Below are positions 1 to 64,000 of a DNA stretch of 64,000 nucleotides, piece by piece. Position numbers and translations under genes: made by a program. The stretch is from NCBI RefSeq assembly GCF_014764365.1, contig NZ_CP061718.1:2620501-2684500 (forward strand), written 5' to 3'. Under the pieces are notes generated by a model that was not told where the DNA came from, made no database searches, and saw nothing but the letters and a program-made list of their open reading frames with translations. Position 1 is the first letter of the stretch. Each line of letters begins with the position of its first letter. The stretch is from Roseococcus microcysteis (GTDB taxonomy: Bacteria > Pseudomonadota > Alphaproteobacteria > Acetobacterales > Acetobacteraceae).

Positions 1-1
1 C

Positions 2-154
2 ACCGCCCAGCTGGCGCTGACCTATCTGCCGCCCTTCCAGCTGCTGTTCGAGACGGCGCCGCTGGGCTGGCGCGAGGGCGCCATCGTGCTGGGGATGGGT
101 GTCGTCCTGCTGCTGGTGGTGGAGGCGGAGAAGCGGCTGCGGCCCGGGCGGTGA
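2..154 (+). CDS. P-type cation-transporting ATPase, C-terminal end (partial)
   Basis: Only the last 50 residues lie in the window; the gene enters from the left edge. The tail reads as two hydrophobic stretches around a short loop (LTYLPPFQLLFETAPLGW, then a Val/Leu-rich helix ending VVEAEKRLRPGR). This is the usual ending of the Cation_ATPase_C domain in calcium- or magnesium-type P-type ATPases, where a Phe-x-Thr-x-Pro loop precedes the last transmembrane helix and a basic cytoplasmic tail. The phosphorylation and nucleotide domains are outside the window, so the transported ion cannot be judged. Confidence 0.7.
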   Translation, partial: TAQLALTYLPPFQLLFETAPLGWREGAIVLGMGVVLLLVVEAEKRLRPGR

Positions 155-164
155 ACCTTGCGCC

Positions 165-455
165 TCAATAACGCGGGCGCGGCGGATTGATCTGCCGCTC
201 CAGCAGGATTTGCGGCGGGGGCATGTAGGGCGGCCAGGGGCTTTGCGGGCGGAGTTCCTGGCTGGGGCAGCTGGGGCGCAGCGTGCCGCAATCCCAGCGG
301 TAGCCATCCGGCAGCCCCGTCAGGCTGCCGCCGCGTTCGAAGCGGCACTCGCACATGCGCCCGGCCTGGCAGGAGACGGTGCCAAGCCGCGCCGCGTCAC
401 AGACGGGCTGGGCGAAGGCCGGGGTGGCGAGAAGCAGCAGGAGAAGCGCGCGCAT
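165..455 (-). CDS. small secreted cysteine-rich hypothetical protein
   Basis: This 96-residue protein has a clear Sec signal peptide (MRALLLLLLATPAFA, cleavage after AFA) and a short mature part with six cysteines, including a C-E-C pair, and a Pro-rich C-terminus. The pattern suggests a periplasmic, disulfide-bonded protein. I chose the ATG at 455 because the longer reading would need a TTG seven codons earlier and would spoil the signal peptide. I recognise no family. It runs convergently towards the P-type ATPase tail and lies downstream of the HD-domain gene. Confidence 0.55.
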   Translation of the reverse strand: MRALLLLLLATPAFAQPVCDAARLGTVSCQAGRMCECRFERGGSLTGLPDGYRWDCGTLRPSCPSQELRPQSPWPPYMPPPQILLERQINPPRPRY

Positions 456-489
456 CCGCGCAGCATGCGCGCGCAAAGCTGAAGAAAAA

Positions 490-1038
490 TTACCCGCGCA
501 GGCAGCGCCGCACCGCCGGCATGAAATGCGCCACGGGCGGCGTTTCCAGCCCCTTCACCTTCGCCTGTTCGTCATAGCGGCGCAGCTGCACGGCCTCGGC
601 ATATTGCGGCAGGGCCTCGAATGCCGCGACCTCCTCGGCCGACATCGGGCCGCCCTGCAATTCCAGGCTGCGGACGCTGTCGGGGGCGAGCTTGGCGAAG
701 TAATCCGCCTCCTTGGCGCAGAGATAGCGCTTGGCGGCGACGTGCAGCCGCACCGGCTCCGTCACCTCCGGCCCGAAATGCGCGGCGAGGAATTCCTGCC
801 CCACCTCCTCATGCCGGTCGTCAATGCCGCGTTCGGCGGGGTTCTCGCCCAGATGATGCACCATGTGGCCGATGTCGTGCAGCAGGGCGGCGACGACCAG
901 CGCCTCGGGCTGGCCCTCGCGCTCGGCCAGCCAGGCGGCCTGGAGGGCGTGCTGCTGCTGGTTCACGCCGCTGAGGCCATAGGCGCCATTGGCGTTGTGT
1001 TCGAGCAGGCGCTGGATGTCGCTGGCGATGTCGGTCAT
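490..1038 (-). CDS. HD-domain protein of the PhnZ/phosphonate-associated oxygenase type
   Basis: This 182-residue all-alpha HD-fold protein has H30, H54-D55, H58, H76 and H99, and HD is followed by IGHM. The spacing matches the metal ligands of PhnZ, the mixed-valent di-iron oxygenase that cleaves 2-amino-1-hydroxyethylphosphonate. Y20 sits where PhnZ has its substrate-gating Tyr24, but the position of PhnZ Glu27 appears to be Ser23, so the substrate may differ. No phosphonate gene is adjacent. The ATG at 1038 gives a start equivalent to PhnZ; longer readings add an unrelated basic tail. The family assignment is solid and the substrate is open. Confidence 0.75.
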   Translation of the reverse strand: MTDIASDIQRLLEHNANGAYGLSGVNQQQHALQAAWLAEREGQPEALVVAALLHDIGHMVHHLGENPAERGIDDRHEEVGQEFLAAHFGPEVTEPVRLHVAAKRYLCAKEADYFAKLAPDSVRSLELQGGPMSAEEVAAFEALPQYAEAVQLRRYDEQAKVKGLETPPVAHFMPAVRRCLRG

Positions 1039-1122
1039 GGCTGGCCCTTCACGAGAATTCCTCCGGATGTCTAGGCACCTCGCATGACGCGGCGATGACA
1101 GGCGCATGCCCGGCGCATGACA

Positions 1123-2169
1123 TCACCCCGCGATCCCACGCGCCACCGCCCGCGCCGCGCGCGTGACACCGGCCAGCGTGGCGGAGGCCATGCCCGTCCA
1201 GTCGCCATAGCCCAGCAGCCAGAGGCGGGGTTCCGCAAGGCTGCGCCCTTCCGCGTCCACCCGCACCAGCCCATCCGCCTCGACCACGCCCAGCGGCACC
1301 ACGTGCGACAGGGCGGGGCGGAAGCCGGTGCACCAGATGATGGCGTCGGCCGGGATGCGCGTGCCATCGGGCCATACCGCCGCCTCCGCCTCCAGCCGCG
1401 CGAAGGGCGGGCGCGAGACCAGCACGCCGCGCGCCCGCGCCTCGCGCACCGGCGGCACGGCCACGATGTTGCCCAGGCCGCCCAGCTGCGGCGGCGGTGG
1501 CTTGCCCTCGCGCTCGGCCTGCCAGCGGGCGGTGGCGCGTTCGAACAGCACGCGTCCGTCCACGTCATCGGGCAGGAAGACGGGGTCGCGCTCCGTGATC
1601 CAGGTGCAGCTTGCGGCGTGGCGCGAGACCTCGGCCAGGATCTGCGCGCCGGAATTGCCGCCGCCCACCACCAGCACGGATTGCCCGGCGAAGGGCTCCG
1701 GCCGGCGGTAATGGGCGGAATGGAGCTGCACGCCACGGAATTCCGCGCGGCCGGGCAGGTCGGGGATGAAGGGCGCGGCCCAGGTGCCGGTGGCGCTGAT
1801 GACGTGACGGGCCTGGGCCGTGGCGCCCTCGGCCTCCACCACCAGCGCCTCCGTGCCGGCGCGCACCGCCGTCACGCGGCGCGGGCGGCGCACTGGAAGG
1901 GAATAGCGCGCCTCATAGGCCGCGAGATACGCCACCACCGCATCGCGCGGCGGATAGCCGCCGCCCTCCGGCGCCGGCATGGGCCAACCGGGCAGGGAGG
2001 AATGCGCGGCAGGCGAGAACAGCGTCAGCGAATCCCAGGCGCGCGGCCAGGCGCCGCCTGGTGTTTCGCCCTCATCCCAGATCTCGAAGGAAAGAGCGGT
2101 GCGGCGGAGGAAATACCCCGCCGCCAGCCCCGCCTGCCCGCCCCCGATGACGAGGACGTCCAGCTTCAA
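1123..2169 (-). CDS. NAD(P)-binding flavoprotein, CzcO/monooxygenase-like
   Basis: This 348-residue protein has two Rossmann motifs. [12 protein letters not shown] near the N-terminus binds FAD, and [12 protein letters not shown] in the middle binds NAD(P)H. WCTGFRP and a C-terminal [13 protein letters not shown] segment are typical of the flavin monooxygenase/CzcO-like group. The start must be a TTG at 2169, which overlaps the TGA stop of the upstream decarboxylase gene (TTGA), so the two are translationally coupled. The substrate is unknown. CzcO is named after a metal-resistance locus, but no metal genes lie nearby. The partner suggests oxidation of an amine or aldehyde, which is inference. 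Confidence 0.72.
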
Positions 2170-3392
2170 TAGGCGCGCCCAGCGGCCATCTCCGGCGCCG
2201 CCCCCTCCCGCGCCTCGGCCACGGCGGCGCGCAGGTCGGCGAGGTATTCCTCCGCCACCTCCGCGTGCAGCGGGTTGAGGTGGAGGTGGATGCCATCCGG
2301 CTCCGCCTGGCGCGACACCAGCCAGCCGCGCCCATCCATCGCCGTCGCGATGCGGCCGATGGCCAGCGCCTTGTCCGTGCTGCGATAGACGATGATGGCG
2401 TGATTGCCCGGCAGCACCTCCAGCCCCGGAATGGCGGCCACGCCGGCGGCGATGGTGGCGCGCGCGTCCATGATGCGCCGCGCGCAGTCGAGGTAGCCGG
2501 CCTCGCCCAGATGCATCATCACCGCCCAGGCCGCCGCCACCGCGCCGCCAGGCCGCGTGCCCTGCGCGGTGTAGGCGGCATAGGTGCCGCGCGCCCAGGC
2601 GCTGCTCTCGAAGCGGTGGTGCTGACGCAGCGCGGCGTCGCGCACCAGCAGCAGCGAGGCGCCCTTGGGCGCCATGCCGTGCTTGTGGATGTCCGCGCTG
2701 ATGGAGGTGACGCCGGGCACCGAGAAGTCCCATGCCGGCACATCCGCGCCCAGCTTCGACAGGAAGGGGTTGAGGAAGCCGCCCACGCAGGCATCCACAT
2801 GCAGCCAGAGATCATGCTGTTGCGCGAGTTGACCCAGCGCCTCGATGCGATCAATCCCGCCGAAGGGGTAGTTGGGCGCGGAACCGACCAGCGCGATGGT
2901 GTCGTAGTCCACCGCCGCCGCCATCGCCATCACGTCGCTGCGGCGTTCGCGGTCCACCGCCACGCGGCGCACCTCTATGCCGAGATACCAGGCGGCGCGG
3001 TCGAAGGTGAGGTGCGCCGTGTCCGGGATCACGATGTTGGGGTTGGATTTCCCCGCGCGCTCCCGCGCCGCCAGCAATGCGAGAAAAATGCTCTCGCTGC
3101 CGCCGGAGGTGAAGCTGCCCGCCGCCCCCTCGGGCGCGTGCATGAGGGAGAGCGCCATCTCCACCACCTCGCCCTCCAGCTTCGCGAGGGAGGGGAAGGC
3201 CCGCTGGCCGAGATTGTTCTCGGTCCAGAAGGTCATGTAGGCCTCCTGCTGGAGGCGCTCCAGCGCCTCGTCCAGGTAATAGAAGAACACCGCCAGCCGG
3301 CCGCGCCGCCAGGAATAGTCGCGGGACTTCGCCTCCTGCAGGGCCTGCTTCAGGGCGGGCCAGTCCTGGCCTTGGGCGGGCAATGCGCGCAT
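2166..3392 (-). CDS. PLP-dependent group II decarboxylase, sphingosine-1-phosphate lyase-like
   Basis: This 408-residue type I fold PLP enzyme shows the family hallmarks in order: [14 protein letters not shown] (phosphate cup), [12 protein letters not shown] (Asp pairing with the PLP ring nitrogen) and [14 protein letters not shown] with the Schiff-base lysine K237. The [11 protein letters not shown] signature is closest to eukaryotic and bacterial sphingosine-1-phosphate lyases and related amino-acid decarboxylases (glutamate/aspartate/tyrosine). The true substrate could be an amino acid or a phosphorylated long-chain base. It is co-transcribed and overlaps by four bases with the flavoprotein gene, and is divergent from gnd with only 57 bases between. 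Confidence 0.8.
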
Positions 3393-3449
3393 TGGCTTTC
3401 CTCCTCTTTGCCGGCATCACATCATGCGGAGAACGGCGGGGGAAGCGCG

Positions 3450-4406
3450 ATGCGCCTGGGAATGGTCGGTTTGGGACGGATGGGGGCCAACCTGCTGCGG
3501 CGGGCCATGCGCGCGGGCATCCCGGGCGCGGGCTTCGACCGCGACGCGGCGGCGGTGGCGGCGGTGGTGGCGGAGGGCGCCGAGGGTGCGGACAGCCTGG
3601 CCGCGCTGGTGGCGGCCCTGCCCGCCCCGCGCCTCGTCTGGGTGATGCTGCCCGCGGGCGAGCCCACGGAGGCCGCGCTGCGCGAACTCCACAGCCTGCT
3701 CTCGCCCGGCGACGTGGTGATCGAGGGCGGCAACTCCTTCTGGAAGGACAGCGCCCGCCGCGCGGCCGAGGCGCGCGCGCATGGGCTGCACTACCTCGAC
3801 ATCGGCACCTCCGGCGGCGTCTGGGGGCTGGAGCGCGGCTATTGCCTAATGATCGGCGGCGAAGCGGAGGTGGTGGCGCGGCTCGACCCCCTCTTCGTCG
3901 CCCTCGCCCCCGGCGAGGCCGCCGCATCCCCGACGCCCGGCCGCGCCGGAGACCCGCGCCCGCCGCGCGGCTATGTGCATTGCGGCCCCAACGGCGCGGG
4001 GCACTACGCCAAGATGGTCCATAACGGGATCGAATACGGGATGATGCAGGCCATGGCCGAGGGGCTGGACCTGCTGCGCCGCGCCCCCGCGCCCCTGGAC
4101 TTTGCCCTCGAGGACGTGACCGAGGCCTGGCGCCGCGGCAGCGTCGTGGCCTCCTGGCTGCTGGACCTGACGGCCCAGGCCCTGGCGCAGGACCCGGACC
4201 TGTCCACCTATTCCGGCCGTGTGGGCGACAGCGGCGAGGGGCGCTGGACGGTGGACACGGCCGTGGAGAACGGCGTGCCCGTGCCCGTGCTGGCCGCCAG
4301 CCTCTTCGCCCGCTTCCGCAGCCGGGGCGAGGAGAATTTCGCCGACAAGGCGCTGAGCGCGATGCGGAAGGGCTTCGGGGGGCATCTTGAGCCGCCCAAG
4401 CCATGA
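3450..4406 (+). CDS. gnd: 6-phosphogluconate dehydrogenase, decarboxylating (short NAD-type)
   Basis: This 318-residue enzyme oxidises 6-phosphogluconate to ribulose-5-phosphate and CO2. It begins with the dinucleotide motif MRLGMVGLGRMGANL and has the GGNSFWKDS and DIGTSGGVWGL substrate loops, followed by the catalytic H-x-G-P-N-G-A-G-H-Y-x-K-M-V-H-N-G-I-E segment. The length fits the short (about 300-330 residue) bacterial class rather than the 470-residue dimeric type. The gene overlaps gntK by four bases, which suggests an operon that takes gluconate through 6-phosphogluconate into the pentose phosphate route. Confidence 0.92.
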   Translation: MRLGMVGLGRMGANLLRRAMRAGIPGAGFDRDAAAVAAVVAEGAEGADSLAALVAALPAPRLVWVMLPAGEPTEAALRELHSLLSPGDVVIEGGNSFWKDSARRAAEARAHGLHYLDIGTSGGVWGLERGYCLMIGGEAEVVARLDPLFVALAPGEAAASPTPGRAGDPRPPRGYVHCGPNGAGHYAKMVHNGIEYGMMQAMAEGLDLLRRAPAPLDFALEDVTEAWRRGSVVASWLLDLTAQALAQDPDLSTYSGRVGDSGEGRWTVDTAVENGVPVPVLAASLFARFRSRGEENFADKALSAMRKGFGGHLEPPKP

Positions 4407-4882
4407 CTCGTCGGCTGCTGGTGATGGGCGTCTCCGGCTCGGGAAAATCCAGCTTCGGCGCCGCGCTCGCCGAGGCGCTGTCCCTCCCCTTCGCCGATGC
4501 GGACGCCTTCCACCCGCCCGCCAACATCGCGAAGATGAAGGCCGGCACGCCGCTGACCGACGAGGACCGCTGGCCCTGGCTCGACGCGTTGGGCGCCTGG
4601 CTGGCGGCGCAACCCGGCGTGGTGGCGTGCTCGGCGCTCAAGCGCGCCTATCGCGACCGGCTGCGCCAGGCCGCGCCGAGCCTGCGCCTGATCTACCTTG
4701 AAGGCGCGCCGGCGCTCATCGCCGCCCGGCAATCGGCCCGCCCCGGCCATTTCATGCCGGCCAGCCTGATGGCCAGCCAGTTCGCCACCCTCGAACCCCC
4801 GGGCGCCGAGGAAAACCCCCTGGTGCTGGACGTGGCCGAACCGCTGGAACGACTCATCGCGCGGGCCCAAGAATCCCTGTAG
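4403..4882 (+). CDS. gntK: gluconokinase
   Basis: This 159-residue carbohydrate kinase phosphorylates gluconate to 6-phosphogluconate. Its P-loop GVSGSGKSS is at residues 9-17, then [29 protein letters not shown], the GntK substrate-binding stretch, and the [13 protein letters not shown] motif. The length is normal for the family. It starts inside the end of gnd (ATGA overlap), so its product is the substrate of its operon partner. Gluconate metabolism fits acetic acid bacteria and relatives. Confidence 0.93.
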
Positions 4883-4910
4883 AATCGCATCAAATCCCAG
4901 GGAGGGCCGA

Positions 4911-6560
4911 ATGGCCGACAGCTACGTCCATGGCGCCTCGTCCACGCCCCTGTTCGGCGAGACGATCGGCACGCATTTCACCCGCGCGGCGCGGCAATTC
5001 GCCGACCGCCCGGCCCTCATCGTTCGCCACCAGGGCGTGCGCTGGACCTATGGGGAAATGCTGCGCCGCGCCGAGGATGTGGCCGCCAACCTGCTGGCAC
5101 TCGGCCTCAAGCCCGGCGACCGCATCGGCATCTGGTCGCCCAACAACAGCGAATGGGCCCTGACGCAATACGCCACCGCGCTGGCGGGGCTGATCCTGGT
5201 GAACATCAACCCGGCCTATCGGCTGACGGAAGTCGAATACGCGCTGAACAAGGCGGGTTGCGCCGCCATCATCACGGCCACGCGCTTCAAGACCTCCGAA
5301 TACGTCACCATGCTGGAGGTGCTGGGGGCGGAGAAACTGCCCCTGCTGCGCCACCGCATCCAGATCGGCGCCGAGACCCACAAGGGCTACCTGAATTTCT
5401 CCGCGCTGATGGAGCCGGCCAGCGACGCCGCCCGCGCGCATCTGCATGAGGTCTCGGCCACGCTGCAATGCGACGACCCCATCAACATCCAATTCACCTC
5501 CGGCACCACCGGCGCGCCGAAGGGCGCCACGCTGACGCACCACAACATCCTGAACAACGGCTTCTTCATCGGCGAGGCGCAGCGCTTCACCGAGCAGGAC
5601 GTGGTGTGCATCCCGGTGCCGCTCTACCACTGCTTCGGCATGGTGCTGGGCAACCTCGCCTGCACCACGCATGGCGCCGCCATCGTCTATCCCGGCGAGG
5701 GCTTCGACCCGCTGGCCACGCTGGAGGCCGTGCAGGCGGAACGCTGCACCGCCCTCTACGGCGTGCCCACCATGTTCATCGCGCAGCTCAACCACCCGGA
5801 CTTCGCCAAGTTCGACCTGACGACGCTGCGCACCGGCATCATGGCGGGCTCGCCCTGCCCCATTGAGGTGATGCGCCGCGCCATCAACGACATGCACATG
5901 CGCGAGGTCACCATCGCCTATGGCATGACCGAGACCAGCCCCGTCAGCTTCCAGTCCAGCACGACGGACAGCATCGAGCGCCGCGTCTCCACCGTCGGCC
6001 GCATCCACCCGCATGTGGAGGTGAAGATCGTGGACGCGGAGGGCCGCATCGTGCCGCGCGGCACGCCGGGCGAACTCTGCACCCGCGGCTATTCGGTGAT
6101 GCAGGGCTATTGGGGCGACCCCGAGCGTACGGCGGAAGCGATCGACGCCGCGCGCTGGATGCACACCGGGGACCTGGCCGTGATCGACGAGGAGGGCTTC
6201 TGCAACATCGTCGGCCGCATCAAGGACCTCGTCATCCGCGGCGGCGAGAATATCTACCCGCGCGAGGTGGAGGAATTCCTCTTCCGCCACCCCAAGGTGG
6301 CCGAGGTGCAGGTGGTGGGCGTGCCCGACACCAAGTTCGGCGAGGAGCTCTGCGCCTGGATCCGCCTCAAGCCCGGCGAGAGCGCGACGGCGGAAGAGAT
6401 CCGCGCCTACTGCCAGGGCCAGATCGCCCACTACAAGATTCCCCGCTACGTGAAGTTCGTTGAGGAATTCCCGATGACCGTCACCGGCAAGGTGCAGAAA
6501 TTCCTGATGCGCGAACGCATGATCGAGGAGCTGGGCCTCGTGGTGGAAAAGACCGCCTGA
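4911..6560 (+). CDS. acyl-CoA synthetase, AMP-forming (fatty-acid CoA ligase family)
   Basis: This 549-residue adenylate-forming enzyme activates a carboxylic acid as acyl-AMP and then acyl-CoA. It has the phosphate loop [11 protein letters not shown] near residue 195, AYGMTETSP (A5), [14 protein letters not shown] (A7), the hinge region [21 protein letters not shown] (A8) and the catalytic lysine in TVTGKVQK near residue 525. It is the FadD/ACSF2-like medium-chain subgroup by overall sequence look; the acid itself is not deducible. A good AGGGAGG-type ribosome binding site (GGGAGGG) precedes the ATG. It follows gntK by 28 bases. Confidence 0.88.
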
Positions 6561-6618
6561 TTGACGCAGCGGCCGGGCGGGCGGAAAACCGGCGCGAATT
6601 CGCACCGGAGCCCGCCCC

Positions 6619-7335
6619 ATGCCGCTTTCGCCCGAGACCAAGTCCGCGCTGGAGAAGATCACCACCGCGACGCTGACCACCGTGCTGCTGAAGAAGGGGC
6701 TGCGCTCCGTCTGGATGCGCGGCGCCGCGCCCTTCACCCCGGCCGCGCAAGGCAAGCGCCTGGTGGGCGAGGCCTTCACGCTGCGCTTCGTCCCCGCGCG
6801 CGAGGACCTGGCCACCCCCGCCTCCTGGTCCAACCCCATCTCCACCCGCGCCGCCATCGAGGCGATGCCCGAGGGCGTGATCGCGGTGGCCGACGCCATG
6901 GGCGTCACGGATGCCGGCATCTTCGGGGACATCCTCTGCGCGCGGCTGGCCAAGCGCGGCGTCACCGCCCTGGTGACCGACGGCGCGGTGCGTGACGTGG
7001 CGGGCGTGAACTCCACCGGCCTGCCCGTGTGGTGCGCCGGCGGCGCGGCCCCGCCCTCCGTCGCCAGCCTCACCTTCGTGGCTTGGCAGGAGCCCATCGG
7101 CTGCGGCGGCGTGGCCGTGTTCCCCGGTGACATCATCGTGGCCGATGCCGATGGCTGCGTGCTGATCCCGGCCGACATCGTGGACGCCGTGACCACCGAG
7201 GCGATCGAGCAGGAGCGCCTGGAAGGCTGGATCATGAAGCAGGTGGATGCGGGCATGGCCCTGCCCGGCCTCTACCCGGCCAATGCCGAGAACAAGGCGC
7301 GCTACGAGGCGGACAAGGCCGCTGGCCGCGCCTGA
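6619..7335 (+). CDS. RraA-family protein (aldolase/demethylmenaquinone methyltransferase-like fold)
   Basis: This 238-residue protein carries the RraA fold signature G-D-x(n)-A-x-x-G-V-x-A-L-V-T-D-G-A-V-R-D, ending in the R-D pair that binds the substrate carboxylate and divalent metal in 4-hydroxy-4-methyl-2-oxoglutarate/4-carboxy-4-hydroxy-2-oxoadipate aldolases. The protein is longer than E. coli RraA (about 160 residues) at both ends, so an aldolase or related lyase is more likely than an RNase E inhibitor. Its last four codons and stop lie in the first copy of a 29-base tandem repeat. Confidence 0.75.
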   Translation: MPLSPETKSALEKITTATLTTVLLKKGLRSVWMRGAAPFTPAAQGKRLVGEAFTLRFVPAREDLATPASWSNPISTRAAIEAMPEGVIAVADAMGVTDAGIFGDILCARLAKRGVTALVTDGAVRDVAGVNSTGLPVWCAGGAAPPSVASLTFVAWQEPIGCGGVAVFPGDIIVADADGCVLIPADIVDAVTTEAIEQERLEGWIMKQVDAGMALPGLYPANAENKARYEADKAAGRA

Positions 7336-7407
7336 CGGCGCGGGGGGCCGCTGGCCGCGCCTGACGGCGCGGGGGGCCGCTGGCCGCGCCTGAAGGCGCG
7401 GGGGCGG
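7321..7407. repeat. three tandem copies of a 29-base GC-rich unit
   Basis: The unit starts GCTGGCCGCGCCTGACGG and runs 7321-7349, 7350-7378 and 7379-7407. The first two copies are identical; the third has one internal change (GACGG to GAAGG) and a diverged end. The first copy contains the last codons and TGA stop of the RraA-family gene, so the stop was duplicated with the unit. Each unit can fold on itself (GCCGCGCC with GGCGCGG) and may act as a transcription end. Confidence 0.9.
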
Positions 7408-7422
7408 CTGGCGATGCCAGAC

Positions 7423-7459
7423 GTTACCCTAGCTTTCCAGTAAGGGAATCCTGGGTAAC
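7423..7459. promoter_or_regulatory. inverted repeat GTTACCC/GGGTAAC upstream of lipoprotein gene
   Basis: GTTACCC at 7423-7429 is matched exactly by GGGTAAC at 7453-7459, with 23 bases between. The stretch is noticeably less GC-rich than its surroundings and lies 30 bases before the lipoprotein start. It could be an operator or a stem in the leader RNA. No protein can be assigned to it from sequence alone. Confidence 0.4.
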
Positions 7460-7488
7460 ATGACGGCGTCATCGGGTAGGAAACGACC

Positions 7489-7902
7489 ATGAAGCAGCTC
7501 ATCGCCGCCGGGGTTCTCGCCGCCTCCACCCTGCTCGCGGCCTGCGTGCCGCAGCAGGGGCCCACCGTGGTCCAGCCCGTCTATGTGGCACCGGTGCAGC
7601 AACAGGTGGTGCCCTTTCGGCCCGCCCCCGGCTGTGACACGCGCTTCCGCATCGCCAACCAGTCGGGCCTGACGGTGCGCGAACTGTATTTCAGCCCGTC
7701 GGCCATCAATGCCTGGGGGCGTGACCAACTGGGCAGCTCCATGCTGCCGCCCGGCCGCTTCGTGAACTACCAGGCCGCCAACGCCACCCGCTACGACTTC
7801 CGCGTGGTGTGGGTGAATGGCCGCGCGGCGGAGCTGCGGGGCGTGAACATCTGCGCCGCCAGCCAGGTGACCATCCGCAATGGCGGGCTGAGCGCGTTCT
7901 GA
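7489..7902 (+). CDS. small lipoprotein, hypothetical
   Basis: This 137-residue protein has a lipoprotein signal peptide, MKQLIAAGVLAASTLLAAC, with the lipobox LAAC and acylated Cys19. A Pro/Gln/Val-rich linker follows, then a compact domain with two cysteines that could pair. The region RIANQSGLTVRELYFSPS resembles small beta-sandwich domains seen in alphaproteobacterial envelope proteins, but I do not recognise a named family. It probably sits on the periplasmic face of a membrane. It lies five bases before the thioesterase gene. Confidence 0.75.
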   Translation: MKQLIAAGVLAASTLLAACVPQQGPTVVQPVYVAPVQQQVVPFRPAPGCDTRFRIANQSGLTVRELYFSPSAINAWGRDQLGSSMLPPGRFVNYQAANATRYDFRVVWVNGRAAELRGVNICAASQVTIRNGGLSAF

Positions 7903-7907
7903 CCGGC

Positions 7908-8309
7908 ATGCGGAGCGAATATCCCTTCTGGACGGAAGAAAAGCTCCGCATCCAGGACACCGACTTCAACGGGCATGTGAACAACGCCTCCATCGCGGCG
8001 TTGTGCGAGGCCGGGCGCGGCGACATCATCTGCGCCGTTTCCGGCCTGCCGCACGAACGCGGCATGGCGTCGGCCTTGCGGAAGGTGTCCATCGAATACC
8101 TGGCCGAGATCTTCTATCCCGGCCAGGTGCGCATCGGCAGCGCCATCGCGCGGGTGGGGAATTCCTCCATCACCATCGCGCAGGGGCTGTTCAAGGATGA
8201 GACCTGCTTCGCCACGGCCGAAAGCGTGATCGTGTTCATCGACCGCGAGACGCGCCGCCCCGCGCCCATGCCGGAGGCCTGGCGCGCGGGGTATTCCAGG
8301 CTCGGCTAA
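7908..8309 (+). CDS. acyl-CoA thioesterase, 4HBT hotdog family
   Basis: This 133-residue single-domain hotdog protein has RIQDTDFNGHVNNASIAALCEAGR, the 4-hydroxybenzoyl-CoA thioesterase motif in which the Asp of D-x-D/N-x-x-G-H-V-N-N acts as the catalytic residue. It hydrolyses an acyl-CoA to acid and CoA; chain length is unknown. The ATG at 7908 gives the normal family N-terminus. Its 3' end overlaps convergently with the asparaginase-like gene by four bases. Confidence 0.85.
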   Translation: MRSEYPFWTEEKLRIQDTDFNGHVNNASIAALCEAGRGDIICAVSGLPHERGMASALRKVSIEYLAEIFYPGQVRIGSAIARVGNSSITIAQGLFKDETCFATAESVIVFIDRETRRPAPMPEAWRAGYSRLG

Positions 8310-9304
8310 TACTTTTCGAAGATCGCGTTCAGCCCCGCCACATCCTTCGTCACCGTCAGCCCCAGCATCAACAGGATGCGCGCCTTCTGCGGGTTGAGGT
8401 TGTCAGCGTTCACGAAGCCCGGCTCGCGCATGCGGGTGGTGTAGAACATCCGCCCCGACCCCGCCCGCGTGCTGGCCGCCACCGCCACGCCGCCGGCCAT
8501 GACGCGGGTGAAGGCCTCGGCCATCTCGGGCGTCACGAAGGAAGGCGCGAAGCCGGCCGAGACCAGCCCCTCCGCCCCCGCCGCCACGAAGGCGTCCACC
8601 GCCGCGCCATCGGCGCCGCCATAGCAATAGACGATGTCCACCCGCGGCAGGCTTTCCCGCCCCGCCACGTCGAATTCGGTGGCCTTGCCCACCGGCCGCA
8701 GCGGGCGGCGATACCAGGCGATCTTGTCGGCGTCGGCATGGCCCAGGCAGCCGAAATCCGGGCTGCGGAAGGTCTGCAGCCGGCTGGTGCTGGTCTTGGT
8801 CACCTCGCGCGCCGCATGGATCTCGTCATTCAGCAGCACCAGCGCACCGAGGCCCCGCGCGCCTGGATCACCCGCCACGCGGCAGGCATTGGCGAGGTTC
8901 ATCCCCGCATCGGAGGAGAGGCCGGAGGAAGGCCGCTGCGCCCCCACCACCACCACCGGAATGTCCAGCTTCACGGTCAGCGAGAGGAAATACGCCGTCT
9001 CCTCGAGCGAGGCCGTGCCATGGGTCACCACGATGCCGTCCAGCTCCGGCATGTCCGCCACCGCCTGGTGGCAGGCCCGCACCAGCTCCAGCCATTGCAC
9101 CGGCCCGATGGCGGTGGAGGGCAGGGCGGAGAATTTCACCGGGCGCACATCCGCGACCTGCGCGATTTGTGGCCAATAATCGAGCAACTGCTGCGCATTC
9201 ATGATGCGCCCGTGCCGCCCGTAATCAATGATGTCGAAAGGATCTTCCCCGAGGGAAGAGATGGTGCCGCCCGTGCCGATCAGCGCAATCTTGGGTCGTG
9301 TCAT
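8306..9304 (-). CDS. L-asparaginase-like amidohydrolase
   Basis: This 332-residue protein has the asparaginase/glutaminase fold. GTGGTISS carries the first catalytic Thr (T14), HGTASLEETAYFL the second (T97), RPSSGLSSDAGMNLANA follows, and TKTSTSRLQTF holds the expected lysine. In asparaginases the second Thr is normally followed by Asp (HGTD); here it is Ala98, so one acid of the Thr-Lys-Asp triad is absent. Asparagine may not be the natural substrate. The start is the ATG at 9304, which overlaps the stop of the upstream PaaI-type thioesterase gene. Confidence 0.82.
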   Translation of the reverse strand: MTRPKIALIGTGGTISSLGEDPFDIIDYGRHGRIMNAQQLLDYWPQIAQVADVRPVKFSALPSTAIGPVQWLELVRACHQAVADMPELDGIVVTHGTASLEETAYFLSLTVKLDIPVVVVGAQRPSSGLSSDAGMNLANACRVAGDPGARGLGALVLLNDEIHAAREVTKTSTSRLQTFRSPDFGCLGHADADKIAWYRRPLRPVGKATEFDVAGRESLPRVDIVYCYGGADGAAVDAFVAAGAEGLVSAGFAPSFVTPEMAEAFTRVMAGGVAVAASTRAGSGRMFYTTRMREPGFVNADNLNPQKARILLMLGLTVTKDVAGLNAIFEKY

Positions 9305-9750
9305 TCGGTGCGTGCCTCTATGATGGAAGTGGTCAGACGGGACACGCAAGAAAGATGCCCGTCGCCGCGCCGCAGCTCGATGTTCCACACATGCACACTG
9401 CGTCCGATCCGGACGGGAGTACAGCGACCACGGACCACATCTCCTTTCGGAACAGGGCGAAGATGATTGGCGTTGACTTCAAGCCCGACGGCGATGAAAC
9501 CAGGCTCGCAGGCCATCAGGGAGGCCAGGCTGCCCAGTGTCTCCGCCAGCACCACCGAGACGCCGCCATGGATCATGCCGAAGGGCTGAACGTGTCGTTC
9601 ATCGACAGGTATTTCGCCCAGAATGTAATCAGGGCCGATTTCGGTCACACGAATGCCAAGATAGCCGTTTACGGTGCCTGTGGCTCGGGCAGTGATATGT
9701 TCGATAGTGGTTGGCTGACGCCAGATGCTCATTTTTTCGTCATCCTTCAT
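9301..9750 (-). CDS. PaaI-type hotdog thioesterase
   Basis: This 149-residue hotdog-fold protein has the motif FGMIHGGVSVVLAETLGSLAS, in which HGG and the following Glu are the signature of PaaI/YdiI/MenI acyl-CoA thioesterases acting on aromatic or medium-chain acyl-CoAs. A second start, Met7, is possible and would give a slightly shorter protein. It heads a two-gene operon with the asparaginase-like gene (ATGA overlap). Confidence 0.85.
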   Translation of the reverse strand: MKDDEKMSIWRQPTTIEHITARATGTVNGYLGIRVTEIGPDYILGEIPVDERHVQPFGMIHGGVSVVLAETLGSLASLMACEPGFIAVGLEVNANHLRPVPKGDVVRGRCTPVRIGRSVHVWNIELRRGDGHLSCVSRLTTSIIEARTE

Positions 9751-9780
9751 TTGCGAAGCCCCTGAAATATGCTCCGCGCC

Positions 9781-9795
9781 TTACGCATTGCGTAA
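9781..9795. promoter_or_regulatory. perfect palindrome TTACGCATTGCGTAA between divergent genes
   Basis: Seven-base arms TTACGCA/TGCGTAA flank a single T. It lies in the 87-base, relatively AT-rich gap between the divergently read thioesterase (9750) and glycosyltransferase (9838) genes. This is the expected place for an operator bound by a dimeric regulator such as a GntR- or TetR-type protein; the regulator is not identified. Confidence 0.45.
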
Positions 9796-9837
9796 ACGAT
9801 CTCTTTCCAAAATTGCAAAAATGGGGACAATCGAGCC

Positions 9838-11103
9838 GTGCATATCGTCCTCGACATCTCGCGCCTGCTGGGGCTCGCATGGCATGGACAGCCGAGCGGC
9901 GTGGACCGCGTCGAGATCGCACATGCGCGGCATTGGCGTGCCCTGCCCGAAAGCCGCGTCACCTTCGTCGCGCAGTCGCCCTGGGGATGGTTCGCGGCCC
10001 TGCCGGACGGTTTCGCGCGCTCGCTGCTGACCGAGGCCGACGCGGTGGTCGCGCCGGGCAAGGAGGGCGGGCTCGCGCGGTTCCGGGCCATGGCCGCGGC
10101 GGCGCTGTCGCGTCGGCTCTGGGGCGGCGGGCGCTGGGCGCTGGCGCAGCGCCTCGGCCAGAAGAAGGACAGCGTCTTCCTCGTCACCTCGCACCGGGCG
10201 GTTCACAAGGAGGGCGCGATCGCGGGCGTGGTGGCCGCCGGCGCGCGATTCGTGCCCATGCTGCATGACCTGATCCCGCTCGGCTTTCCCGAGTATTGCC
10301 GCCCGCACTCCACTGTTCAACATGCCCAGCGCCTGCGCGTGATCTCCGCCCTCGCGGCCGGGGTCATCACGCCCACCAGGCATGTCGCGCTGCAATTCCA
10401 TACCCGCCTGCGCGAGGCGGGGCTCGCCCAGCCGCCGGTGCAGGCGGTGGGCCTCGGGCTTGATTTGCCGAACGCCGCCCTCCCCATGCCCGAAACCCCG
10501 CGCGCCGCGCCCTATGTCGTGATGGTCGGCACCATCGAGCCGCGGAAGAACCACCTCCTCGCGCTGCAGATGTGGCGGCAATTTGCGCGGGAGGGGCAGC
10601 CGGGCACCCCCCGGCTTCGCATCATCGGCCGCCGCGGCTGGGACAATGAGGACGTGTTCCGCATGCTGGAGCGCGTGGATTTCGGCGGGCTGGTCGAGGA
10701 ATGCGGCCGCCTGCCGGACCCCGAGGTGGCACGGCTGGTCCGTGGCGCCGCGGCCCTGCTCTCGCCCAGCTTCGCCGAGGGCTATGGCATCCCCGTCGCC
10801 GAGGCGCTGGCCTGTGGCACGCCCGTCATCGCCTCCGACATTCCGCCGGCGCGGGAGGTGGGCGGCCATGTGCCGGAATTCTTCCACCCGCTCGACTTCC
10901 ACGGCTGGTCCGGGGCGGTGCGCGCCCTGGCCGAGCCGGGCAATGCCCGTCGCCAGGCGCAGTTGCAGCGCCTGACCCAGTGGCGCATGCCCAGCTGGAG
11001 CGACCATTTCCGCGAAACGGAGCGTTTCCTGGACCGCCTCTGCGGCCGCGAGCCGCGCCCCGAGGTGCAGGAACGGGCGCTCGCCACGCTTTTGCAGGAA
11101 TAA
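9838..11103 (+). CDS. GT4-family glycosyltransferase
   Basis: This 421-residue GT-B fold enzyme transfers a sugar from a nucleotide-sugar donor, probably at the cytoplasmic membrane face. The donor half has VMVGTIEPRKNHLLAL, the linker of family 4, and SPSFAEGYGIPVAEALACGTPVIASD, the E-x7-E donor-binding motif. The start is GTG at 9838; the upstream ATG at 9821 is out of frame. It is read in the same direction as the PKS cassette with a 190-base gap, so it may supply a surface glycan linked to that cassette. Confidence 0.85.
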   Translation: MHIVLDISRLLGLAWHGQPSGVDRVEIAHARHWRALPESRVTFVAQSPWGWFAALPDGFARSLLTEADAVVAPGKEGGLARFRAMAAAALSRRLWGGGRWALAQRLGQKKDSVFLVTSHRAVHKEGAIAGVVAAGARFVPMLHDLIPLGFPEYCRPHSTVQHAQRLRVISALAAGVITPTRHVALQFHTRLREAGLAQPPVQAVGLGLDLPNAALPMPETPRAAPYVVMVGTIEPRKNHLLALQMWRQFAREGQPGTPRLRIIGRRGWDNEDVFRMLERVDFGGLVEECGRLPDPEVARLVRGAAALLSPSFAEGYGIPVAEALACGTPVIASDIPPAREVGGHVPEFFHPLDFHGWSGAVRALAEPGNARRQAQLQRLTQWRMPSWSDHFRETERFLDRLCGREPRPEVQERALATLLQE

Positions 11104-11217
11104 CGATGCCGGCGCAGGGGGCCTCGCGGCCCGCAACTCCAAGCCCTGGCATAGTGCTTCACCCGCGCGCGACATATCTTTGGTTGATTTTCCGGGGTCG
11201 TTTCTTTCATCGCGATT

Positions 11218-11235
11218 TCATGTGTTGTAACATGA
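11218..11235. promoter_or_regulatory. inverted repeat TCATGT-N6-ACATGA in the PKS leader
   Basis: The 190-base gap before the PKS gene (11104-11293) holds no ORF. Its middle is AT-rich and contains this dyad, 59 bases before the PKS start. Position and symmetry fit an operator for a helix-turn-helix dimer. A TTGATT hexamer around 11184 could be a -35 box, but no convincing -10 partner is seen. Confidence 0.4.
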
Positions 11236-11293
11236 TATCTCGCGGCACCGCCGCCGATACCGGGCCCGACCGGCATCGGTTGCGTGCGGGGGC

Positions 11294-14200
11294 ATGAGAA
11301 TGACCGTACCTACCTTGGCCGGCGGCGGCCCGCCTATCGCCATCGTGGGCGCGGCCTGCCGCCTGCCCGGCGCGCCGGACCTCGGCGCTTTCGCGCGCCT
11401 GCTGGAGGCGGGGCTGGACGCCGTGACCGAGGTGCCCGCCGACCGCTTCACCCAGGCCCGCTTCCTGCACCCCCGCCCGGGTGAGGTCGGCCGCGCCCCG
11501 CATTTCCGTGCCGGCACCATCGGCGATGTCGCGGGCTTCGACGCGCCCGCCTTCGGCATCTCCCCGCGCGAGGCCGATGAGACGGACCCGCAGCAGCGCC
11601 TGCTGCTGGTGCTGACGCGCCGCGCCCTGGAAGATGCCGGCTGGCCCGAGGACCGCGTGTCCGGCCAGCCCATCGGCGTCTATGTCGGCGGCTCCACGAC
11701 GGATTACGGCAACCTCCACCAGGAGGACACCGGCGCGGGCGACCGCTACACCATGGCGGGCAGCGCGCTCTCCATCCTGGCCAACCGCATCGGCAATGTC
11801 TTCGACCTGCGCGGCCCGGCCATGACGGTGGACACGGCCTGTTCCTCCGCGCTCGTCGCCCTGCACGAGGCCTGCGAGGCGCTGCGCCACGGGCGCATCC
11901 CGGCCGCGGTGGTGGGCGGCGTGAACATGCTGCTCTCGCCCTTCCCCTTCGGCGGCTTCTGGCGCGCGGGCATGCTCAGCGCGCGCGGCCGCTGCCAGGC
12001 CTTCGGCGCGGGGGCGGATGGCTATGTGCGGGCCGAGGGCGGGGTGGTGCTGGTACTCAAGCCGCTGGCCGCCGCGCTCGCCGATGGCGATCTCGTGCGC
12101 GGCGTCATTCTCGCCAGCGGGGTGAACGGGGCGGGGCGCACCAATGGCATCTCCCTGCCCGATGCGGGGGCGCAGGCGGCCCTCATCGCCTCGGTGCTGC
12201 GGGCCGGGCGCGTGAAGCCGGCGGGGCTCGGCTATTTCGAGGCGCATGGCACCGGCACCCCGGCGGGCGACCCCATCGAGGCCGCGGCCATCGCCCAGGC
12301 CGTGCAGGGGCGGCGCACCGTGCTGCCCATCGGCTCGGTCAAGAGCAATATCGGCCACACCGAGGCGGCGGCGGGGCTGGTGGGCCTGCTGAAGGCGCTG
12401 GTGGTGCTGGAGACGGGGCGCATCCCCGCCACGCTGCATTGCGAGACGCCCAACCCCAACATCCCCTTCGACCGGCTGGGTCTGATTCCGGCCACGCGGC
12501 CCATGCCCTTCGCGGGCGGGGCGGTGGCGGTGAATTCCTTCGGCTTCGGCGGCACCAATGCCTGCGCCCTGCTGGGCGAAGCACCCCCGCCCCCTGTGGC
12601 ACGCGCCGATGCCGGGGAGGCGCCGCCGCTCATCCTCTCGGCGCAAAGCCACACCGCGCTGCGCCGGCTGGCGGGCGACTGGGCGGCACTGCTGGCCAAG
12701 GTCCCGCCCGACCGCGCCGCCGCCCTGGCACGCGGCCAAGCCCGGCACCGCGCCCTGCGCGCCCATCGCCTCGTGCTGCGCGGCCCGCGCCCGGCCCGCG
12801 CCCTTTCCGGCTTCGCGCGCGGCGAGGAGGTTCCGGGCCTCGCCACCGGCAAGGCCGGGCATGGGGTCGGTGTGGGCTTCCTCTTCACCGGCAATGGCGC
12901 GGCCTGGGCCCGCATGGGCGCGGCCGAGATGCGCGGCAGCGCCCCCTTCCGCGCCGCCGTGGAACGCGCCGATGCCGCGCTGGCGCCGCATCTCGGCTGG
13001 TCCGTCGCCGCCATGCTGGAGCGCGGCGTGACGAAGGCGGAACTCGCCCGCACCGCCATCGCCCAGCCGCTGCTGTTCACCATCCAGCACGCCATCGTCG
13101 CGGCGCTGGCGGCGGAGGGCATCACCCCCGCCTTCTGCATCGGCCATTCGGTGGGCGAGGTGGCGGCGGCCGAGGCGGCCGGCCTGCTCTCGCTGCGCCA
13201 GGCCGCGCGCCTCATCGCCGCGCGCAGCCGCCACCAGGAGGCACGGCGCGGCGTGGGCCGCATGGCCGTGCTGGGCGCCTCGCCCGAGGACGCGCTGCCC
13301 GTGCTGGCCGAATGTTCCGCCGGCGAGGACTGGCCCATCGAGATCGCGGCGGTGAACACGCCCGCCTCGCTGACCGTGGCGGGGCCGGAACCCGCCTTGG
13401 CGCGGCTGGCCGAAGCCGCCGCCGCGCGCCGCTGGGCCTGGCTGGCGCTCGACCTCGACTACGCCTTCCATTCGGCGGCCATGGACCCGGTGCGCGCCGG
13501 GCTGCTGCGGGATTTGCGCGGGCTGCGCGGGCGGGAGGGGGGCGTGCCCCTCATCTCCACCGTGACCGGCCAGGCGCTGGACCCCGCCGAATGCGACGCC
13601 GCCTATTGGTGGCGCAACCTGCGCGAGCCGGTGCGCTTCGCCGATGCCATGGCCACGGGGTTGGCCCGCAACCCCGCCCTGCTGGTCGAGATCGGGCCGC
13701 GGCCGTTGTTGCAGGGCTATCTCCGCACCCTGCTGCGCGCGGCGGGGCGCGAGGTGCCCGGCATGGCCACGCTGCGCCCGCACCGCGCCCGGCAGGCAAA
13801 CCCCTTCCCGGCCCTGGCCGACGCCGCCACGGCCCAGGGGGCCGATCCGCGCGCCAGCCGCGCCTTCCAGGGCCCCGCGGAATTCCGCGCCCTGCCCGCC
13901 CTGCCGCTGGAGCCCCAGCCGCACTGGCTGCCGCGCAGCGTCGAGACCCGCCCCCTGCTGCACACCCCGCCCGAGGGCGGGCTGCTCGGCTACCGCCATG
14001 GCGAGGCGGGGGAGGAATGGCGCAACACCCTCGACACCTCCGGCGCCCCCTGGCTCGCGGACCATGCGCTGGGGCATCAGCCCATCATGCCCGCCGCCGC
14101 CATGGTGGAGATGGCGCTGGAGGCGGGTTTCCTGCGCCACGCCGCCACCCCCTGGCTGGAGGTGACGGATTTCACCATCCTCCGCCCCCTGCCGCTGGTG

Positions 14201-17200
14201 CCCGACGCGCTGCGGGAGCTGCGCACGCGGCTCGACGAGGAAGGCAACTTCCGCCTGAAATCCCGCCGCCGCCTGGGCACCGAGGCCTGGGCGCTGCACG
14301 CCACCGCCCGCCTTTCCGCCCTGCCGCCCCCGCCCGAACCCGAAGGCCCCACCGAAGCTGTTGGCGAATGGCAGGACGGCGCGGCGCTGACCCAGGCGGC
14401 CGCGCGGCTCGGCCTCGACTACGGCCCGGCCTTCCGCCCCGTCACCCGCTTCGCCACCTGCCGCGAGACGGGCCAGGTGCGGCTGGAGCTGGACCTGCCC
14501 GCCACCGCCCCGCCGGACGACGCCTTCCACCTGCACCCGGTGCGGCTGGACGGCGCGCTGCAAGGGCTGCTCGGCCTGCTGGGCGGCGCGGAGGAGGGCC
14601 CGGCGCGCGACGGCTTCCTGCCCGTGCGCTTCGGCCGGGTGCTGGCGCGCCGCGAGGGGGGCGTGGCCGTGGCGGCGGAGATCGCCATCACCGCCCCCGG
14701 CGAACGGGGCGTGGCCGCCCGCATCACGCTCCGCGACGCGCTGGGCCGCGCCGTGGCCCGGCTGGAGGAAGCCACCTTCCAGCGCGTGCCGCTCGGCGAA
14801 CGCGCCGCGGCACCGCCCGTCTTCCACGGCGAATGGGTGCCCGCGGCGGTGCCGCTGGGCTGGCCCGAACCGGCCCCCGCGCTGGACCCCGCCGCGCTCG
14901 ACCCGCCGCCCGCCGGCGCCCCGCTGGAGGAGGCCGCGCTGCTGCTCTCCGCCCATGCGGCGGCGGCGGCGCAGGAGGCCGGGCTCGCCACCGCCGAGGG
15001 CCCGCTGGCCCTGGCGCTCCGCGCCCATCTGGGGCCGGCCGCGCAGGAACTGCCCGCCGCCCATGCCATCTGGCAGCAGGTGATGCTGGACGCGCCCGCC
15101 CTCGCCCAGGAACTCGCCACCCTGGCCGAGGCGGCCGAGGCCCTGCCCGCCGCGCTGCTGGGCCTGCCCATGCCGCCCGCGCGGCTCTCGCCCGATGCGG
15201 AGAGCCTGCGCCTGCTGGGTGCCGCCCTGGCCCATGGCGCGGCCCGGCTGCTGGAGGGCTGGCCCGCCGACCGGCCCTGCCGCGTGCTGCTGGCCGGCGC
15301 CACGGAAGGCCCGCTGCTGCCCGCGCTGCGCGCCGCCCTGCCGCCCGCCGCGCGCCTCATCGCCACCCACCTGCCCGGCCAGCGCCCGCCGCCCGTGCCG
15401 CCGGGGGTGGAACTGGCGGAATGGGACCCCGCCGGCCCCGACGCCCCGCCCGCCGAGGCGGAGCTGGTGCTGGCCCTCGCCCTCTCGCCCCGCCGCGCGG
15501 GCGGCCAGGCCCTGGCCGAGGGGCTGCGCCGCGCCGCCGCGCCCGGTGGCGCCCTGCTGCTGGCCGAACCCCTGCCCGCCCTGTTCTGGGACATGACCGA
15601 GGGGCTGGCCGCCGAATGGTGGACCACGCGCCGCCTGCTGGACGCGGCGGGCTGGAACGCCGCCCTGTTGGGTGGCGGCTGGGACCGGCCGCGCGTGCTG
15701 CCCCTGCCGCCCTTGCCTTGGCCCGCCGCGCTGGTGGCCGCCGCCATGCCGGAAAGCGGCCAATTGCTGCCCGCCGCCATGGGCCGGCATTTCGCCCTCT
15801 GGAACGGCCCGGCGAAGCAGGAATGGGCCCATGCCCTGGCCGAGGCGCTGGCCGCCGCCGGCGCCCGCGTCTCCCGCCTGCCCGACCACCCCGCCCCCGC
15901 CGCGCTGCGTGGCGCCACCCTGCTGGCCTGGCCCGAGCCCGGGCCGGAAGGGCTGGCCGCCGTCGCGCAGCTCGCCGCCACGGCCGAGGGCGCGGCGGAG
16001 GGGCTGCACCTCATCACCCGTGGCGCCACCACCCGCCCGGGTGCCGCGGGGCTGCTGGCGCTGGGCCGCGTCCTGGCCAATGAGATGACGGGGCTGCGCC
16101 CGCGCCGGCATGACCTGGATTTGGGGCTGGACCCCCAAGCCGCCGCAAGGCGCCTCGCCGCCACCCTGCTCACGCCCCCCGACGCGGAGGCCGAGCAGCT
16201 TCTGACCCCGGCCGGGCGCCTGGTGCCGCGCGTGGCCGCCGGGGTGCCCGCCCCGCCGCCGCCGCCCGGCCCGCTTCGCCTTGGGGTCGGCGTGCCGGGG
16301 CAGCTCGGCACGCTGGGCTGGCAACCGGCGCCGGATGTGACCGCCCACACCCTCGGCCCCGGCGAGGTGCGGCTTTCCGTGCAGGCGGTGGGCCTCAATT
16401 TCCGCGACGTGATGTGGGCGCAGGGGCTGCTGCCTGAGGACATCCTCCGCGCCGGTTTCGCCGGGCCGGGCCTGGGCATGGAACTGGCCGGCGTGGTCGA
16501 GGCTGTGGGGCCCGGCTGCGCCCTGGCGCCCGGCCAGGCCGTGCTGGGCGTGGCGCCCCGCGCGCTCGCCACCCGCGCCGTGACGCGGGAGGAGGCGCTG
16601 GTCCCCCGCCCCGGCTGGCTCTCGCCCGAGGAGGCGGCGGGGCTTCCCGTGGCCTTCCTCACCGCCGTGCATGCGCTGGAGGAACTCGGCCGCATCGGCC
16701 CCGGCGACCGCGTGCTGATCCATGGCGGGGCGGGCGCGGTGGGGTTGGCCGCGTTGCAGGTGGCACTCGCCGCCGGCGCCCGCGTGGCCGCCACCGCCGG
16801 CACCGAGGCCCGGCGCGCCCTGCTGCGCGCCGCCGGGGCGGAGGTGGCGCTGGACAGCCGCTCCGCCAGCTTCGCCGAGGAACTCCGCGCCCATTGGCCC
16901 GCGCCGCCCGGCGAGGGCTGCGTGGATCTCTGCCTGAACTCCCTCTCCGGCGAGGCGATGGAGCGCAGCCTCTCCCTCATGGCGCCCTTCGGCCGCTTCC
17001 TCGAACTGGGCAAGCGCGACTATGCGGAGGCGCGGCGCGCGCCCCTGCGGCCGCTGCGCCGCAATGTCAGCTATTTCGCGGTGGATGTGGACGAGCTGGC
17101 CCGCGCCCGCCCCGCTTTGGCCCGCCGCCACCTGGAAAGCCTCATGCGCCGGCTGGAGGAGGGGGTCTTCCGCCCCCTGCCCGTGCGTGTCCACGCCGCC

Positions 17201-18400
17201 GCGACGGTGGAGGACGCCTTCCGCCGCCTCCAGGCGGGCGGGCATGTGGGCAAGCTCGTCATCCGCCCGCCGGAGGAAGCCATCGAGGCCAGCGCCCACC
17301 CCGCCTGGACGCCCCTCCAGGCCCGATGGGGCGATGGCTGGGTGGTGGTGGTCGGCGGCACCACGGGCTTCGGGCTGGAGGCGGCGCGCTGGCTGGCCGG
17401 GCAGGGCGCGCGGCGCCTCGCCCTGCTCTCGCGCCGGGGCGCGGCGGCGCCGGGTGCGGTGGAGGCGGCCGCGAGCCTCGGCCCCATGACCCGCCTGCTC
17501 GCCTGCGACGCCACCGATGCCGCGGCGCTTTCCGCCGCGCTCGACACGCTGCGCGCCGAGGCGCCCATCACGGGCGTGGTCCATGCCGCCGCCGTGCTGT
17601 CGGACGGCGTGGCCGCGCGACTCGACATCCGCGCCGCCCGCGCGGTGTGGGACGCCAAGGTGACGGCGGCCGAACACCTCGACCGGCTGACCGAACCCGA
17701 TGCCCCCGGCCTCTTCCTGCTGTTCTCCTCGGCCACCGTGCCCATCGGCAGCCCGGGCCAGGCGGCCTATGTCGCGGCCAATGCGGGCATGGAGGCGCTG
17801 GCCCGCCGCCGCCGCGCCCAGGGCCGCCCGGCGCTGGCCGTGCAATGGGGCCCGATCTCCGATGCCGGGATGCTGGCCGGCCAGGAGGCGCGCGCCGAGG
17901 GCCTGGCCCGCCGCCTGGGCGCCGTGGCGCTGACCGCGCGCGAGGCGCTGGACCGCCTGCCGGCCTTGCTCGCCTCCGGGGTCGCGGTGGCGGGCGTGGC
18001 GCGGCTCGACTGGCCCGCCGCGCGCCGCAGCCTGGCTTTGCTGGCCGAACCGCCCTTCCTGGCCCTGGCCGGGCAGGTGGGGGCGGAAGGCGAGGCGGAG
18101 GAGATCTCACTCCCCGCGCTGCGCGCCATGGCGGAAGATGCCGCACGGGAGGCGATCCAGCGTATGGTGGGCGTCGAAATCGGACGGATCCTGCGCTTGC
18201 CCGCCCACAGCATCGCGCTCGACGCGCCGCTCGCCGGCCTCGGCCTCGACAGCCTGGGCGGGCTGGAACTGCGGACGGCGTTGGAACGGCGTTTCTCGGT
18301 GTCATTGCCCCTCCAGGGCGTGGGCGAGGGGCTGACGGTGCAGAGGGTGGCCCAATTGCTGCTGGAGGGATTGAAGCCCGGCCGCGAGGCGGCGGAATGA
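11294..18400 (+). CDS. highly reducing type I polyketide synthase (KS-AT-DH-degenerate MT-ER-KR-ACP), RkpA/WcbR-like
   Basis: This 2368-residue single-module synthase has the following domains. KS about 12-435 carries the triad C183 (DTACSSA), H318 (EAHGTGTP) and H355 (KSNIGH). AT about 525-840 has S619 in GHSVGE, a malonyl-type motif. DH about 890-1160 has H924 and D1086. A remnant C-methyltransferase and structural KR occupy about 1300-1660. ER about 1670-1990 has the NADPH loop HGGAGAVG at 1810. KR about 2010-2250 has Y2159 in GQAAYVAANAG. ACP about 2280-2360 has the phosphopantetheine Ser S2320 in GLDSLGG. All reductive domains look active, so a saturated chain is expected, probably by iterative use. 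There is no thioesterase; release is likely by the adjacent oxoamine synthase, whose start overlaps this stop by four bases. Confidence 0.9.
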   Translation: MRMTVPTLAGGGPPIAIVGAACRLPGAPDLGAFARLLEAGLDAVTEVPADRFTQARFLHPRPGEVGRAPHFRAGTIGDVAGFDAPAFGISPREADETDPQQRLLLVLTRRALEDAGWPEDRVSGQPIGVYVGGSTTDYGNLHQEDTGAGDRYTMAGSALSILANRIGNVFDLRGPAMTVDTACSSALVALHEACEALRHGRIPAAVVGGVNMLLSPFPFGGFWRAGMLSARGRCQAFGAGADGYVRAEGGVVLVLKPLAAALADGDLVRGVILASGVNGAGRTNGISLPDAGAQAALIASVLRAGRVKPAGLGYFEAHGTGTPAGDPIEAAAIAQAVQGRRTVLPIGSVKSNIGHTEAAAGLVGLLKALVVLETGRIPATLHCETPNPNIPFDRLGLIPATRPMPFAGGAVAVNSFGFGGTNACALLGEAPPPPVARADAGEAPPLILSAQSHTALRRLAGDWAALLAKVPPDRAAALARGQARHRALRAHRLVLRGPRPARALSGFARGEEVPGLATGKAGHGVGVGFLFTGNGAAWARMGAAEMRGSAPFRAAVERADAALAPHLGWSVAAMLERGVTKAELARTAIAQPLLFTIQHAIVAALAAEGITPAFCIGHSVGEVAAAEAAGLLSLRQAARLIAARSRHQEARRGVGRMAVLGASPEDALPVLAECSAGEDWPIEIAAVNTPASLTVAGPEPALARLAEAAAARRWAWLALDLDYAFHSAAMDPVRAGLLRDLRGLRGREGGVPLISTVTGQALDPAECDAAYWWRNLREPVRFADAMATGLARNPALLVEIGPRPLLQGYLRTLLRAAGREVPGMATLRPHRARQANPFPALADAATAQGADPRASRAFQGPAEFRALPALPLEPQPHWLPRSVETRPLLHTPPEGGLLGYRHGEAGEEWRNTLDTSGAPWLADHALGHQPIMPAAAMVEMALEAGFLRHAATPWLEVTDFTILRPLPLVPDALRELRTRLDEEGNFRLKSRRRLGTEAWALHATARLSALPPPPEPEGPTEAVGEWQDGAALTQAAARLGLDYGPAFRPVTRFATCRETGQVRLELDLPATAPPDDAFHLHPVRLDGALQGLLGLLGGAEEGPARDGFLPVRFGRVLARREGGVAVAAEIAITAPGERGVAARITLRDALGRAVARLEEATFQRVPLGERAAAPPVFHGEWVPAAVPLGWPEPAPALDPAALDPPPAGAPLEEAALLLSAHAAAAAQEAGLATAEGPLALALRAHLGPAAQELPAAHAIWQQVMLDAPALAQELATLAEAAEALPAALLGLPMPPARLSPDAESLRLLGAALAHGAARLLEGWPADRPCRVLLAGATEGPLLPALRAALPPAARLIATHLPGQRPPPVPPGVELAEWDPAGPDAPPAEAELVLALALSPRRAGGQALAEGLRRAAAPGGALLLAEPLPALFWDMTEGLAAEWWTTRRLLDAAGWNAALLGGGWDRPRVLPLPPLPWPAALVAAAMPESGQLLPAAMGRHFALWNGPAKQEWAHALAEALAAAGARVSRLPDHPAPAALRGATLLAWPEPGPEGLAAVAQLAATAEGAAEGLHLITRGATTRPGAAGLLALGRVLANEMTGLRPRRHDLDLGLDPQAAARRLAATLLTPPDAEAEQLLTPAGRLVPRVAAGVPAPPPPPGPLRLGVGVPGQLGTLGWQPAPDVTAHTLGPGEVRLSVQAVGLNFRDVMWAQGLLPEDILRAGFAGPGLGMELAGVVEAVGPGCALAPGQAVLGVAPRALATRAVTREEALVPRPGWLSPEEAAGLPVAFLTAVHALEELGRIGPGDRVLIHGGAGAVGLAALQVALAAGARVAATAGTEARRALLRAAGAEVALDSRSASFAEELRAHWPAPPGEGCVDLCLNSLSGEAMERSLSLMAPFGRFLELGKRDYAEARRAPLRPLRRNVSYFAVDVDELARARPALARRHLESLMRRLEEGVFRPLPVRVHAAATVEDAFRRLQAGGHVGKLVIRPPEEAIEASAHPAWTPLQARWGDGWVVVVGGTTGFGLEAARWLAGQGARRLALLSRRGAAAPGAVEAAASLGPMTRLLACDATDAAALSAALDTLRAEAPITGVVHAAAVLSDGVAARLDIRAARAVWDAKVTAAEHLDRLTEPDAPGLFLLFSSATVPIGSPGQAAYVAANAGMEALARRRRAQGRPALAVQWGPISDAGMLAGQEARAEGLARRLGAVALTAREALDRLPALLASGVAVAGVARLDWPAARRSLALLAEPPFLALAGQVGAEGEAEEISLPALRAMAEDAAREAIQRMVGVEIGRILRLPAHSIALDAPLAGLGLDSLGGLELRTALERRFSVSLPLQGVGEGLTVQRVAQLLLEGLKPGREAAE

Positions 18401-19698
18401 GCGGCGGCCCCCCGCGTCGCCGCGGCCTTTCCCCGCAGGAGCGCGCGGCGCTGCTGGGGCGCATGAACGCGCCCAGCGCCGCGCCCGCCAGCACCAGCGC
18501 ACGCGACTTCTCGACGCTGCCCGCTTCGCGCGAGGTGGCGGCGGTGCGCAACCTCTCGCGCCAGACCGGCATCAGCAGCCCCTATTTCCACAGCCATGAG
18601 GGCATCGCGGGCGCGCATACGCGCATCGCGGGGCGGGAGATGATCAACTTCTCCTCCTACAACTACCTCGGGCTGAACGGGGACGCGCGCATCCATGCGG
18701 CGGCGACCGCGGCCATCGCGCGCTATGGCGTCTCGGCCTCGGCCTCGCGCTATGTCTCGGGCGAGCGGCCGGTGCATGCGGCGCTGGAGGCCGCGCTGGC
18801 CCGGCACCATGGGGTGGAGGATGCGGTGGCGATGGTCTCGGGCCATGCCACCAATGTGACCACCATCGGCCACCTGGTGGGCCCCTCCGACCTGATCCTG
18901 CATGACGCGCTGATCCACAACAGCGCGGCCGAGGGCATGCGGCTGTCCGGCGCGCGGCGCATGGCCTTCCCGCACAATGACGCGGCCGCCGCCGGGGCGG
19001 TGCTGGCGGCGGAGCGCGGGCGGCACAACCGCGCGCTGATCCTCATCGAGGGCCATTACTCCATGGACGGCACGGTGCCGGAGCTGGCGGCCTTCGTGGC
19101 CCTGGCCCGCAAGCATGACGCCTGGCTGATGGTGGATGAGGCGCATTCGCTGGGCGTGCTGGGCCCGACGGGCCGCGGCATCGCCGAGGCGCAGGGCGTG
19201 GACCCGCGCGAGGTGGACATCTGGATGGGCACGCTGTCCAAGGCGCTGGCCTCCACCGGCGGCTACATCGCGGGCAGCCACGCGCTGGTGGACATGCTGC
19301 GCCACACGGCGCCGGGCTTCGTCTATTCCGTGGGCCTGCCGCCCCCGCTGGCCGCGGCGGCCGAGGCGGCGCTGGGCCTCATCGCGGCCGAGCCCTGGCG
19401 GGTGACGAAATTGCAGGCCAATGCGCGCCGCTTCCGCGACCAGGCGCGCGCGGCGGGCTTCGACGCCGGGCAATCCACGGGCTTCGGCATCGTGCCCATC
19501 GTGCTGGGGGATTCCTATACGGCCATGCGCGTGGCGGACCGGTTGGTGGCCGCGGGCATCAATGTGCAGCCCATCTGCTTCCCCGTGGTGCCGGAGGGGC
19601 AGGCAAGGCTGCGCTTCTTCCTCTCCTCCGAGCACAGCGAGGCCGATCTCGACCGCACCATCGAGGCGCTGCGCGCCGCCGCCCGGGAGGCGGCGTGA
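18397..19698 (+). CDS. alpha-oxoamine synthase (AONS/SPT-like), RkpG/WcbT-like
   Basis: This 433-residue type I fold PLP enzyme of the 8-amino-7-oxononanoate synthase/serine palmitoyltransferase family condenses an acyl thioester with an amino acid, releasing CO2 and giving an alpha-amino ketone. Visible motifs are NFSSYNYLGL, GVSASASRYVSG, DALIHNSAAEG, VDEAHSLGVLG and the PLP lysine K282 in GTLSKALASTGG. An N-terminal extension of about 75 residues precedes the core. Its coupling to a PKS without thioesterase suggests it offloads the polyketide from the ACP, as in fumonisin biosynthesis and rhizobial K-antigen loci. A biotin role is unlikely because no bio genes are near. Confidence 0.88.
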   Translation: MSGGPPRRRGLSPQERAALLGRMNAPSAAPASTSARDFSTLPASREVAAVRNLSRQTGISSPYFHSHEGIAGAHTRIAGREMINFSSYNYLGLNGDARIHAAATAAIARYGVSASASRYVSGERPVHAALEAALARHHGVEDAVAMVSGHATNVTTIGHLVGPSDLILHDALIHNSAAEGMRLSGARRMAFPHNDAAAAGAVLAAERGRHNRALILIEGHYSMDGTVPELAAFVALARKHDAWLMVDEAHSLGVLGPTGRGIAEAQGVDPREVDIWMGTLSKALASTGGYIAGSHALVDMLRHTAPGFVYSVGLPPPLAAAAEAALGLIAAEPWRVTKLQANARRFRDQARAAGFDAGQSTGFGIVPIVLGDSYTAMRVADRLVAAGINVQPICFPVVPEGQARLRFFLSSEHSEADLDRTIEALRAAAREAA

Positions 19699-19702
19699 GG
19701 AA

Positions 19703-20476
19703 TTGCGGGTCGCGTTGTTCACCCTGGAGGGCGCCGCCAGCGCGGAGGCCACGTTGCGTTTCGCCGAAAGCCTGGGGCCGCGCCTCGTGCTGGTGGGGCA
19801 CTCCTCCCCCTTCCGCGCCACAAGCGCGACCTGGCGCGCGCTGCGGCGGGGCGGCCTGGGGCTGCTGCCCTATCTCATGGTCAACCATGCCCTGCCCATG
19901 CTGGGCGGGGCCTTGCGAAAGCCCCCCCGCCTTTCCGCCCTCTGCGCCGCGCGCGGCATCCCCGCGCTGCGCCTGGGCGCGCCCGAGGCGATGCGGGCGG
20001 CGCTCAGCGCCGCGGGGGCGGAGCTGCTGGTCTGCTACCACCTGGACCGCATCCTGGACGCCGAGACGCTGGCCCTGCCGCCGCGCGGGGCGATCAACGT
20101 GCATCCCTCGCTGCTGCCGCGCCACCGCGGGCCCATCCCCACCTTCCACGGCCTGGCCGAAGGCGCCACGGGCGTCAGCATCCACCAGATGGCGCCGCGC
20201 ATTGATGCGGGCGGCGTCTGGGCGCAGCAGGCGGTGCCCCTGCCGCCCGGCACCAGCGCCAGCGCCGCCGCCCGCGCCCTGCACCTGGCCGCCCTGCCGC
20301 TGCTGGAAGAGGTGCTGGCGCGCATCGCGGCCGGCGAGGCCCCGCCCGCGCCGCCCGAGACGCTGCCCTATCGCGGCTGGCCCACCCCCGCCGCCCGGCG
20401 CGCGGCGGGCGTGAAGCTGCTGGGGAAGGGTGACGTGGCGGCCGCCTGGCGTGCGCCCGCGGGGGGCTGGGCGTGA
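19703..20476 (+). CDS. formyltransferase-fold protein in the PKS/capsule cassette
   Basis: This roughly 257-residue protein carries the N-terminal domain of methionyl-tRNA/GAR formyltransferases. GAINVHPSLLPRHRGPIP contains N132 and H134, and RIDAGGVWAQ contains D168, matching the Asn-His-Asp catalytic set of that fold. It lacks the C-terminal tRNA-binding domain of Fmt, so a small-molecule or lipid amine is a better substrate guess. In this cassette the amine made by the oxoamine synthase is an obvious candidate (inference). The start is uncertain: TTG at 19703 gives MRVALFTLEG, five bases after the previous stop. The end overlaps the next gene by four bases. Confidence 0.72.
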   Translation: MRVALFTLEGAASAEATLRFAESLGPRLVLVGHSSPFRATSATWRALRRGGLGLLPYLMVNHALPMLGGALRKPPRLSALCAARGIPALRLGAPEAMRAALSAAGAELLVCYHLDRILDAETLALPPRGAINVHPSLLPRHRGPIPTFHGLAEGATGVSIHQMAPRIDAGGVWAQQAVPLPPGTSASAAARALHLAALPLLEEVLARIAAGEAPPAPPETLPYRGWPTPAARRAAGVKLLGKGDVAAAWRAPAGGWA

Positions 20477-21681
20477 AGCGCTTCCTTTTCCTGCAAGGCC
20501 CCATCAGCCCCTTCTTCGACCGGCTGGCGGCGGAGCTGCGCGCGCGCGGCCACGCCACCCACCGCATCAACCTCTGCCTGGGCGACAAGCTGTTCTGGCG
20601 CGGGCCGGGGGCCGTGGACTTCACCGGACGGCTGGCCGACTGGCCGCGCTTCATCAGCGAATTCCTGGACCGCGAGGCCATCACCGACCTGGTGCTGCTG
20701 GGCGAGCAGCGCGTCTATCACCGCATCGCCATCGGAGCGGCGCAGGCGCGCTCCATCCCGGTCGCGGCCACCGACTACGGCTATCTCCGGCCGGACCGCA
20801 TCATCCTGGAGCGGGACGGGCACAACGCCATGTCCCACTTCCCGCGCGAGCCGGCGGAGATCCTGCGCCTGGCGGAGGCCTCGCCGCCGCTCGCCTCCCC
20901 CACGCCCTTCCGTGACAGCTTCGCGCGGCAGGCCCGCTGGGACTGGGCCTTCCACATGGCCAACATGCTGCCCTGGCCCTTCCGGCATTTCGAGACGCAT
21001 CTGCTGAACTCGCCCATCCCGATCTATCTGGGGACCGGGGTGCGGCTGGCGCTGCGGCCCCTCGCGCGGCGGCTCGGCCAGCGCCTGCTGGACCGGCTGC
21101 CGGCGGAGGCGCCGCTCTTCGTCTTCGCCATGCAGATGGAGATGGATTTCTCGCTCCGCGCCTATTCGCCCTTTCCCGACCAGGACACGCCCATGCGCGA
21201 GACGGTGGCGAGCTTCGCCGCCCATGCGCCGCCGCAGGCCCACCTGGCCTTCAAGGTCCATCCGCTCGACCCCGGGCTGAAGTGGTGGTCGCGGCGGGTG
21301 ATGCGCATGGCGCGCGCGGCCGGTGTGGCGGGGCGGGTGCACTTCGTGGATGGCGTGCCGATCGGCGCCCTGCTGGCACGATCGGCGGGGGTGATCACGG
21401 TGAACAGCACCGCCGGCATGAACGCGCTGGAGGCCGGCAAACCCCTGCTGGCACTGGGCGAGGCGGTGTACCGCGTGCCGGGACTGACCCATGAATCGGG
21501 CCGGGACCGCTTCTGGACCGCCCCCGAAGCGCCCGACTGCGCCTTGTTCCAGGCCTTCCGCCGCGCCATCAGCCATCATCTGCATGTGGTCGGCGGATAT
21601 TACGATGACGAGGCGCTGCGCCACGCCATCCAGGGCACGGCCGACCGGCTGGAGGCGGGGCTGCCGCTGCTGGGGGCGTGA
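20473..21681 (+). CDS. KpsS/RkpJ-like capsule polysaccharide protein (beta-Kdo transferase family)
   Basis: This 402-residue protein matches the Capsule_synth family (KpsS, LipB, RkpJ, WcbO) by overall pattern. It begins FLFLQGPISPFFDRLAAELRARGH; in the C-terminal half are HLAFKVHPLDPGLKWW and the terminal block GVITVNSTAGMNALEAGKPLLALGEAVY, which is typical of this group. KpsS and KpsC build the Kdo linker on the lipid end of group 2 capsules. The GTG start at 20473 overlaps the previous stop (GTGA). It points to a role in the lipid-linked end of a capsule-like glycan. Confidence 0.85.
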   Translation: MKRFLFLQGPISPFFDRLAAELRARGHATHRINLCLGDKLFWRGPGAVDFTGRLADWPRFISEFLDREAITDLVLLGEQRVYHRIAIGAAQARSIPVAATDYGYLRPDRIILERDGHNAMSHFPREPAEILRLAEASPPLASPTPFRDSFARQARWDWAFHMANMLPWPFRHFETHLLNSPIPIYLGTGVRLALRPLARRLGQRLLDRLPAEAPLFVFAMQMEMDFSLRAYSPFPDQDTPMRETVASFAAHAPPQAHLAFKVHPLDPGLKWWSRRVMRMARAAGVAGRVHFVDGVPIGALLARSAGVITVNSTAGMNALEAGKPLLALGEAVYRVPGLTHESGRDRFWTAPEAPDCALFQAFRRAISHHLHVVGGYYDDEALRHAIQGTADRLEAGLPLLGA

Positions 21682-21690
21682 CCGTCGCCT

Positions 21691-22119
21691 TCAGCCCGCG
21701 GCCTCGGCCCCCATGCGCTGCGCCGCGGCCTGGATGCGCCCGACCACCGCGGCCGCCCCGTTGCGGCGCGACATGCTCAGCGCCTCGTCGAGGCCGAGGC
21801 GGCCCAGGAATTCCGGCCCCGTTTCCATGATCTCGGCGGGGCTGCGGCCGTCATAGACGCGCAGCAACAGCGCCAGGATGCCCTGCACGAAGGCGGCATC
21901 GCTGGCGGCGCGCAGCCGCAGCCGGCCGCCCTCCGCGCGCGTGGTCAGCCACACGCGGGACTGGCAGCCGGAGACGCGGTTGGCCTCCACCATCTCCTCG
22001 GGCGCCAGCGGTTCCAGCTCGCGGCCCAGTTCCATGAGGTAGCGGTAGCGGTCCTCCCAGTCGTCGAAGAGGGCGAAGCCTTCCTCGAGTTCGGCGATGA
22101 CCTCCTCCGCTGTGCTCAT
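21691..22119 (-). CDS. sufE: SufE family sulfur acceptor protein
   Basis: This 142-residue protein accepts persulfide sulfur from a SufS-type cysteine desulfurase for Fe-S cluster assembly. The acceptor cysteine is C52 in RVSGCQSRVW, and the flanking FDDWEDRYRYLMELGR region is the family signature. The length is normal. Its ATG overlaps the stop of carD (ATGA), so both are co-transcribed. It is convergent with the KpsS-like gene, with nine bases between. Confidence 0.92.
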   Translation of the reverse strand: MSTAEEVIAELEEGFALFDDWEDRYRYLMELGRELEPLAPEEMVEANRVSGCQSRVWLTTRAEGGRLRLRAASDAAFVQGILALLLRVYDGRSPAEIMETGPEFLGRLGLDEALSMSRRNGAAAVVGRIQAAAQRMGAEAAG

Positions 22120-23147
22120 GCGCTCGACTTGGCGAAGGCCACCAGGCGGTCGCTGGCCTCCAGCCGGTCGATCTTCTCGATGGCGGCGTATTCGGCGGCC
22201 AGGCGCTCCAGCGCCTGCTCATAGATCTGGCGCTCGCTGAAGGACTGGTCGGGCTGGCCGGCGTTGCGCTGCAGGTCGCGCACCACCTCCGCGATCTGGA
22301 TGGGGTCGCCGGAGTTGATCTTGGCCTCGTATTCCTGGGCGCGGCGCGACCACATGGTGCGCTTGATGCGCGCGCGGCCCTTCAGCGTATCAATGGCCTG
22401 CTCGAACTCCTTGGGGGTGAACAGCTTGCGCAGCCCGGCCGTCGCCACCTTGGTGACGGGCACGCGCAGCGTCATGCGGTTTTCCTCGAAGGTGACGACG
22501 ACCATCTGCAGCGCGTGGCCCGCGGCCTCGATGGTCTCGATGCCCTGCACCATGCCCACGCCATGGGTGGGATAGACCACATGGTCCCCGGCCTTCAGCT
22601 CGATCTTGGCGGCGGGCGGGCGCGGGGCGGGGTTCTGTCCCTCGGCGAAGCCCGGGCGGCCCGGGCTGCGGACGGCGAAGGAGGGCGGCATGTTGGGCCG
22701 GCCCGCCGCCGCGCGCGCGGCCATGGACCCGCCCCCGCGCGAGGGCGTGTCGGTGGGGGCCGCGATCACGATGGAGGGCCGGGGCGTCGCCTGGGCCTCC
22801 GCGGCCGGCTCGGAAGCGGGGCGGTTGGTGTCGGGTGCGGTGGTGGACGCCTTGGACTTGGTCACGGGACGGGATGATACCTTGCTGTGGAATTCGACGG
22901 GGCGCTGGGGCTGCGCTGGCGGCGCCGCGGGCGGCTTGACTTCGGGGGCCGGGGCTACCTTCGCAACCCTTGCCCGGGGCGGTGGTTCCTTCGCGGCCGG
23001 GGCCGGCTTGGTCTTGGCGGCCGTCTTGGCCGGAGGAGACTTCACGGGCGCCGGCTTACTGACCTTCGCCTGGGCCTTCGCCTTGGCCGCTGGCGCCTTC
23101 GGCGCGGGAGGTGCGGTGGCCGGCTTGCCGCGGGAAGGGGTGGCCAT
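22116..23147 (-). CDS. carD: CarD family transcriptional regulator with long Ala/Pro/Lys-rich N-terminal extension
   Basis: The C-terminal half of this 343-residue protein is a CarD_CdnL_TRCF domain (from about residue 180: LKAGDHVVYPTHGVGMVQGIE), which binds RNA polymerase beta and stabilises open promoter complexes, followed by the helical DNA-binding part. The first 175 residues are low-complexity, rich in Ala, Pro and Lys, reminiscent of histone H1-like tails. Most alphaproteobacterial CarD proteins are about 170 residues, so this is roughly double length. An internal start cannot be excluded, but no frameshift is seen. Confidence 0.88.
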   Translation of the reverse strand: MATPSRGKPATAPPAPKAPAAKAKAQAKVSKPAPVKSPPAKTAAKTKPAPAAKEPPPRARVAKVAPAPEVKPPAAPPAQPQRPVEFHSKVSSRPVTKSKASTTAPDTNRPASEPAAEAQATPRPSIVIAAPTDTPSRGGGSMAARAAAGRPNMPPSFAVRSPGRPGFAEGQNPAPRPPAAKIELKAGDHVVYPTHGVGMVQGIETIEAAGHALQMVVVTFEENRMTLRVPVTKVATAGLRKLFTPKEFEQAIDTLKGRARIKRTMWSRRAQEYEAKINSGDPIQIAEVVRDLQRNAGQPDQSFSERQIYEQALERLAAEYAAIEKIDRLEASDRLVAFAKSSA

Positions 23148-23321
23148 GGCGTTCGCTGCTCCTGCCGTCCGACAGATATGGCAGCGTCACCGACCTCAGC
23201 CTGCGCCCCGGGCACTTAACATCCGGTGCATCAGGCCCTGGCGCACGCCGACCATCCTCACGAATCCTGGAACCCTAGCACAAAAATGGCGCGCCGTCAC
23301 GCGCGCCCCCGATGGAGCGCC

Positions 23322-23807
23322 TTACGCCGCCTGGGCGTAGCGCAGCACCACCAGCGCGCCCTCATGCGCGGCCTGGCGCACGGGCACGCCCTCCACCGCG
23401 CCGGGCTGGGCGTCGAGCCAGGCCTGGTAGAGCCCCTCCAGCACCGGGATGATCCAGGCGCCGGCGGGGTCCTCGGGCAGGGAGACCAGGGGGGCGGCGG
23501 CGTGGCGCAGCACCATGGCCGCCTGCGCCTCGTCCAGCGAGACCTCCACATAGCCCCATTCGGCCTCGGCCAGGGCGGCGTTCATCGCGGCCTCCAGCGC
23601 CGAGAGGCTGTCGCAAGGCGGCAGCTTCATCTCCCGCGCCATTCCCTCGCCCAGGGCGCGCAGGAAGGTCTGCCGCGCCTCGCCGGGAAGATGCGCCTGG
23701 GCGATCCCCATCAGGGCACGGACGAAGCCCCGCCATTGCGGCGAGACGCCCCGCCGCGCGAGGTAGGAAAGCGCACCCTGGTCCGCCATCTGCAGCTTCG
23801 CCTTCAC
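23322..23807 (-). CDS. bcsD: cellulose synthase subunit D
   Basis: The C-terminal two thirds of this 161-residue protein follow Komagataeibacter BcsD/AxCesD closely: LGEGMAREMKLPPCDSL, then NAALAEAEWGYVEVSLDE and AGAWIIPVLEGLYQAWLDAQ. BcsD forms a periplasmic octameric channel that lines up glucan chains into ordered ribbons and is confined to few lineages. The start is a GTG at 23807; an ATG six codons on is an alternative. It stands apart from the main bcs series, divergent from the MBOAT gene with 170 bases between. Confidence 0.85.
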   Translation of the reverse strand: MKAKLQMADQGALSYLARRGVSPQWRGFVRALMGIAQAHLPGEARQTFLRALGEGMAREMKLPPCDSLSALEAAMNAALAEAEWGYVEVSLDEAQAAMVLRHAAAPLVSLPEDPAGAWIIPVLEGLYQAWLDAQPGAVEGVPVRQAAHEGALVVLRYAQAA

Positions 23808-23977
23808 GCCCGCATTCCCGCTCTATCCTTGCGACAACTTCATCATAGGCGGCCCGCGCGGCCGGGTCATCAGCGATTGCGGCGCGCCGCGTTCTGTTCT
23901 AGCCCGAAACCCCAGGTTTTCCGAGGCCGGACCCCGCCCATGCGCCCCCCTTCCCGTCCCGCCCGGGCCCGCCGCGC

Positions 23978-25395
23978 ATGATCTTCGCCTCCTTCGAATT
24001 CCTGTTCCTGTTCCTGCCGGCCTTCCTGCTGGCCTATTTCCTGAGCCCCCGCGCGCGCGCAACGCCGTCATCCTGGCCTTCTCCTGGGGCTTCTACGCCT
24101 GGTGGCGGGTGGATTTCCTGGCGCTGCTGGTGGGCGTCACGGTCTGGAGCTTCTGGATTGCGCAGGCCATGGAGGGGCGGAGCGAAGCCGCACGGACACG
24201 GCTGCTGGTGCTGGGCCTCACCGGGCAGCTTGGCGTGCTGGGCTGGTTCAAATACGCCAATTTCGGCGTGCAGACCTTCAACGACGCGGTGATGGCCCTG
24301 GGCGGCACGCCCATGCCCTGGGCGCAGATCATCCTGCCCGTGGGCCTGTCCTTCTACGTGCTGCAATCGGTCAGCTACCTGGTGGACGTGTATCGGCGCG
24401 ACGTGCCGACCAGCCGGGATTTCGTGGCCTATGCGGCCTACAAGGCCATGTTCAGCCAGCTCATCGCCGGGCCCATCGTGCGCTATGCCGAGGTGGCGGA
24501 GGATCTGCGCGCCCGCACCCATAGCCTGGAAAAATTCGGCCTGGGCGCGCGCCGCTTCATGGTGGGCTTCGCCATGAAGGTGCTGGTGGCCGACACGCTG
24601 GCGCCCGTGGTGGATTCCGTCTTCGCCCTGCCCGCCCCCACCACCGCCGAGGCCTGGGTCGGCGCCATCGCCTACACGCTGCAACTCTTCTTCGACTTCG
24701 CGGGCTATTCGGCCATGGCCATCGGGCTGGCCATGATGTGCGGCTTCCGCTTTCCCGAGAATTTCGACAACCCCTACCTCGCCGGCAACATCCAGGAATT
24801 CTGGCAGCGCTGGCACATGACGCTGAGCCGCTTCCTGCGCGACTACCTCTACATCTCGCTGGGTGGAAACCGGCACGGCCCCGTTCGGACCTATGCCAAC
24901 CTGCTGCTGACCATGGTGATCGGCGGGCTGTGGCATGGCGCGAACTGGACCTTCATCGTCTGGGGCTTCTGGCATGGCGCCCTGCTGGCCCTGCACCGCT
25001 TCTGGCGCGCCTCGGGCGGCGGCCCCATGCCCTGGATCCTGGGCCATGCCTTGCTGATGCTGGCCGTGATCCTGGGCTGGGTGGCCTTCCGCGCGCCGGA
25101 TTTCGCATCCGCCTTCACCCTCTACGCCGCCATGTTCGGGGCGAATTGGGGCGGCATCTCGGACGCGCTCGCCTGGCAAATCACGCCGGACCAATGGTGG
25201 TTCCTCTGGCTGGCGCTGGGCCTGGTCTACCTGCCGCTGCTGGCGGGGCGCCTGCCCTTCCTGCGCCTCTCGCCCGAGGGGCTGTCCGGCCTGTCGCGTC
25301 CCGTCTGGATGTGGTGGCCCTTCGCGGCCTTCCTGCTCGGCCTCGTGCTGCTCTACAGCCGCGCGGCCGTGCCATTCCTGTATTTCCAGTTCTGA
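23978..25395 (+). CDS. MBOAT O-acyltransferase, AlgI/WssH-like (one-base frameshift)
   Basis: This membrane-bound O-acyltransferase would move acyl groups across the inner membrane for cellulose acylation. The reading frame begins MIFASFEFLFLFLPAFLLAYF at 23978 and shifts at the C5 run 24046-24050. One added C gives a continuous protein of about 472 residues (LSPPRARNAVILAFSWGFYAWW), the normal AlgI length. Multiple transmembrane helices, RWHMTLSRFLRDYLYISLGG and the catalytic-His region GGLWHGANWTFIVWGFWHG are intact. It is followed 10 bases later by an AlgX-like gene. If the shift is real the gene is dead; sequence error is more likely. Confidence 0.85.
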
Positions 25396-25405
25396 GGCGC
25401 CGCCG

Positions 25406-26524
25406 ATGACCAGCTGGACCCGCACCCCCGCCACCGCCCTGGCCCTGCTGACCACGGCGCTGCTGGGCTGGGGCGTCTATCAGGGCGTGGCCGCCCTGCG
25501 CTCCGACGCCGCGCAGGCGCGCCTCGCCCCCACGCTGAACGCCGAGGCCTTCCTGGATGGGCGCACCACGGCGGCGGTGAACCATGTGCTCGCGCACCAC
25601 CTGCCGGCCGACCCCTGGGTGCGCGCGGCGGGGGGGCTGTTCCGCTGGGGCATCTTCAACTCCGGCGGGCCAGCGGTGCGGGTGGGCTGCGAGGGCTGGC
25701 TGTTCCTCACCGAGGAACTCCGCCCCTTCGACGGCGCCGAGGCCGCGATGGCCGCGCGCGTGGAGGCGCTGCGCCGCATCCAGGCCGCGCTCGCCGCGCG
25801 CGGCATCGCGCTGGTGCTGGCCGTGGTGCCGGACAAGGCGCGGGTGCAGGAGGGAATGCTCTGCGGCGCCCCCCGCTCCGCCCAGGCCGAGGCGCGGCTG
25901 CCGGCGCTGGAGGCCGCGCTCTCCGGCCTGCCCCAGGCGCCGCTGTTGCCCGCGCTTTCGGCGCTGGCCGCGCGCGAACCGGCCTATTGGCGCACCGACA
26001 CGCATTGGAACCAGCAGGGCGCCGTGGTGGCCGCAGCCGCCATCGCCGAGGCCACCCGCGCCCTGCCCTTCGAACGCCGCCCCGGAATCGCCACCACCCG
26101 GGCGCCCACCGAGACCGAGGCCCCGGCCGACCTGCTGCGGCTGATGGGCCTCGACCTCCTGCCCGACCCCTGGCGCCCCCGCCGCGACCGCCAGCACGAG
26201 GCCACCACCACTGTGCCGGCGGGCGAAGGCGGCGGGCTGCTGGACGAGGCGGTGCCGGAGGTGGTGCTGCTCGGTTCCTCCTATTCGCTCAACGCCAATT
26301 TCCATGGCGCCCTGCAACAGGCGCTGGGGGCGGCCGTCACCTCATTGGCCCAGGCGGGCGGCGGCTTCCATGGCGCGGCGGCCGCCTTCTTCGGCGGCGC
26401 CACCTTCCGCGAGACGCCGCCGCGCCTCGTCATCTGGGAATTCCCGGAGCGCGTCATGGGCCAGCCCATCAGCCCCGCCGAGCGGGAATTCCTGGACGGC
26501 TGGCGTGAGAGCGGGATGCGTTGA
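25406..26524 (+). CDS. AlgX/AlgJ-like SGNH-fold acetylation protein
   Basis: This 372-residue envelope protein has an N-terminal signal anchor (ALALLTTALLGWGVYQGV) and an SGNH-type domain: WLFLTEELRPFDG, VLAVVPDKARV, the Asp-His pair in WRTDTHWNQQGA, and the nucleophile serine in VVLLGSSYSLNANF. In alginate systems AlgX/AlgJ take acyl groups delivered through the MBOAT protein and attach them to the polymer in the periplasm. It is directly behind the MBOAT gene and convergent with a second algJ-like gene, so cellulose is the likely target. Confidence 0.8.
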   Translation: MTSWTRTPATALALLTTALLGWGVYQGVAALRSDAAQARLAPTLNAEAFLDGRTTAAVNHVLAHHLPADPWVRAAGGLFRWGIFNSGGPAVRVGCEGWLFLTEELRPFDGAEAAMAARVEALRRIQAALAARGIALVLAVVPDKARVQEGMLCGAPRSAQAEARLPALEAALSGLPQAPLLPALSALAAREPAYWRTDTHWNQQGAVVAAAAIAEATRALPFERRPGIATTRAPTETEAPADLLRLMGLDLLPDPWRPRRDRQHEATTTVPAGEGGGLLDEAVPEVVLLGSSYSLNANFHGALQQALGAAVTSLAQAGGGFHGAAAAFFGGATFRETPPRLVIWEFPERVMGQPISPAEREFLDGWRESGMR

Positions 26525-26539
26525 GATGGGCTCACCAAC

Positions 26540-26556
26540 GGCGTGAATCAGCCGCT
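26540..26556. repeat. isolated half of the GATTCAC palindromic element
   Basis: GGCGTGAATCAGCCGCT matches one end of the element family found at 47-62 kb but in the opposite orientation, and lacks the partner arm. It lies in the 49-base gap between two convergent genes. It may be a decayed copy. Confidence 0.4.
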
Positions 26557-26573
26557 CGGCAACACCGAAAGGG

Positions 26574-27563
26574 CTACAGCGCCGCCCGCACCCCGCTGAG
26601 GAAGGCGTCGGTGCTCATCGCGTGCTGCGGAAAGGCGGAGCGGTTGCTGGGCAGCAGGACCATCGCGCCTTCCAGCAGGCTCAGCACCAGCAGCAAAGGC
26701 CGCTGGCGCTGGAAGGTCTGGGAGCGCAGGTAGGACAGCAGCGTCTCATAGGGGCCGAAATTCGCCGTCTTCCAGTCCAGCGCGACCGGCCGGTTCAGCC
26801 CGGCCGAGAGCGCCGCGGCGAAGTTGAACTCGGGCGAGAGGAAGCTGCTGCCGACCACCGCCACATCCGCGCGGTCCTCCTGCACCAGGGCCGCGCCGCC
26901 GCGGGGAATGGGCGCGCGTATCAGGAAGGGTTCGGCCGGAAAATCCCGCCGTTCGGCGGCAGGGACGAAGTCCAGCAGGTCATTGCGCCCCCTGACGCGC
27001 TGCACCTGCGGCCCCAGCCGTTCACCAGGCCCGGGACTGGCGGGAAAACGGAACGCCGCCTGGATGGCCGAGGCCATGACCCCCGCGGCCAGCTCCGCGC
27101 CGGCCGGCGTCCAATGCGTGTCGGCCTTGAAGAACAGGCGCGGTTCGGGCCTGGCGGCCGCCTCGCGCGCCATGGGCGTCATCAGGTCCGGCACCAGCCG
27201 GACACCGCCCTGGGTCAGGGCGGCGCGGGCGGCCTCATAGCGTCGCAGCGCCACGGGCGAGGGCGCCATGCCAGGCGGCAGCATGTTCCGATAGACCATG
27301 GCCTTGGACGGGATGAGGGTGATGACCGTCTCGACATGGGCCGCGCGCAGCATGCCCACCGCCTCGGCCAGGATTTCACAGACCCGGGGCAGGTTGGTGG
27401 TGTCGGCCTGCTGCACATTGTCCCAGGGCGCGAAGAGCCACCCATCCCGCCCCCGGATGGCCGAAAGGCGCTGCGCTTGCGCGGCGGGCGCGGCCAAGGT
27501 GGCGCCGGCCGCCAGCGCCACAAGGCCGCGACGCTTCAGGGCGGGTGTGGGCAGGTGGGTCAT
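26574..27563 (-). CDS. AlgJ-like SGNH-fold protein (second copy)
   Basis: This 329-residue exported protein has the N-terminal LKRRGLVALAAGATLAAPAAQA, a twin-arginine-like signal ending AQA. The core shows GWLFAPWDN, TLIPSKAMVYRNMLP, FFKADTHWTPAG (Asp-His) and VVGSSFLSPEFNF (Ser). It is clearly paralogous to the product of 32979-33959, with aligned motifs throughout. Last gene of the bcs series, 39 bases after the GDSL hydrolase gene. Probable role is periplasmic acyl transfer to cellulose. Confidence 0.8.
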   Translation of the reverse strand: MTHLPTPALKRRGLVALAAGATLAAPAAQAQRLSAIRGRDGWLFAPWDNVQQADTTNLPRVCEILAEAVGMLRAAHVETVITLIPSKAMVYRNMLPPGMAPSPVALRRYEAARAALTQGGVRLVPDLMTPMAREAAARPEPRLFFKADTHWTPAGAELAAGVMASAIQAAFRFPASPGPGERLGPQVQRVRGRNDLLDFVPAAERRDFPAEPFLIRAPIPRGGAALVQEDRADVAVVGSSFLSPEFNFAAALSAGLNRPVALDWKTANFGPYETLLSYLRSQTFQRQRPLLLVLSLLEGAMVLLPSNRSAFPQHAMSTDAFLSGVRAAL

Positions 27564-27602
27564 CGGCGCCGCTTCCCCTCGTGATCGACCCCGGATGCCG
27601 CC

Positions 27603-28376
27603 CTACCGGACGGCCGGCGCGCGGGCCTCCAGGGCGGCGCGCAGGGCGCCTTCCAATGCTGTGGAAAGTATAGCGTAACCATAAGGTGTCAAATGCAGTT
27701 GATCGTAGGACACCAGAGAGGTCAGGCGCTGCCTGCCATCGAGCAGCACATCCGCGGCATCCAGCCCGAACAGCGTGCGCCCATCCGGGCAGGGGGCCAG
27801 GAAGCGATTCACCTCCTGGTTGAAGGCGCGCCCCGCGTCATCGGGCTCGGTCCCGCGGGGCAGCAGCCCGACCAGCACCACATGCACGCCGGGGGCGCGG
27901 GCCCGAATTTCCTCCACCACGCTGAGGATGGCCTGGGCCGTGGGCAGGGCATGCCAGCCGAAGCCGGCATTGTTGGTGCCCACCAGCACGACCACCGCGC
28001 GCGGGCGCAGCGCGGCGGGCCAGCCGCCCTGGCGCAGCCGCCACAGCAGCGTCTGGGTGGTGTCGCCCGCCACGCCCATGTTGAGCGCCCGGCGGTGGCC
28101 GTAGAAATGCTGGAACAGGGCGGGCGTCCAGCCCGCCACCAGGGAATCCCCCAGGAAGACCAGTTCCACCTCCTCCAGCCGCATGGCCGAGAGCCGCCGC
28201 GACAGGGCCCGGTTCAACTCCGCCCATTGCGGCCAGGGGTGGGGCGCGGGCCGGGCATCGGGCGGCAGGGTGCGCATGTCCAGCGGGCCGGGGCAGGAGG
28301 CCAGCGCGGGAGGGGCCAGGGCCGCCAGCCCAGTCAGGACCAGAAGGGCCCCGAGGGCGCGAAGCCAACTCACCAT
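27603..28376 (-). CDS. SGNH/GDSL hydrolase, secreted
   Basis: This 257-residue protein has a Sec signal peptide (LRALGALLVLTGLAALAPPALA) and a classic GDSL set: block I VFLGDSLVAGW with the catalytic Ser, block III VGTNNAGFG, and block V DQLHLTPYG with the Asp/His pair. It resembles platelet-activating-factor acetylhydrolase-like esterases. Its ATG lies within the end of bcsC (7-base overlap), so it is part of the cellulose operon and may remove or transfer acetyl groups on the exported glucan. Confidence 0.82.
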   Translation of the reverse strand: MVSWLRALGALLVLTGLAALAPPALASCPGPLDMRTLPPDARPAPHPWPQWAELNRALSRRLSAMRLEEVELVFLGDSLVAGWTPALFQHFYGHRRALNMGVAGDTTQTLLWRLRQGGWPAALRPRAVVVLVGTNNAGFGWHALPTAQAILSVVEEIRARAPGVHVVLVGLLPRGTEPDDAGRAFNQEVNRFLAPCPDGRTLFGLDAADVLLDGRQRLTSLVSYDQLHLTPYGYAILSTALEGALRAALEARAPAVR

Positions 28377-31300
28377 ACGGGACGGGTCGCGCCCGAGGGC
28401 ATCCGCACCAGTTCCGGCGCGCCGGCGCGATAGCTGCTCACCATCGGGTCGTTCACATTGGGGTACACGGTGGGCGCGCCCGCGAACAACGGCTCCAGGT
28501 CGGCGCGCGGCCGGTCGAGCCGGTAGCGCAGGTAGAAGAAGCCCGCCGTGTCCGCGAAATTCCCCACCCGCTCATACCGGGCCGCCGCCCCCAGGCGCAG
28601 GTTGGGCGTCATGGCGTATTCCAGATTGGCGAAGATGCTGCCCGTGGGCCCGCTGCTGCGCTGCCCGCCGATATGCGTGTCGAAGACACCCGGGTTGGCC
28701 GCCGCCTGCGCCTCCAGCGCCGCCTGGTAGCCCCGGTTGGTCGGAAAGACGGGGGCCAGCGCCGTGCGGAAGCTCTGCCACCCCACCGCGCCGATGCCGC
28801 GGAAGGTCCAGTCGCCCCATTGCGCCCGATACTCGCCCTGCAAGGAGCCGACAAAGGAGCGCGCCGGGCTGAAATACCCGCCATGGCCGAAGGTGAAGCC
28901 GCCCGCGTTGCGCGAATGGCCGGTGTGGCGCAGATCCACGCCCACCGTGACCTGCTGCCCCGGCTGGCGCAGCACGGCGTAGTAGACGCCGCCGAACACC
29001 TCCCACCGCGTGTTGTCCACCACATTGGTGCCGCGCAGCATGTGGGCGCCGCCGCCGCCATAGAAGCCCAGCCGGTCGCTGGTGGAATATTCCAGCGTGA
29101 CGCGCCCGCCCGTGCGCGTCACCGCGCCCCAGAAAGGCCCGTGCGAGGGCGATTGCTGATAGCCCGCATAGGACAGCATGGAGCTGGTCTCGGGCGTGCG
29201 CTCCGCCGTCAGGCGCAGGCGCAGCCCCTCCGTGATCCGCGGCACCGCCTCCAGCATCCCGGTGAAGGTGGGCCGATGGAAACCGAGCGGCGTGGAACCC
29301 ACCTCCGCCCGCATGTTCTCGCGCAGCCAGGTCATGCGCAGGGCCACGCCGTCAATATTGCCCTGCGGCCGCTGGAAGGCGGGCGCGGTGACGTCCCGCT
29401 GGAGGAAGAGCGGGTTGGTGCCGAAGGATTGCTGGTCCCGGAAGCCCGAGCCGAGCCGCCCCGATTGCAGCGCCACCATGTCCGCGCCCAGCGTCAGTCT
29501 GCCGCCCACGCCCGGCAGTGGGGCCGAGACCTCGGTCGGCGCCGTCAGCGTGGTCAGGCGCGAGGTGCCGCCCGAGCCGGGCCGGGCATGGATCTGCACG
29601 CCGCTCTGAAGCCACACCGCCGCCTCGTCGCGCGCGCGGATCAGCTCCTGCGCGATCTGCGAGGTCAGCGCATCGGTCAGGCGCACGGCGCGCGCGGCCC
29701 CCGCGCCGGGGCGCATGGCCTCGGCGGCCGCGGCGGCGGCCCCCACCTCGCCATCGGCGCGGAGTGCCGCGAGGCGCCGTGCGGCAGCGGCCTCCATCAG
29801 CCGCAGGGTCGCGGCCTGGTTGCCCTGGGCGCGGTTCAGCCGCGCCTCGGCCAGCGTCATCCTGAGATCACCCGGCGAGAAGAAGGCGCCCTCCACCAGC
29901 GCGGCATGGGCGGCGGCCCAGTCGCGCTGCTCGACCGCGATGTCCACGAGGGCGATGCGCGCCTCATGGTTGCGCGGGTCCTCGCGCAGGATGTCCTCCA
30001 CGATGCGCCGTGCCTCGGGCAGGCGGCGGCGGGCCATCAGCAGCCGCACCATGGCGAGGTTCTGGTTGCGCGCGGCGGGTGCGGCGCCGCGCTGGGCGTC
30101 GCGGGCGGTCAGCGCGGCCTCGGCCTCGGCGAAGCGGCCGCGCAGGGTGGCGTCATCGGCCACCGCCATGGCCTCGAAATCCAGCACGGCGTTCAGCTCG
30201 CGCCGCTCCTCCGCCGTCAGGTTCTGTGCGCGGGTGAGCGGCGAGGTGATCTCCTGCGCCACCGCCGGCCGCTTGGCCTGGATCAGCGCGCCCGCGATCA
30301 GGATGCGCGACATCACGCTGGCATCGGGGTTGGCGCGCAGCGCGGCCTGCGCCGCCTCCACCGCCGCCTGGGGTTCGTCGAGCCGCCCCAATGCCCGGAT
30401 CACGGCCGGCGCCAGCAGCCCGCCCGGGTCGCGCTGGCCGGCGGCGGCGACCATCGCCCGCAGCGCGTCGGGCCGGCGGGCGCGCACCGCGTCCTCCAGC
30501 TGCTGCACCTCGAATTCGCGCCGCGTCAGCGCCGCGATGCGCGCCATGTCCGGGTTGCGAAGGCGGGCGGGCACGCGCTCGAACAGCGCCAGCGCATCGC
30601 CGAAGCGCTCGTCGTCGAAGGCCAGCAGGGCGGCGGCCATGGAGGATTCCGCGTCGGTGCGCGCCTCCAGCCCGCGCTCCAGCCGGCGCGCTTCCTCCGC
30701 CTGGCCAAGTGTCTTTAGGCGCCGCACCAGGTCCACCACGGGCCAGGGGTTGGCGGGGTTCAGCGCGATGGCCGCGCGCAGCTGCTCCAGCGCCTGCTCG
30801 GGATGGTCGAGGCGGCGCGCATTCTCCACCAGCGCGCCCGCATGGGCGACGCGCGCGGCCTGGCTGGGGGCGAGGCCCGTCTCGCGCCGCAGGCTCTCGG
30901 CCTCGGCGAAGCGGTTCTGGCGTTGCAGGGCGGTGTAGAGGCCCTGCAGCGCGTCCTCCTGCCGCGGGCGCAGGGCCAGCACGGCGCGGAAGCGCTGCTC
31001 GGCCGCCGCCAGCTCGCCGCGTTGCAGCGCGATCGAGCCCAGGATCAGCTCGCCCTGGATGCGTTCCTCGCCGCGCTGCCGCGCCGCCACGCGGGCCAGC
31101 CGGTCGGCGCGGTCGAGGTCGTTGCGGGCCATGGCGCGCCAGGCCAGCACCGAGGCCGGCACCGGCGGCGGTCCCTGCCGCACACCCACCTCCACCGGGT
31201 CGAGGCTGCCCACCGAACGCTCGAACTCCTCCTGGCGGTCGGGCGCGAAGGCGATGGCGCGGTCGAGGAATTCCCGCGCCTCGGCGAAGCGGCCCTGGAT

Positions 31301-32290
31301 CTTGCGAATGACGGCGAGGCCCACCAGCGCCTCGGCATCCTCCGCATCCTCCAGCAGGGCGCGTTCGAACTGCACCTCGGCATCCATGAGGCGCTGCTCG
31401 GTGATGCGGGCCCAGGCCAGCGCGCGCGCCTCCTGCCCCGGCGTCACGCCGGCGTCCTGGATGCGTTCCAGCTTGGCGTCCAGGTCGCCATCCTGGCCGG
31501 TGAACACCAGCAGATAGGCGTTGATGCGCGCGGCCGTCTCGGGGTCGTCGCCGCTCCAGAGCAGGGCCTGGCGCCAGGGGTTGCGCGTGGCGTCGCGGAT
31601 GCCCGGCCGCGCCGAGAGGAACTGCATGCGGTCAATGCCCTCGGACCGCGTGTCCTCGCGATAGGTCAGCAGCTCCGCCAGCAGCAAGGCGAGGCGGCTT
31701 TCATTGGGGTCGGCCGAGACGCGGTCCTGCAATTCCGCCACGGCGGCGCGGTAGCCCTGCTCCGAGGTGGCGGCGAGGGCCTGATAGTATTCATTGGCGA
31801 TGGCCACCGGCACCGCCCGCCCGCCGGCCAGCTGGCGGTAGCGCTCCACCGCCTCCGCCTGGCGGCCGGCGGTGGCGAGCTGCCGGGCCGCGATCAGCGT
31901 CGCGGCGTCGTCGGAGAGCAGGCGCGCCACCTCCTCCGCCGTGGCCAGCCGTGGGTCACCGGGAATGAGGCGGCGCAGATTGGCCAGGTTCCGCTGCACC
32001 GTGGCCGGCTGCGCGGCGAGTGCCGCGGCCTCGATGCTGGCCACCATGGCATCCACATTGTCGGGCTCGACCAGCAGGATGCGGTCGAGCGTCTGCAAGG
32101 CGCGCTCGGGCTGGTTCTGCGACAGCCAGTAGAGCGCCTGTTCGAACAGGGCGGCCGTGGCCCCCAGCGTGCCGCTCAGCCGGTTGTCCTCCGGCCGCTG
32201 CGCCTGGGCGCCCGCCACGGGCATGAGCAGCGCGAGGCCCAGCGCGGCCATGGCGCGGCGCATCCGGCGGCGGGGCGCGGCGCGGGTCAT
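28370..32290 (-). CDS. bcsC: cellulose synthase outer-membrane export subunit (TPR plus beta-barrel)
   Basis: This 1306-residue protein has a signal peptide (MAALGLALLMPVAGAQA), then a long alpha-helical TPR array to about residue 950 with many A-L-L-x-x-P-x-x-x-A-A units. The C-terminal BCSC_C beta-barrel of roughly 300 residues (from TLGADMVALQSG) ends in a short Arg/Trp-containing tail. It guides the glucan across the periplasm and out through the outer membrane. Size and order match BcsC of Acetobacteraceae. The ATG at 32290 overlaps the algF-like stop (ATGA). Confidence 0.93.
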   Translation of the reverse strand: MTRAAPRRRMRRAMAALGLALLMPVAGAQAQRPEDNRLSGTLGATAALFEQALYWLSQNQPERALQTLDRILLVEPDNVDAMVASIEAAALAAQPATVQRNLANLRRLIPGDPRLATAEEVARLLSDDAATLIAARQLATAGRQAEAVERYRQLAGGRAVPVAIANEYYQALAATSEQGYRAAVAELQDRVSADPNESRLALLLAELLTYREDTRSEGIDRMQFLSARPGIRDATRNPWRQALLWSGDDPETAARINAYLLVFTGQDGDLDAKLERIQDAGVTPGQEARALAWARITEQRLMDAEVQFERALLEDAEDAEALVGLAVIRKIQGRFAEAREFLDRAIAFAPDRQEEFERSVGSLDPVEVGVRQGPPPVPASVLAWRAMARNDLDRADRLARVAARQRGEERIQGELILGSIALQRGELAAAEQRFRAVLALRPRQEDALQGLYTALQRQNRFAEAESLRRETGLAPSQAARVAHAGALVENARRLDHPEQALEQLRAAIALNPANPWPVVDLVRRLKTLGQAEEARRLERGLEARTDAESSMAAALLAFDDERFGDALALFERVPARLRNPDMARIAALTRREFEVQQLEDAVRARRPDALRAMVAAAGQRDPGGLLAPAVIRALGRLDEPQAAVEAAQAALRANPDASVMSRILIAGALIQAKRPAVAQEITSPLTRAQNLTAEERRELNAVLDFEAMAVADDATLRGRFAEAEAALTARDAQRGAAPAARNQNLAMVRLLMARRRLPEARRIVEDILREDPRNHEARIALVDIAVEQRDWAAAHAALVEGAFFSPGDLRMTLAEARLNRAQGNQAATLRLMEAAAARRLAALRADGEVGAAAAAAEAMRPGAGAARAVRLTDALTSQIAQELIRARDEAAVWLQSGVQIHARPGSGGTSRLTTLTAPTEVSAPLPGVGGRLTLGADMVALQSGRLGSGFRDQQSFGTNPLFLQRDVTAPAFQRPQGNIDGVALRMTWLRENMRAEVGSTPLGFHRPTFTGMLEAVPRITEGLRLRLTAERTPETSSMLSYAGYQQSPSHGPFWGAVTRTGGRVTLEYSTSDRLGFYGGGGAHMLRGTNVVDNTRWEVFGGVYYAVLRQPGQQVTVGVDLRHTGHSRNAGGFTFGHGGYFSPARSFVGSLQGEYRAQWGDWTFRGIGAVGWQSFRTALAPVFPTNRGYQAALEAQAAANPGVFDTHIGGQRSSGPTGSIFANLEYAMTPNLRLGAAARYERVGNFADTAGFFYLRYRLDRPRADLEPLFAGAPTVYPNVNDPMVSSYRAGAPELVRMPSGATRPVW

Positions 32291-32982
32291 CGGCGGAAGG
32301 GCGCCGTGCTGTCGCGCAGCAGGAAGGCGAGCGGCGCGGCCCCGGGGCCCGGCACCAGCCAGATGGAATACATGCCGCCCGCCTCCAGCCCGTGCAGGCC
32401 GAATTCGGGCGAGACGCGTTCGCCGCAGGTGGCCCGCACCTGGGCCTGCACCGGGTTCACGCTGCGCGCGCGGTTTTGCAGCGCGGGCACGTCGCTGAAC
32501 ACGGCCTGCCCGCCGGGCAGCAGCGCCAGCCCGGCCGCCGGGCAATCGGGCAGGGCGTTGTAGAAGGCGATGCGGGCGCGGGCGCGGTTGAAGTCCGTGT
32601 CCTCGACCAGCGCCGTCATGGCCGGGTTGCCGCCGGGCCCGCGATGCACCAGCACCGTCACGAAGCTGCCCGGCGTCACGGTCAGCGTGCCGGTGCCCCG
32701 CCGCGGCCCTTCCGTGATTTCGAGGCGCAGCGTGCGGCCGGCTACGTTCTCGACCACCGTATAGGCCGTGACGCGCTGGTGTGGCAGCGCGACGCCCAGC
32801 CGCTGCGGCGGCAGGAAGTCGGGCCGCACCGCCACCTCGGCCGGCAGCGTGTTCATCAGCCGCACATAGGCCGAGCCGGGCGGCGGCGCGGGCTCATAGA
32901 CCTGGCCCTGGGCGCGGGCCTCCTGCGGCGGCGCCAGGGCCAGCCCCAGCGCGGCGAGCAGGGCGAGAAGCGGGCGCCTCAT
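32287..32982 (-). CDS. AlgF/WssG-like periplasmic acetylation protein
   Basis: This 231-residue secreted protein (signal peptide MRRPLLALLAALGLALAPPQEARA) has two beta-rich halves, the first beginning YVRLMNTLPAEVAVRPDF and including VTPGSFVTVLVHR, the second beginning RIAFYNALPDCPAAGLALL. Short beta domains opening with Arg-x-x-N are characteristic of AlgF. AlgF is required for acyl delivery in alginate acetylation, and WssG is its counterpart in acetylated-cellulose loci. It overlaps both neighbours by four bases. Confidence 0.75.
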   Translation of the reverse strand: MRRPLLALLAALGLALAPPQEARAQGQVYEPAPPPGSAYVRLMNTLPAEVAVRPDFLPPQRLGVALPHQRVTAYTVVENVAGRTLRLEITEGPRRGTGTLTVTPGSFVTVLVHRGPGGNPAMTALVEDTDFNRARARIAFYNALPDCPAAGLALLPGGQAVFSDVPALQNRARSVNPVQAQVRATCGERVSPEFGLHGLEAGGMYSIWLVPGPGAAPLAFLLRDSTAPFRR

Positions 32983-33959
32983 GCCAGCACCGCCTGCCGC
33001 AGGCCATTGAGGAAGCTCTCGGCGTTGAGGCCCGATTGCCGCCAGTTCGGGTTGTTGATGGGCGTGGACATGTCGCTCTCGAGGTGGTTCCAGACGATGA
33101 CGCGCGGGCGGCGCTGGCGGAACTCGCTGCCCCGCACATACTCCAGCAGCGCCGCATAGGGGCCGACATTGTTCGGCAGCCAGGACAGACCCACCGCGCG
33201 CTCCATCTGATTCGACAGCACGGGCACGAAGTTGAAGCGCGGCTGGACATTGCTCGTGCCCACCACCTGCATGTCCGAGGCATCCTCCTCCAGAAGCGCG
33301 GCCGCGCCGGCGGTGGCGGGCAGCACGTTGCGGATGGGGCTTTCCTCCGGCCCGAAGGCGCCGCGCTGCTCGGGCGGCAGGTATTGCACCAGGTCCCCCA
33401 CCGCCAGGCGCAGCATGCGGATGCTGCCCAGCCGCACCCCCGCCTGCGGCGGCGGCGGCAGGCGGAACTGCGCGCGCATGGCCCTTGCCAAAGCGACCGC
33501 GCAGATCTCGGCGCCCACCGGCGTCCAGTGGGTGTCGCTGCGGAAGAAGACCGGCCAATGCGGGTCGGTGGCGGAGGCCTGGCCCAGCGCCTCCGCGAGG
33601 TCCGGCACCAGCCCGCCCGCCGCCCGCAGCGCCGAGACGAGGTTGGAATAGCGCCGCTCCACCACCGGGGCCATGCGCCGCCCGGCCGGCAGGAAGCGGC
33701 GATAGATGCGCGCCTTCATCGGGATCAGGCAGTAGGCCACCTCGATGTTGCCGCGCTTGAGCAGGGCGATCACTTCCGTGTGCAGGGCGAGGACCTGGCG
33801 CATCGCCACCTCGTCCAGCTGGGTGAGGTTGTCCCAGAAGGGAAACAGCCAGCCCTGCTGCCCGGCGAGGACGAGGGAATCCCCCGTGCCCTGCGCGCGC
33901 GCACCGCCCGCCGCGAGGGCGAGGGCCGGCGTGGCCAGCAGCGCGCGGCGCGGCGTCAC
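32979..33959 (-). CDS. AlgJ-like SGNH-fold protein (first copy)
   Basis: This 326-residue exported protein has a short Ala-rich signal peptide (MTPRRALLATPALALAAGGARA). The core has GWLFPFWDN, YCLIPMKARIYRRFLP, the Asp-His motif FFRSDTHWTPVG, and VVGTSNVQPRFNF where Ser of GTS is the expected nucleophile. It parallels the second copy at 26574-27563. It is tightly coupled to bcsAB (ATGA overlap), so it is made together with the synthase. Confidence 0.82.
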   Translation of the reverse strand: MTPRRALLATPALALAAGGARAQGTGDSLVLAGQQGWLFPFWDNLTQLDEVAMRQVLALHTEVIALLKRGNIEVAYCLIPMKARIYRRFLPAGRRMAPVVERRYSNLVSALRAAGGLVPDLAEALGQASATDPHWPVFFRSDTHWTPVGAEICAVALARAMRAQFRLPPPPQAGVRLGSIRMLRLAVGDLVQYLPPEQRGAFGPEESPIRNVLPATAGAAALLEEDASDMQVVGTSNVQPRFNFVPVLSNQMERAVGLSWLPNNVGPYAALLEYVRGSEFRQRRPRVIVWNHLESDMSTPINNPNWRQSGLNAESFLNGLRQAVLA

Positions 33960-36900
33960 AGCGAACGCTCCCTCAGGCGGCGCGCGGCGCGGCGGCGCAG
34001 CACCCAGTAGAGCGGGGCCGCCAGCAGGATCAGCGCCAGGGTCGTCACCAGCACCAGCGTCCAGGGGTTGTTGCCCAGGTAGTATTCCGGCCAGAGCCAG
34101 GGCGGCAGCAAGCCCACCGTATAGGTCGGGCCGATGCGGAAGGCATCCACCCGCCCGCCCGAGAGCAGTGCCAGGTCCCCCTGCACGCGCGGCAGCTGCT
34201 CGCGGTCGCGCAGCGCCACGATCATCGCCTCCACCCCCTCCTGGCTGGAGCCCGTCAGCGCCACCACCGACCGGCCCGCGCGCAGCGGGCTCTGGAAGCC
34301 GATCAGCGCGCCCAGCGCCTCGCCGGGGGCGGCGAGCTGGGCGGAGACGCGGTCCACCATCTCCTGCCGCTCACCGCCGAAGATGTGCCGGAAGGCGGGC
34401 AGCCCGTCATTGACGCGGACCGTCAGCCGGTTGCCCTCCATCTGGATGGGGCCATCGGCCAGCAGCCGCGCCAGGGCGGGCTGGCGGGAGAGCTCACCGA
34501 ACACCAGCAGGTCGCGGTCGGCCACCGCCTGCAACCCGTCGGGCCGGGCCACCTGCATGCCGATGGGCGGGTAGCCCACGATGGCCGACAGCTTGCCCAT
34601 CAGGGTGAAGACCGATTCCAGCTCGGCCGCCGTGGGGCGTTCCGGGATCACGGCGGCGGTCTGCGCGAAATCCGCGAGCCGCGTGAAGGGAAAGCCCGAG
34701 CTGACGAAATGCGCGAGGTTGGGCAGGGTGGCGAAGCGATGCGCCCGCGTCAGGTCCAGCGTGCTGTCCGGGTCCACCGCCGCGCGGATGTCGCCCGGCA
34801 CGGCCACGCAGTCGCCGCGGTGCAGCGGGCGCATGTCGAAGCGCAGCTGCAACTCGTTCTGCCCGAACATCAGATAGGTGGGCATGCCCACATTGGCCTG
34901 GCCGCGATCGGTCGAGAAGAACTGCTCGCGCACCCAGCTCAGCGGCCAGCCCGGATCGGAACCCGCCAGCGGCACCGAGCGGAGGAAGACGTCGTTGATG
35001 GCGACATCCATGCGCGACACCGCGACATCCAGGATGGGCCCGGGCGGCGCGCGGAAGCGGATATCGGCCTGCAGGGGCCGGCCGCGCCAGGTGTAGAGGT
35101 CGGGCGCCGTGCGGAAGGGCACCTGGATGGGGCCGGGCACATAGCCGAAGGCCTGGAGCTCCGAGGGATCCATCAGCTCGCCGAAGCGCACGGGGCGGTC
35201 GGTGCGGACCCAGCGCGGCGCGTCATAGGGAAGGCGCGCCGGGATGTCCTGCGCGCTGACCAAGGCGAGTTCACCCGTCAGCGCCTCGCGGCCCGCGCCC
35301 AGCGCGGTGGCGGCGGCCACCATCTCGATGCCCGTGCGCCCGGCCACCACCAGCAGCAGCCCCAGCGGATCATTGGGGTTGTCCACCACCGCGAGCGTCG
35401 GGCCATCCAGGCGCGGAATGGCCAGCCCCGGCACGCTGTCCAGCCCCGCCAGGAACACCACCGCATTGCCCTGCATCGGGATCTCGGAGGCCACGGGGAA
35501 GGTGGCGCCACGATAATCCGCCTGGATGGCGAACCAGGAGGAGACGATGGCCCCGGCGCGGATCATGTCGTCCGAGGGGCTGCCCGGCATGATTATGGGC
35601 AGCACCAGCGGCTCGCGCAGCAGGCGCGGGTCGAAGAAGGGCTCGGGCAGGCGCGCCAGGTCGCGCACCGTGGGCAGCCGTTCCAGCGTCAGCGTCAGCG
35701 TGGAGTTGTTGGAGATGGAGGCCCAGAGCAGGCCGGAGACGGGGTCGTTGCACTCGATGGCGTAGCGGCCGGAGAAGCGGAAGTTCAGCCGGTTCGCGTC
35801 CGAGAAGAAGGCCGGGTTGATCGGGAATTCCAGCGGGCCGAAGGCCGGGCGGCCACGGTCGGGCTGCACCGCGCCCACGAACTGCTCGTTCATGGTGATG
35901 GCGATCTGGCTGAGCTCGGGAATCAGCGCGGGCGAGGTGGCGCCCTCCAGCAGCAGCACCGCCTGCGTCACCACCTCGTCGCCGCGCACGCCGAACAGCA
36001 CGCCCTGCAAATCCGACACGCCGCGCAGCTGCATGGGCCCGGCGAGGCCGAGCTGGCTCAGCGTGCGCGTCTCCTGCCGGATGCCCGTGGCGGGGGCGGC
36101 GCCGAACAGGCCGGGCAGGCCGAAGGGCTGCGCCGCGGGCGCGGCAGCGGCGGGCGGCTGGGCCGCGACGGGCGGCGGGGCGGCCGAGGGGGCGCCCAAG
36201 GGGGCGGCGGGGCGCGGCACCAGCGTCAGCGGGGCGGCCGGGGGCGGCACGGGCGCCAGGCTCGGCGCCGGCGGGGGCGCGAGGCTGGGCGCCGCGGGCG
36301 GCGCCGCCTGCGGGCGGGTGGCGCCCGGCGGGGGCGGCAGGGGCGCCAGCGGCGGCGGGGCGCCCTGGGCCAGCGCGAAGCCCGGCACCAGCAGCCCCAG
36401 CACCAGCGTGGCCGTGGCGGCGGTGCGGTGCCAGAAGCGGCGGCGGCGGGGCGGCGGGGCCTCCTCCTCGTCCTCCTCCTCCTCCTGGAAGGTGGCCACG
36501 GGCGGCGCGGCCTGGACGGGCTTGGCCGCAGCATGGCGCGGGCGGGAGAACTGGGATTCACCGGCGAAGAGCCCGCCGATGGTGAAGACCACGTCCCGCA
36601 GCGAGCGCAGGGGGCGGTCGGCCGGCACGTCGTCCCAATCCACCCAGGCATCGGCCCGGCCCAGCACGACGCGCACGATGGCGCCTTCGTCGCGCATGTC
36701 CTGCGGGGCGAAGCGCACCTGCAGCCGGCCCTCCTGCCAGCGCAGCACCTCGGCCGGCACGCGGGTGCGGTCCATGCCGGTATCCACTTCGATGGTCACG
36801 AGCGCGTCATCCTCCACGCCCTCCGGGCGGTCCAGGCGCAGGGCGGCACCGCCCAGGGAAAGGTCTTCGGTCACGCCCTCGACGCGGCGGCCATCGGGCA

Positions 36901-38653
36901 GGATGGCGCTGGCCAGCACGGTGGCGCGCACCCGCGCGCGCTCGCGCAATTGCCGCCGCTCACGCCCCACCGCGATGCCGGCCAGAACCGAGATCAGGCA
37001 CAGCAGCGCCCAGAACACGTTCAGCGCATAGGCCTGGAATTCCAGGCTGGCGGGCGGGTTCGTGGAGAGGCCATAGACCCCCAGCATCAGCCCCGTGATC
37101 AGCGCCAGCGCCAGGATCATGCTGGGGCCGACGGCGCGGATGTCGAAATAGCCTTCCTCCAGCGTGCCGCCCTTGTCGGTCACGTTGAACTTGCCCCGCT
37201 TGGGGTCGAGCAGCGTGGCGAGCATCACGGGCAGGAGATAGACGGTCAGCACCGTCTCGTAGATCTCGGACCAGAAGGAATGGCGCGTCGTGGTCTGCAT
37301 GCGCGAGGCGGTCACGATGGAGTGGATGATGTGCGGCCCCGCATAGGCCACGATCGCGAGCGGCGAGGCCGCGATCACGTTCTCCTGGAAGATCAGGAAG
37401 GCGAGCGGCGCGGTGAGGAATACGAAGCGCGGCAGCGGGAAAAGGTAATGAATGGTTGACAAAAAGTAACAGATTCTCTGCGGGAGGTTGAGCCCGCGGG
37501 CAAATAGCGGGTTCTCGATCCGCAGGATCTGGATCATCCCGCGCGCCCAGCGCATGCGCTGGCCTATGTGCAGCACCAGGCGCTCCGTCGCGAGGCCCGC
37601 CGCCAGCGGCACGCGGAGATAGGCCGTGCGCCAGCCCGCCATCTGCATCTTGAGCGAGGCGTGGCAATCCTCGGTGACCGTCTCCGTCGGCACGCCGCCA
37701 ATCGCTTCCAGCGCGGCGCGCCGGATCACGGCGCAGGAGCCGCAGAAAAAGGCCGCGCCCCAGAAATCATTGCCCTGCTGGATCAGCCCGTAGAAGAGCA
37801 GGCCCTCATTGGGCACCTTGCGGCCGACCACGAGGTTCCGCTCGAAGGGATCGGGGCTGTAGAAATGGTGCGGCGTCTGCACCATGGCCAAGCCCTTGTC
37901 GCGCAGCATCCAGCCCATCGTCAGCTGGAGGAAGGCGCGCGTCGCCACGTGGTCGCAGTCGAACACCACGATGTATTCGCCATCGGTCTGCGCCATGGCG
38001 TGGTTGATGTTGCCGGCCTTGGCACCCTTGTTGTCGGGGCGGATGATGTAGTTGCAGCCGGCCTCGGCGGCGAAGCGGCGGAACTCGTCGCGCCGCCCGT
38101 CGTCCAGCAGGTGGACGCGCAGCTTGTCGGCCGGCCAGTCCATCGCCAGCGCGGCGAAGACGGTGGGGCGCACCACCTCCAGCGCCTCGTTGTAGGTGGG
38201 GATGAAAACGTCCACGACCGGCCATTCGTCCGGGTCGTCCGGCATGGGGGCGGGCTTGCGCTCCAGCGGCCAGAGCAGCTGGACGTAGGCCAGCACCAGC
38301 ACCACCAGCGCATAGAGTTCCGCCAGCACCAGCCCGGTGCCGAGGAAGGTCTGCCAGAAGCCGTGGAAGTCCAGCGTCTCGGTGACGCGCCAGTAGATGT
38401 AGCGCAGCGACACCAGCGCCGAGAGCACCGCCAGCATGATGGTGACGGTGCGGCCCGGCAGCCGGTTGAAGATGAGGAAGACCAGGAAGCCCAGCAGGCC
38501 GAAAACCGCCTGCTGCTCGGCCTCCATCGGCACGACGATGACCAGCAGCGCGAAGACGCCGCCGAAGAGCGCCATCAGCGTGCCGAACAGCTTCGTGCGC
38601 GCCAGCGGCAGCCGGGCGAGCCATTCGGACCTGCGGGAGGGTGCCGCGCTCAA
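33956..38653 (-). CDS. bcsAB: cellulose synthase, fused catalytic and c-di-GMP/periplasmic subunits
   Basis: This 1565-residue protein joins BcsA (about 1-735) and BcsB (about 745-1565). BcsA has GT2 motifs D184-D185, D232-x-D234, the base D329 in TEDCHA and Q365-RMRW, flanked by transmembrane helices, then a PilZ domain from about 565 (RERRQLRERARVR and DLSLGG) that binds c-di-GMP. The junction contains a signal-peptide-like helix (TATLVLGLLVPGFALAQG) and a Pro/Ala-rich linker. BcsB has carbohydrate-binding and flavodoxin-like parts and a C-terminal anchor helix. The fusion is as in Komagataeibacter AcsAB. The start is TTG at 38653, overlapping the bcsQ stop (TTGA). Confidence 0.93.
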   Translation of the reverse strand: MSAAPSRRSEWLARLPLARTKLFGTLMALFGGVFALLVIVVPMEAEQQAVFGLLGFLVFLIFNRLPGRTVTIMLAVLSALVSLRYIYWRVTETLDFHGFWQTFLGTGLVLAELYALVVLVLAYVQLLWPLERKPAPMPDDPDEWPVVDVFIPTYNEALEVVRPTVFAALAMDWPADKLRVHLLDDGRRDEFRRFAAEAGCNYIIRPDNKGAKAGNINHAMAQTDGEYIVVFDCDHVATRAFLQLTMGWMLRDKGLAMVQTPHHFYSPDPFERNLVVGRKVPNEGLLFYGLIQQGNDFWGAAFFCGSCAVIRRAALEAIGGVPTETVTEDCHASLKMQMAGWRTAYLRVPLAAGLATERLVLHIGQRMRWARGMIQILRIENPLFARGLNLPQRICYFLSTIHYLFPLPRFVFLTAPLAFLIFQENVIAASPLAIVAYAGPHIIHSIVTASRMQTTTRHSFWSEIYETVLTVYLLPVMLATLLDPKRGKFNVTDKGGTLEEGYFDIRAVGPSMILALALITGLMLGVYGLSTNPPASLEFQAYALNVFWALLCLISVLAGIAVGRERRQLRERARVRATVLASAILPDGRRVEGVTEDLSLGGAALRLDRPEGVEDDALVTIEVDTGMDRTRVPAEVLRWQEGRLQVRFAPQDMRDEGAIVRVVLGRADAWVDWDDVPADRPLRSLRDVVFTIGGLFAGESQFSRPRHAAAKPVQAAPPVATFQEEEEDEEEAPPPRRRRFWHRTAATATLVLGLLVPGFALAQGAPPPLAPLPPPPGATRPQAAPPAAPSLAPPPAPSLAPVPPPAAPLTLVPRPAAPLGAPSAAPPPVAAQPPAAAAPAAQPFGLPGLFGAAPATGIRQETRTLSQLGLAGPMQLRGVSDLQGVLFGVRGDEVVTQAVLLLEGATSPALIPELSQIAITMNEQFVGAVQPDRGRPAFGPLEFPINPAFFSDANRLNFRFSGRYAIECNDPVSGLLWASISNNSTLTLTLERLPTVRDLARLPEPFFDPRLLREPLVLPIIMPGSPSDDMIRAGAIVSSWFAIQADYRGATFPVASEIPMQGNAVVFLAGLDSVPGLAIPRLDGPTLAVVDNPNDPLGLLLVVAGRTGIEMVAAATALGAGREALTGELALVSAQDIPARLPYDAPRWVRTDRPVRFGELMDPSELQAFGYVPGPIQVPFRTAPDLYTWRGRPLQADIRFRAPPGPILDVAVSRMDVAINDVFLRSVPLAGSDPGWPLSWVREQFFSTDRGQANVGMPTYLMFGQNELQLRFDMRPLHRGDCVAVPGDIRAAVDPDSTLDLTRAHRFATLPNLAHFVSSGFPFTRLADFAQTAAVIPERPTAAELESVFTLMGKLSAIVGYPPIGMQVARPDGLQAVADRDLLVFGELSRQPALARLLADGPIQMEGNRLTVRVNDGLPAFRHIFGGERQEMVDRVSAQLAAPGEALGALIGFQSPLRAGRSVVALTGSSQEGVEAMIVALRDREQLPRVQGDLALLSGGRVDAFRIGPTYTVGLLPPWLWPEYYLGNNPWTLVLVTTLALILLAAPLYWVLRRRAARRLRERSL

Positions 38654-39450
38654 CGCGCGCCCCAGCCGGCGCCAAAGGCGTCGGGCCCGCTGGGCAGCGC
38701 GGCCTCGATCCCGCGCGCGATCTCGCGCAGGTCCTCGGCCGCCTGGCTGGCGGGGGCGAGGTCCAGCACTAGGCGCTGCGCGGCCAGCGCCTCCGCCACC
38801 AGCTCATCCCGCGCCACGGCGCCCAGCAGGCGGGGGCCGATATGCCGCGCCACCGTCTCGGCCGCCGCGCGGGAGAGGCGGGCATTGGGGTCCACCCCGT
38901 TCAGCACCACGCGCAGCCTTCCGGCGAACAGCGTCGCCATGGTGCCCGCGCCGAGGAAGCGGCCGCTCTCGATGTCCGGGATCAGCGCCGCGCTGGTGGC
39001 ATCGGGCAGCAGCACGGTGCAGACCAGGCTCGCCATGGGCGCGATGATGTTGAGCGCGTGGGAGGCGCCCGGCGGCGTGTCCGCCACCACCAGCAGGTTG
39101 GGGTCGCCCAGGATGGAGCGCATGGGTGCCGCCAGCAGCTCCGGGTCACGCTCCAGCGCGTGGGCCAGGCCGAGCGTGCCGCGGATGTCGCCCGAACCAT
39201 GCGGCAGCAGCATCACGCCGGAGGCGGTCTGCCGCACCAGGTCGCGCCAGTCCGGCCGCTTGGGCAGCTCCACCATGAAGCCGCCCGTATCGGTCAGCGG
39301 CACGCCGAAATGCAGGCGCAGCGTGTTCTGCGGGTCGAAATCCATGACGAGCACACGGCGCCCCTGGCGGCGCAGCGCATCGGCGATATTCGCCGCGAGC
39401 GTCGTCTTGCCGACACCACCTTTGGGCGAGGCGAAACAGAGAAGGGGCAT
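38650..39450 (-). CDS. bcsQ: MinD/ParA-like ATPase of cellulose biosynthesis
   Basis: This 266-residue protein has a deviant Walker A motif, SPKGGVGKTTLAANIADAL, at residues 8-16, then VMDFDPQNTLRLHFGV and VVADTPPGAS. It matches BcsQ/YhjQ, which localises or is needed for cellulose synthesis and is an SIMIBI-class ATPase. It stands directly before bcsAB with overlapping codons and 14 bases after the ccpA-like gene. Confidence 0.92.
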   Translation of the reverse strand: MPLLCFASPKGGVGKTTLAANIADALRRQGRRVLVMDFDPQNTLRLHFGVPLTDTGGFMVELPKRPDWRDLVRQTASGVMLLPHGSGDIRGTLGLAHALERDPELLAAPMRSILGDPNLLVVADTPPGASHALNIIAPMASLVCTVLLPDATSAALIPDIESGRFLGAGTMATLFAGRLRVVLNGVDPNARLSRAAAETVARHIGPRLLGAVARDELVAEALAAQRLVLDLAPASQAAEDLREIARGIEAALPSGPDAFGAGWGAR

Positions 39451-39464
39451 GGAGGCTCCAGGGA

Positions 39465-40295
39465 CTAGCGTGCGGGGGGTGCCTTGGCGGCACGCGCATC
39501 CTGCCTTGCGGCGAGCCCCTCGGCTATCATGCGCATCACCTCCGCGAGCGGCGTCGTGACCTCGGCCGCGGGCAAGGGTTCGGGCGGCGGCGGGGGCGCG
39601 GGCGCGTCCTCGGCCGCCACGGCGCCACGCAACAGGGCCAGCGTGCTGCGCGGGGCGGGAGGAGGCGTGGGCGCGCCCATCTCCTGGCTCGACAGCGCAT
39701 CCAGCAGGGAGAAGCCGCTGCTGGCGGGCGTGGGCGCCGGGACCGGCGTGGGACGAGGCGGCGGCGGGGCCATGACCTGGACCGGAGGGGATGGCTGGGG
39801 CGGCGGCGGGGCGGGCGCGAGGTCCAGCAGCGGCGGCGGGGGCGCGGGCGGCACGGCGTTGGCGACCGGGGCATTGGCGACCGGGGCGATGGCGGGCGGG
39901 GCGATGGGGGCCGGCGGCGGCGCGGGTTCAGGCTCGGCCGCCGCCGCGGCGAGCGCGGCCCAATCGATCATGGGTTCGACCATGGGCTCCGGCACGACGG
40001 GAGCGGCGGCCAGTTCAACCGCGGCGGCAGGCGCGGTCTCGGCCGGCGTCGGGGCGGGCTCGGCATGGGCGAGCGGTCCGAACGGCCCCATCCCCGCGCC
40101 CAGCGGACCAAAGGGGCCCATGGCGGGACGCGGCTCGGGCACGGCCTCGGAAGGCCCTTCCGCATTCGGGGCGGGCATGGTCTCGGCGGGAGGCGGGGCC
40201 TCGGGCTCACCGCGCACGGGTTGGTTGCCGAAGCTGCGATACTTCAGCCCAGGGGTATTCAGGGCCGCGCGAATACGGGCGACGTCATTCTCCAT
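39465..40295 (-). CDS. proline-rich cellulose accessory protein (CcpA/BcsO/BcsP-like)
   Basis: This 276-residue protein is about two thirds Pro and Ala and largely disordered. Two ends are structured. The N-terminal ALNTPGLKYRSFGNQP resembles the short Tyr-Arg-x-Phe segment of BcsO/BcsP/CcpA-type proteins, and the C-terminal TTPLAEVMRMIAEGLAARQ resembles the Met-Ala-Glu-Val-Phe helix at the end of Komagataeibacter CcpA. CcpA works with BcsD in arranging synthase complexes. The assignment rests on these short matches and position, because low-complexity sequence diverges quickly. Confidence 0.6.
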   Translation of the reverse strand: MENDVARIRAALNTPGLKYRSFGNQPVRGEPEAPPPAETMPAPNAEGPSEAVPEPRPAMGPFGPLGAGMGPFGPLAHAEPAPTPAETAPAAAVELAAAPVVPEPMVEPMIDWAALAAAAAEPEPAPPPAPIAPPAIAPVANAPVANAVPPAPPPPLLDLAPAPPPPQPSPPVQVMAPPPPRPTPVPAPTPASSGFSLLDALSSQEMGAPTPPPAPRSTLALLRGAVAAEDAPAPPPPPEPLPAAEVTTPLAEVMRMIAEGLAARQDARAAKAPPAR

Positions 40296-40401
40296 GGCGA
40301 TGCTGGCTTTCGAACCCTCGGTGCGCGTCTAACATGGACGGGAAACCCCGATCGGGAAACAGCAATTTTCGTCATCTTTGCACAAAAATGTTGACGTTTG
40401 A
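40296..40401 (-). promoter_or_regulatory. AT-rich promoter region of the main cellulose operon
   Basis: This 106-base gap between bcsZ and the ccpA-like gene is much richer in A/T than the coding DNA on either side. It contains a 10-base palindrome, CCCGATCGGG (40347-40356), flanked by GGAAAC direct repeats. It is the most likely promoter and operator site for the eight-gene series that follows. Exact -35/-10 boxes are not clear. Confidence 0.45.
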
Positions 40402-41463
40402 TCAGCATAGACCCGAATCTCTTGCAGCCAATGCAACCAACAAGGACAGCGAGGCGGAGTAATAATCGGAAACGGAGCCGCCTTCTTGTGTGGGGCACGT
40501 CTGGATTGTGGCTGGCGACCGCAACACGCGGATCAGTTGCGCGACCGCCGCGATGCCGGGCGAAGCCGCGTAGGGCGATACAACATCATTGGTGAGATCG
40601 GCCCAGGCAGGAAGATGCCGGTGCGCCCGGTCGGACCAGAAGCGTGCCGCGGCGGTCAACGCCGGCTCTTCGGTCAGCCCCACCCAGGCGAAATAGAGCG
40701 GCACCCGCACCGCGTCGTAGGAAAATCGGGGCGGCCAGCCGGAAGCGGGACGGACCCGCCCATTCTCCCGCTCCAGCTTCAGCCAGTCGGGCGGCAGGCC
40801 CCAGCGGCCGAAGCGCGCCCGGCGCAGCAGGCCCAGCCCGTCCGCCGCCAGCCGCAGCCAGGCGGGGTCCGGCACGGCGGCGGCCAGGGCACGAATGGCC
40901 GGGAAGGCATAATAGGATGGGTTCAGCACCACATGCGCCTGGTGCTCGAAGCCGCGCAGGCCGGGCATCAGCACCAGATGCGCCCCCACCATGCGCACCA
41001 GGCGCCGCAGGATGTCGCGCGCCAAGGCCGCGCCCTGCGCCGCATGCCCCGCATCGCCCCAGCGCGCGCCGGCCTCCAGCAGCGCCCAGGCGATGAACAG
41101 GTCACCATCGGTTGCGTTGTTCGCGTCACTCACCGGCGTGGCGAGGGCGGGGGCATAGCGCCAGGAAAACAGCTCATCCTGCGGGCGTTTCAGCACACGC
41201 ATCGTCCAGCCATGCAGGCGGTGGAAGCTGATGGGGTCATCGGCCCGGACGGCGCAGAGCATGGCCCAGCCCTGCCCCTCGGAGTGGGAGACGCCGCCAT
41301 TGCCCGTATCCACCACCCGGCCCTCCGGCGCCATGAACTGGTCGCGGAAGCGGGACCATTGGCTGCGCAGGGCGTCCACCGGGTTGGCCACGGCCGGGCG
41401 GGCGAGCAGCAGCGGGCCCGCTTTCAGCACGGCACGCCGCGGGGCCAGGAAGCGCGAGGTCAT
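40402..41463 (-). CDS. bcsZ: cellulase of the cellulose operon, glycoside hydrolase family 8
   Basis: This 353-residue endo-beta-1,4-glucanase has a twin-arginine-like signal (PRRAVLKAGPLLLARPAVA). The GH8 motif SHSEGQGWAM places the proton donor at E62, and NNATDGDLFIAWAL (about 115-128) holds the family Asp motif. BcsZ trims misaligned glucan in the periplasm and is needed for normal cellulose yield. The ATG at 41463 is preferred over an upstream one because it gives a clean signal peptide. Confidence 0.92.
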   Translation of the reverse strand: MTSRFLAPRRAVLKAGPLLLARPAVANPVDALRSQWSRFRDQFMAPEGRVVDTGNGGVSHSEGQGWAMLCAVRADDPISFHRLHGWTMRVLKRPQDELFSWRYAPALATPVSDANNATDGDLFIAWALLEAGARWGDAGHAAQGAALARDILRRLVRMVGAHLVLMPGLRGFEHQAHVVLNPSYYAFPAIRALAAAVPDPAWLRLAADGLGLLRRARFGRWGLPPDWLKLERENGRVRPASGWPPRFSYDAVRVPLYFAWVGLTEEPALTAAARFWSDRAHRHLPAWADLTNDVVSPYAASPGIAAVAQLIRVLRSPATIQTCPTQEGGSVSDYYSASLSLLVALAARDSGLC

Positions 41464-41608
41464 GGGCTGGCAGCTCCTTGGGGGCGGGAAGATGTCGGCC
41501 ACGCCCTTCCTGCGCGCCCCGCCTTGCCAATCCATGAACACCCCCCCGGCTTGCCAAGCCGCGCCGGGCGCGTCCCTATTCGGGAAACCCTTCCGGAAGG
41601 ATCACGAC

Positions 41609-42505
41609 ATGGCGCTTCGTCTCGTCACCTTTGCCCCGCACGGGGGCGGCCCGGCCCGCGCCGGCGCCCTGCTCAATGACGGCGAGGTGCTGGATTTCGC
41701 CGCCGCCGGCCTGCCCTATGCCGAGATGACGCAGGTGATCGAGGGGGGCGCCGAGGCGCTTTCCGCCATCCGCGCCGCCATGGCCGCCCCCGCCGCCACC
41801 GCCCGGCTGCCGCTGTCGGAGGTCACGCTCTGCGCGCCCATTCCGCGCCCGGCGCGCAACGTCTTCTGCGTGGGCCGCAACTACATGGACCATGTGGCCG
41901 AAGGCGACCGCACGCGGGGCATCACCAACAGCGAGCTGCCGAAATTCCCGCAATTCTTCACCAAGGCGCCGGACACGGTCATCGCCCATGGCGCCACCAT
42001 CCCGGACCACGGCGCCACCGGCATCACGAAGTGGCTGGACTATGAGGCGGAGCTGACCATCGTCGTCGGCACCGCCGGCACCAACATCGCGCCCGAGGAC
42101 GCGCTGAAGCACGTCTTCGGCTGGACCATCGCGAATGACGTGACGGGGCGCGACCTGCAGCGCCGCTACGGGCAGTGGTTCAAGGGCAAGTCGCTCGACG
42201 GCTCCTGCCCCATGGGCCCCTGGATCATCCCGGCCGATGAGCTGGACGCCTCCGACATCGCCATCCAGCTCTGGGTGAATGACGAGATGCGGCAATCCTC
42301 GCGCACCAGCAAGATGATCTTCGACGTGGGGCAGATCATGCACCACCTCTCGCTGGGCTTCACGCTGCGCCCCGGCGACCTGATCATGACCGGCACGCCC
42401 GAGGGCGTGGGCTATGCCATGGACCCGCCCCAGGTGCTCAAGACCGGCGACGTGGTGAAGATCGCGGTCGAGGGGATCGGGGAGCTGGTGAACCCGGTGG
42501 GCTGA
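41609..42505 (+). CDS. fumarylacetoacetate hydrolase family protein
   Basis: This 298-residue protein has a short N-terminal domain and the FAH C-terminal domain. VGRNYMDHVAE and FTKAPDTVI precede DYEAELTIVVG with the metal-binding Glu residues; FGWTIANDVTGRDLQ, FKGKSLDGSCPMGPWI and MTGTPEGVGYAM follow. Members are hydrolases, decarboxylases or isomerases of 2-oxo acids from aromatic or sugar catabolism. Substrate not deducible. A GGAAGG ribosome binding site precedes the ATG at 41609. Its 3' end overlaps the convergent TetR gene by 68 bases. Confidence 0.88.
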   Translation: MALRLVTFAPHGGGPARAGALLNDGEVLDFAAAGLPYAEMTQVIEGGAEALSAIRAAMAAPAATARLPLSEVTLCAPIPRPARNVFCVGRNYMDHVAEGDRTRGITNSELPKFPQFFTKAPDTVIAHGATIPDHGATGITKWLDYEAELTIVVGTAGTNIAPEDALKHVFGWTIANDVTGRDLQRRYGQWFKGKSLDGSCPMGPWIIPADELDASDIAIQLWVNDEMRQSSRTSKMIFDVGQIMHHLSLGFTLRPGDLIMTGTPEGVGYAMDPPQVLKTGDVVKIAVEGIGELVNPVG

Positions 42506-43148
42506 CGGCGGGTTCGCCGCGCCTCCCATCGGAGGCCAGCGCGCCGAACACCATCTCCAGGTGGCCCTCCAGCAGGGCCTCGCGGGGCAGGGGGTCGAGC
42601 CGCTCGAAGTTCAGCCGCCACATCGCGGCCATCAGCGCGGGCGCCATGATCAGCATGGGCGCCCGCAGCAGGGCGCTGTCCCGGAACTCGCCCGCCGCGA
42701 CCCCGCGCGCCAGCACCCGCTGGATCACCTCCTGCCCGCGCGCCATGGACAGGCGGTGATAGGCTTCGAGCAGTTGCGGGAAGCGCGGCCCCTCGGTCAG
42801 CACCATGCGCATGATCTGCGGCATGTCGCTGTCCATCACGCCGCGATGCGCCTCGATGATAAGGGCGCGCAGCATCTCCGTGGCCGTGCCGGGCGGGTCG
42901 GCCAGGGCCGCCTCGGCGCCGGCCAGCACGGGGCCCAGGCGCGACTGCACAGCGGCCTCGAACAGCGCCTCCTTCGTCGGGAAGTAGCGGAACACGGTGC
43001 CCTTCGCCACGCCGGCGCGGCGGGCGATGTCCTCCATGCGCGCCGGGCCGAAGCCACGCTCGGTGAATTCGGCGAGGCCCGCCTCCAGGATTTCACCCGG
43101 CCGCGCCTCCTTCCGCCGCCGGCGCGGCTTTGCTGACCCATCGGTCAT
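42438..43148 (-). CDS. TetR family transcriptional regulator
   Basis: This 236-residue protein has the N-terminal helix-turn-helix FGPARMEDIARRAGVAKGTVFRYFPTKEALFEA, typical of TetR. The rest is an all-helical ligand-binding domain with a Pro/Arg/Ser-rich tail that runs into the overlapping FAH gene on the other strand. It is divergent from the DevBCA-type exporter genes with 68 bases between, so it probably represses that operon and itself; TGACC-N4-GGTCA in the gap is the likely operator. Confidence 0.88.
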   Translation of the reverse strand: MTDGSAKPRRRRKEARPGEILEAGLAEFTERGFGPARMEDIARRAGVAKGTVFRYFPTKEALFEAAVQSRLGPVLAGAEAALADPPGTATEMLRALIIEAHRGVMDSDMPQIMRMVLTEGPRFPQLLEAYHRLSMARGQEVIQRVLARGVAAGEFRDSALLRAPMLIMAPALMAAMWRLNFERLDPLPREALLEGHLEMVFGALASDGRRGEPAVSPPGSPAPRSPRPRSSPRRRS

Positions 43149-43180
43149 TACTGCTTCCCCTTACGCGCGCACCATGATAA

Positions 43181-43194
43181 TGACCAAAGGGTCA
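43181..43194. promoter_or_regulatory. candidate TetR operator TGACC-N4-GGTCA
   Basis: The 5-base inverted arms are separated by AAAG and sit centrally in the 68-base gap between the tetR and exporter genes, in a locally AT-rich stretch. This is the usual arrangement for an autoregulating TetR repressor. Confidence 0.5.
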
Positions 43195-43216
43195 ATATCG
43201 CAAAGGAACATGGTGC

Positions 43217-44358
43217 GTGGCCCTCGATACCACCCGTGACGGCGCCTTGCCGATGGAGGTGGCGCCTCCCCCGCGCGCCGTCGCCTGGGCGGGCTCGGCG
43301 GGCTGCTCGCGGCGCTGGCCGTGGGCGCCGTGGCCGTCATGGCCTGGCCACGCATCGCCCCCCCGCCCGCGGCCCCCGCCGTGGAAACACACCAGCTCCG
43401 CTCCGCGGAGGGGGGCCCAGCCCGATCCGTGGAGGCGGGCCCACCCCCGGTGCTCGCCATCGGCCGGCTGGTGCCGCGCAGCCGCGTCATCACCATCGCT
43501 CCCCCCTTCGGTGGTGGTGATGCGCGGCTGGCGGAGCTTCGGGTGCGCGAAGGCGACACGGTGGAGGAGGGCGCCATCCTCGCCACGCTCGACAGCGCGC
43601 CCGCCCTCGCCGCCGCCCTGGCCGCCGCCGAGGCGCAGCGCGCCCAGCGCGAGGCGGCCCTCGCCCAGACCCTGCTCTCCGTCGCCACCAGCCTGGCCGA
43701 GGCGGAGGCCGCGCTCGCCCGCGCCGAGGCCTCCCTCCCCGTGCTCCGCCGCGACCTGGAGCGCGCGGAGGCCCTGGCCGCGCGCGGCGCCACGCCGGCC
43801 CAGACGCTGGACCAGCGGCGCCTGGCCCACGCCCAGGCCGAGCAGGACGCTGCCCGCGCCCGCGCCGCCCTGGCCCGCCACGCCGGCCCGCCCGACACCC
43901 AGCCGGACATCCTGCTGGCCCGCCGCAACCTCGACGCCGCCGCCGCCGAGCGCGACCGCGCCGCGGCCGACCTGGCCCGCGCCACCATCCGGGCCCCCAG
44001 CGCGGGCACGGTGCTGACCCTGCACGCCCGCCCCGGCGAGCGGCCGGGCAATGCCGGGCTGATGACCTTCGCGCGCCTCGACGACATGATCGCGGAGATC
44101 GAGGTGCATGAGGACCGCGTGGCCCGCCTGCGCCCGGGCGCGCCAGTCACGCTCGCCTCGCCAGCGTTGGAGGCGCCGCTGCACGGCACGCTGGACCATC
44201 TGGGCCGCGAGGTGCAGCGCCAGACCCTGACCGACCCGAGCCCCGCCGCCGCCACCGATGCGCGCGTGGTGCGCGCCGTGGTGGCCTTGGAGGGCGAAGC
44301 CGCCAGGCGCGCGGCGGCGCTGGTCAACCTCCAGGTCACGGCGCGGATCACGCCGTGA
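43217..44358 (+). CDS. HlyD/DevB-type membrane fusion protein (one-base frameshift)
   Basis: This periplasmic adaptor of an ABC exporter starts at GTG 43217 (VALDTTRDGALPMEVAPPP), and the frame shifts at the C5 run 43268-43272. One added C restores a 380-residue protein with a proper anchor helix (LGGLGGLLAALAVGAVAVMAWP). The rest has a lipoyl-like half (LAELRVREGDTVEEGAILATLDS), a long coiled-coil hairpin rich in Ala, Glu and Arg, and the closing RATIRAPSAGTVLTLHARPGE. Starting at GTG 43321 instead would lose most of the anchor. It is followed by devC with a GTGA overlap. Confidence 0.85.
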
Positions 44359-45524
44359 TCGCGCTGGCCACCCGGCTGCTGGGGCGGCTGCCCATCGGCT
44401 GGCTGCAGCTCGCGCACCGGCGCGGCCGCTTCCTCGCCGCCGTGCTGGGCGTGGGCTTCGCCAATTTGCTGGTCTTCATGCAGCTGGGCTTCATGGGCGC
44501 GCTGACCGGCACCGTGGGCCTTCCCTATGCCGCGCTGGAGGCCGACATCCTGATCCAGGCGCCCGATGCGAACACGCTCACCGATGGCAGCCCCCTGCCG
44601 CGCCAGCGCATGCTGGACGCGCTGGCGGTGCCCGGCGTCGCCGCCGCCGCACCCGTCTTCATGGGCAAGCTGGAATGGCGCTCGGCCGATGGTTCCGCGC
44701 GCTCATTGGACGTGATGGGGGTGGACCCGCGCCTGCCCTCGCTGCGCGCGCTGGAAGGCCGGCGCGACGTGCTGACCCTGCCCGGCGCCGCCTTCATTGA
44801 CCGCGCCACGCGCAACGTGCCGCCCGGGGTCTTCGCCGGCCTCGACGCCGGCACGCCGCAGCGCTTCGAATTCCAGGGCCGGAGCCTGACGCTGCATGGC
44901 AGCTTCCGCATCGGCGGCAGCTTCAGCGGCGATGGCTGGCTGGTGATGTCGGACCAGAGCTTCATGGGCCTGTTCCGCAACCGCTCGCTTCGCGCGCCCA
45001 ACCTGATCCTGGTGCGCGCCGCGCCGGGGCAGGATGCGGCGGCGCTGGCCGCGCGCATCAACGCCGCGCTGCCGGGCGCCGACGCCGTGGCCCGCACCCT
45101 GGACGTGGCCCTGGCGCGCGACCGGACCTTCCAGACCACGCAGCGCCCGGTGGGCATCATCTTCGGCATGGGCGTGCTGATGGGCGCGCTGGTGGGCCTC
45201 ATCATCGTCTACCAGGTGCTGTCCTCGGACGTGGCGGACCATCTGCGCGAATACGCGACCATGAAGGCCATGGGCTACCGGCAGGGCTTCTTCCTCGGCA
45301 TCATCATGGAGCAGGCGGTGGTGCTGGCCGCCTTCGGCTTCATCCCCGGCAGCCTCATGGCCTACGGGCTCTACGCGCTGCTGACGGCGGTGACGGGCAT
45401 TGACGTGCTGATGCCGCCCGAACGCCTGCTGGGCGTCCTGCTCGGCACGGTGGTGATGTGCGTGGCATCGGGCGCGCTGGCCACGCGGCGCCTCGTCCGC
45501 GCCGACCCGGCGGAGCTGTTCTGA
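44355..45524 (+). CDS. devC: ABC exporter permease, DevC type
   Basis: This 389-residue MacB/DevC-like permease has one N-terminal helix (FLAAVLGVGFANLLVFMQLGF), a large periplasmic domain and three C-terminal helices, with an FtsX-like core (VGIIFGMGVLMGALVGLIIVYQVLSSDVADHLREYATMKAMGY). DevBCA exporters work with an outer-membrane TolC-like channel. GTG start at 44355. The substrate is unknown; glycolipids and siderophore-like compounds are exported by relatives. Confidence 0.88.
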   Translation: MIALATRLLGRLPIGWLQLAHRRGRFLAAVLGVGFANLLVFMQLGFMGALTGTVGLPYAALEADILIQAPDANTLTDGSPLPRQRMLDALAVPGVAAAAPVFMGKLEWRSADGSARSLDVMGVDPRLPSLRALEGRRDVLTLPGAAFIDRATRNVPPGVFAGLDAGTPQRFEFQGRSLTLHGSFRIGGSFSGDGWLVMSDQSFMGLFRNRSLRAPNLILVRAAPGQDAAALAARINAALPGADAVARTLDVALARDRTFQTTQRPVGIIFGMGVLMGALVGLIIVYQVLSSDVADHLREYATMKAMGYRQGFFLGIIMEQAVVLAAFGFIPGSLMAYGLYALLTAVTGIDVLMPPERLLGVLLGTVVMCVASGALATRRLVRADPAELF

Positions 45525-46195
45525 TGGACCCCGCCATCACGGTGCGCGGCCTGGACCACCATTTCGGCGCGGGCGAGGCGCGGCGCCAGGTGCTGTTCGG
45601 CCTCGACCTCGACATCGCGCGCGGGGCGCTGGTGGTGCTGATGGGCGCCTCGGGCTCCGGCAAGACCACGCTGCTGACGCTGCTGGGCGGGCTGCGTTCG
45701 GTGCAGGCCGGATCCGTGCGCGTGCTGGGGCGGGAGATGGCCGGCGCCTCCGCCGCCGCGCTGGCCGAGGCGCGGCGCCGCATGGGCTTCATCTTCCAGG
45801 CGCACAACCTGCATGAGAGCCTGACGGCGCTGCAGAATGTCCGCCTCGCCCTCGACGTGCACGGCGCGGTGCCCGCGGCCGAGGCCGCCGCCGCCCGCGC
45901 CCTGTCGCTGGTGGGGCTGGAGGACCGGCTGCACTACCACCCGGCGCGGCTCTCGGGCGGGCAGAAGCAGCGCGTGGCGGTGGCGCGCGCGCTGGCCGGC
46001 AGCCCCGAGATCATCTTCGCCGACGAACCCACCGCCGCGCTGGACGCCGAGAACGGCCTGGCCGTGGTGGCGCTGCTGAAGCGGCTGGGCCGGGCGCGCG
46101 GCACCACCACGCTGATGGTGACGCATGACAACCGCGTGCTGGACCTGGCCGACCGCATCCTGACGATGCGCGACGGGCGCCTCATGCCAGCCTGA
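45524..46195 (+). CDS. devA: ABC exporter ATP-binding protein, DevA/LolD type
   Basis: This 223-residue ATPase has Walker A GASGSGKTT, a Q-loop in FIFQAHNLHESLTA, the signature LSGGQKQRVAVARAL, Walker B IIFADEPTAALD and an H-loop in VTHDNR. It belongs to the MacB/LolD/DevA subgroup that drives permeases like the preceding gene, and its start codon overlaps the devC stop (TGATG). The last 14 bases overlap the convergent lactonase-like gene. Confidence 0.92.
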   Translation: MDPAITVRGLDHHFGAGEARRQVLFGLDLDIARGALVVLMGASGSGKTTLLTLLGGLRSVQAGSVRVLGREMAGASAAALAEARRRMGFIFQAHNLHESLTALQNVRLALDVHGAVPAAEAAAARALSLVGLEDRLHYHPARLSGGQKQRVAVARALAGSPEIIFADEPTAALDAENGLAVVALLKRLGRARGTTTLMVTHDNRVLDLADRILTMRDGRLMPA

Positions 46196-46943
46196 CGATC
46201 CCCGGCGCCACCTCCTCGTGCCGCGCCATGACCTCCGGGTCATGGCCCGGAATCACGTGGTCCCCCAGCTTCGGCAGCAGGGCCAGCGCGTCGAGATAGT
46301 CCTTCACATTCACCACCACCGGGAAGGGGTTCCCGGTGCGCGCATTGGCCGCGAAATGCATGGCGTCGGACGCCAGCACCACCCAGCCCTTCTTCGTGTG
46401 CACCCGCACCACCTGAAGCCCGGGCGCATGTCCGCCCACCTGCCGCACCGTGATGCCGGGCGCCACCTCGCCCTCCGCGCCGTGGAAGCGCACGCGGTCG
46501 GCGTAGAGCAGGCGGACGAAGCCCACCACATGCTCCACATCATAGGCGCGGCGCAGGAAGGGCTGGCACATGCAGGGGCCGGTGGCGTGCGCGATTTCGC
46601 AGGGCTGGGCGTGGAAGCGCGCGCGCGGGAATTTTCCGAAATTGCCGGCGTGGTCCCAGTGCAGGTGGGTGGACACCACATCCTCCACCCGCGTCGCGTC
46701 CACCCCGATGGCGGCGAGGCTCTCGGCCGGGCAGCGCAGGAAATCATTGCCGCGCGCGGCGCAGGTGGCGGCGTCGGCACCGCTGTCGATGACGACCGCC
46801 CGCCCATCCTTCACCGCGCACCAGATGAAGAAATCCATCGGCATGGCGGCGTCATGCGGGTCGCCGGTGGCGCTGATGAAATTGTCCCGCGCCAGGCGGC
46901 GCGGATTGGTGGCGTAGCGGATGGCGTAGAGGTCCCAGGTCAT
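46182..46943 (-). CDS. metallo-beta-lactamase-fold protein, N-acyl homoserine lactonase-like
   Basis: This 253-residue protein has the dinuclear zinc motif STHLHWDHAGN (H-x-H-x-D-H), a later GGHAPG and LASDAMH, and a final PGHDP. Its order matches the AhlD/AttM/AiiA branch of MBL hydrolases that open acyl-homoserine lactone rings. Other lactones or esters are possible. The ATG at 46943 follows a purine-rich stretch and gives the normal family start (MTWDLYAIRYATNPRR). Confidence 0.78.
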   Translation of the reverse strand: MTWDLYAIRYATNPRRLARDNFISATGDPHDAAMPMDFFIWCAVKDGRAVVIDSGADAATCAARGNDFLRCPAESLAAIGVDATRVEDVVSTHLHWDHAGNFGKFPRARFHAQPCEIAHATGPCMCQPFLRRAYDVEHVVGFVRLLYADRVRFHGAEGEVAPGITVRQVGGHAPGLQVVRVHTKKGWVVLASDAMHFAANARTGNPFPVVVNVKDYLDALALLPKLGDHVIPGHDPEVMARHEEVAPGIVRLA

Positions 46944-47009
46944 TGGCGTTTTCTCCCTGGGGCGATGCTGGACAGCCGGGCGCACGGCGTCCAGCGTGCG
47001 CGTTGTTGC

Positions 47010-47050
47010 GGGGCCGATTCACGTCGGCGTACCGCCGCCGATCGGACCCG
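47010..47050. repeat. GATTCAC palindromic element, divergent promoter copy
   Basis: GGGCCGATTCACG on the left and CGATCGGACCC on the right form a dyad around a GGCG/CGCC-rich loop. It lies between the divergent lactonase-like and alcohol dehydrogenase genes. This is the only copy not directly downstream of a gene. Confidence 0.65.
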
Positions 47051-47067
47051 GGCCGAAGGAAACGACC

Positions 47068-48197
47068 ATGCGCATGAAGGCCGCCGTGCTCTATGCCCAG
47101 GGGCTGCCGCGCCCCTATGCGGAGACCCATCCGCTCTCGGTCGAGGAGGTGGAACTCGCACCCCCGGCCCCGGCGAGGTGCTGATCGAGATCGCCGCCGC
47201 CGGCCTCTGCCATTCGGACCTTTCCACCATCGAGAACCAGCGCCCGCGCCCGCTGCCCATCATCATCGGGCATGAGGGCGCGGGCATCGTACGCGAATGC
47301 GGGCCTGGCGTGACGGGCCTCCAACCTGGCGACCATGTGGTGGCGCTGTTCGTCACCAGCTGCGGCGAATGCCGGGACTGCGCGCGCGGCAAGCCCAATA
47401 TCTGCGGCGCCTCCTTCGACGCGCGGGCCAAGGGCACGCTGATGTCCGGCGCGCGGCGCCTGGCGCGGCTGAACGGCGGGGCCGTGAACCACAATTCCGG
47501 CCTGTCGCTCTTCGCGCAATATGCGGTGGTGATGCGCGACAGCCTGGTGAAGATAGACCAGGACATTCCGCTGGAGGACGCCGCCATCTTCGGCTGCGCG
47601 GTGATGACGGGCGCGGGGGCCGTCTTCAACACGGCGAAGCTGCGCCCGGGGGCGGAGGTGGCGGTGGTGGGCCTCGGCGGCGTGGGAATGAGCGCGCTGC
47701 TGGGTGCCGTGGCCGCCGGTGCCGCGCGCATCGTGGCGGTGGACCGCAGCGCGGAGAAGCTGGCGCTGGCCCGGCAATGGGGCGCCACCGACGCCTTCCT
47801 GGCCGACGAAGACTGCGCGGCCGCGGTACGCGAGGCAACGCGCGGCGGGCTGGACACCGTGATCGAGACGGCGGGCGTCATACCGGCGCTGGAACTCGCC
47901 ATGGGCATCACGGCGCGCGGGGGCGAGACCATCACGGCCGGGCTGCCGAACGTGAACGCCCGCCTTTCCGTCGCCCCCGCCGCGATGGTGAGCGAGGAGC
48001 GCAGCCTGCGCACCAGCTACATGGGAAGCTGCGTGCCCAAGCGCGACCTGCCGCTGATGCTGGACCTCTACCGGCGCGGCAAGCTGCCGGTGGACCGGTT
48101 GCGCTCCGGCTTCGTCACGCTGGAGGGGATGAATGAAGGCTTCGACCGGCTGGCGGAGGGGAGTGTGCTGCGGCAGATCCTGCGGCCAAACGGGTAG
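47068..48197 (+). CDS. zinc-dependent alcohol dehydrogenase (one-base frameshift)
   Basis: This medium-chain dehydrogenase begins MRMKAAVLYAQGLPRPYAETHP. The frame shifts at the C5 run 47161-47165, and one added C gives ELAPPGPGEVLIEIAAAGLCHSDLS and a 376-residue protein of normal length. Catalytic zinc ligands are in GLCHSDLS and GHEGAGIV; the structural zinc loop is CGECRDCARGKPNIC. The NAD-binding motif is VAVVGLGGVGMSALLGA. It is close to class III-like/benzyl-alcohol-type enzymes. The shift probably reflects sequence error. Confidence 0.87.
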
Positions 48198-48276
48198 TTG
48201 TCCTGGACTTTTCCGCGCGCGCGGGCGCATGGTGAAGGCCGCCAATGGGCGCACCGCGCCCGCCGCGACCATCACG

Positions 48277-48307
48277 GGTAAGATGGTAAGATAGTAAGAT
48301 GGTAAGG
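48277..48307. repeat. four tandem copies of the octamer GGTAAGAT
   Basis: Copies start at 48277, 48285, 48293 (with A for the first G) and 48301 (last bases changed). The block is AT-rich and sits in the 270-base gap between the alcohol dehydrogenase and VWA genes, just before the palindrome array. Confidence 0.85.
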
Positions 48308-48322
48308 CGCGGCCGGCGTTCC

Positions 48323-48471
48323 CTTAGCGGCCGATTCACGCCGCCGGCTACGCCAGCGACGATCGGACGCCATCTGAGCGGCCGATTCACGCCCCGGCTG
48401 CGCCGGGACGATCGAACGCCATCTGAGCGGCCGATTCACGCCCCGGCTGCGCCGGGACGATCGAACGCTAC
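48323..48471. repeat. tandem array of three GATTCAC palindromic elements
   Basis: Copies start near 48323, 48374 and 48423, with spacing of 51 and 49 bases. Each contains GCGGCCGATTCACGCC on the left and GACGATCGRACGC on the right, around an inner GC stem (CCCCGGCTGCGCCGGGA in the last two). The third copy runs into the TAG stop of the VWA gene. They fill most of this non-coding gap and probably fold as strong hairpins. Confidence 0.85.
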
Positions 48472-49655
48472 CTTAGCGCCCTCGCCACCCCATCCAGCCC
48501 CTCCAGCGTCATCGGGAACATCCGCCCCTCCACCGCGTCATGGATCAGGTTGATGGAGGTGGTGTAGCCCCAATGTTTTTGGGGCGTCGGGTTGATCCAG
48601 GCCACGCGGCGGAAGTGCGACGTGATGCGCTGCAGCCAGACCTTCCCCGCCTCCTCGTTCCAATGCTCCACGCTGCCGCCCGGCTCCACGATCTCATAGG
48701 GCGCCATCGAGGCATCGCCGACAAACACCACGCGCCAGTCGGGGCCATAGGTGCGGAGCATTTCCCAGGTCGTCACCGTCTGCTCGGCACGGCGGCGGTT
48801 GGACTTCCAGAACCGCTCATAGGGGCAGTTGTGGAAGTAGAGGTGGACCAGGTGCTTGAACTCGGACTTGGCTGCGCTGAACAATTCCTCCGACGCCATC
48901 ACGTGGTCGTCCATGGACCCGCCGATGTCCAGCAGCAGCAGCACCTTCACCGCGTTGCGCCGCTCGGGCCGCATCTTCAGGTCCAGCGTGCCGGCGTTGC
49001 GCGCGGTGGCGCCGATGGTGCCGTCCACGTCCAGCTCATTCGCCTCGCCCTGGCGCGCGAAGCGGCGCAGCTTGCGGAGAGCGAGCTTCATCGCGCGCGA
49101 ACCCAGCGCCGCATCATCGTCCAGGTCGCGGAACTCCCGCTTGTCCCAGACCTTCACGGCGCGGCGCTGGCGTGAACCCTCCTGGCCGATGCGGACACCT
49201 TCCGGGTTGTAGCCCTCGGCGCCGAAAGGGCTGGTGCCGTTGGTGCCGATCATGCGGTTGCCGCCCTGGTGGCGCTTCTTCTGCTCGGCCAGGCGTTCGC
49301 GCAGCGTTTCCATCAGCTTCTCGAAGCCGCCCATGGCCTTGATCTTGGCCATCTCCTCGGCGGTGAACATGCGTTCGGCCAGCTTCTTCAGCCATTCCTC
49401 GGGGAGTTCGCGCTGGATCACCTCGCCGGTCAGCGTGGTGGGCGGCTCCAGCCCCTTGAACACCTCGCCGAAAACGCGATCGAAGCGATCAAGGTGGCGT
49501 TCATCCTTCACCAGCGTGGTGCGCGCCAGGTAGTAGAAGTCGTCAATGTCGTAATCGGCCACGCCCGCCTTCATCGCGCCCATCAGCGCCAGCCATTCCG
49601 TGATGGAGGCGGGCAGGCCGGCTTTCCGCAATTCCAGGATGAAGGGGGCGAACAT
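48468..49655 (-). CDS. VWA-domain protein, CoxE-like
   Basis: The N-terminal half of this 395-residue protein is helical and charged (MFAPFILELRKAGLPASITEWLALM) and the C-terminal half is a von Willebrand factor A domain. The metal site is VLLLLDIGGSMDDH, a DxGxS variant of the MIDAS motif in which the first Ser is Gly. Such proteins partner with MoxR AAA ATPases as chaperones that insert cofactors or assemble complexes. The MoxR gene lies three bases upstream. The client is unknown. Confidence 0.88.
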   Translation of the reverse strand: MFAPFILELRKAGLPASITEWLALMGAMKAGVADYDIDDFYYLARTTLVKDERHLDRFDRVFGEVFKGLEPPTTLTGEVIQRELPEEWLKKLAERMFTAEEMAKIKAMGGFEKLMETLRERLAEQKKRHQGGNRMIGTNGTSPFGAEGYNPEGVRIGQEGSRQRRAVKVWDKREFRDLDDDAALGSRAMKLALRKLRRFARQGEANELDVDGTIGATARNAGTLDLKMRPERRNAVKVLLLLDIGGSMDDHVMASEELFSAAKSEFKHLVHLYFHNCPYERFWKSNRRRAEQTVTTWEMLRTYGPDWRVVFVGDASMAPYEIVEPGGSVEHWNEEAGKVWLQRITSHFRRVAWINPTPQKHWGYTTSINLIHDAVEGRMFPMTLEGLDGVARALR

Positions 49656-49658
49656 GGC

Positions 49659-50534
<876 letters not shown>

Positions 50535-50571
50535 GTTCGCGCGTTCACGCGCCGCCGCAAGGGTGGCCTTG

Positions 50572-50624
50572 TCCGAGCGGCTGATTCACCGCTCCGGCAT
50601 GCCGCCTTCGCGGATCAGGCGCTA
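50572..50624. repeat. GATTCAC palindromic element after rppH
   Basis: GAGCGGCTGATTCACCGC on the left and GCGGATCAGGCGCTAG on the right form the dyad; the final CTA is the complement of the TAG stop of rppH. The arms are a sub-variant (CTGAT/ATCAG in place of CCGAT/ATCGG), changed on both sides so that pairing is kept. Confidence 0.75.
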
Positions 50625-51101
50625 GCCGGCAAACCGGGAAAAATCCACCGCCAGCCGCTCATAGATCGCGCGCTTGAACGGCACCGCCATGGCCGGCAGC
50701 TCAGCCAGATGCGCCCAGCGCCAAGCGTCGAATTCCGGGTGCGGGTCCAGGTCGAGGCGGATGTCCGCATCCGTGCCCAGGAAGCGCAGCGCGAACCATT
50801 TCTGCTTCTGCCCGCGCCACTTGCCGCCCAGCGCCTTGCCCAGCAATTCGGGCGGCAGGTCATAGGTCAGCCATTCGGGGTGCTCGGCCAGGATTTCGGC
50901 ATGGGCGGTGCCCACCTCTTCCTCCAGTTCGCGGAAGACGGCCACGGCGGGGTCCTCGCCCTCATCCATGCCGCCCTGGGGCAATTGCCAGCCGCCGGCC
51001 GCACCCTCGGCATTGGGCATGTCGGCGCGGCGGGCCACGAGCACGAGGCCCTGCGGGTTGAACAGCACGGCGCCCACATTGGGGCGATAGGGCAGGCTCA
51101 C
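50622..51101 (-). CDS. rppH: RNA pyrophosphohydrolase (Nudix)
   Basis: This 159-residue Nudix hydrolase removes pyrophosphate from mRNA 5' ends (or from dinucleoside polyphosphates). The Nudix box is GGMDEGEDPAVAVFRELEEE, followed by VGT; the start SLPYRPNVGAVLFN and the late GQKQKWFALRFLG are typical of RppH/YgdP. I chose GTG at 51101, eight bases after a GGAG sequence; TTG at 51107 is an alternative. It follows the deacetylase-like gene, as in many alphaproteobacteria. Confidence 0.9.
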   Translation of the reverse strand: MSLPYRPNVGAVLFNPQGLVLVARRADMPNAEGAAGGWQLPQGGMDEGEDPAVAVFRELEEEVGTAHAEILAEHPEWLTYDLPPELLGKALGGKWRGQKQKWFALRFLGTDADIRLDLDPHPEFDAWRWAHLAELPAMAVPFKRAIYERLAVDFSRFAG

Positions 51102-51103
51102 GG

Positions 51104-52081
51104 TCAATTCTCCGGACGGGGCGGCAACATCAGCGCCGAGGGCGGCACCAGCACAAGCCCCCGCGCGGCCACGGCCGCCGCCCAGGCCGAGACACGCTCC
51201 ACCGCCACCGGCGTCGCCTCGCCCAGATAGCCCATGGCCGAGCCCCGCTCGCGTGCCGCGCGTTCCAGTTGGGACAGGCGCAGCTCGATCTCGGCGCGGG
51301 TGGAGGGCGCGTCCAGCACCACATCCACGCTCCGCCCCCAGACCAGGCGCGGCGCCGGCTGGCCCGGGCGAGGGTCTATGTAGAGGAAGCCCGCCGCCTC
51401 CACCTGGCGCTGCATGGCGTCGAACTGGTCGGGCAGGGCGGCGAAGCGCTCGCCGCGCAGCGGGCCCAGCGCGCCCACCACCCCCACATGCCCGCCATGG
51501 CGCCGCAGCAGCCATTCGAGGCGCTGGGCATTCTCGGCGCGCGACACGCCGGTCAACAGGGCGCGGGGGCCGGGGTCATTCAGGGGGAAGCCGGTGGGCT
51601 CCAGCGGCAGGGCCAGCAGCGTCTCGAAGCCGCGCAGCCGGGCCTGCTGCAGCAGGGGCCCTGGCTCGGTCGCATAGGGGCTGAAGGCGAGGCCCACCGC
51701 CACGGGCAAGGACTGGATGGCCTGGGCCGTGACCTCCGCGCTCATCCCCAGGCCGCCGGCGATGATGGCGACCGGAATGCGTCCCTGGGCGGCGGGGGCG
51801 GGGCGCGCGAAGGCAAGGCGCGGCGGCGTGGCGGGCGGGGCCGCGACGGGGGGTGGGGTTGGGGGTGGGGGTGGCGGCTCGGGCGCGGCCTCCGGCGGCG
51901 GCTCCGGCGTCATGGTGTCCGGCGGGGACTCGGTGACCACCTCCTCCTCGGCCGGCGGGGGGCCGAGCGCGACCAGCACCACCCCGCCGCCGAGCAGCGC
52001 CACCAGCACCGCGGCCCAGAACAGGCCCAGCAGGCGCCAGCCCCATGGGCGGCGCGCCACGGGTTCCGGCCCTTCAGCCAC
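51104..52081 (-). CDS. divergent polysaccharide deacetylase family protein
   Basis: This 325-residue protein has an N-terminal transmembrane anchor (LLGLFWAAVLVALLGGGVVLVAL), a Pro/Glu-rich spacer and a periplasmic domain of the YibQ/divergent polysaccharide deacetylase family (IPVAIIAGGLGMS, LLALPLEPTGFPLNDPGPRALLTG, YIDPRP). The usual Asp-Asp of the first motif (IDDLG) is Gly-Gly here, so metal-dependent deacetylation is doubtful. It lies between ctpA and rppH, a frequent neighbourhood. Confidence 0.85.
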   Translation of the reverse strand: MAEGPEPVARRPWGWRLLGLFWAAVLVALLGGGVVLVALGPPPAEEEVVTESPPDTMTPEPPPEAAPEPPPPPPTPPPVAAPPATPPRLAFARPAPAAQGRIPVAIIAGGLGMSAEVTAQAIQSLPVAVGLAFSPYATEPGPLLQQARLRGFETLLALPLEPTGFPLNDPGPRALLTGVSRAENAQRLEWLLRRHGGHVGVVGALGPLRGERFAALPDQFDAMQRQVEAAGFLYIDPRPGQPAPRLVWGRSVDVVLDAPSTRAEIELRLSQLERAARERGSAMGYLGEATPVAVERVSAWAAAVAARGLVLVPPSALMLPPRPEN

Positions 52082-52253
52082 GGCGCGGGTCGGGCGGGGT
52101 CAGGAATGGGCGCATGGGGCTGGATTCACCGGATTGCGTGAAGATTTTCGCAACGGCGGCGCCGAAACACCAGCCCGGCGGCCCGCCCATGGTAATGTTC
52201 CATGACAAGGAGCCACGGCGTCGGGCCGCCACCGACGCCTGATCGGAACGCCC

Positions 52254-52766
52254 ATGGACCCGCAGATTTTCGCAGACGCCCTGCTCTCGCCCGCGCCCCA
52301 TGCCGACATCCCGCCGGACCAGCGGATCTTCGAACCCTTCATCGGCAGCTGGGCGCTGGAGGTGCGCTGGTACGGACCCGACAAGGCCCTGATCCGCGAG
52401 GAGGAGGGCGAATGGCATTTCGCGCGGGTGCTGGAGGGCCGCGGCATCCAGGATGTCTGGATCGTCCCGCCGCGCGGCCGGCGTGAGGTCAGCGCCTATG
52501 AATACGGCACCAGCCTGCGCTTCCATGACCCGGCCCTGGGCGCCTGGCGGTCCACATGGGTCGGGCCCATGCACGGGGCCGTCCTGACCTTCACGGCCCG
52601 GCGAAACGGCGATGCCGTGGTGCTGGAGACGACGTCCGACGTGGCGCCCGCCCGCCGCTGGAGCTTCCGCGACATCACACCCTCCGCCTTCACCTGGGTC
52701 CATGAAGCGCGGGAGGGTGAGGAATGGCGCCTGGTCCAGAGCTTCGCGGCGCGGCGACTGGCCTAG
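52254..52766 (+). CDS. hypothetical protein, DUF1579-like
   Basis: This 170-residue soluble protein without signal peptide has features of a small beta-barrel: FEPFIGSWALEVRWY, then alternating strands and WSFRDITPSAFTWVHEAREGEEWRLVQSF. A Gly-x-Trp near the start of the barrel and a closing x-W-R-x-V-x-x-F are common in calycin-like or DUF1579-type proteins. The function is unknown. It is read alone, against its neighbours. Confidence 0.65.
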   Translation: MDPQIFADALLSPAPHADIPPDQRIFEPFIGSWALEVRWYGPDKALIREEEGEWHFARVLEGRGIQDVWIVPPRGRREVSAYEYGTSLRFHDPALGAWRSTWVGPMHGAVLTFTARRNGDAVVLETTSDVAPARRWSFRDITPSAFTWVHEAREGEEWRLVQSFAARRLA

Positions 52767-52778
52767 GTCGCTTGCCCT

Positions 52779-52822
52779 GCGGCCGATTCACGCCCCCGGT
52801 TCCACCGGGGACGATCGGACGC
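52779..52822. repeat. GATTCAC palindromic element between convergent genes
   Basis: GCGGCCGATTCACGCC on the left and GACGATCGGACGC on the right flank an inner stem CCCCCGGTTCCACCGGGG. It lies just after the ctpA TAG stop (52826-52828, minus strand) and 12 bases after the convergent hypothetical gene, so it could end transcription from both sides. Confidence 0.8.
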
Positions 52823-52825
52823 TGG

Positions 52826-54220
52826 CTAGCGCTGCGCCCGGCGCGGCGGGTTGGCCACCAGGCCACGCACCAGAACCAGCCCCTGCTGGAGCTGGAAATC
52901 CGTCTCCGGCCGGGTCAGGTCCAGCGTCGGGAACCCCTCGGGCGGCTCGCGCTGGATGCGGTCGGCCAGGCCGGCCGGCAGGTTCAGCGGCGCGGGCTGG
53001 ACCGTGGGCGGCGTGGTGGGCGTCGTCGTTTCGGCCCGCAGCGCGCGGCGCAAATTGGATTCCCGGTCCCGCTCGCGCTGGGGGTTCGCCTCGGCCGTGG
53101 TGGTGGTGGCGCGGCTGGCCAGCACCTCGATGTCCGGCTCGATCCCGGTGGCCTGGATGGACCGGCCGGAGGGCGTGTAGTACCGCGCCGTCGTGATGCG
53201 GATGGCGCCATTGTTGCCGCCCAGCGGCATCACCGTCTGCACCGAGCCCTTGCCGAAGCTGCGCACGCCCAGGATCACGGCGCGGCGGTGGTCCTGCAGG
53301 GCGCCGGCCACGATCTCGCTGGCCGAGGCGCTGCCGCCATTCACCAGCACCACCATGGGCAGCCCGTTCGCGATGTCGCCGCTGCGCGCGTTCCAGCGCT
53401 GCGCGTCCTCGCTGCGGCGGGCGCGGGTGGAGACGATCTCGCCCTGGTCCAGGAAGCTGTCCGTCACCTGCACCGCCTGGTCCAGCAGCCCGCCCGGATT
53501 GTTCCGCAGATCCAGGATCAGGCCGCGCAGGTTGTTGCCGGCCTGCTGCCGCAGGCTGGACAGGGCGCGGCGGACATTGGCCTCCGTCTGCTCGTTGAAG
53601 GAGGTGACGCGGATGTAGCCGATGTCGTTCCCCTCCATCCGGAAGCGGACGATCTGCGGCCGGATCACGTCGCGGACGATGGTCAGCTCGATGGCGGTGG
53701 GCGTGTTCTCGCGCCGGATGGTCAGGCGCAGGGAGGTCCCGCGCTCCCCACGCATCGTGTCCACGGCCTCCTGCAGGGTCATGCCCTGGGTGGAATTGCC
53801 GTTGAGGTGCGTGATGTTGTCGCCGGGACGGATGCCCGCGCGCGCCGCCGGCGTGTCGTCAATGGGCGAGATGACGCGGATATAGCCGCCCTCCTGCGTC
53901 ACCTCGATGCCCAGCCCGCCGAACTCGCCGCGGGTCTGCACCTGCATGTCGCGGAAATTGCGGGGGTTGAGGTAGGCGCTGTGCGGGTCGAGCCCGGTCA
54001 GCATGCCGTTGATGGCGTTCTCCACCAGGTCACGGTCCTGCACCGGCTCGACATATTCGGCGCGGACGCGGGCGAAGACATCGCCGAAGAGCTGCAACAG
54101 GCGGTAGGTCTCGGCCCGGCCGCCATCCTGCTGCGCGATGGCGCCCACGAACGGCCCGGCCAGGATGCCGGCCGCGAAGGCACCCGCGAGGGCGGTGGCA
54201 GTGCGCAGCTTCAACTTCAT
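52826..54220 (-). CDS. ctpA: carboxy-terminal processing protease, S41 family
   Basis: This 464-residue periplasmic protease has an N-terminal signal anchor (LRTATALAGAFAAGILAGPFVGAIA), a PDZ domain (about 95-175, GGLGIEVTQEGGYIRVISPI) and the peptidase core with the Ser in VNGGSASASEIVAGAL and the Lys in SFGKGSVQTVMPL. It cleaves proteins or endopeptidases from the C-terminus and influences cell-wall metabolism. Thr/Pro-rich C-terminal tail. ATG at 54220. Confidence 0.93.
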   Translation of the reverse strand: MKLKLRTATALAGAFAAGILAGPFVGAIAQQDGGRAETYRLLQLFGDVFARVRAEYVEPVQDRDLVENAINGMLTGLDPHSAYLNPRNFRDMQVQTRGEFGGLGIEVTQEGGYIRVISPIDDTPAARAGIRPGDNITHLNGNSTQGMTLQEAVDTMRGERGTSLRLTIRRENTPTAIELTIVRDVIRPQIVRFRMEGNDIGYIRVTSFNEQTEANVRRALSSLRQQAGNNLRGLILDLRNNPGGLLDQAVQVTDSFLDQGEIVSTRARRSEDAQRWNARSGDIANGLPMVVLVNGGSASASEIVAGALQDHRRAVILGVRSFGKGSVQTVMPLGGNNGAIRITTARYYTPSGRSIQATGIEPDIEVLASRATTTTAEANPQRERDRESNLRRALRAETTTPTTPPTVQPAPLNLPAGLADRIQREPPEGFPTLDLTRPETDFQLQQGLVLVRGLVANPPRRAQR

Positions 54221-54424
54221 CGGGCAGGCCCCATTTCTTCCGTGAACACGACGGTCGGCGGGCAGGATATACCTCCGGGCCGGTGGCGGGAACGGCGCAG
54301 TTGCAGGCAACCCTCCGCCGCAGCATGTGGCCCGGCGGTCCGGGCGCACAACCCCGCCGTGTTTCCGCCATGGCGCCGCGGGCGGGAAACATTGTAAGGA
54401 TTTGTTGCCTGGGAGTTTACATGG

Positions 54425-55971
54425 ATGCGTGATCTCGACCTGCTGCGGCTGGAGCGGCGTGTGGGTCAAATGCTCGTCCCGCTGGCCGAGACGCCCGGGG
54501 CCGCAGTGGGGGTGGCGCGCGACGGCATGCTGCTGCTGCGCCGTTCCGCGGGCCTTGCCTCCATCGAGCTGAACGCGCCCATCGGCATCCCCACCACCTT
54601 CCGCATCGCCTCCGTCTCCAAGCAGTTCACCTGCGCCGCCATCCTGATGCTGGCGCGCGATGGGCTGTTGCGGCTGGACGACACGCTGGGAGCCCACCTG
54701 CCCTGGCTGCCCGCCGAACTCGGCGCCGTGACGCTGGACCAGGCCATGCGCAATGCCGGCGGGCTGCGCGACGTGCTGGAACTGGCGCGGCTGGGCGGCG
54801 CGGACCTGGCCACGCCGGTGACCGAGGTGGAGCTGGACGCGCTCATCGCCCGGCAGGAGGGGCTGAACTTCGCCCCCGGCACGCGCTTCCTCTATTCCAA
54901 CACGGGCTTCCGCCTGCTGGGCCAGGTGGTGGAGCGCGTGGCGCGGCAGTCGCTGGCGGTGTTCCTGGAACGGCGCATCTTCGGCCCGCTGGGCATGACG
55001 CGCACCCGCCACACGCCGGACCTCTCGGTGCCCGTGCCAGGGCTGGCCACCGGTTACCTGCCCGATGGCGCCGGGGGCTGGCGCCGCGCGCCGCATGGCT
55101 TCCCGCTGGGGGGCGAGGGCGGCCTTGTCTCGGGCGTGGAGGATCTGGCGCTCTGGGCGCGCTGCCTCTCGCTGGGCACCCTGCAATCCGAGCTGGAGGG
55201 GATGATCGAGGAGACGGCGCCCTTCGCCAATGGCGCCATGAACCGCTACGCGCGGGGGCTGGAGGTGGAGAACTGGCGCGGCATCCAGACCGTCAGCCAT
55301 GGCGGGCTCTGGCCCGGCTACAAGACCGCCTTCCTGCGCGTGCCGGAACGGCGGCTGACCGTCATCGTCATCACGAACAATGCCTCGCTCGATCCGCACC
55401 ACATGGCCCTGCAGGTGCTGGAGGCCGCGCTGCAGGGCGACCCCGCCCTGCGCCCGCCCCCGCCGCATGTGCCGAGCGAGGGCATGGCCGGAACCTGGCT
55501 GTGCGAGGAGGCGGGGCTGTCGCTGGACATCGAGCCGGACCTGCTGGCGCGCATGCACGGCGTGCCCTTCACCCTGATCCCTGGCGAGGATGGCCGCCTC
55601 ACGGCCCGGCGCGGCGCCTTCCCCTTCCAGGTGGCCCCCCGCGCGACGGCGTGCTGGAGGTGGAGGTGGATGCCGGCCAGATGCTGCGCTTCCGCCGCGC
55701 CGAAGCCGTGCCCCCGCCGGCGCTGGACGGCACATGGCATTGCGCGGAACTCGGCGCGCGCTGGCACATCGAGGGGGAGGCGCTGCACGCCCAGGGCCCG
55801 CTGCGGAATGCCGGGCCCTGGCGCCTCTCGGCGCTGTCGCCGCGGCATCTGCGGGTGCACATGCCCTCGGTGCTGTTCGAGGGCTGGGCGGATGCGGTGC
55901 TGGCCGCGGATGGCCGCAGCCTGACGGTCAATGCCGCGCGCGCGCGCGGGCTGGTGTTCGTGCGGGGTTAG
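54425..55971 (+). CDS. serine hydrolase, D-aminopeptidase/beta-lactamase class C family (one-base frameshift)
   Basis: This penicillin-binding-fold enzyme has the motif SVSKQF with nucleophile Ser and Lys, the tyrosine motif YSNTGF and HGGLWPGYK. After the catalytic domain come two small beta-barrel domains of the D-aminopeptidase DAP type. The frame shifts at the C6 run 55635-55640; one added C restores FQVAPPARDGVLEVEVDAGQ and a 515-residue protein, the usual length. Without it the second barrel is lost. Sequence error is likely. Confidence 0.84.
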
Positions 55972-55979
55972 CATCCGCT

Positions 55980-56030
55980 GAGCGGGCGATTCACCGCTAC
56001 GGCGATTCCGCCTCCGCGGATCGCCCGCTA
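55980..56030. repeat. GATTCAC palindromic element at the aminotransferase 3' end
   Basis: GAGCGGGCGATTCACCGC on the left and GCGGATCGCCCGCTA on the right form a long dyad whose arms (AGCGGGCGAT/ATCGCCCGCT) pair perfectly over ten bases. The terminal CTA is the complement of the aminotransferase TAG stop. The serine hydrolase gene ends nine bases before it on the other strand. Confidence 0.85.
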
Positions 56031-57236
56031 ACCCTTCGCATAGACCTCCACCGCCGCCTGCACGCCGCCCTTCGCGTGCGGCACGCCGGCCACCTGCATG
56101 GCCATCTCCACCGCGCCCAGCGTGCCGATCACCATGGCCTCGTTCAAATCGCCCAGATGGCCGATGCGGAAGACGCGGCCGCCCAGCTTGCCCAGCCCGC
56201 CGCCCAGCGAGACGTTGAAGCGTTCCAGCGCCACGCGCCGCAGGTCGTCGGCGTTGTGGCCCTCGGGCATCAGGATGGCGGTGACGCTGTCCGACCAGCG
56301 CTCCGGGTTCTGGCAAAACAGTTGCGGGCCGTTGTTGCCGGACCAGTGCTGCACGGCCGCGCGTACGCCGGCCGCAAGGCGCGCATGGCGGGCGAAGACG
56401 TTCTCCAGCCCCTCCTCCTCCAGCATCAGCCGCAGCGATTCCTGGAGGCCGTAGAACAGCGTGATGGGAACGGTGCCCACGAAGCTCTTGTGGCGCCGGC
56501 CGAGCATCTCGGTCCAGTCGAAATAGTGGCGCGGATGGGTGCTGGCGCGGTGCGCGGCCATGGCCTTTTCGGAGGCGCCATTGAAGCTGAAGCCCGTGGG
56601 CAGCATCAGCCCCTTCTGGCTGCCGCCCACGCAGACATCCACGCCCCATTCGTCCATGCGGAAATCATAGGAGCCGAGCGAGGAGATGGTGTCCGCCATC
56701 AGCAGCGCCGGATGCTTCACGCGGTCCATGGCGGCGCGGATCTGCTCGATGGGCAGGCGCGTGCCGGCGGCGGTCTCGTTGTGGACGGCGCAGACGGCCT
56801 TGATGCGGTGTTCCGTGTCGGCTTCCAGCGCGGCCTCGATGGCCGCGATGTCGCAGCCGCGGCGCCAGTCGGCCGCCACCATCCGCACCTCGAAGCCCAG
56901 CCGCTCGCACATCTTAGCCCAGCTGTCGGAGAAATAGCCCGTCTCCGGGATCAGCACGAGGTCGCCGGGGGAGAGGGTGTTGACCAGCGACGCCTCCCAG
57001 GCGCCATGGCCGGAGGCGGTGTAGAAGAAGATGTGCTGCGTGGTCTTCAGCACCTTCTTCAGGCCCGCCACGCAGGCATCATAGACCGCCAGGAAGTTCG
57101 GGTCGTTAAAGTCCATGCTGGCCCGCGCGGTGGCGAGCAGGACGGAATCCGGGATGTTGGTCGGGCCGGGATTGGCGAAGAACAGGCGCCCGCGGGCCGT
57201 GGGGCGCGCGGGCTTCGTCTGGGTGCTTCCGTCCAT
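56028..57236 (-). CDS. class V aminotransferase, serine/alanine-glyoxylate type
   Basis: This 402-residue PLP enzyme of the alanine-glyoxylate/serine-glyoxylate family has NPGPTNIPDSVL at the start, YTASGHGAWEASLVN (PLP phosphate), AVHNETAAGTRLPI, and the PLP lysine in VGGSQKGLMLPTG. It probably transfers an amino group between serine or alanine and glyoxylate. An upstream ATG at 57320 would add an unlikely tail; the ATG at 57236 fits the family. It is divergent from the methyltransferase gene. Confidence 0.88.
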   Translation of the reverse strand: MDGSTQTKPARPTARGRLFFANPGPTNIPDSVLLATARASMDFNDPNFLAVYDACVAGLKKVLKTTQHIFFYTASGHGAWEASLVNTLSPGDLVLIPETGYFSDSWAKMCERLGFEVRMVAADWRRGCDIAAIEAALEADTEHRIKAVCAVHNETAAGTRLPIEQIRAAMDRVKHPALLMADTISSLGSYDFRMDEWGVDVCVGGSQKGLMLPTGFSFNGASEKAMAAHRASTHPRHYFDWTEMLGRRHKSFVGTVPITLFYGLQESLRLMLEEEGLENVFARHARLAAGVRAAVQHWSGNNGPQLFCQNPERWSDSVTAILMPEGHNADDLRRVALERFNVSLGGGLGKLGGRVFRIGHLGDLNEAMVIGTLGAVEMAMQVAGVPHAKGGVQAAVEVYAKG

Positions 57237-57397
57237 GGGGGCGCTTCTTCCTGCGTGCGGCGTTGCCCGCAGTAAAGGCCCAAAGGCTTCGTGCTTCAAC
57301 ACGTCATCCCGCCGGACCAATGTCAGATTGCCATTTCCGGCCGGTTGTGTGCTTTGTGGCTCCGAAAATCTCCCTCTCGATCCGCCCGGAGGATGCC

Positions 57398-58366
57398 ATG
57401 TGGACAGACCTCAACACCAACCCGCGCATCTACGCCACGCCGGAGGATGATGCGCGCCAGGACGTCGAAGTGGGGGATTTCCGCGCCCGTTCCCTTCTCA
57501 TGGCCGGCCGCGACAAGACGATCCTCGAGATCGGCGCCGGGTACTCGCCCCTGTTCCGCAAGGCGGAAGGCTACAACGTCCGCATCGTGGACCATCTGCC
57601 CACCGAGCAGCTGGTGGAGAAGTACCGGCAACTGGGAGTGGACACCTCCCGCATCGAGCAGGTGGATTATGTCTACACTGGCCAATCCATCCCGGAGATG
57701 GTCGGCGGGCAGAAATTCGACGTGGTCTATGCCTCCCATGTCGTCGAGCACGCGACCGATTTCGTGGGCTTCCTCCAGGGTTCGCTGGATGTGCTGACGC
57801 CGGAGGGCGTCATCATCCTCCTCGTGCCCGACAAGCGCTATTGCTTCGATTTCTTCCAGCCCCTGACGGACAGCGCCAAGGTGCTTTCGGACCATGTCGC
57901 GAAGGCCCGGCGCCACAGCTTCGAAAGCCTCTACCGGGAGGAGATGCAGGTCATGGCCGAACATGGCGGGGAGGAGCGCGAGCGCTTCGGCCCGGAGCCG
58001 CGCCTGGCCTGGTGGCAGGGCGCCGTCGCGGACATCCATCTGTTCCGCCACGACCCGCAGGCGCGCTTCGCCTCGGTGCTGGCGCAGGCCCGGTCGAGCG
58101 AATACGTGGACGCCCACGAGTATTTCTTCATCCCCTCCACCTTCCAGCTTGTCGTGGAGGAGATGAACTTCCTGGGCGTGCTGCCCCTTCGGCTCGCCTT
58201 GCTCACGCGGTCGAGGGGGTGCGAATTCATGGCCGTCCTCACGCGCGCGCCGCTCGGCCGGATGAGCCGCGACGAGTTTCTCGCGACCAAGAAGATGCTG
58301 GCCGTGCGTTCCATCAAGGAGCAGATGGAAGCGTTCGGCCGCTTCCAGGAAGACGGCCGCGCCTGA
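57398..58366 (+). CDS. class I SAM-dependent methyltransferase-like protein
   Basis: This 322-residue protein carries motif I ILEIGAGYSPL, then VRIVDHLP (acid after strand 2) and DVVYASHVVEHATDFVGFL (motif II, with His-Val-Val-Glu-His), followed by a large unassigned C-terminal half. It resembles the methyltransferase domains often found near glycan or surface-layer loci; the substrate is not deducible. CGGAGG precedes the ATG at 57398, which fixes the start. Confidence 0.78.
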   Translation: MWTDLNTNPRIYATPEDDARQDVEVGDFRARSLLMAGRDKTILEIGAGYSPLFRKAEGYNVRIVDHLPTEQLVEKYRQLGVDTSRIEQVDYVYTGQSIPEMVGGQKFDVVYASHVVEHATDFVGFLQGSLDVLTPEGVIILLVPDKRYCFDFFQPLTDSAKVLSDHVAKARRHSFESLYREEMQVMAEHGGEERERFGPEPRLAWWQGAVADIHLFRHDPQARFASVLAQARSSEYVDAHEYFFIPSTFQLVVEEMNFLGVLPLRLALLTRSRGCEFMAVLTRAPLGRMSRDEFLATKKMLAVRSIKEQMEAFGRFQEDGRA

Positions 58367-58381
58367 GATCCGGCCCGGACC

Positions 58382-59368
58382 TCAACGCTCCAGCCGGATG
58401 CCGGTCTGCGCCACCACGGCGCGGTATTTCTCCAGCTCCGCGCGCAGGAAGTCCCGCGTGACCTCGGGCGTGTTGGGCCCGGTCCAGGGCGCCACGCCAG
58501 CCTGGATGAGGCGCGCCTGGATGTCCGGCTCCGCCACGGTGGCGATCAGCGCGCGGTTGATCTGCGCGACGCGGTCCGCCGGCATGTTGGGCGGGCCGAT
58601 GATCATGTTCCAGGTCGTCATCTCGAAGCCCGGGATCGCGCCTTCGTGCAAGGTCGGGATGCCCGGGAAGGCGGGGAAGCGCTCGCGGCTGGTCACCGCC
58701 AGGCCCCGCACCATGCCGCCGCGCACATGCGCCGCCGCGGAGGCCAGCACCGCGATGCCAAACTGCCCCTGCCCCTGCTGGATGGCCGTCAGCATCAGAC
58801 CGCCGCTGCGATAGGAGACATGGAGGAACCGCGCGCCGATCTGCGCCGCCAGCATCTCCACGCCGAAATGCGGGATGGAGCCGACGCCCGAGGTCGCATA
58901 CGGGATTTCCTCGTTCCGCGAGGTGCGCAGATGCGCGATCACCTCCTCCGCCGTGCCGCCGGGAATGCCGGGATGCGCCACCAGGATCATGGGCGCGGTG
59001 CCCACCATGCCCAGATGCGTGAAGTCACGGATGGGGTCGTAGCTGGTGCCGCCTTGCAGCGCGGCGGGCACCACGGCGTGGGAGGAAACCTCGATCAGCA
59101 TCAGGTTGTGGCCATCGGCCGACTGGCGGCGCAGCCATTCGGACGCCACGGTGCCCGAGGCGCCCGGCCGGTTCTCCACCAGCACGCGCGCGTTGTTGCC
59201 GAGATTGGCCGCCAGCCGGTCGGCGATGAGGCGCGAGGCGATGTCGGTGGACCCGCCCGGCGCGAAGCCCACCGAGATGGAGACGGGGCGTTCCGGAAAT
59301 GTCTGCGCCGCCGCCACGAAGGGCGTGAGCAGCAGGGAACAGGCGAGGGCCGCGCGGCGCAGCAGCAT
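58382..59368 (-). CDS. tripartite tricarboxylate transporter substrate-binding protein (Bug/TctC)
   Basis: This 328-residue periplasmic receptor has signal peptide LLRRAALACSLLLTPFVAAAQ and the family start FPERPVSISVGFAPGGSTDIASRL. VENRPGASGTVASEWLRR and the RGLAVTSRERFPAFPGIPTLHEG block are hallmark segments. It captures organic acids for a TctAB-type permease, but no permease genes are near. Large paralogue families of these orphan receptors occur in Acetobacteraceae and Burkholderiales. Confidence 0.92.
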   Translation of the reverse strand: MLLRRAALACSLLLTPFVAAAQTFPERPVSISVGFAPGGSTDIASRLIADRLAANLGNNARVLVENRPGASGTVASEWLRRQSADGHNLMLIEVSSHAVVPAALQGGTSYDPIRDFTHLGMVGTAPMILVAHPGIPGGTAEEVIAHLRTSRNEEIPYATSGVGSIPHFGVEMLAAQIGARFLHVSYRSGGLMLTAIQQGQGQFGIAVLASAAAHVRGGMVRGLAVTSRERFPAFPGIPTLHEGAIPGFEMTTWNMIIGPPNMPADRVAQINRALIATVAEPDIQARLIQAGVAPWTGPNTPEVTRDFLRAELEKYRAVVAQTGIRLER

Positions 59369-59456
59369 GAAGGTGTCTCCCTTGGTGATTTCTTGTGCCC
59401 GCACCAAAGCGCGGGATGGTGGGCGGGGCAAGTCCGGTTGCGCTAGGCTGCCCGCC

Positions 59457-59870
59457 ATGACGCCCTTCCGCTGCCTGATCCCGCTGCTGCTGCTCGCCGC
59501 CTGCGCCACGCCGCAGCCCCCCGCCGCCTGCCCGCCCGGCCTGCAACAGGCCACGGTGGCGGAGGCCTATTTCGGCCGCACCTCGCCCGGCCGCGCCGAG
59601 ATCACGGAGGAGGAATGGCGCGGCTTCCTGGCCGACACCGTCACCCCCGCCTTCCCCGACGGGCTGACGGCGCTGGACGGCGCGGGCCAGTGGCGCAACG
59701 CGGAAGGGCGCATCCTGCTGGAGCGCAGCAAGGTGCTGCTGCTGGTGCTGCCCGGCACCGACCAGGCCGCCGCACGGGCCCGGCTGCTGCCCGTGGAGAA
59801 TGCGTGGAAGGCGCGCTTCAACCAGCAATCCGTGCTGACGGTGCTGCGCGGGGCGTGTGTGTCGTTCTGA
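59457..59870 (+). CDS. small lipoprotein, DUF3574-like
   Basis: This 137-residue protein has the lipoprotein signal MTPFRCLIPLLLLAAC with lipobox LAAC. The mature part begins after a Pro-rich stretch with AEAYFGRTSPGRAEITEEEWRGFLADTVTPAFPDGLTALDGAGQWRN, which matches the DUF3574 pattern as I remember it, and it ends with a possible disulfide Cys. The function is unknown. Its TGA abuts the TAG of the convergent oxidoreductase gene with no gap. Confidence 0.75.
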   Translation: MTPFRCLIPLLLLAACATPQPPAACPPGLQQATVAEAYFGRTSPGRAEITEEEWRGFLADTVTPAFPDGLTALDGAGQWRNAEGRILLERSKVLLLVLPGTDQAAARARLLPVENAWKARFNQQSVLTVLRGACVSF

Positions 59871-60956
59871 CTACGGCCCGTTGATGCCCAGGCTGGCCGC
59901 CGTGTCCAGGATGCTCTGCCAGGTCTCGCGCGTCAGCGGCACGCCGGACACCATGCGTTCCGCGCGGCGCGTCTTCTCCGGCTCGCCCGGCGCCAGCACG
60001 GGGGCGTCGGGGTCGATGGGCCGGCAGGACTTCACCCAGTCGAGATAGTTCTGCGCCGCTTCATGGAAGGCGGCCTCATCGGCGAAATGGCTGGGCGAGA
60101 GGTAGATGGACAGCATGCCGTTCGCGATGCGCCCACGCTCCGTGATGGGGCCGGAGCAGCCGCCGCCCGTCAGCGCGCCCGCCAGCAATTCGCACATGAA
60201 GGCGAGGCCCGACCCCTTGTGGTCACCGAAGGCGCGGATGGCGCCGGTGCCGCCGGCGGGGTTGCGCGGGCCGACCTCCGGGTAGTCGCCATAGAGGGTG
60301 TGCGGGTCGCCAGACATGCGGCCATCCGCCGTGACCAGCGCGTTGTCGGGCAGCGCCTTGCCGCCATTGCTGGCCACCAGCACCTTGCCCTCGGCGACGA
60401 AGGAGGTCGCGAAGTCCAGGATCACGGGGCCCGAGGGCAGCTTGACGCCCACGCTGAAGGGGGCGGTGGAAAAGCGACGCTCGGCGCCGCCGAAGGGCGC
60501 CACCAGCACGCTGCCCGCCACGTTCACGAAATGCACCGAGATCAGGCCCTGCGCCGCCGCCATCTCGGCATAGTCGCCGGTGCGGCCGATATGGCCGGCA
60601 TTGCGCAGCCCCACGATGCAGCAGCCCTGCGCCAGCGCGCGCGCGATGCCGAATTCCGCCGCCTGCTGCGCCACCGTCTGGCCGAAGCCGAACTTGCCGT
60701 CCAGCAGGGCGAAGGCGCCGCCATCGGTCACCACCTCGACCTTCTGGCCCGCGACCACATGCCCCGCCTTCTGCCATTCGACATAGCGCGGCACGCGCAC
60801 CACGCCATGGCTGTCATGGCCCGAGAGGTTGGCGCCGACCAGGTGGTTCGAGATGCGTGCCGCCTCGGTGGCGCTGCAGCCGGAGGCCGCGAAGATGCGC
60901 GTGACGAAGCCTTCCAGCTCCTCCACCGGGATGTACATGTAGTCGGGCTCGGCCAT
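59871..60956 (-). CDS. Ldh family oxidoreductase (type 2 malate/L-lactate dehydrogenase)
   Basis: This 361-residue NAD(P)-dependent enzyme of the Ldh_2 family is unrelated to classical Rossmann lactate dehydrogenases. It has the catalytic GHDSHGVVRVPRY, GKFGFGQ, GLRNAGHIGRTGDYAE and the Lys in FGDHKGSGLAFMCELL. Members reduce 2-oxo acids such as oxaloacetate, ureidoglycolate-derived acids or 2,3-diketogulonate. It lies 46 bases downstream of the sugar-transporter ATPase gene on the same strand, so its substrate may come from that transporter. Confidence 0.88.
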   Translation of the reverse strand: MAEPDYMYIPVEELEGFVTRIFAASGCSATEAARISNHLVGANLSGHDSHGVVRVPRYVEWQKAGHVVAGQKVEVVTDGGAFALLDGKFGFGQTVAQQAAEFGIARALAQGCCIVGLRNAGHIGRTGDYAEMAAAQGLISVHFVNVAGSVLVAPFGGAERRFSTAPFSVGVKLPSGPVILDFATSFVAEGKVLVASNGGKALPDNALVTADGRMSGDPHTLYGDYPEVGPRNPAGGTGAIRAFGDHKGSGLAFMCELLAGALTGGGCSGPITERGRIANGMLSIYLSPSHFADEAAFHEAAQNYLDWVKSCRPIDPDAPVLAPGEPEKTRRAERMVSGVPLTRETWQSILDTAASLGINGP

Positions 60957-61002
60957 GGTGCATTCCTCCTGGCCGGAGACTGCGCCCGCGAGGGTTTCGG
61001 GT

Positions 61003-62103
<1,101 letters not shown>

Positions 62104-62122
62104 GGTCCATCCCTGTCTTTGC

Positions 62123-62175
62123 GCCGGCCGATTCACGCCTCCGCGCCTCGCGGCGCTTCGGCGATCGGACGGCTA
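62123..62175. repeat. GATTCAC palindromic element at the permease 3' end
   Basis: GCCGGCCGATTCACGCC on the left and GGCGATCGGACGGCTA on the right flank an inner GC-rich stem. The last CTA is the complement of the TAG stop of the MalG-type permease gene. It separates two genes of one transport operon, so it may modulate rather than end transcription. Confidence 0.8.
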
Positions 62176-63068
62176 GCCTTTCGTCGCACCAGCCGTCAGA
62201 CCGGCAATGTAGTAGTCCATCAGGAAGGCGTAGATCACGACCGGCGGCAGCGCCGCCATCAAGGCGCCCGCCATGATCTGCCCCCAGGCGAAGGTGTCCG
62301 CCCGCACCAGCTGCGACACCACGCCGATGGTCAGCGGCATCTGGTCCGGCGTGGTGACGAAGGCGGTGGGATAGACGAAGGCCGCCCAGGACACGGTGAA
62401 GGCGAAGATGGTGGCCGCGATGATGCCGGGCAGCGCCACCGGGATGAAGATCTTCCACAGCATCTGCGGCCAGGTGGCGCCATCAATCAGCGCCGCCTCG
62501 TCCAGCTCCTTCGGGATGGAGGCGAAGTAGCCGATCATGATCCAGGTGCAGAAGGGCACGGTCAGCGTCGGATAGACCAGCACCAGACCCCAGATGGAAT
62601 TCAGCAACCCCAGCCCGCCCACGATCTGATAGAGCGGGATGAACAGCAGCGTGTCCGGCACCAGGTAGGTCAGGAACACGCCCGTCGCCAGCGCCTGGCT
62701 GCCCCAGAAGCGCATCCGCGCCAGCGCGAAGGCCGCCAGCACCGAGACCACCATCGTGATCGCCACCACGCAGCCCGTGATGATGAGGCTGTTCAGCATG
62801 AAGCGCTGGAACATCGGGTTCGTCACGATGGCCGCGAAATTGTCCAGCGTCGGGTTCCGCACGAGCCAGGGGCTGCCCGTCATGCCCGCGATCTCGGCGC
62901 TGCCCTTCAGGCTCGTGATCAGCATGTAGAAGGGGGTGCCAGGAAGATGATGGCCGCCACCGTCAGGCTGATATACGCCACCCACAGCGCCCAGCGACGC
63001 TCCGCCCGCAGGCTGCCGGCCTTGTGGTAGATGCCGGGCACGTCCCGGTTCATCGCGGTCGCCGACAT
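62173..63068 (-). CDS. sugar ABC transporter permease, MalG/UgpE type (one-base frameshift)
   Basis: This inner-membrane permease starts MSATAMNRDVPGIYHKAG at 63068. The frame shifts at the C5 run (G5 on the plus strand, 62932-62936); one added base restores IIFLAPPFYMLITSLKG and a 298-residue protein with six helices. The EAA loop is KELDEAALIDGATWPQMLWKIFIPVALPG. Its ATG overlaps the stop of the MalF-type gene. The intact remainder and normal length favour sequence error over a pseudogene. Confidence 0.87.
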
Positions 63069-64000
63069 CACATCTGCTCCTTGTTGCGGCGGACCACGCC
63101 GCGCAGGACGAAGAAGGCGCACAGCGCCAGCAGCGGCAGCATGAAGAGCGACACCGCCGCACCCCGCGGGATGTTCCCCGACAGGATGCCCACCTGGAAG
63201 GCGTAGGACGCGAAGACATGCGTGAGATCACGCGGCCCGCCATTGGTCAGCACGCGCACGATGTCGTAGTTCGCGAAGGTGACGATCAGGCTGAACAGCA
63301 CCGTGATGGAGATGATGTTCGCCATCATCGGCAGCGTGACGTAGCGCAACCGCTGGAAGCCCGTGGCGCCGTCAATGGCGGCGGCTTCATAGAGCTGCTC
63401 CGGCACCGATTTCAGCGCGGCCAGGTACATGATCATGAAGAAGGGCGCGCCGATCCAGACATTCACCATGATGATGGCGATGCGCGCCCACCAATGGTGG
63501 CCGAGCCAGGGCACCTCCGGCACCGAGATCACGGCCAGCAGCCAGTTGATCGAGGAGTAGGAGGGGTCGAACATCCACCACCAGCCCAGCGTGGAGAGCG
63601 CGGGCGGAATCACCCAGGGCACCAGCAGCATGCCGCGCCACTTGCGCTGCCCGCGGTCCGGGATGTCGTGCAGCATGTGCGCCAGCCAGAAGCCGATCAG
63701 CGCCTTCAGCAGCACCGCCGTGATGGCGAAGAAGCAGGACTGGAACGCGACCATCCAGAAGGTCTCGCTTTCCAGCAGGATCTCGTAGTTCAGCGTGCCG
63801 ACGAACTCGGTCATCCGCCGGTTCAGCATCGAGAGGTAGATGGCATAGACGGCCGGATAGGCGACCAGCCCGATGATGATGACCAGCAGCGGCGTGGTCA
63901 TCAGCACCGCGATCGAGGACCGGCGCCGCGCGAAGCGTTGCAGGCTGTTGGGCGCGCCGCGCCGGAGGGCCGCGCCGGCCAGGCTGCCATCGGCTGCCAT
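63068..64000 (-). CDS. sugar ABC transporter permease, MalF/UgpA type
   Basis: This 310-residue integral membrane protein has six predicted helices and the EAA motif LYEAAAIDGATGFQRLRYVTLPMM. Its first helix (IAVLMTTPLLVIIIGLVAYPAVYAIYLSML) and NRRMTEFVGTLNYEIL are typical of sugar permeases. The ATG is exactly at the window edge, so the gene seems complete, though a longer start beyond the edge cannot be ruled out. The solute-binding protein gene is presumably further right. Confidence 0.88.
   Translation of the reverse strand: MAADGSLAGAALRRGAPNSLQRFARRRSSIAVLMTTPLLVIIIGLVAYPAVYAIYLSMLNRRMTEFVGTLNYEILLESETFWMVAFQSCFFAITAVLLKALIGFWLAHMLHDIPDRGQRKWRGMLLVPWVIPPALSTLGWWWMFDPSYSSINWLLAVISVPEVPWLGHHWWARIAIIMVNVWIGAPFFMIMYLAALKSVPEQLYEAAAIDGATGFQRLRYVTLPMMANIISITVLFSLIVTFANYDIVRVLTNGGPRDLTHVFASYAFQVGILSGNIPRGAAVSLFMLPLLALCAFFVLRGVVRRNKEQM

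Follow-up and report, generated by a model that had tools for sequence, protein, structure and literature searches.

The window analysed, a stretch of 64,000 nucleotides from Roseococcus microcysteis, contains five genes on the forward strand, arranged as one operon in which the last four are tightly packed. The first (9838..11103, +) codes for a GT4-family glycosyltransferase (PF00534) and is conserved in this position; it is followed by an iterative type I PKS of the RkpA/WcbR/SgaA type, with the domain order KS-AT-DH-ER-KR-ACP and no TE (11294..18400, +), by an SPT-like alpha-oxoamine synthase (AOS) of the RkpG/SgaB type (PF00155; 18397..19698, +), by a formyltransferase (FT) of the PurN/Fmt fold with a TTG start, the predicted N-formyl capping enzyme of a lipid amine (PF00551, E 7.6e-18; 19703..20476, +), and by a capsule protein of the KpsS/RkpJ-like kind, which would place the first Kdo on a lipid acceptor (PF05159, E 4.9e-62; 20473..21681, +). 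The stop of the PKS gene overlaps the start of the AOS gene by 4 bp, and the same overlap joins the FT gene to the KpsS-like gene. An initial annotation had listed the last four genes, and Pfam and the ORF boundaries confirm their families and positions; all four are real, but the GT4 gene, which belongs to the operon, had been overlooked.

Pfam identifies KS, AT, DH, ER, KR and ACP domains in the PKS and no thioesterase family. Each of the six domains has its active-site motifs, the DH histidine motif (HALGHQPIMP) being matched by a loosened pattern only, and the AT motif YAFH is of the malonyl type; domains and motifs thus agree with the full reducing PKS without thioesterase that had been proposed. 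The enzyme is mono-modular, with all reducing domains intact, as are the PKSs of Sga-type PKS-SPT sphingolipid clusters, and shows 37% identity to RkpA of Sinorhizobium meliloti over 1250 aa and 39% to the M. bullatum PKS over 2472 aa.

The production of very-long-chain sphinganines by a PKS together with an SPT-type AOS is proven for PfSgaAB of Pseudomonas fluorescens MYb115, whose products, free sphinganines and phosphoglycerol-sphinganines, are read as secondary metabolites (PMC12134224). Compared at the level of published description, the present genes resemble PfSgaAB(C) in the mono-modular PKS beside an SPT-type AOS and in an SDR as presumed 3-ketosphinganine reductase; they differ in that no amine cap is reported for the MYb115 sphinganines, and the strings “formyl” and “capsul” are absent from the main text of that paper (PMC12134224). 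Since the PKS and AOS chemistry is proven in Pseudomonas (PMC12134224), the first two steps of the pathway proposed here would be of a known kind, and the earlier suggestion that an acyl-ACP is made by the PKS and released by the oxoamine synthase is supported. Because the similar cluster has a proven product (PMC12134224), the class of the product is corrected to, most likely, the sphinganine type.

The AOS, which adjoins the PKS and carries SPT-like motifs, is 52% identical both to its rkp-locus counterpart and to the AOS of a Pseudomonas PKS cluster. Its PLP-lysine motif is MGTLSKALASTGG, versus MGTFSKSLASLGG in the solved SPT 3a2b, and no NCBIfam model, SPT models included, scores above its curated cut-off; a second AOS was not found in the genome at E <= 1e-60. 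The amino acid that the enzyme would condense with the acyl-ACP is most likely L-serine. If glycine or alanine were used instead, a deoxy-type amino ketone or amino alcohol would be formed and formyl-capped, the hydroxyl for the anchor coming from the reduced ketone; the failure of the SPT models to reach their NCBIfam cut-offs agrees with this, as do the equal scores against AONS/KBL and SPT among solved chains (8s1y 8.9e-62, 3a2b 3.9e-59). However, the PLP-lysine motif GTLSKALASTGG is similar to that of SPT, GTFSKSLASLGG, and SgaB is almost exclusively serine-specific (PMC12134224), and we regard glycine or alanine as a decidedly improbable substrate.

Homologues of RkpA, RkpG and RkpJ occur together here, as in the rkp/wcb capsule lipid clusters, and the parallel with rkpA/rkpG/rkpJ drawn in the initial annotation is borne out by identities of 37%, 52% and 43%, respectively, to the proteins of the S. 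meliloti rkpA-G-H-I-J genes (pSymB locus L010). The operon differs from that locus in its additional FT and GT4 genes, in the distant SDR and in the RkpI-type LTA synthase: no such gene was found in the Roseococcus genome with an Acidisoma query, and the query from a relative matched 60 of 299 genomes, this one not among them. An alternation of the GT4 gene with the LTA-synthase gene was looked for in relatives, and no clean pattern emerged. The sponge-symbiont swf clusters likewise have a mono-modular PKS with the domains KS-AT-DH-ER-KR-ACP, for which a comparison with wcb/rkp was once made, but their partners are a reductase-sulfotransferase and a radical SAM protein, and kinship was rejected on these partner genes (PMC3908369).

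A separate ketoreductase had been reported as missing, which is true for the operon and not for the genome, where an SDR of the type presumed to be the 3-ketosphinganine reductase of Sga-type clusters is present. In Methylobacterium an SDR adjoins FT, and its best match in the Roseococcus genome is G000:C1:2494609-2495355 (47%, E 2.3e-54), about 135 kb from the operon; genes for a KpsC-like protein, for an ABC transporter and for polysaccharide export lie beside it. This Roseococcus SDR shows 39% identity to its counterpart in the Pseudomonas PKS-AOS cluster and 29% to RkpH, and represents a good candidate for the ketoreductase; a second SDR of the same genome (3732799) matches at 45%.

The FT has the fold and the Asn-His-Asp triad of the Formyl_trans_N (PF00551) formyltransferases. 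Its predicted structure (pLDDT 94) finds Fmt, WbkC and ArnA as best folds, a profile comparison with solved proteins places ArnA N-formyltransferases nearest (3.2e-32), and its scores lie below the NCBIfam equivalog cut-offs (76.6 vs 201.5 for fmt, 56.3 vs 777 for ArnA). The triad, N132-H134-D168, is invariant in 36/36 aligned sequences, 7 of 42 loci having been left out for want of a usable ORF under the rule applied, and residues 34-76 form a conserved basic segment outside the ArnA-aligned stretch, which begins at profile position 77. Counting FT matches with E below 1e-30 (58 of 64 genomes), this AOS is present in 57 of the 58 FT genomes; eight weaker matches, six from genomes with nothing better and two second matches, were dropped as probable ordinary formyltransferases. 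At 80 named FT loci an AOS or an SDR lies within the stretch in 74 cases and KpsS in 59, while an SDR without AOS is found in 20; for the 26 loci without AOS nearby, 11 genomes were checked and nine have this AOS elsewhere. The adjacency of FT and SDR as extra proof of a lipid role is weakened by one FT locus with an SDR and no AOS (L180), at which Pfam places the FT between a histidinol dehydrogenase and a FabG-type SDR, and not among capsule genes.

The gene directly after the AOS was compared in 97 AOS relatives (matches with E <= 1.1e-100, weaker, SPT-like ones excluded): it is an FT in 45, a CerS/YghO-family N-acyltransferase in 20, neither in 32 and both in none, against 9.3 double cases expected under independence. 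When this slot was re-read, 78 genomes of the sample were covered rather than the full 97, and the CerS-type set comprised 25 places hand-picked from the strong end of the match list. Neither an FT nor a strong CerS-type gene is linked in 20 of the 97, and an FT lies elsewhere in 12, so that a cap gene directly after the AOS is not obligatory. On an AOS tree of 85 sequences, from which one short fragment (G150) was dropped, the FT/CerS state requires at least 8 changes, or 6 and 4 when branches below 80 and 95, respectively, are collapsed, and both states occur inside the genera g4, g16 and g17.

The enzyme that takes the place of FT shows homology, along some 97% of its length, to E. coli YghO (30.5% over 97%) and to a Roseomonas “dATP pyrophosphohydrolase”, a full-length relationship to the bacterial ceramide synthases (CerS/aca/YghO), and its predicted structure is a tandem GNAT fold (Foldseek 2wpw, E 3.9e-16), unlike the PurN/Fmt fold of FT. 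E. coli YghO is listed together with CC_1154 as the N-acyltransferase aca (PMC9386255), and the neighbours of its gene are SPT, ACP, epimerase/SDR and ligase genes. The alternative enzyme is predicted to be a CerS-type N-acyltransferase, an assignment resting on 30-36% identity. A CerS homologue was not found in the Roseococcus genome at E <= 1e-5, and as a second AOS is missing too at the threshold given above, a canonical sphingolipid pathway was rejected for this genome. A Pseudomonas GNAT was considered as a relative of the two slot enzymes and rejected, having no significant similarity to them (E 0.63 and 0.57). The alternation in the slot, together with the invariant triad and the linkage to AOS, suggests that FT most likely caps the amine of sphinganine or of its 3-keto form, as had been considered in the initial annotation; FT, viewed there as an unusual member of the set, is not an isolated oddity. 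In this group the enzyme of this step has been exchanged repeatedly, one that would attach a second fatty chain alternating with a predicted donor of a single-carbon formyl group; that unrelated enzymes replace each other in a single slot provides genetic evidence on the role of that step.

Two main rival explanations have to be weighed. According to the first, FT N-formylates an amino sugar of the capsule or its linker, or the nucleotide form of it, like ArnA, WbkC and VioF, with which it shares fold and triad, and is merely co-operonic with the lipid genes. The solved relatives named above, the presence of GT4 and KpsS-like genes in the operon and the occurrence of FT relatives also away from AOS are consistent with this, whereas the slot shared with a lipid N-acyltransferase that is never found beside FT, the tight linkage to AOS, the make-up of the operon, none of whose five genes codes for a sugar aminotransferase, and the basic segment argue for another substrate. 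Within the operon FT is partnered by AOS and KpsS, and not by nucleotide-sugar genes, and its action on a sugar seems quite unlikely.

The KpsS-like protein shares 43% identity with RkpJ of S. meliloti across 394 aa and scores 161.7 bits against the NCBIfam KpsS equivalog cut-off of 600; it is therefore labelled only as KpsS-like (PF05159), and Kdo transfer is predicted. KpsS itself adds Kdo to (lyso-)PG, lyso-PG being its acceptor in E. coli, and the action on a glycolipid ascribed to the present protein is supported as a prediction. Two pattern matches on viral contigs included no relative of it. Of 19 FT loci, 17 have the KpsS-like gene 3′ on the same strand and 14 have GT4 upstream of the PKS; for each of these genes the figure is 12 among 13 CerS-type loci. 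Among the five FT loci in which GT4 was missed, one is truncated within the PKS (L087), two have no PKS (L079, L081) and two, from genus mates, have GT4 on another contig (G216, G248); no PKS adjoins the AOS in 2 of the 19 FT stretches. The gene set, whose absence from relatives had been named beforehand as counting against the proposal, is strongly conserved. Several relatives of the Roseomonas group, with or without the SDR, also carry KpsC, ABC transporter and KpsE genes in the same stretch.

These neighbours bear on the second rival, by which the product is not a capsule anchor but a free sphingolipid, exported or in the membrane: a secondary metabolite as in MYb115, which the KpsS-like protein and GT4 only decorate. 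The nature of the PfSgaAB products (PMC12134224) and the failure to find an LTA-synthase-type gene in the genome point in this direction; the recurrent KpsS-like gene and the export genes in relatives point away from it, and we consider a free lipid unlikely.

The conserved operon seems to supply a surface sugar coat with a sphingolipid-like tail. In the preferred reading, to which we assign a probability of about 0.5, slightly above even, its product is the lipid acceptor for a surface polysaccharide of the ABC-exported (rkp/kps) type, a sphingolipid-type anchor with an amine capped by FT. A long saturated acyl chain would be built on the ACP of the PKS and released by the SPT-like AOS through decarboxylative condensation with L-serine, yielding 3-ketosphinganine; the distant SDR would reduce the ketone, and FT would transfer a formyl group from 10-formyl-tetrahydrofolate to the amine, in place of the CerS-type N-acyltransferase of relatives. 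GT4 would then contribute the first sugar and KpsS the first Kdo, the beginning of the Kdo linker; elongation and export of the chain would fall to the KpsC-like protein and the ABC exporter encoded at the SDR locus. The sequence itself shows the genes, their packing and conservation, the integrity of the motifs and the FT/CerS alternation; the serine substrate, the formylation of the amine, its order relative to reduction, the role of GT4 and the lipid as KpsS acceptor are inferred. In Caulobacter the order of acylation and reduction is disputed. The interpretation given in the initial annotation is, overall, partly supported, and the new point is the formyltransferase in the pathway.

Little has been described of the lipid ends of rkp/wcb-type capsules, and the combination of proven PKS-sphinganine chemistry with KpsS provides a testable structure for them. 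Tentatively, and with somewhat less than even confidence, Acetobacteraceae/Roseomonadaceae and Methylobacterium may anchor an exported polysaccharide on a PKS-made N-formyl-sphinganine, a one-carbon “ceramide”, the amide-forming enzyme being swappable between FT and CerS kin and exchanged several times. Among the matches listed from the open-licence literature, no report of an N-formyl sphingoid lipid or of this formyltransferase was found. If the proposal is true, rkp/wcb/sga PKS clusters in general would make sphingoid capsule acceptors, and the phosphoglycerol-sphinganine of MYb115 would be a mimic of the lyso-PG used by KpsS in E. coli; an N-formyl sphingoid lipid would represent a new kind of membrane lipid, and its folate-derived formyl group would link capsule anchoring to one-carbon metabolism.

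The four genes lie where the initial annotation placed them, on a single contig of 4,208,010 bases of which the window is part: a PKS (11294-18400), an alpha-oxoamine synthase (AOS, 18397-19698), a formyltransferase (FT, 19703-20476, with a TTG start) and a KpsS-like gene (20473-21681), preceded by a GT4 glycosyltransferase (9838-11103). PKS and AOS overlap by 4 bp, as do FT and the KpsS-like gene, and 4 bp separate AOS from FT; this spacing suggests that the four genes are translationally coupled. A second GT4 paralogue, 43% identical to that of the operon, is located outside the window (G000:C1:709106-710293 of the same genome). A fatty acyl-CoA ligase (4911-6560, + strand; above the NCBIfam cut-off, NF009233), encoded upstream of GT4 at a distance of about 3 kb, could provide for supply or recycling of acyl chains; at 24109-26524 (+) an MBOAT acyltransferase is followed by an AlgX-like SGNH protein, a pair that we take to be reminiscent of glycan O-acetylation pairs.

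Pfam identified KS, AT, DH, ER, KR and ACP domains in the PKS, with no match to a thioesterase, and together with active-site pattern scans this supports the earlier description of a reducing PKS devoid of a thioesterase. The scans detected the KS Cys-His-His residues, the AT GHSxG motif with YAFH, presumably of malonyl type, the DH Asp motif, the ER and KR nucleotide motifs, the KR Ser-Tyr-Asn residues and the ACP serine; the DH His motif was found only with a loosened pattern. Given this full complement of reducing-domain motifs, a fully reduced chain would be expected. In the AOS, the PLP-lysine motif MGTLSKALASTGG corresponds in the alignment to MGTFSKSLASLGG in a serine palmitoyltransferase of solved structure; solved KBL/AONS-type chains match the AOS equally well or slightly better, and no curated cut-off of the NCBIfam models was reached.

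PKS-AOS pairs of this kind are described in PMC12134224, where PfSgaA (PKS) and PfSgaB (AOS) produce C24-C28 sphinganines and, most likely, also phosphoglycerol-sphinganines; SgaB acts as a serine palmitoyltransferase, and the study counts 6,101 homologous clusters. The window's genes are likened to this pair by gene description, and the main text of that article contains neither "capsul" nor "formyl". KpsS is described as transferring a single Kdo to (lyso-)PG (PMC7694667); since phosphoglycerol-sphinganine resembles lyso-PG, it is reasonable to infer, as we do here, that such lipids may be capsule acceptors. A main rival is that the lipid is free and does not anchor the capsule, and it has to be weighed against the company that these genes keep. 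Genomes sampled from the same family provided 19 FT stretches. PKS adjoins AOS in 17 of them, and 17 have a KpsS-like gene after FT in the same orientation, so that the four families are indeed conserved together; GT4 lies upstream of PKS in 14/19, the five misses being one stretch cut inside PKS (L087), two without PKS (L079, L081) and two genomes with GT4 on another contig (G216, G248). A Pseudomonas plasmid cluster (L013) combines PKS, AOS, SDR, LTA synthase and KpsS/KpsC-like genes; searches of the genome studied here and of the six other sampled members of its genus found no LTA-synthase-type gene. An Acidisoma plasmid locus (L012, 12777-26926) carries SDR, AOS, sterol desaturase, GTs, two KpsS/C-like genes, LTA synthase, an ABC exporter and a CerS homologue, with no PKS within the stretch; might such a cluster make a capsule-linked sphingolipid from ordinary acyl chains?

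In some relatives the place of FT is occupied by another gene, of about 375 codons, and the surroundings are retained (13 stretches: PKS 13/13, KpsS 12/13, GT4 12/13). The three copies tested gave no match in Pfam or NCBIfam; a tblastn comparison shows homology across about 97% of the gene's length, both to E. coli YghO and to a Roseomonas "dATP pyrophosphohydrolase". The E. coli copy adjoins SPT-like, ACP, epimerase/SDR and acyl-AMP ligase genes, and the model of the alternative protein predicts a tandem GNAT fold (pLDDT 87.9; match to 2wpw, E 3.9e-16). PMC9386255 lists yghO alongside CC_1154 for the acyl-CoA N-acyltransferase step in dihydroceramide synthesis, and CC_1154 is proposed to be CerS in PMC11324152; according to PMC11087976, bCerS is cytoplasmic and acts ahead of reduction, an order disputed by others.

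Of the 97 AOS rows, 45 have FT and 20 the CerS-type gene directly after AOS; another 12 have FT at a greater distance or at another place in the genome, and in the remaining 20 neither gene is linked. No row has both genes, against 9.3 such cases expected if the two occurred independently. Re-reading 78 genomes from sequence gave 46 with FT, 20 with the CerS-type gene and 12 with neither. The AOS tree requires at least 8 changes between the two states (6 after collapsing branches with support <80, 4 with <95), and three genera (g4, g16, g17) each contain both. Because unrelated enzymes repeatedly replace each other directly after AOS, they would most simply do the same job, the formation of an amide on the amine left by AOS. 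A separate AOS branch (L110-L113, AOS near 9.2-10.6 kb) has neither gene after AOS, and in some members an SDR directly follows; it includes the genus mate G278, thus the trait varies within the genus. In another genus (g89; L160, L163, L164) the post-AOS gene encodes a predicted 439-codon protein that resembles GT4 on visual inspection only, and wherever FT was found it lay on another contig.

All of 36 FT sequences share the triad Asn132-His134-Asp168, and the predicted structure (pLDDT 94) matches the fold of Fmt, WbkC and ArnA. Residues 34-76, outside the region alignable to ArnA, are basic (mean net charge +6.9 in 35 sequences); that this segment docks on the membrane is only an idea. Among the matches listed, the named relatives closest to FT come from Roseococcus suduntuyensis (95%) and R. 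thiosulfatophilus (92%). The other main rival is that FT formylates a sugar instead of the lipid amine. FT is present in 58 of 299 genomes and AOS in 97, and 57 of the 58 carry AOS (Fisher p 1.3e-33, not a true probability, the genomes being related). The 80 named FT loci, the best of 214 relatives and many of them on stretches cut by contig ends, include Methylobacterium, Enterovirga and Paraburkholderia ferrariae; AOS is nearby in 54, SDR in 36, KpsS in 59, and AOS or SDR in 74. For the 26 without AOS nearby, 11 genomes were checked: in 9 an AOS with 53-63% identity is encoded elsewhere, and 2 have none. A lipid cluster is not the only setting of FT: in L180 (8657-11591), with no AOS nearby, a relative is flanked by the genes for histidinol dehydrogenase and a FabG-type SDR; this locus represents a second context for the family, differing from the AOS clusters.

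The initial annotation also noted that no separate ketoreductase was present, which is true of the operon and does not extend to the whole genome. An SDR is encoded in the region G000:C1:2484000-2503900, together with a KpsC-like gene, a polysaccharide-export gene and an ABC transporter. This SDR (2494609-2495355) is the genome's best match (47%) to the Methylobacterium SDR directly preceding FT, shares 39% identity with the SDR of the Pseudomonas PKS-AOS cluster, and is a likely candidate for the missing reductase; the assignment is not unique, because a second SDR, at 3732799, has 45% identity in the search with the Methylobacterium sequence. In several Roseomonas-group relatives KpsC, ABC and KpsE genes, and in some also SDR, share a stretch with the PKS operon.

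The original observation is therefore confirmed and extended. We give slightly better than even odds to the full reading, a predicted sphingolipid-type capsule anchor whose amine would be capped with a formyl group. A PKS and an AOS making a sphingoid base is a kind of system already known; what is new is a formyltransferase in the place of the ceramide synthase.
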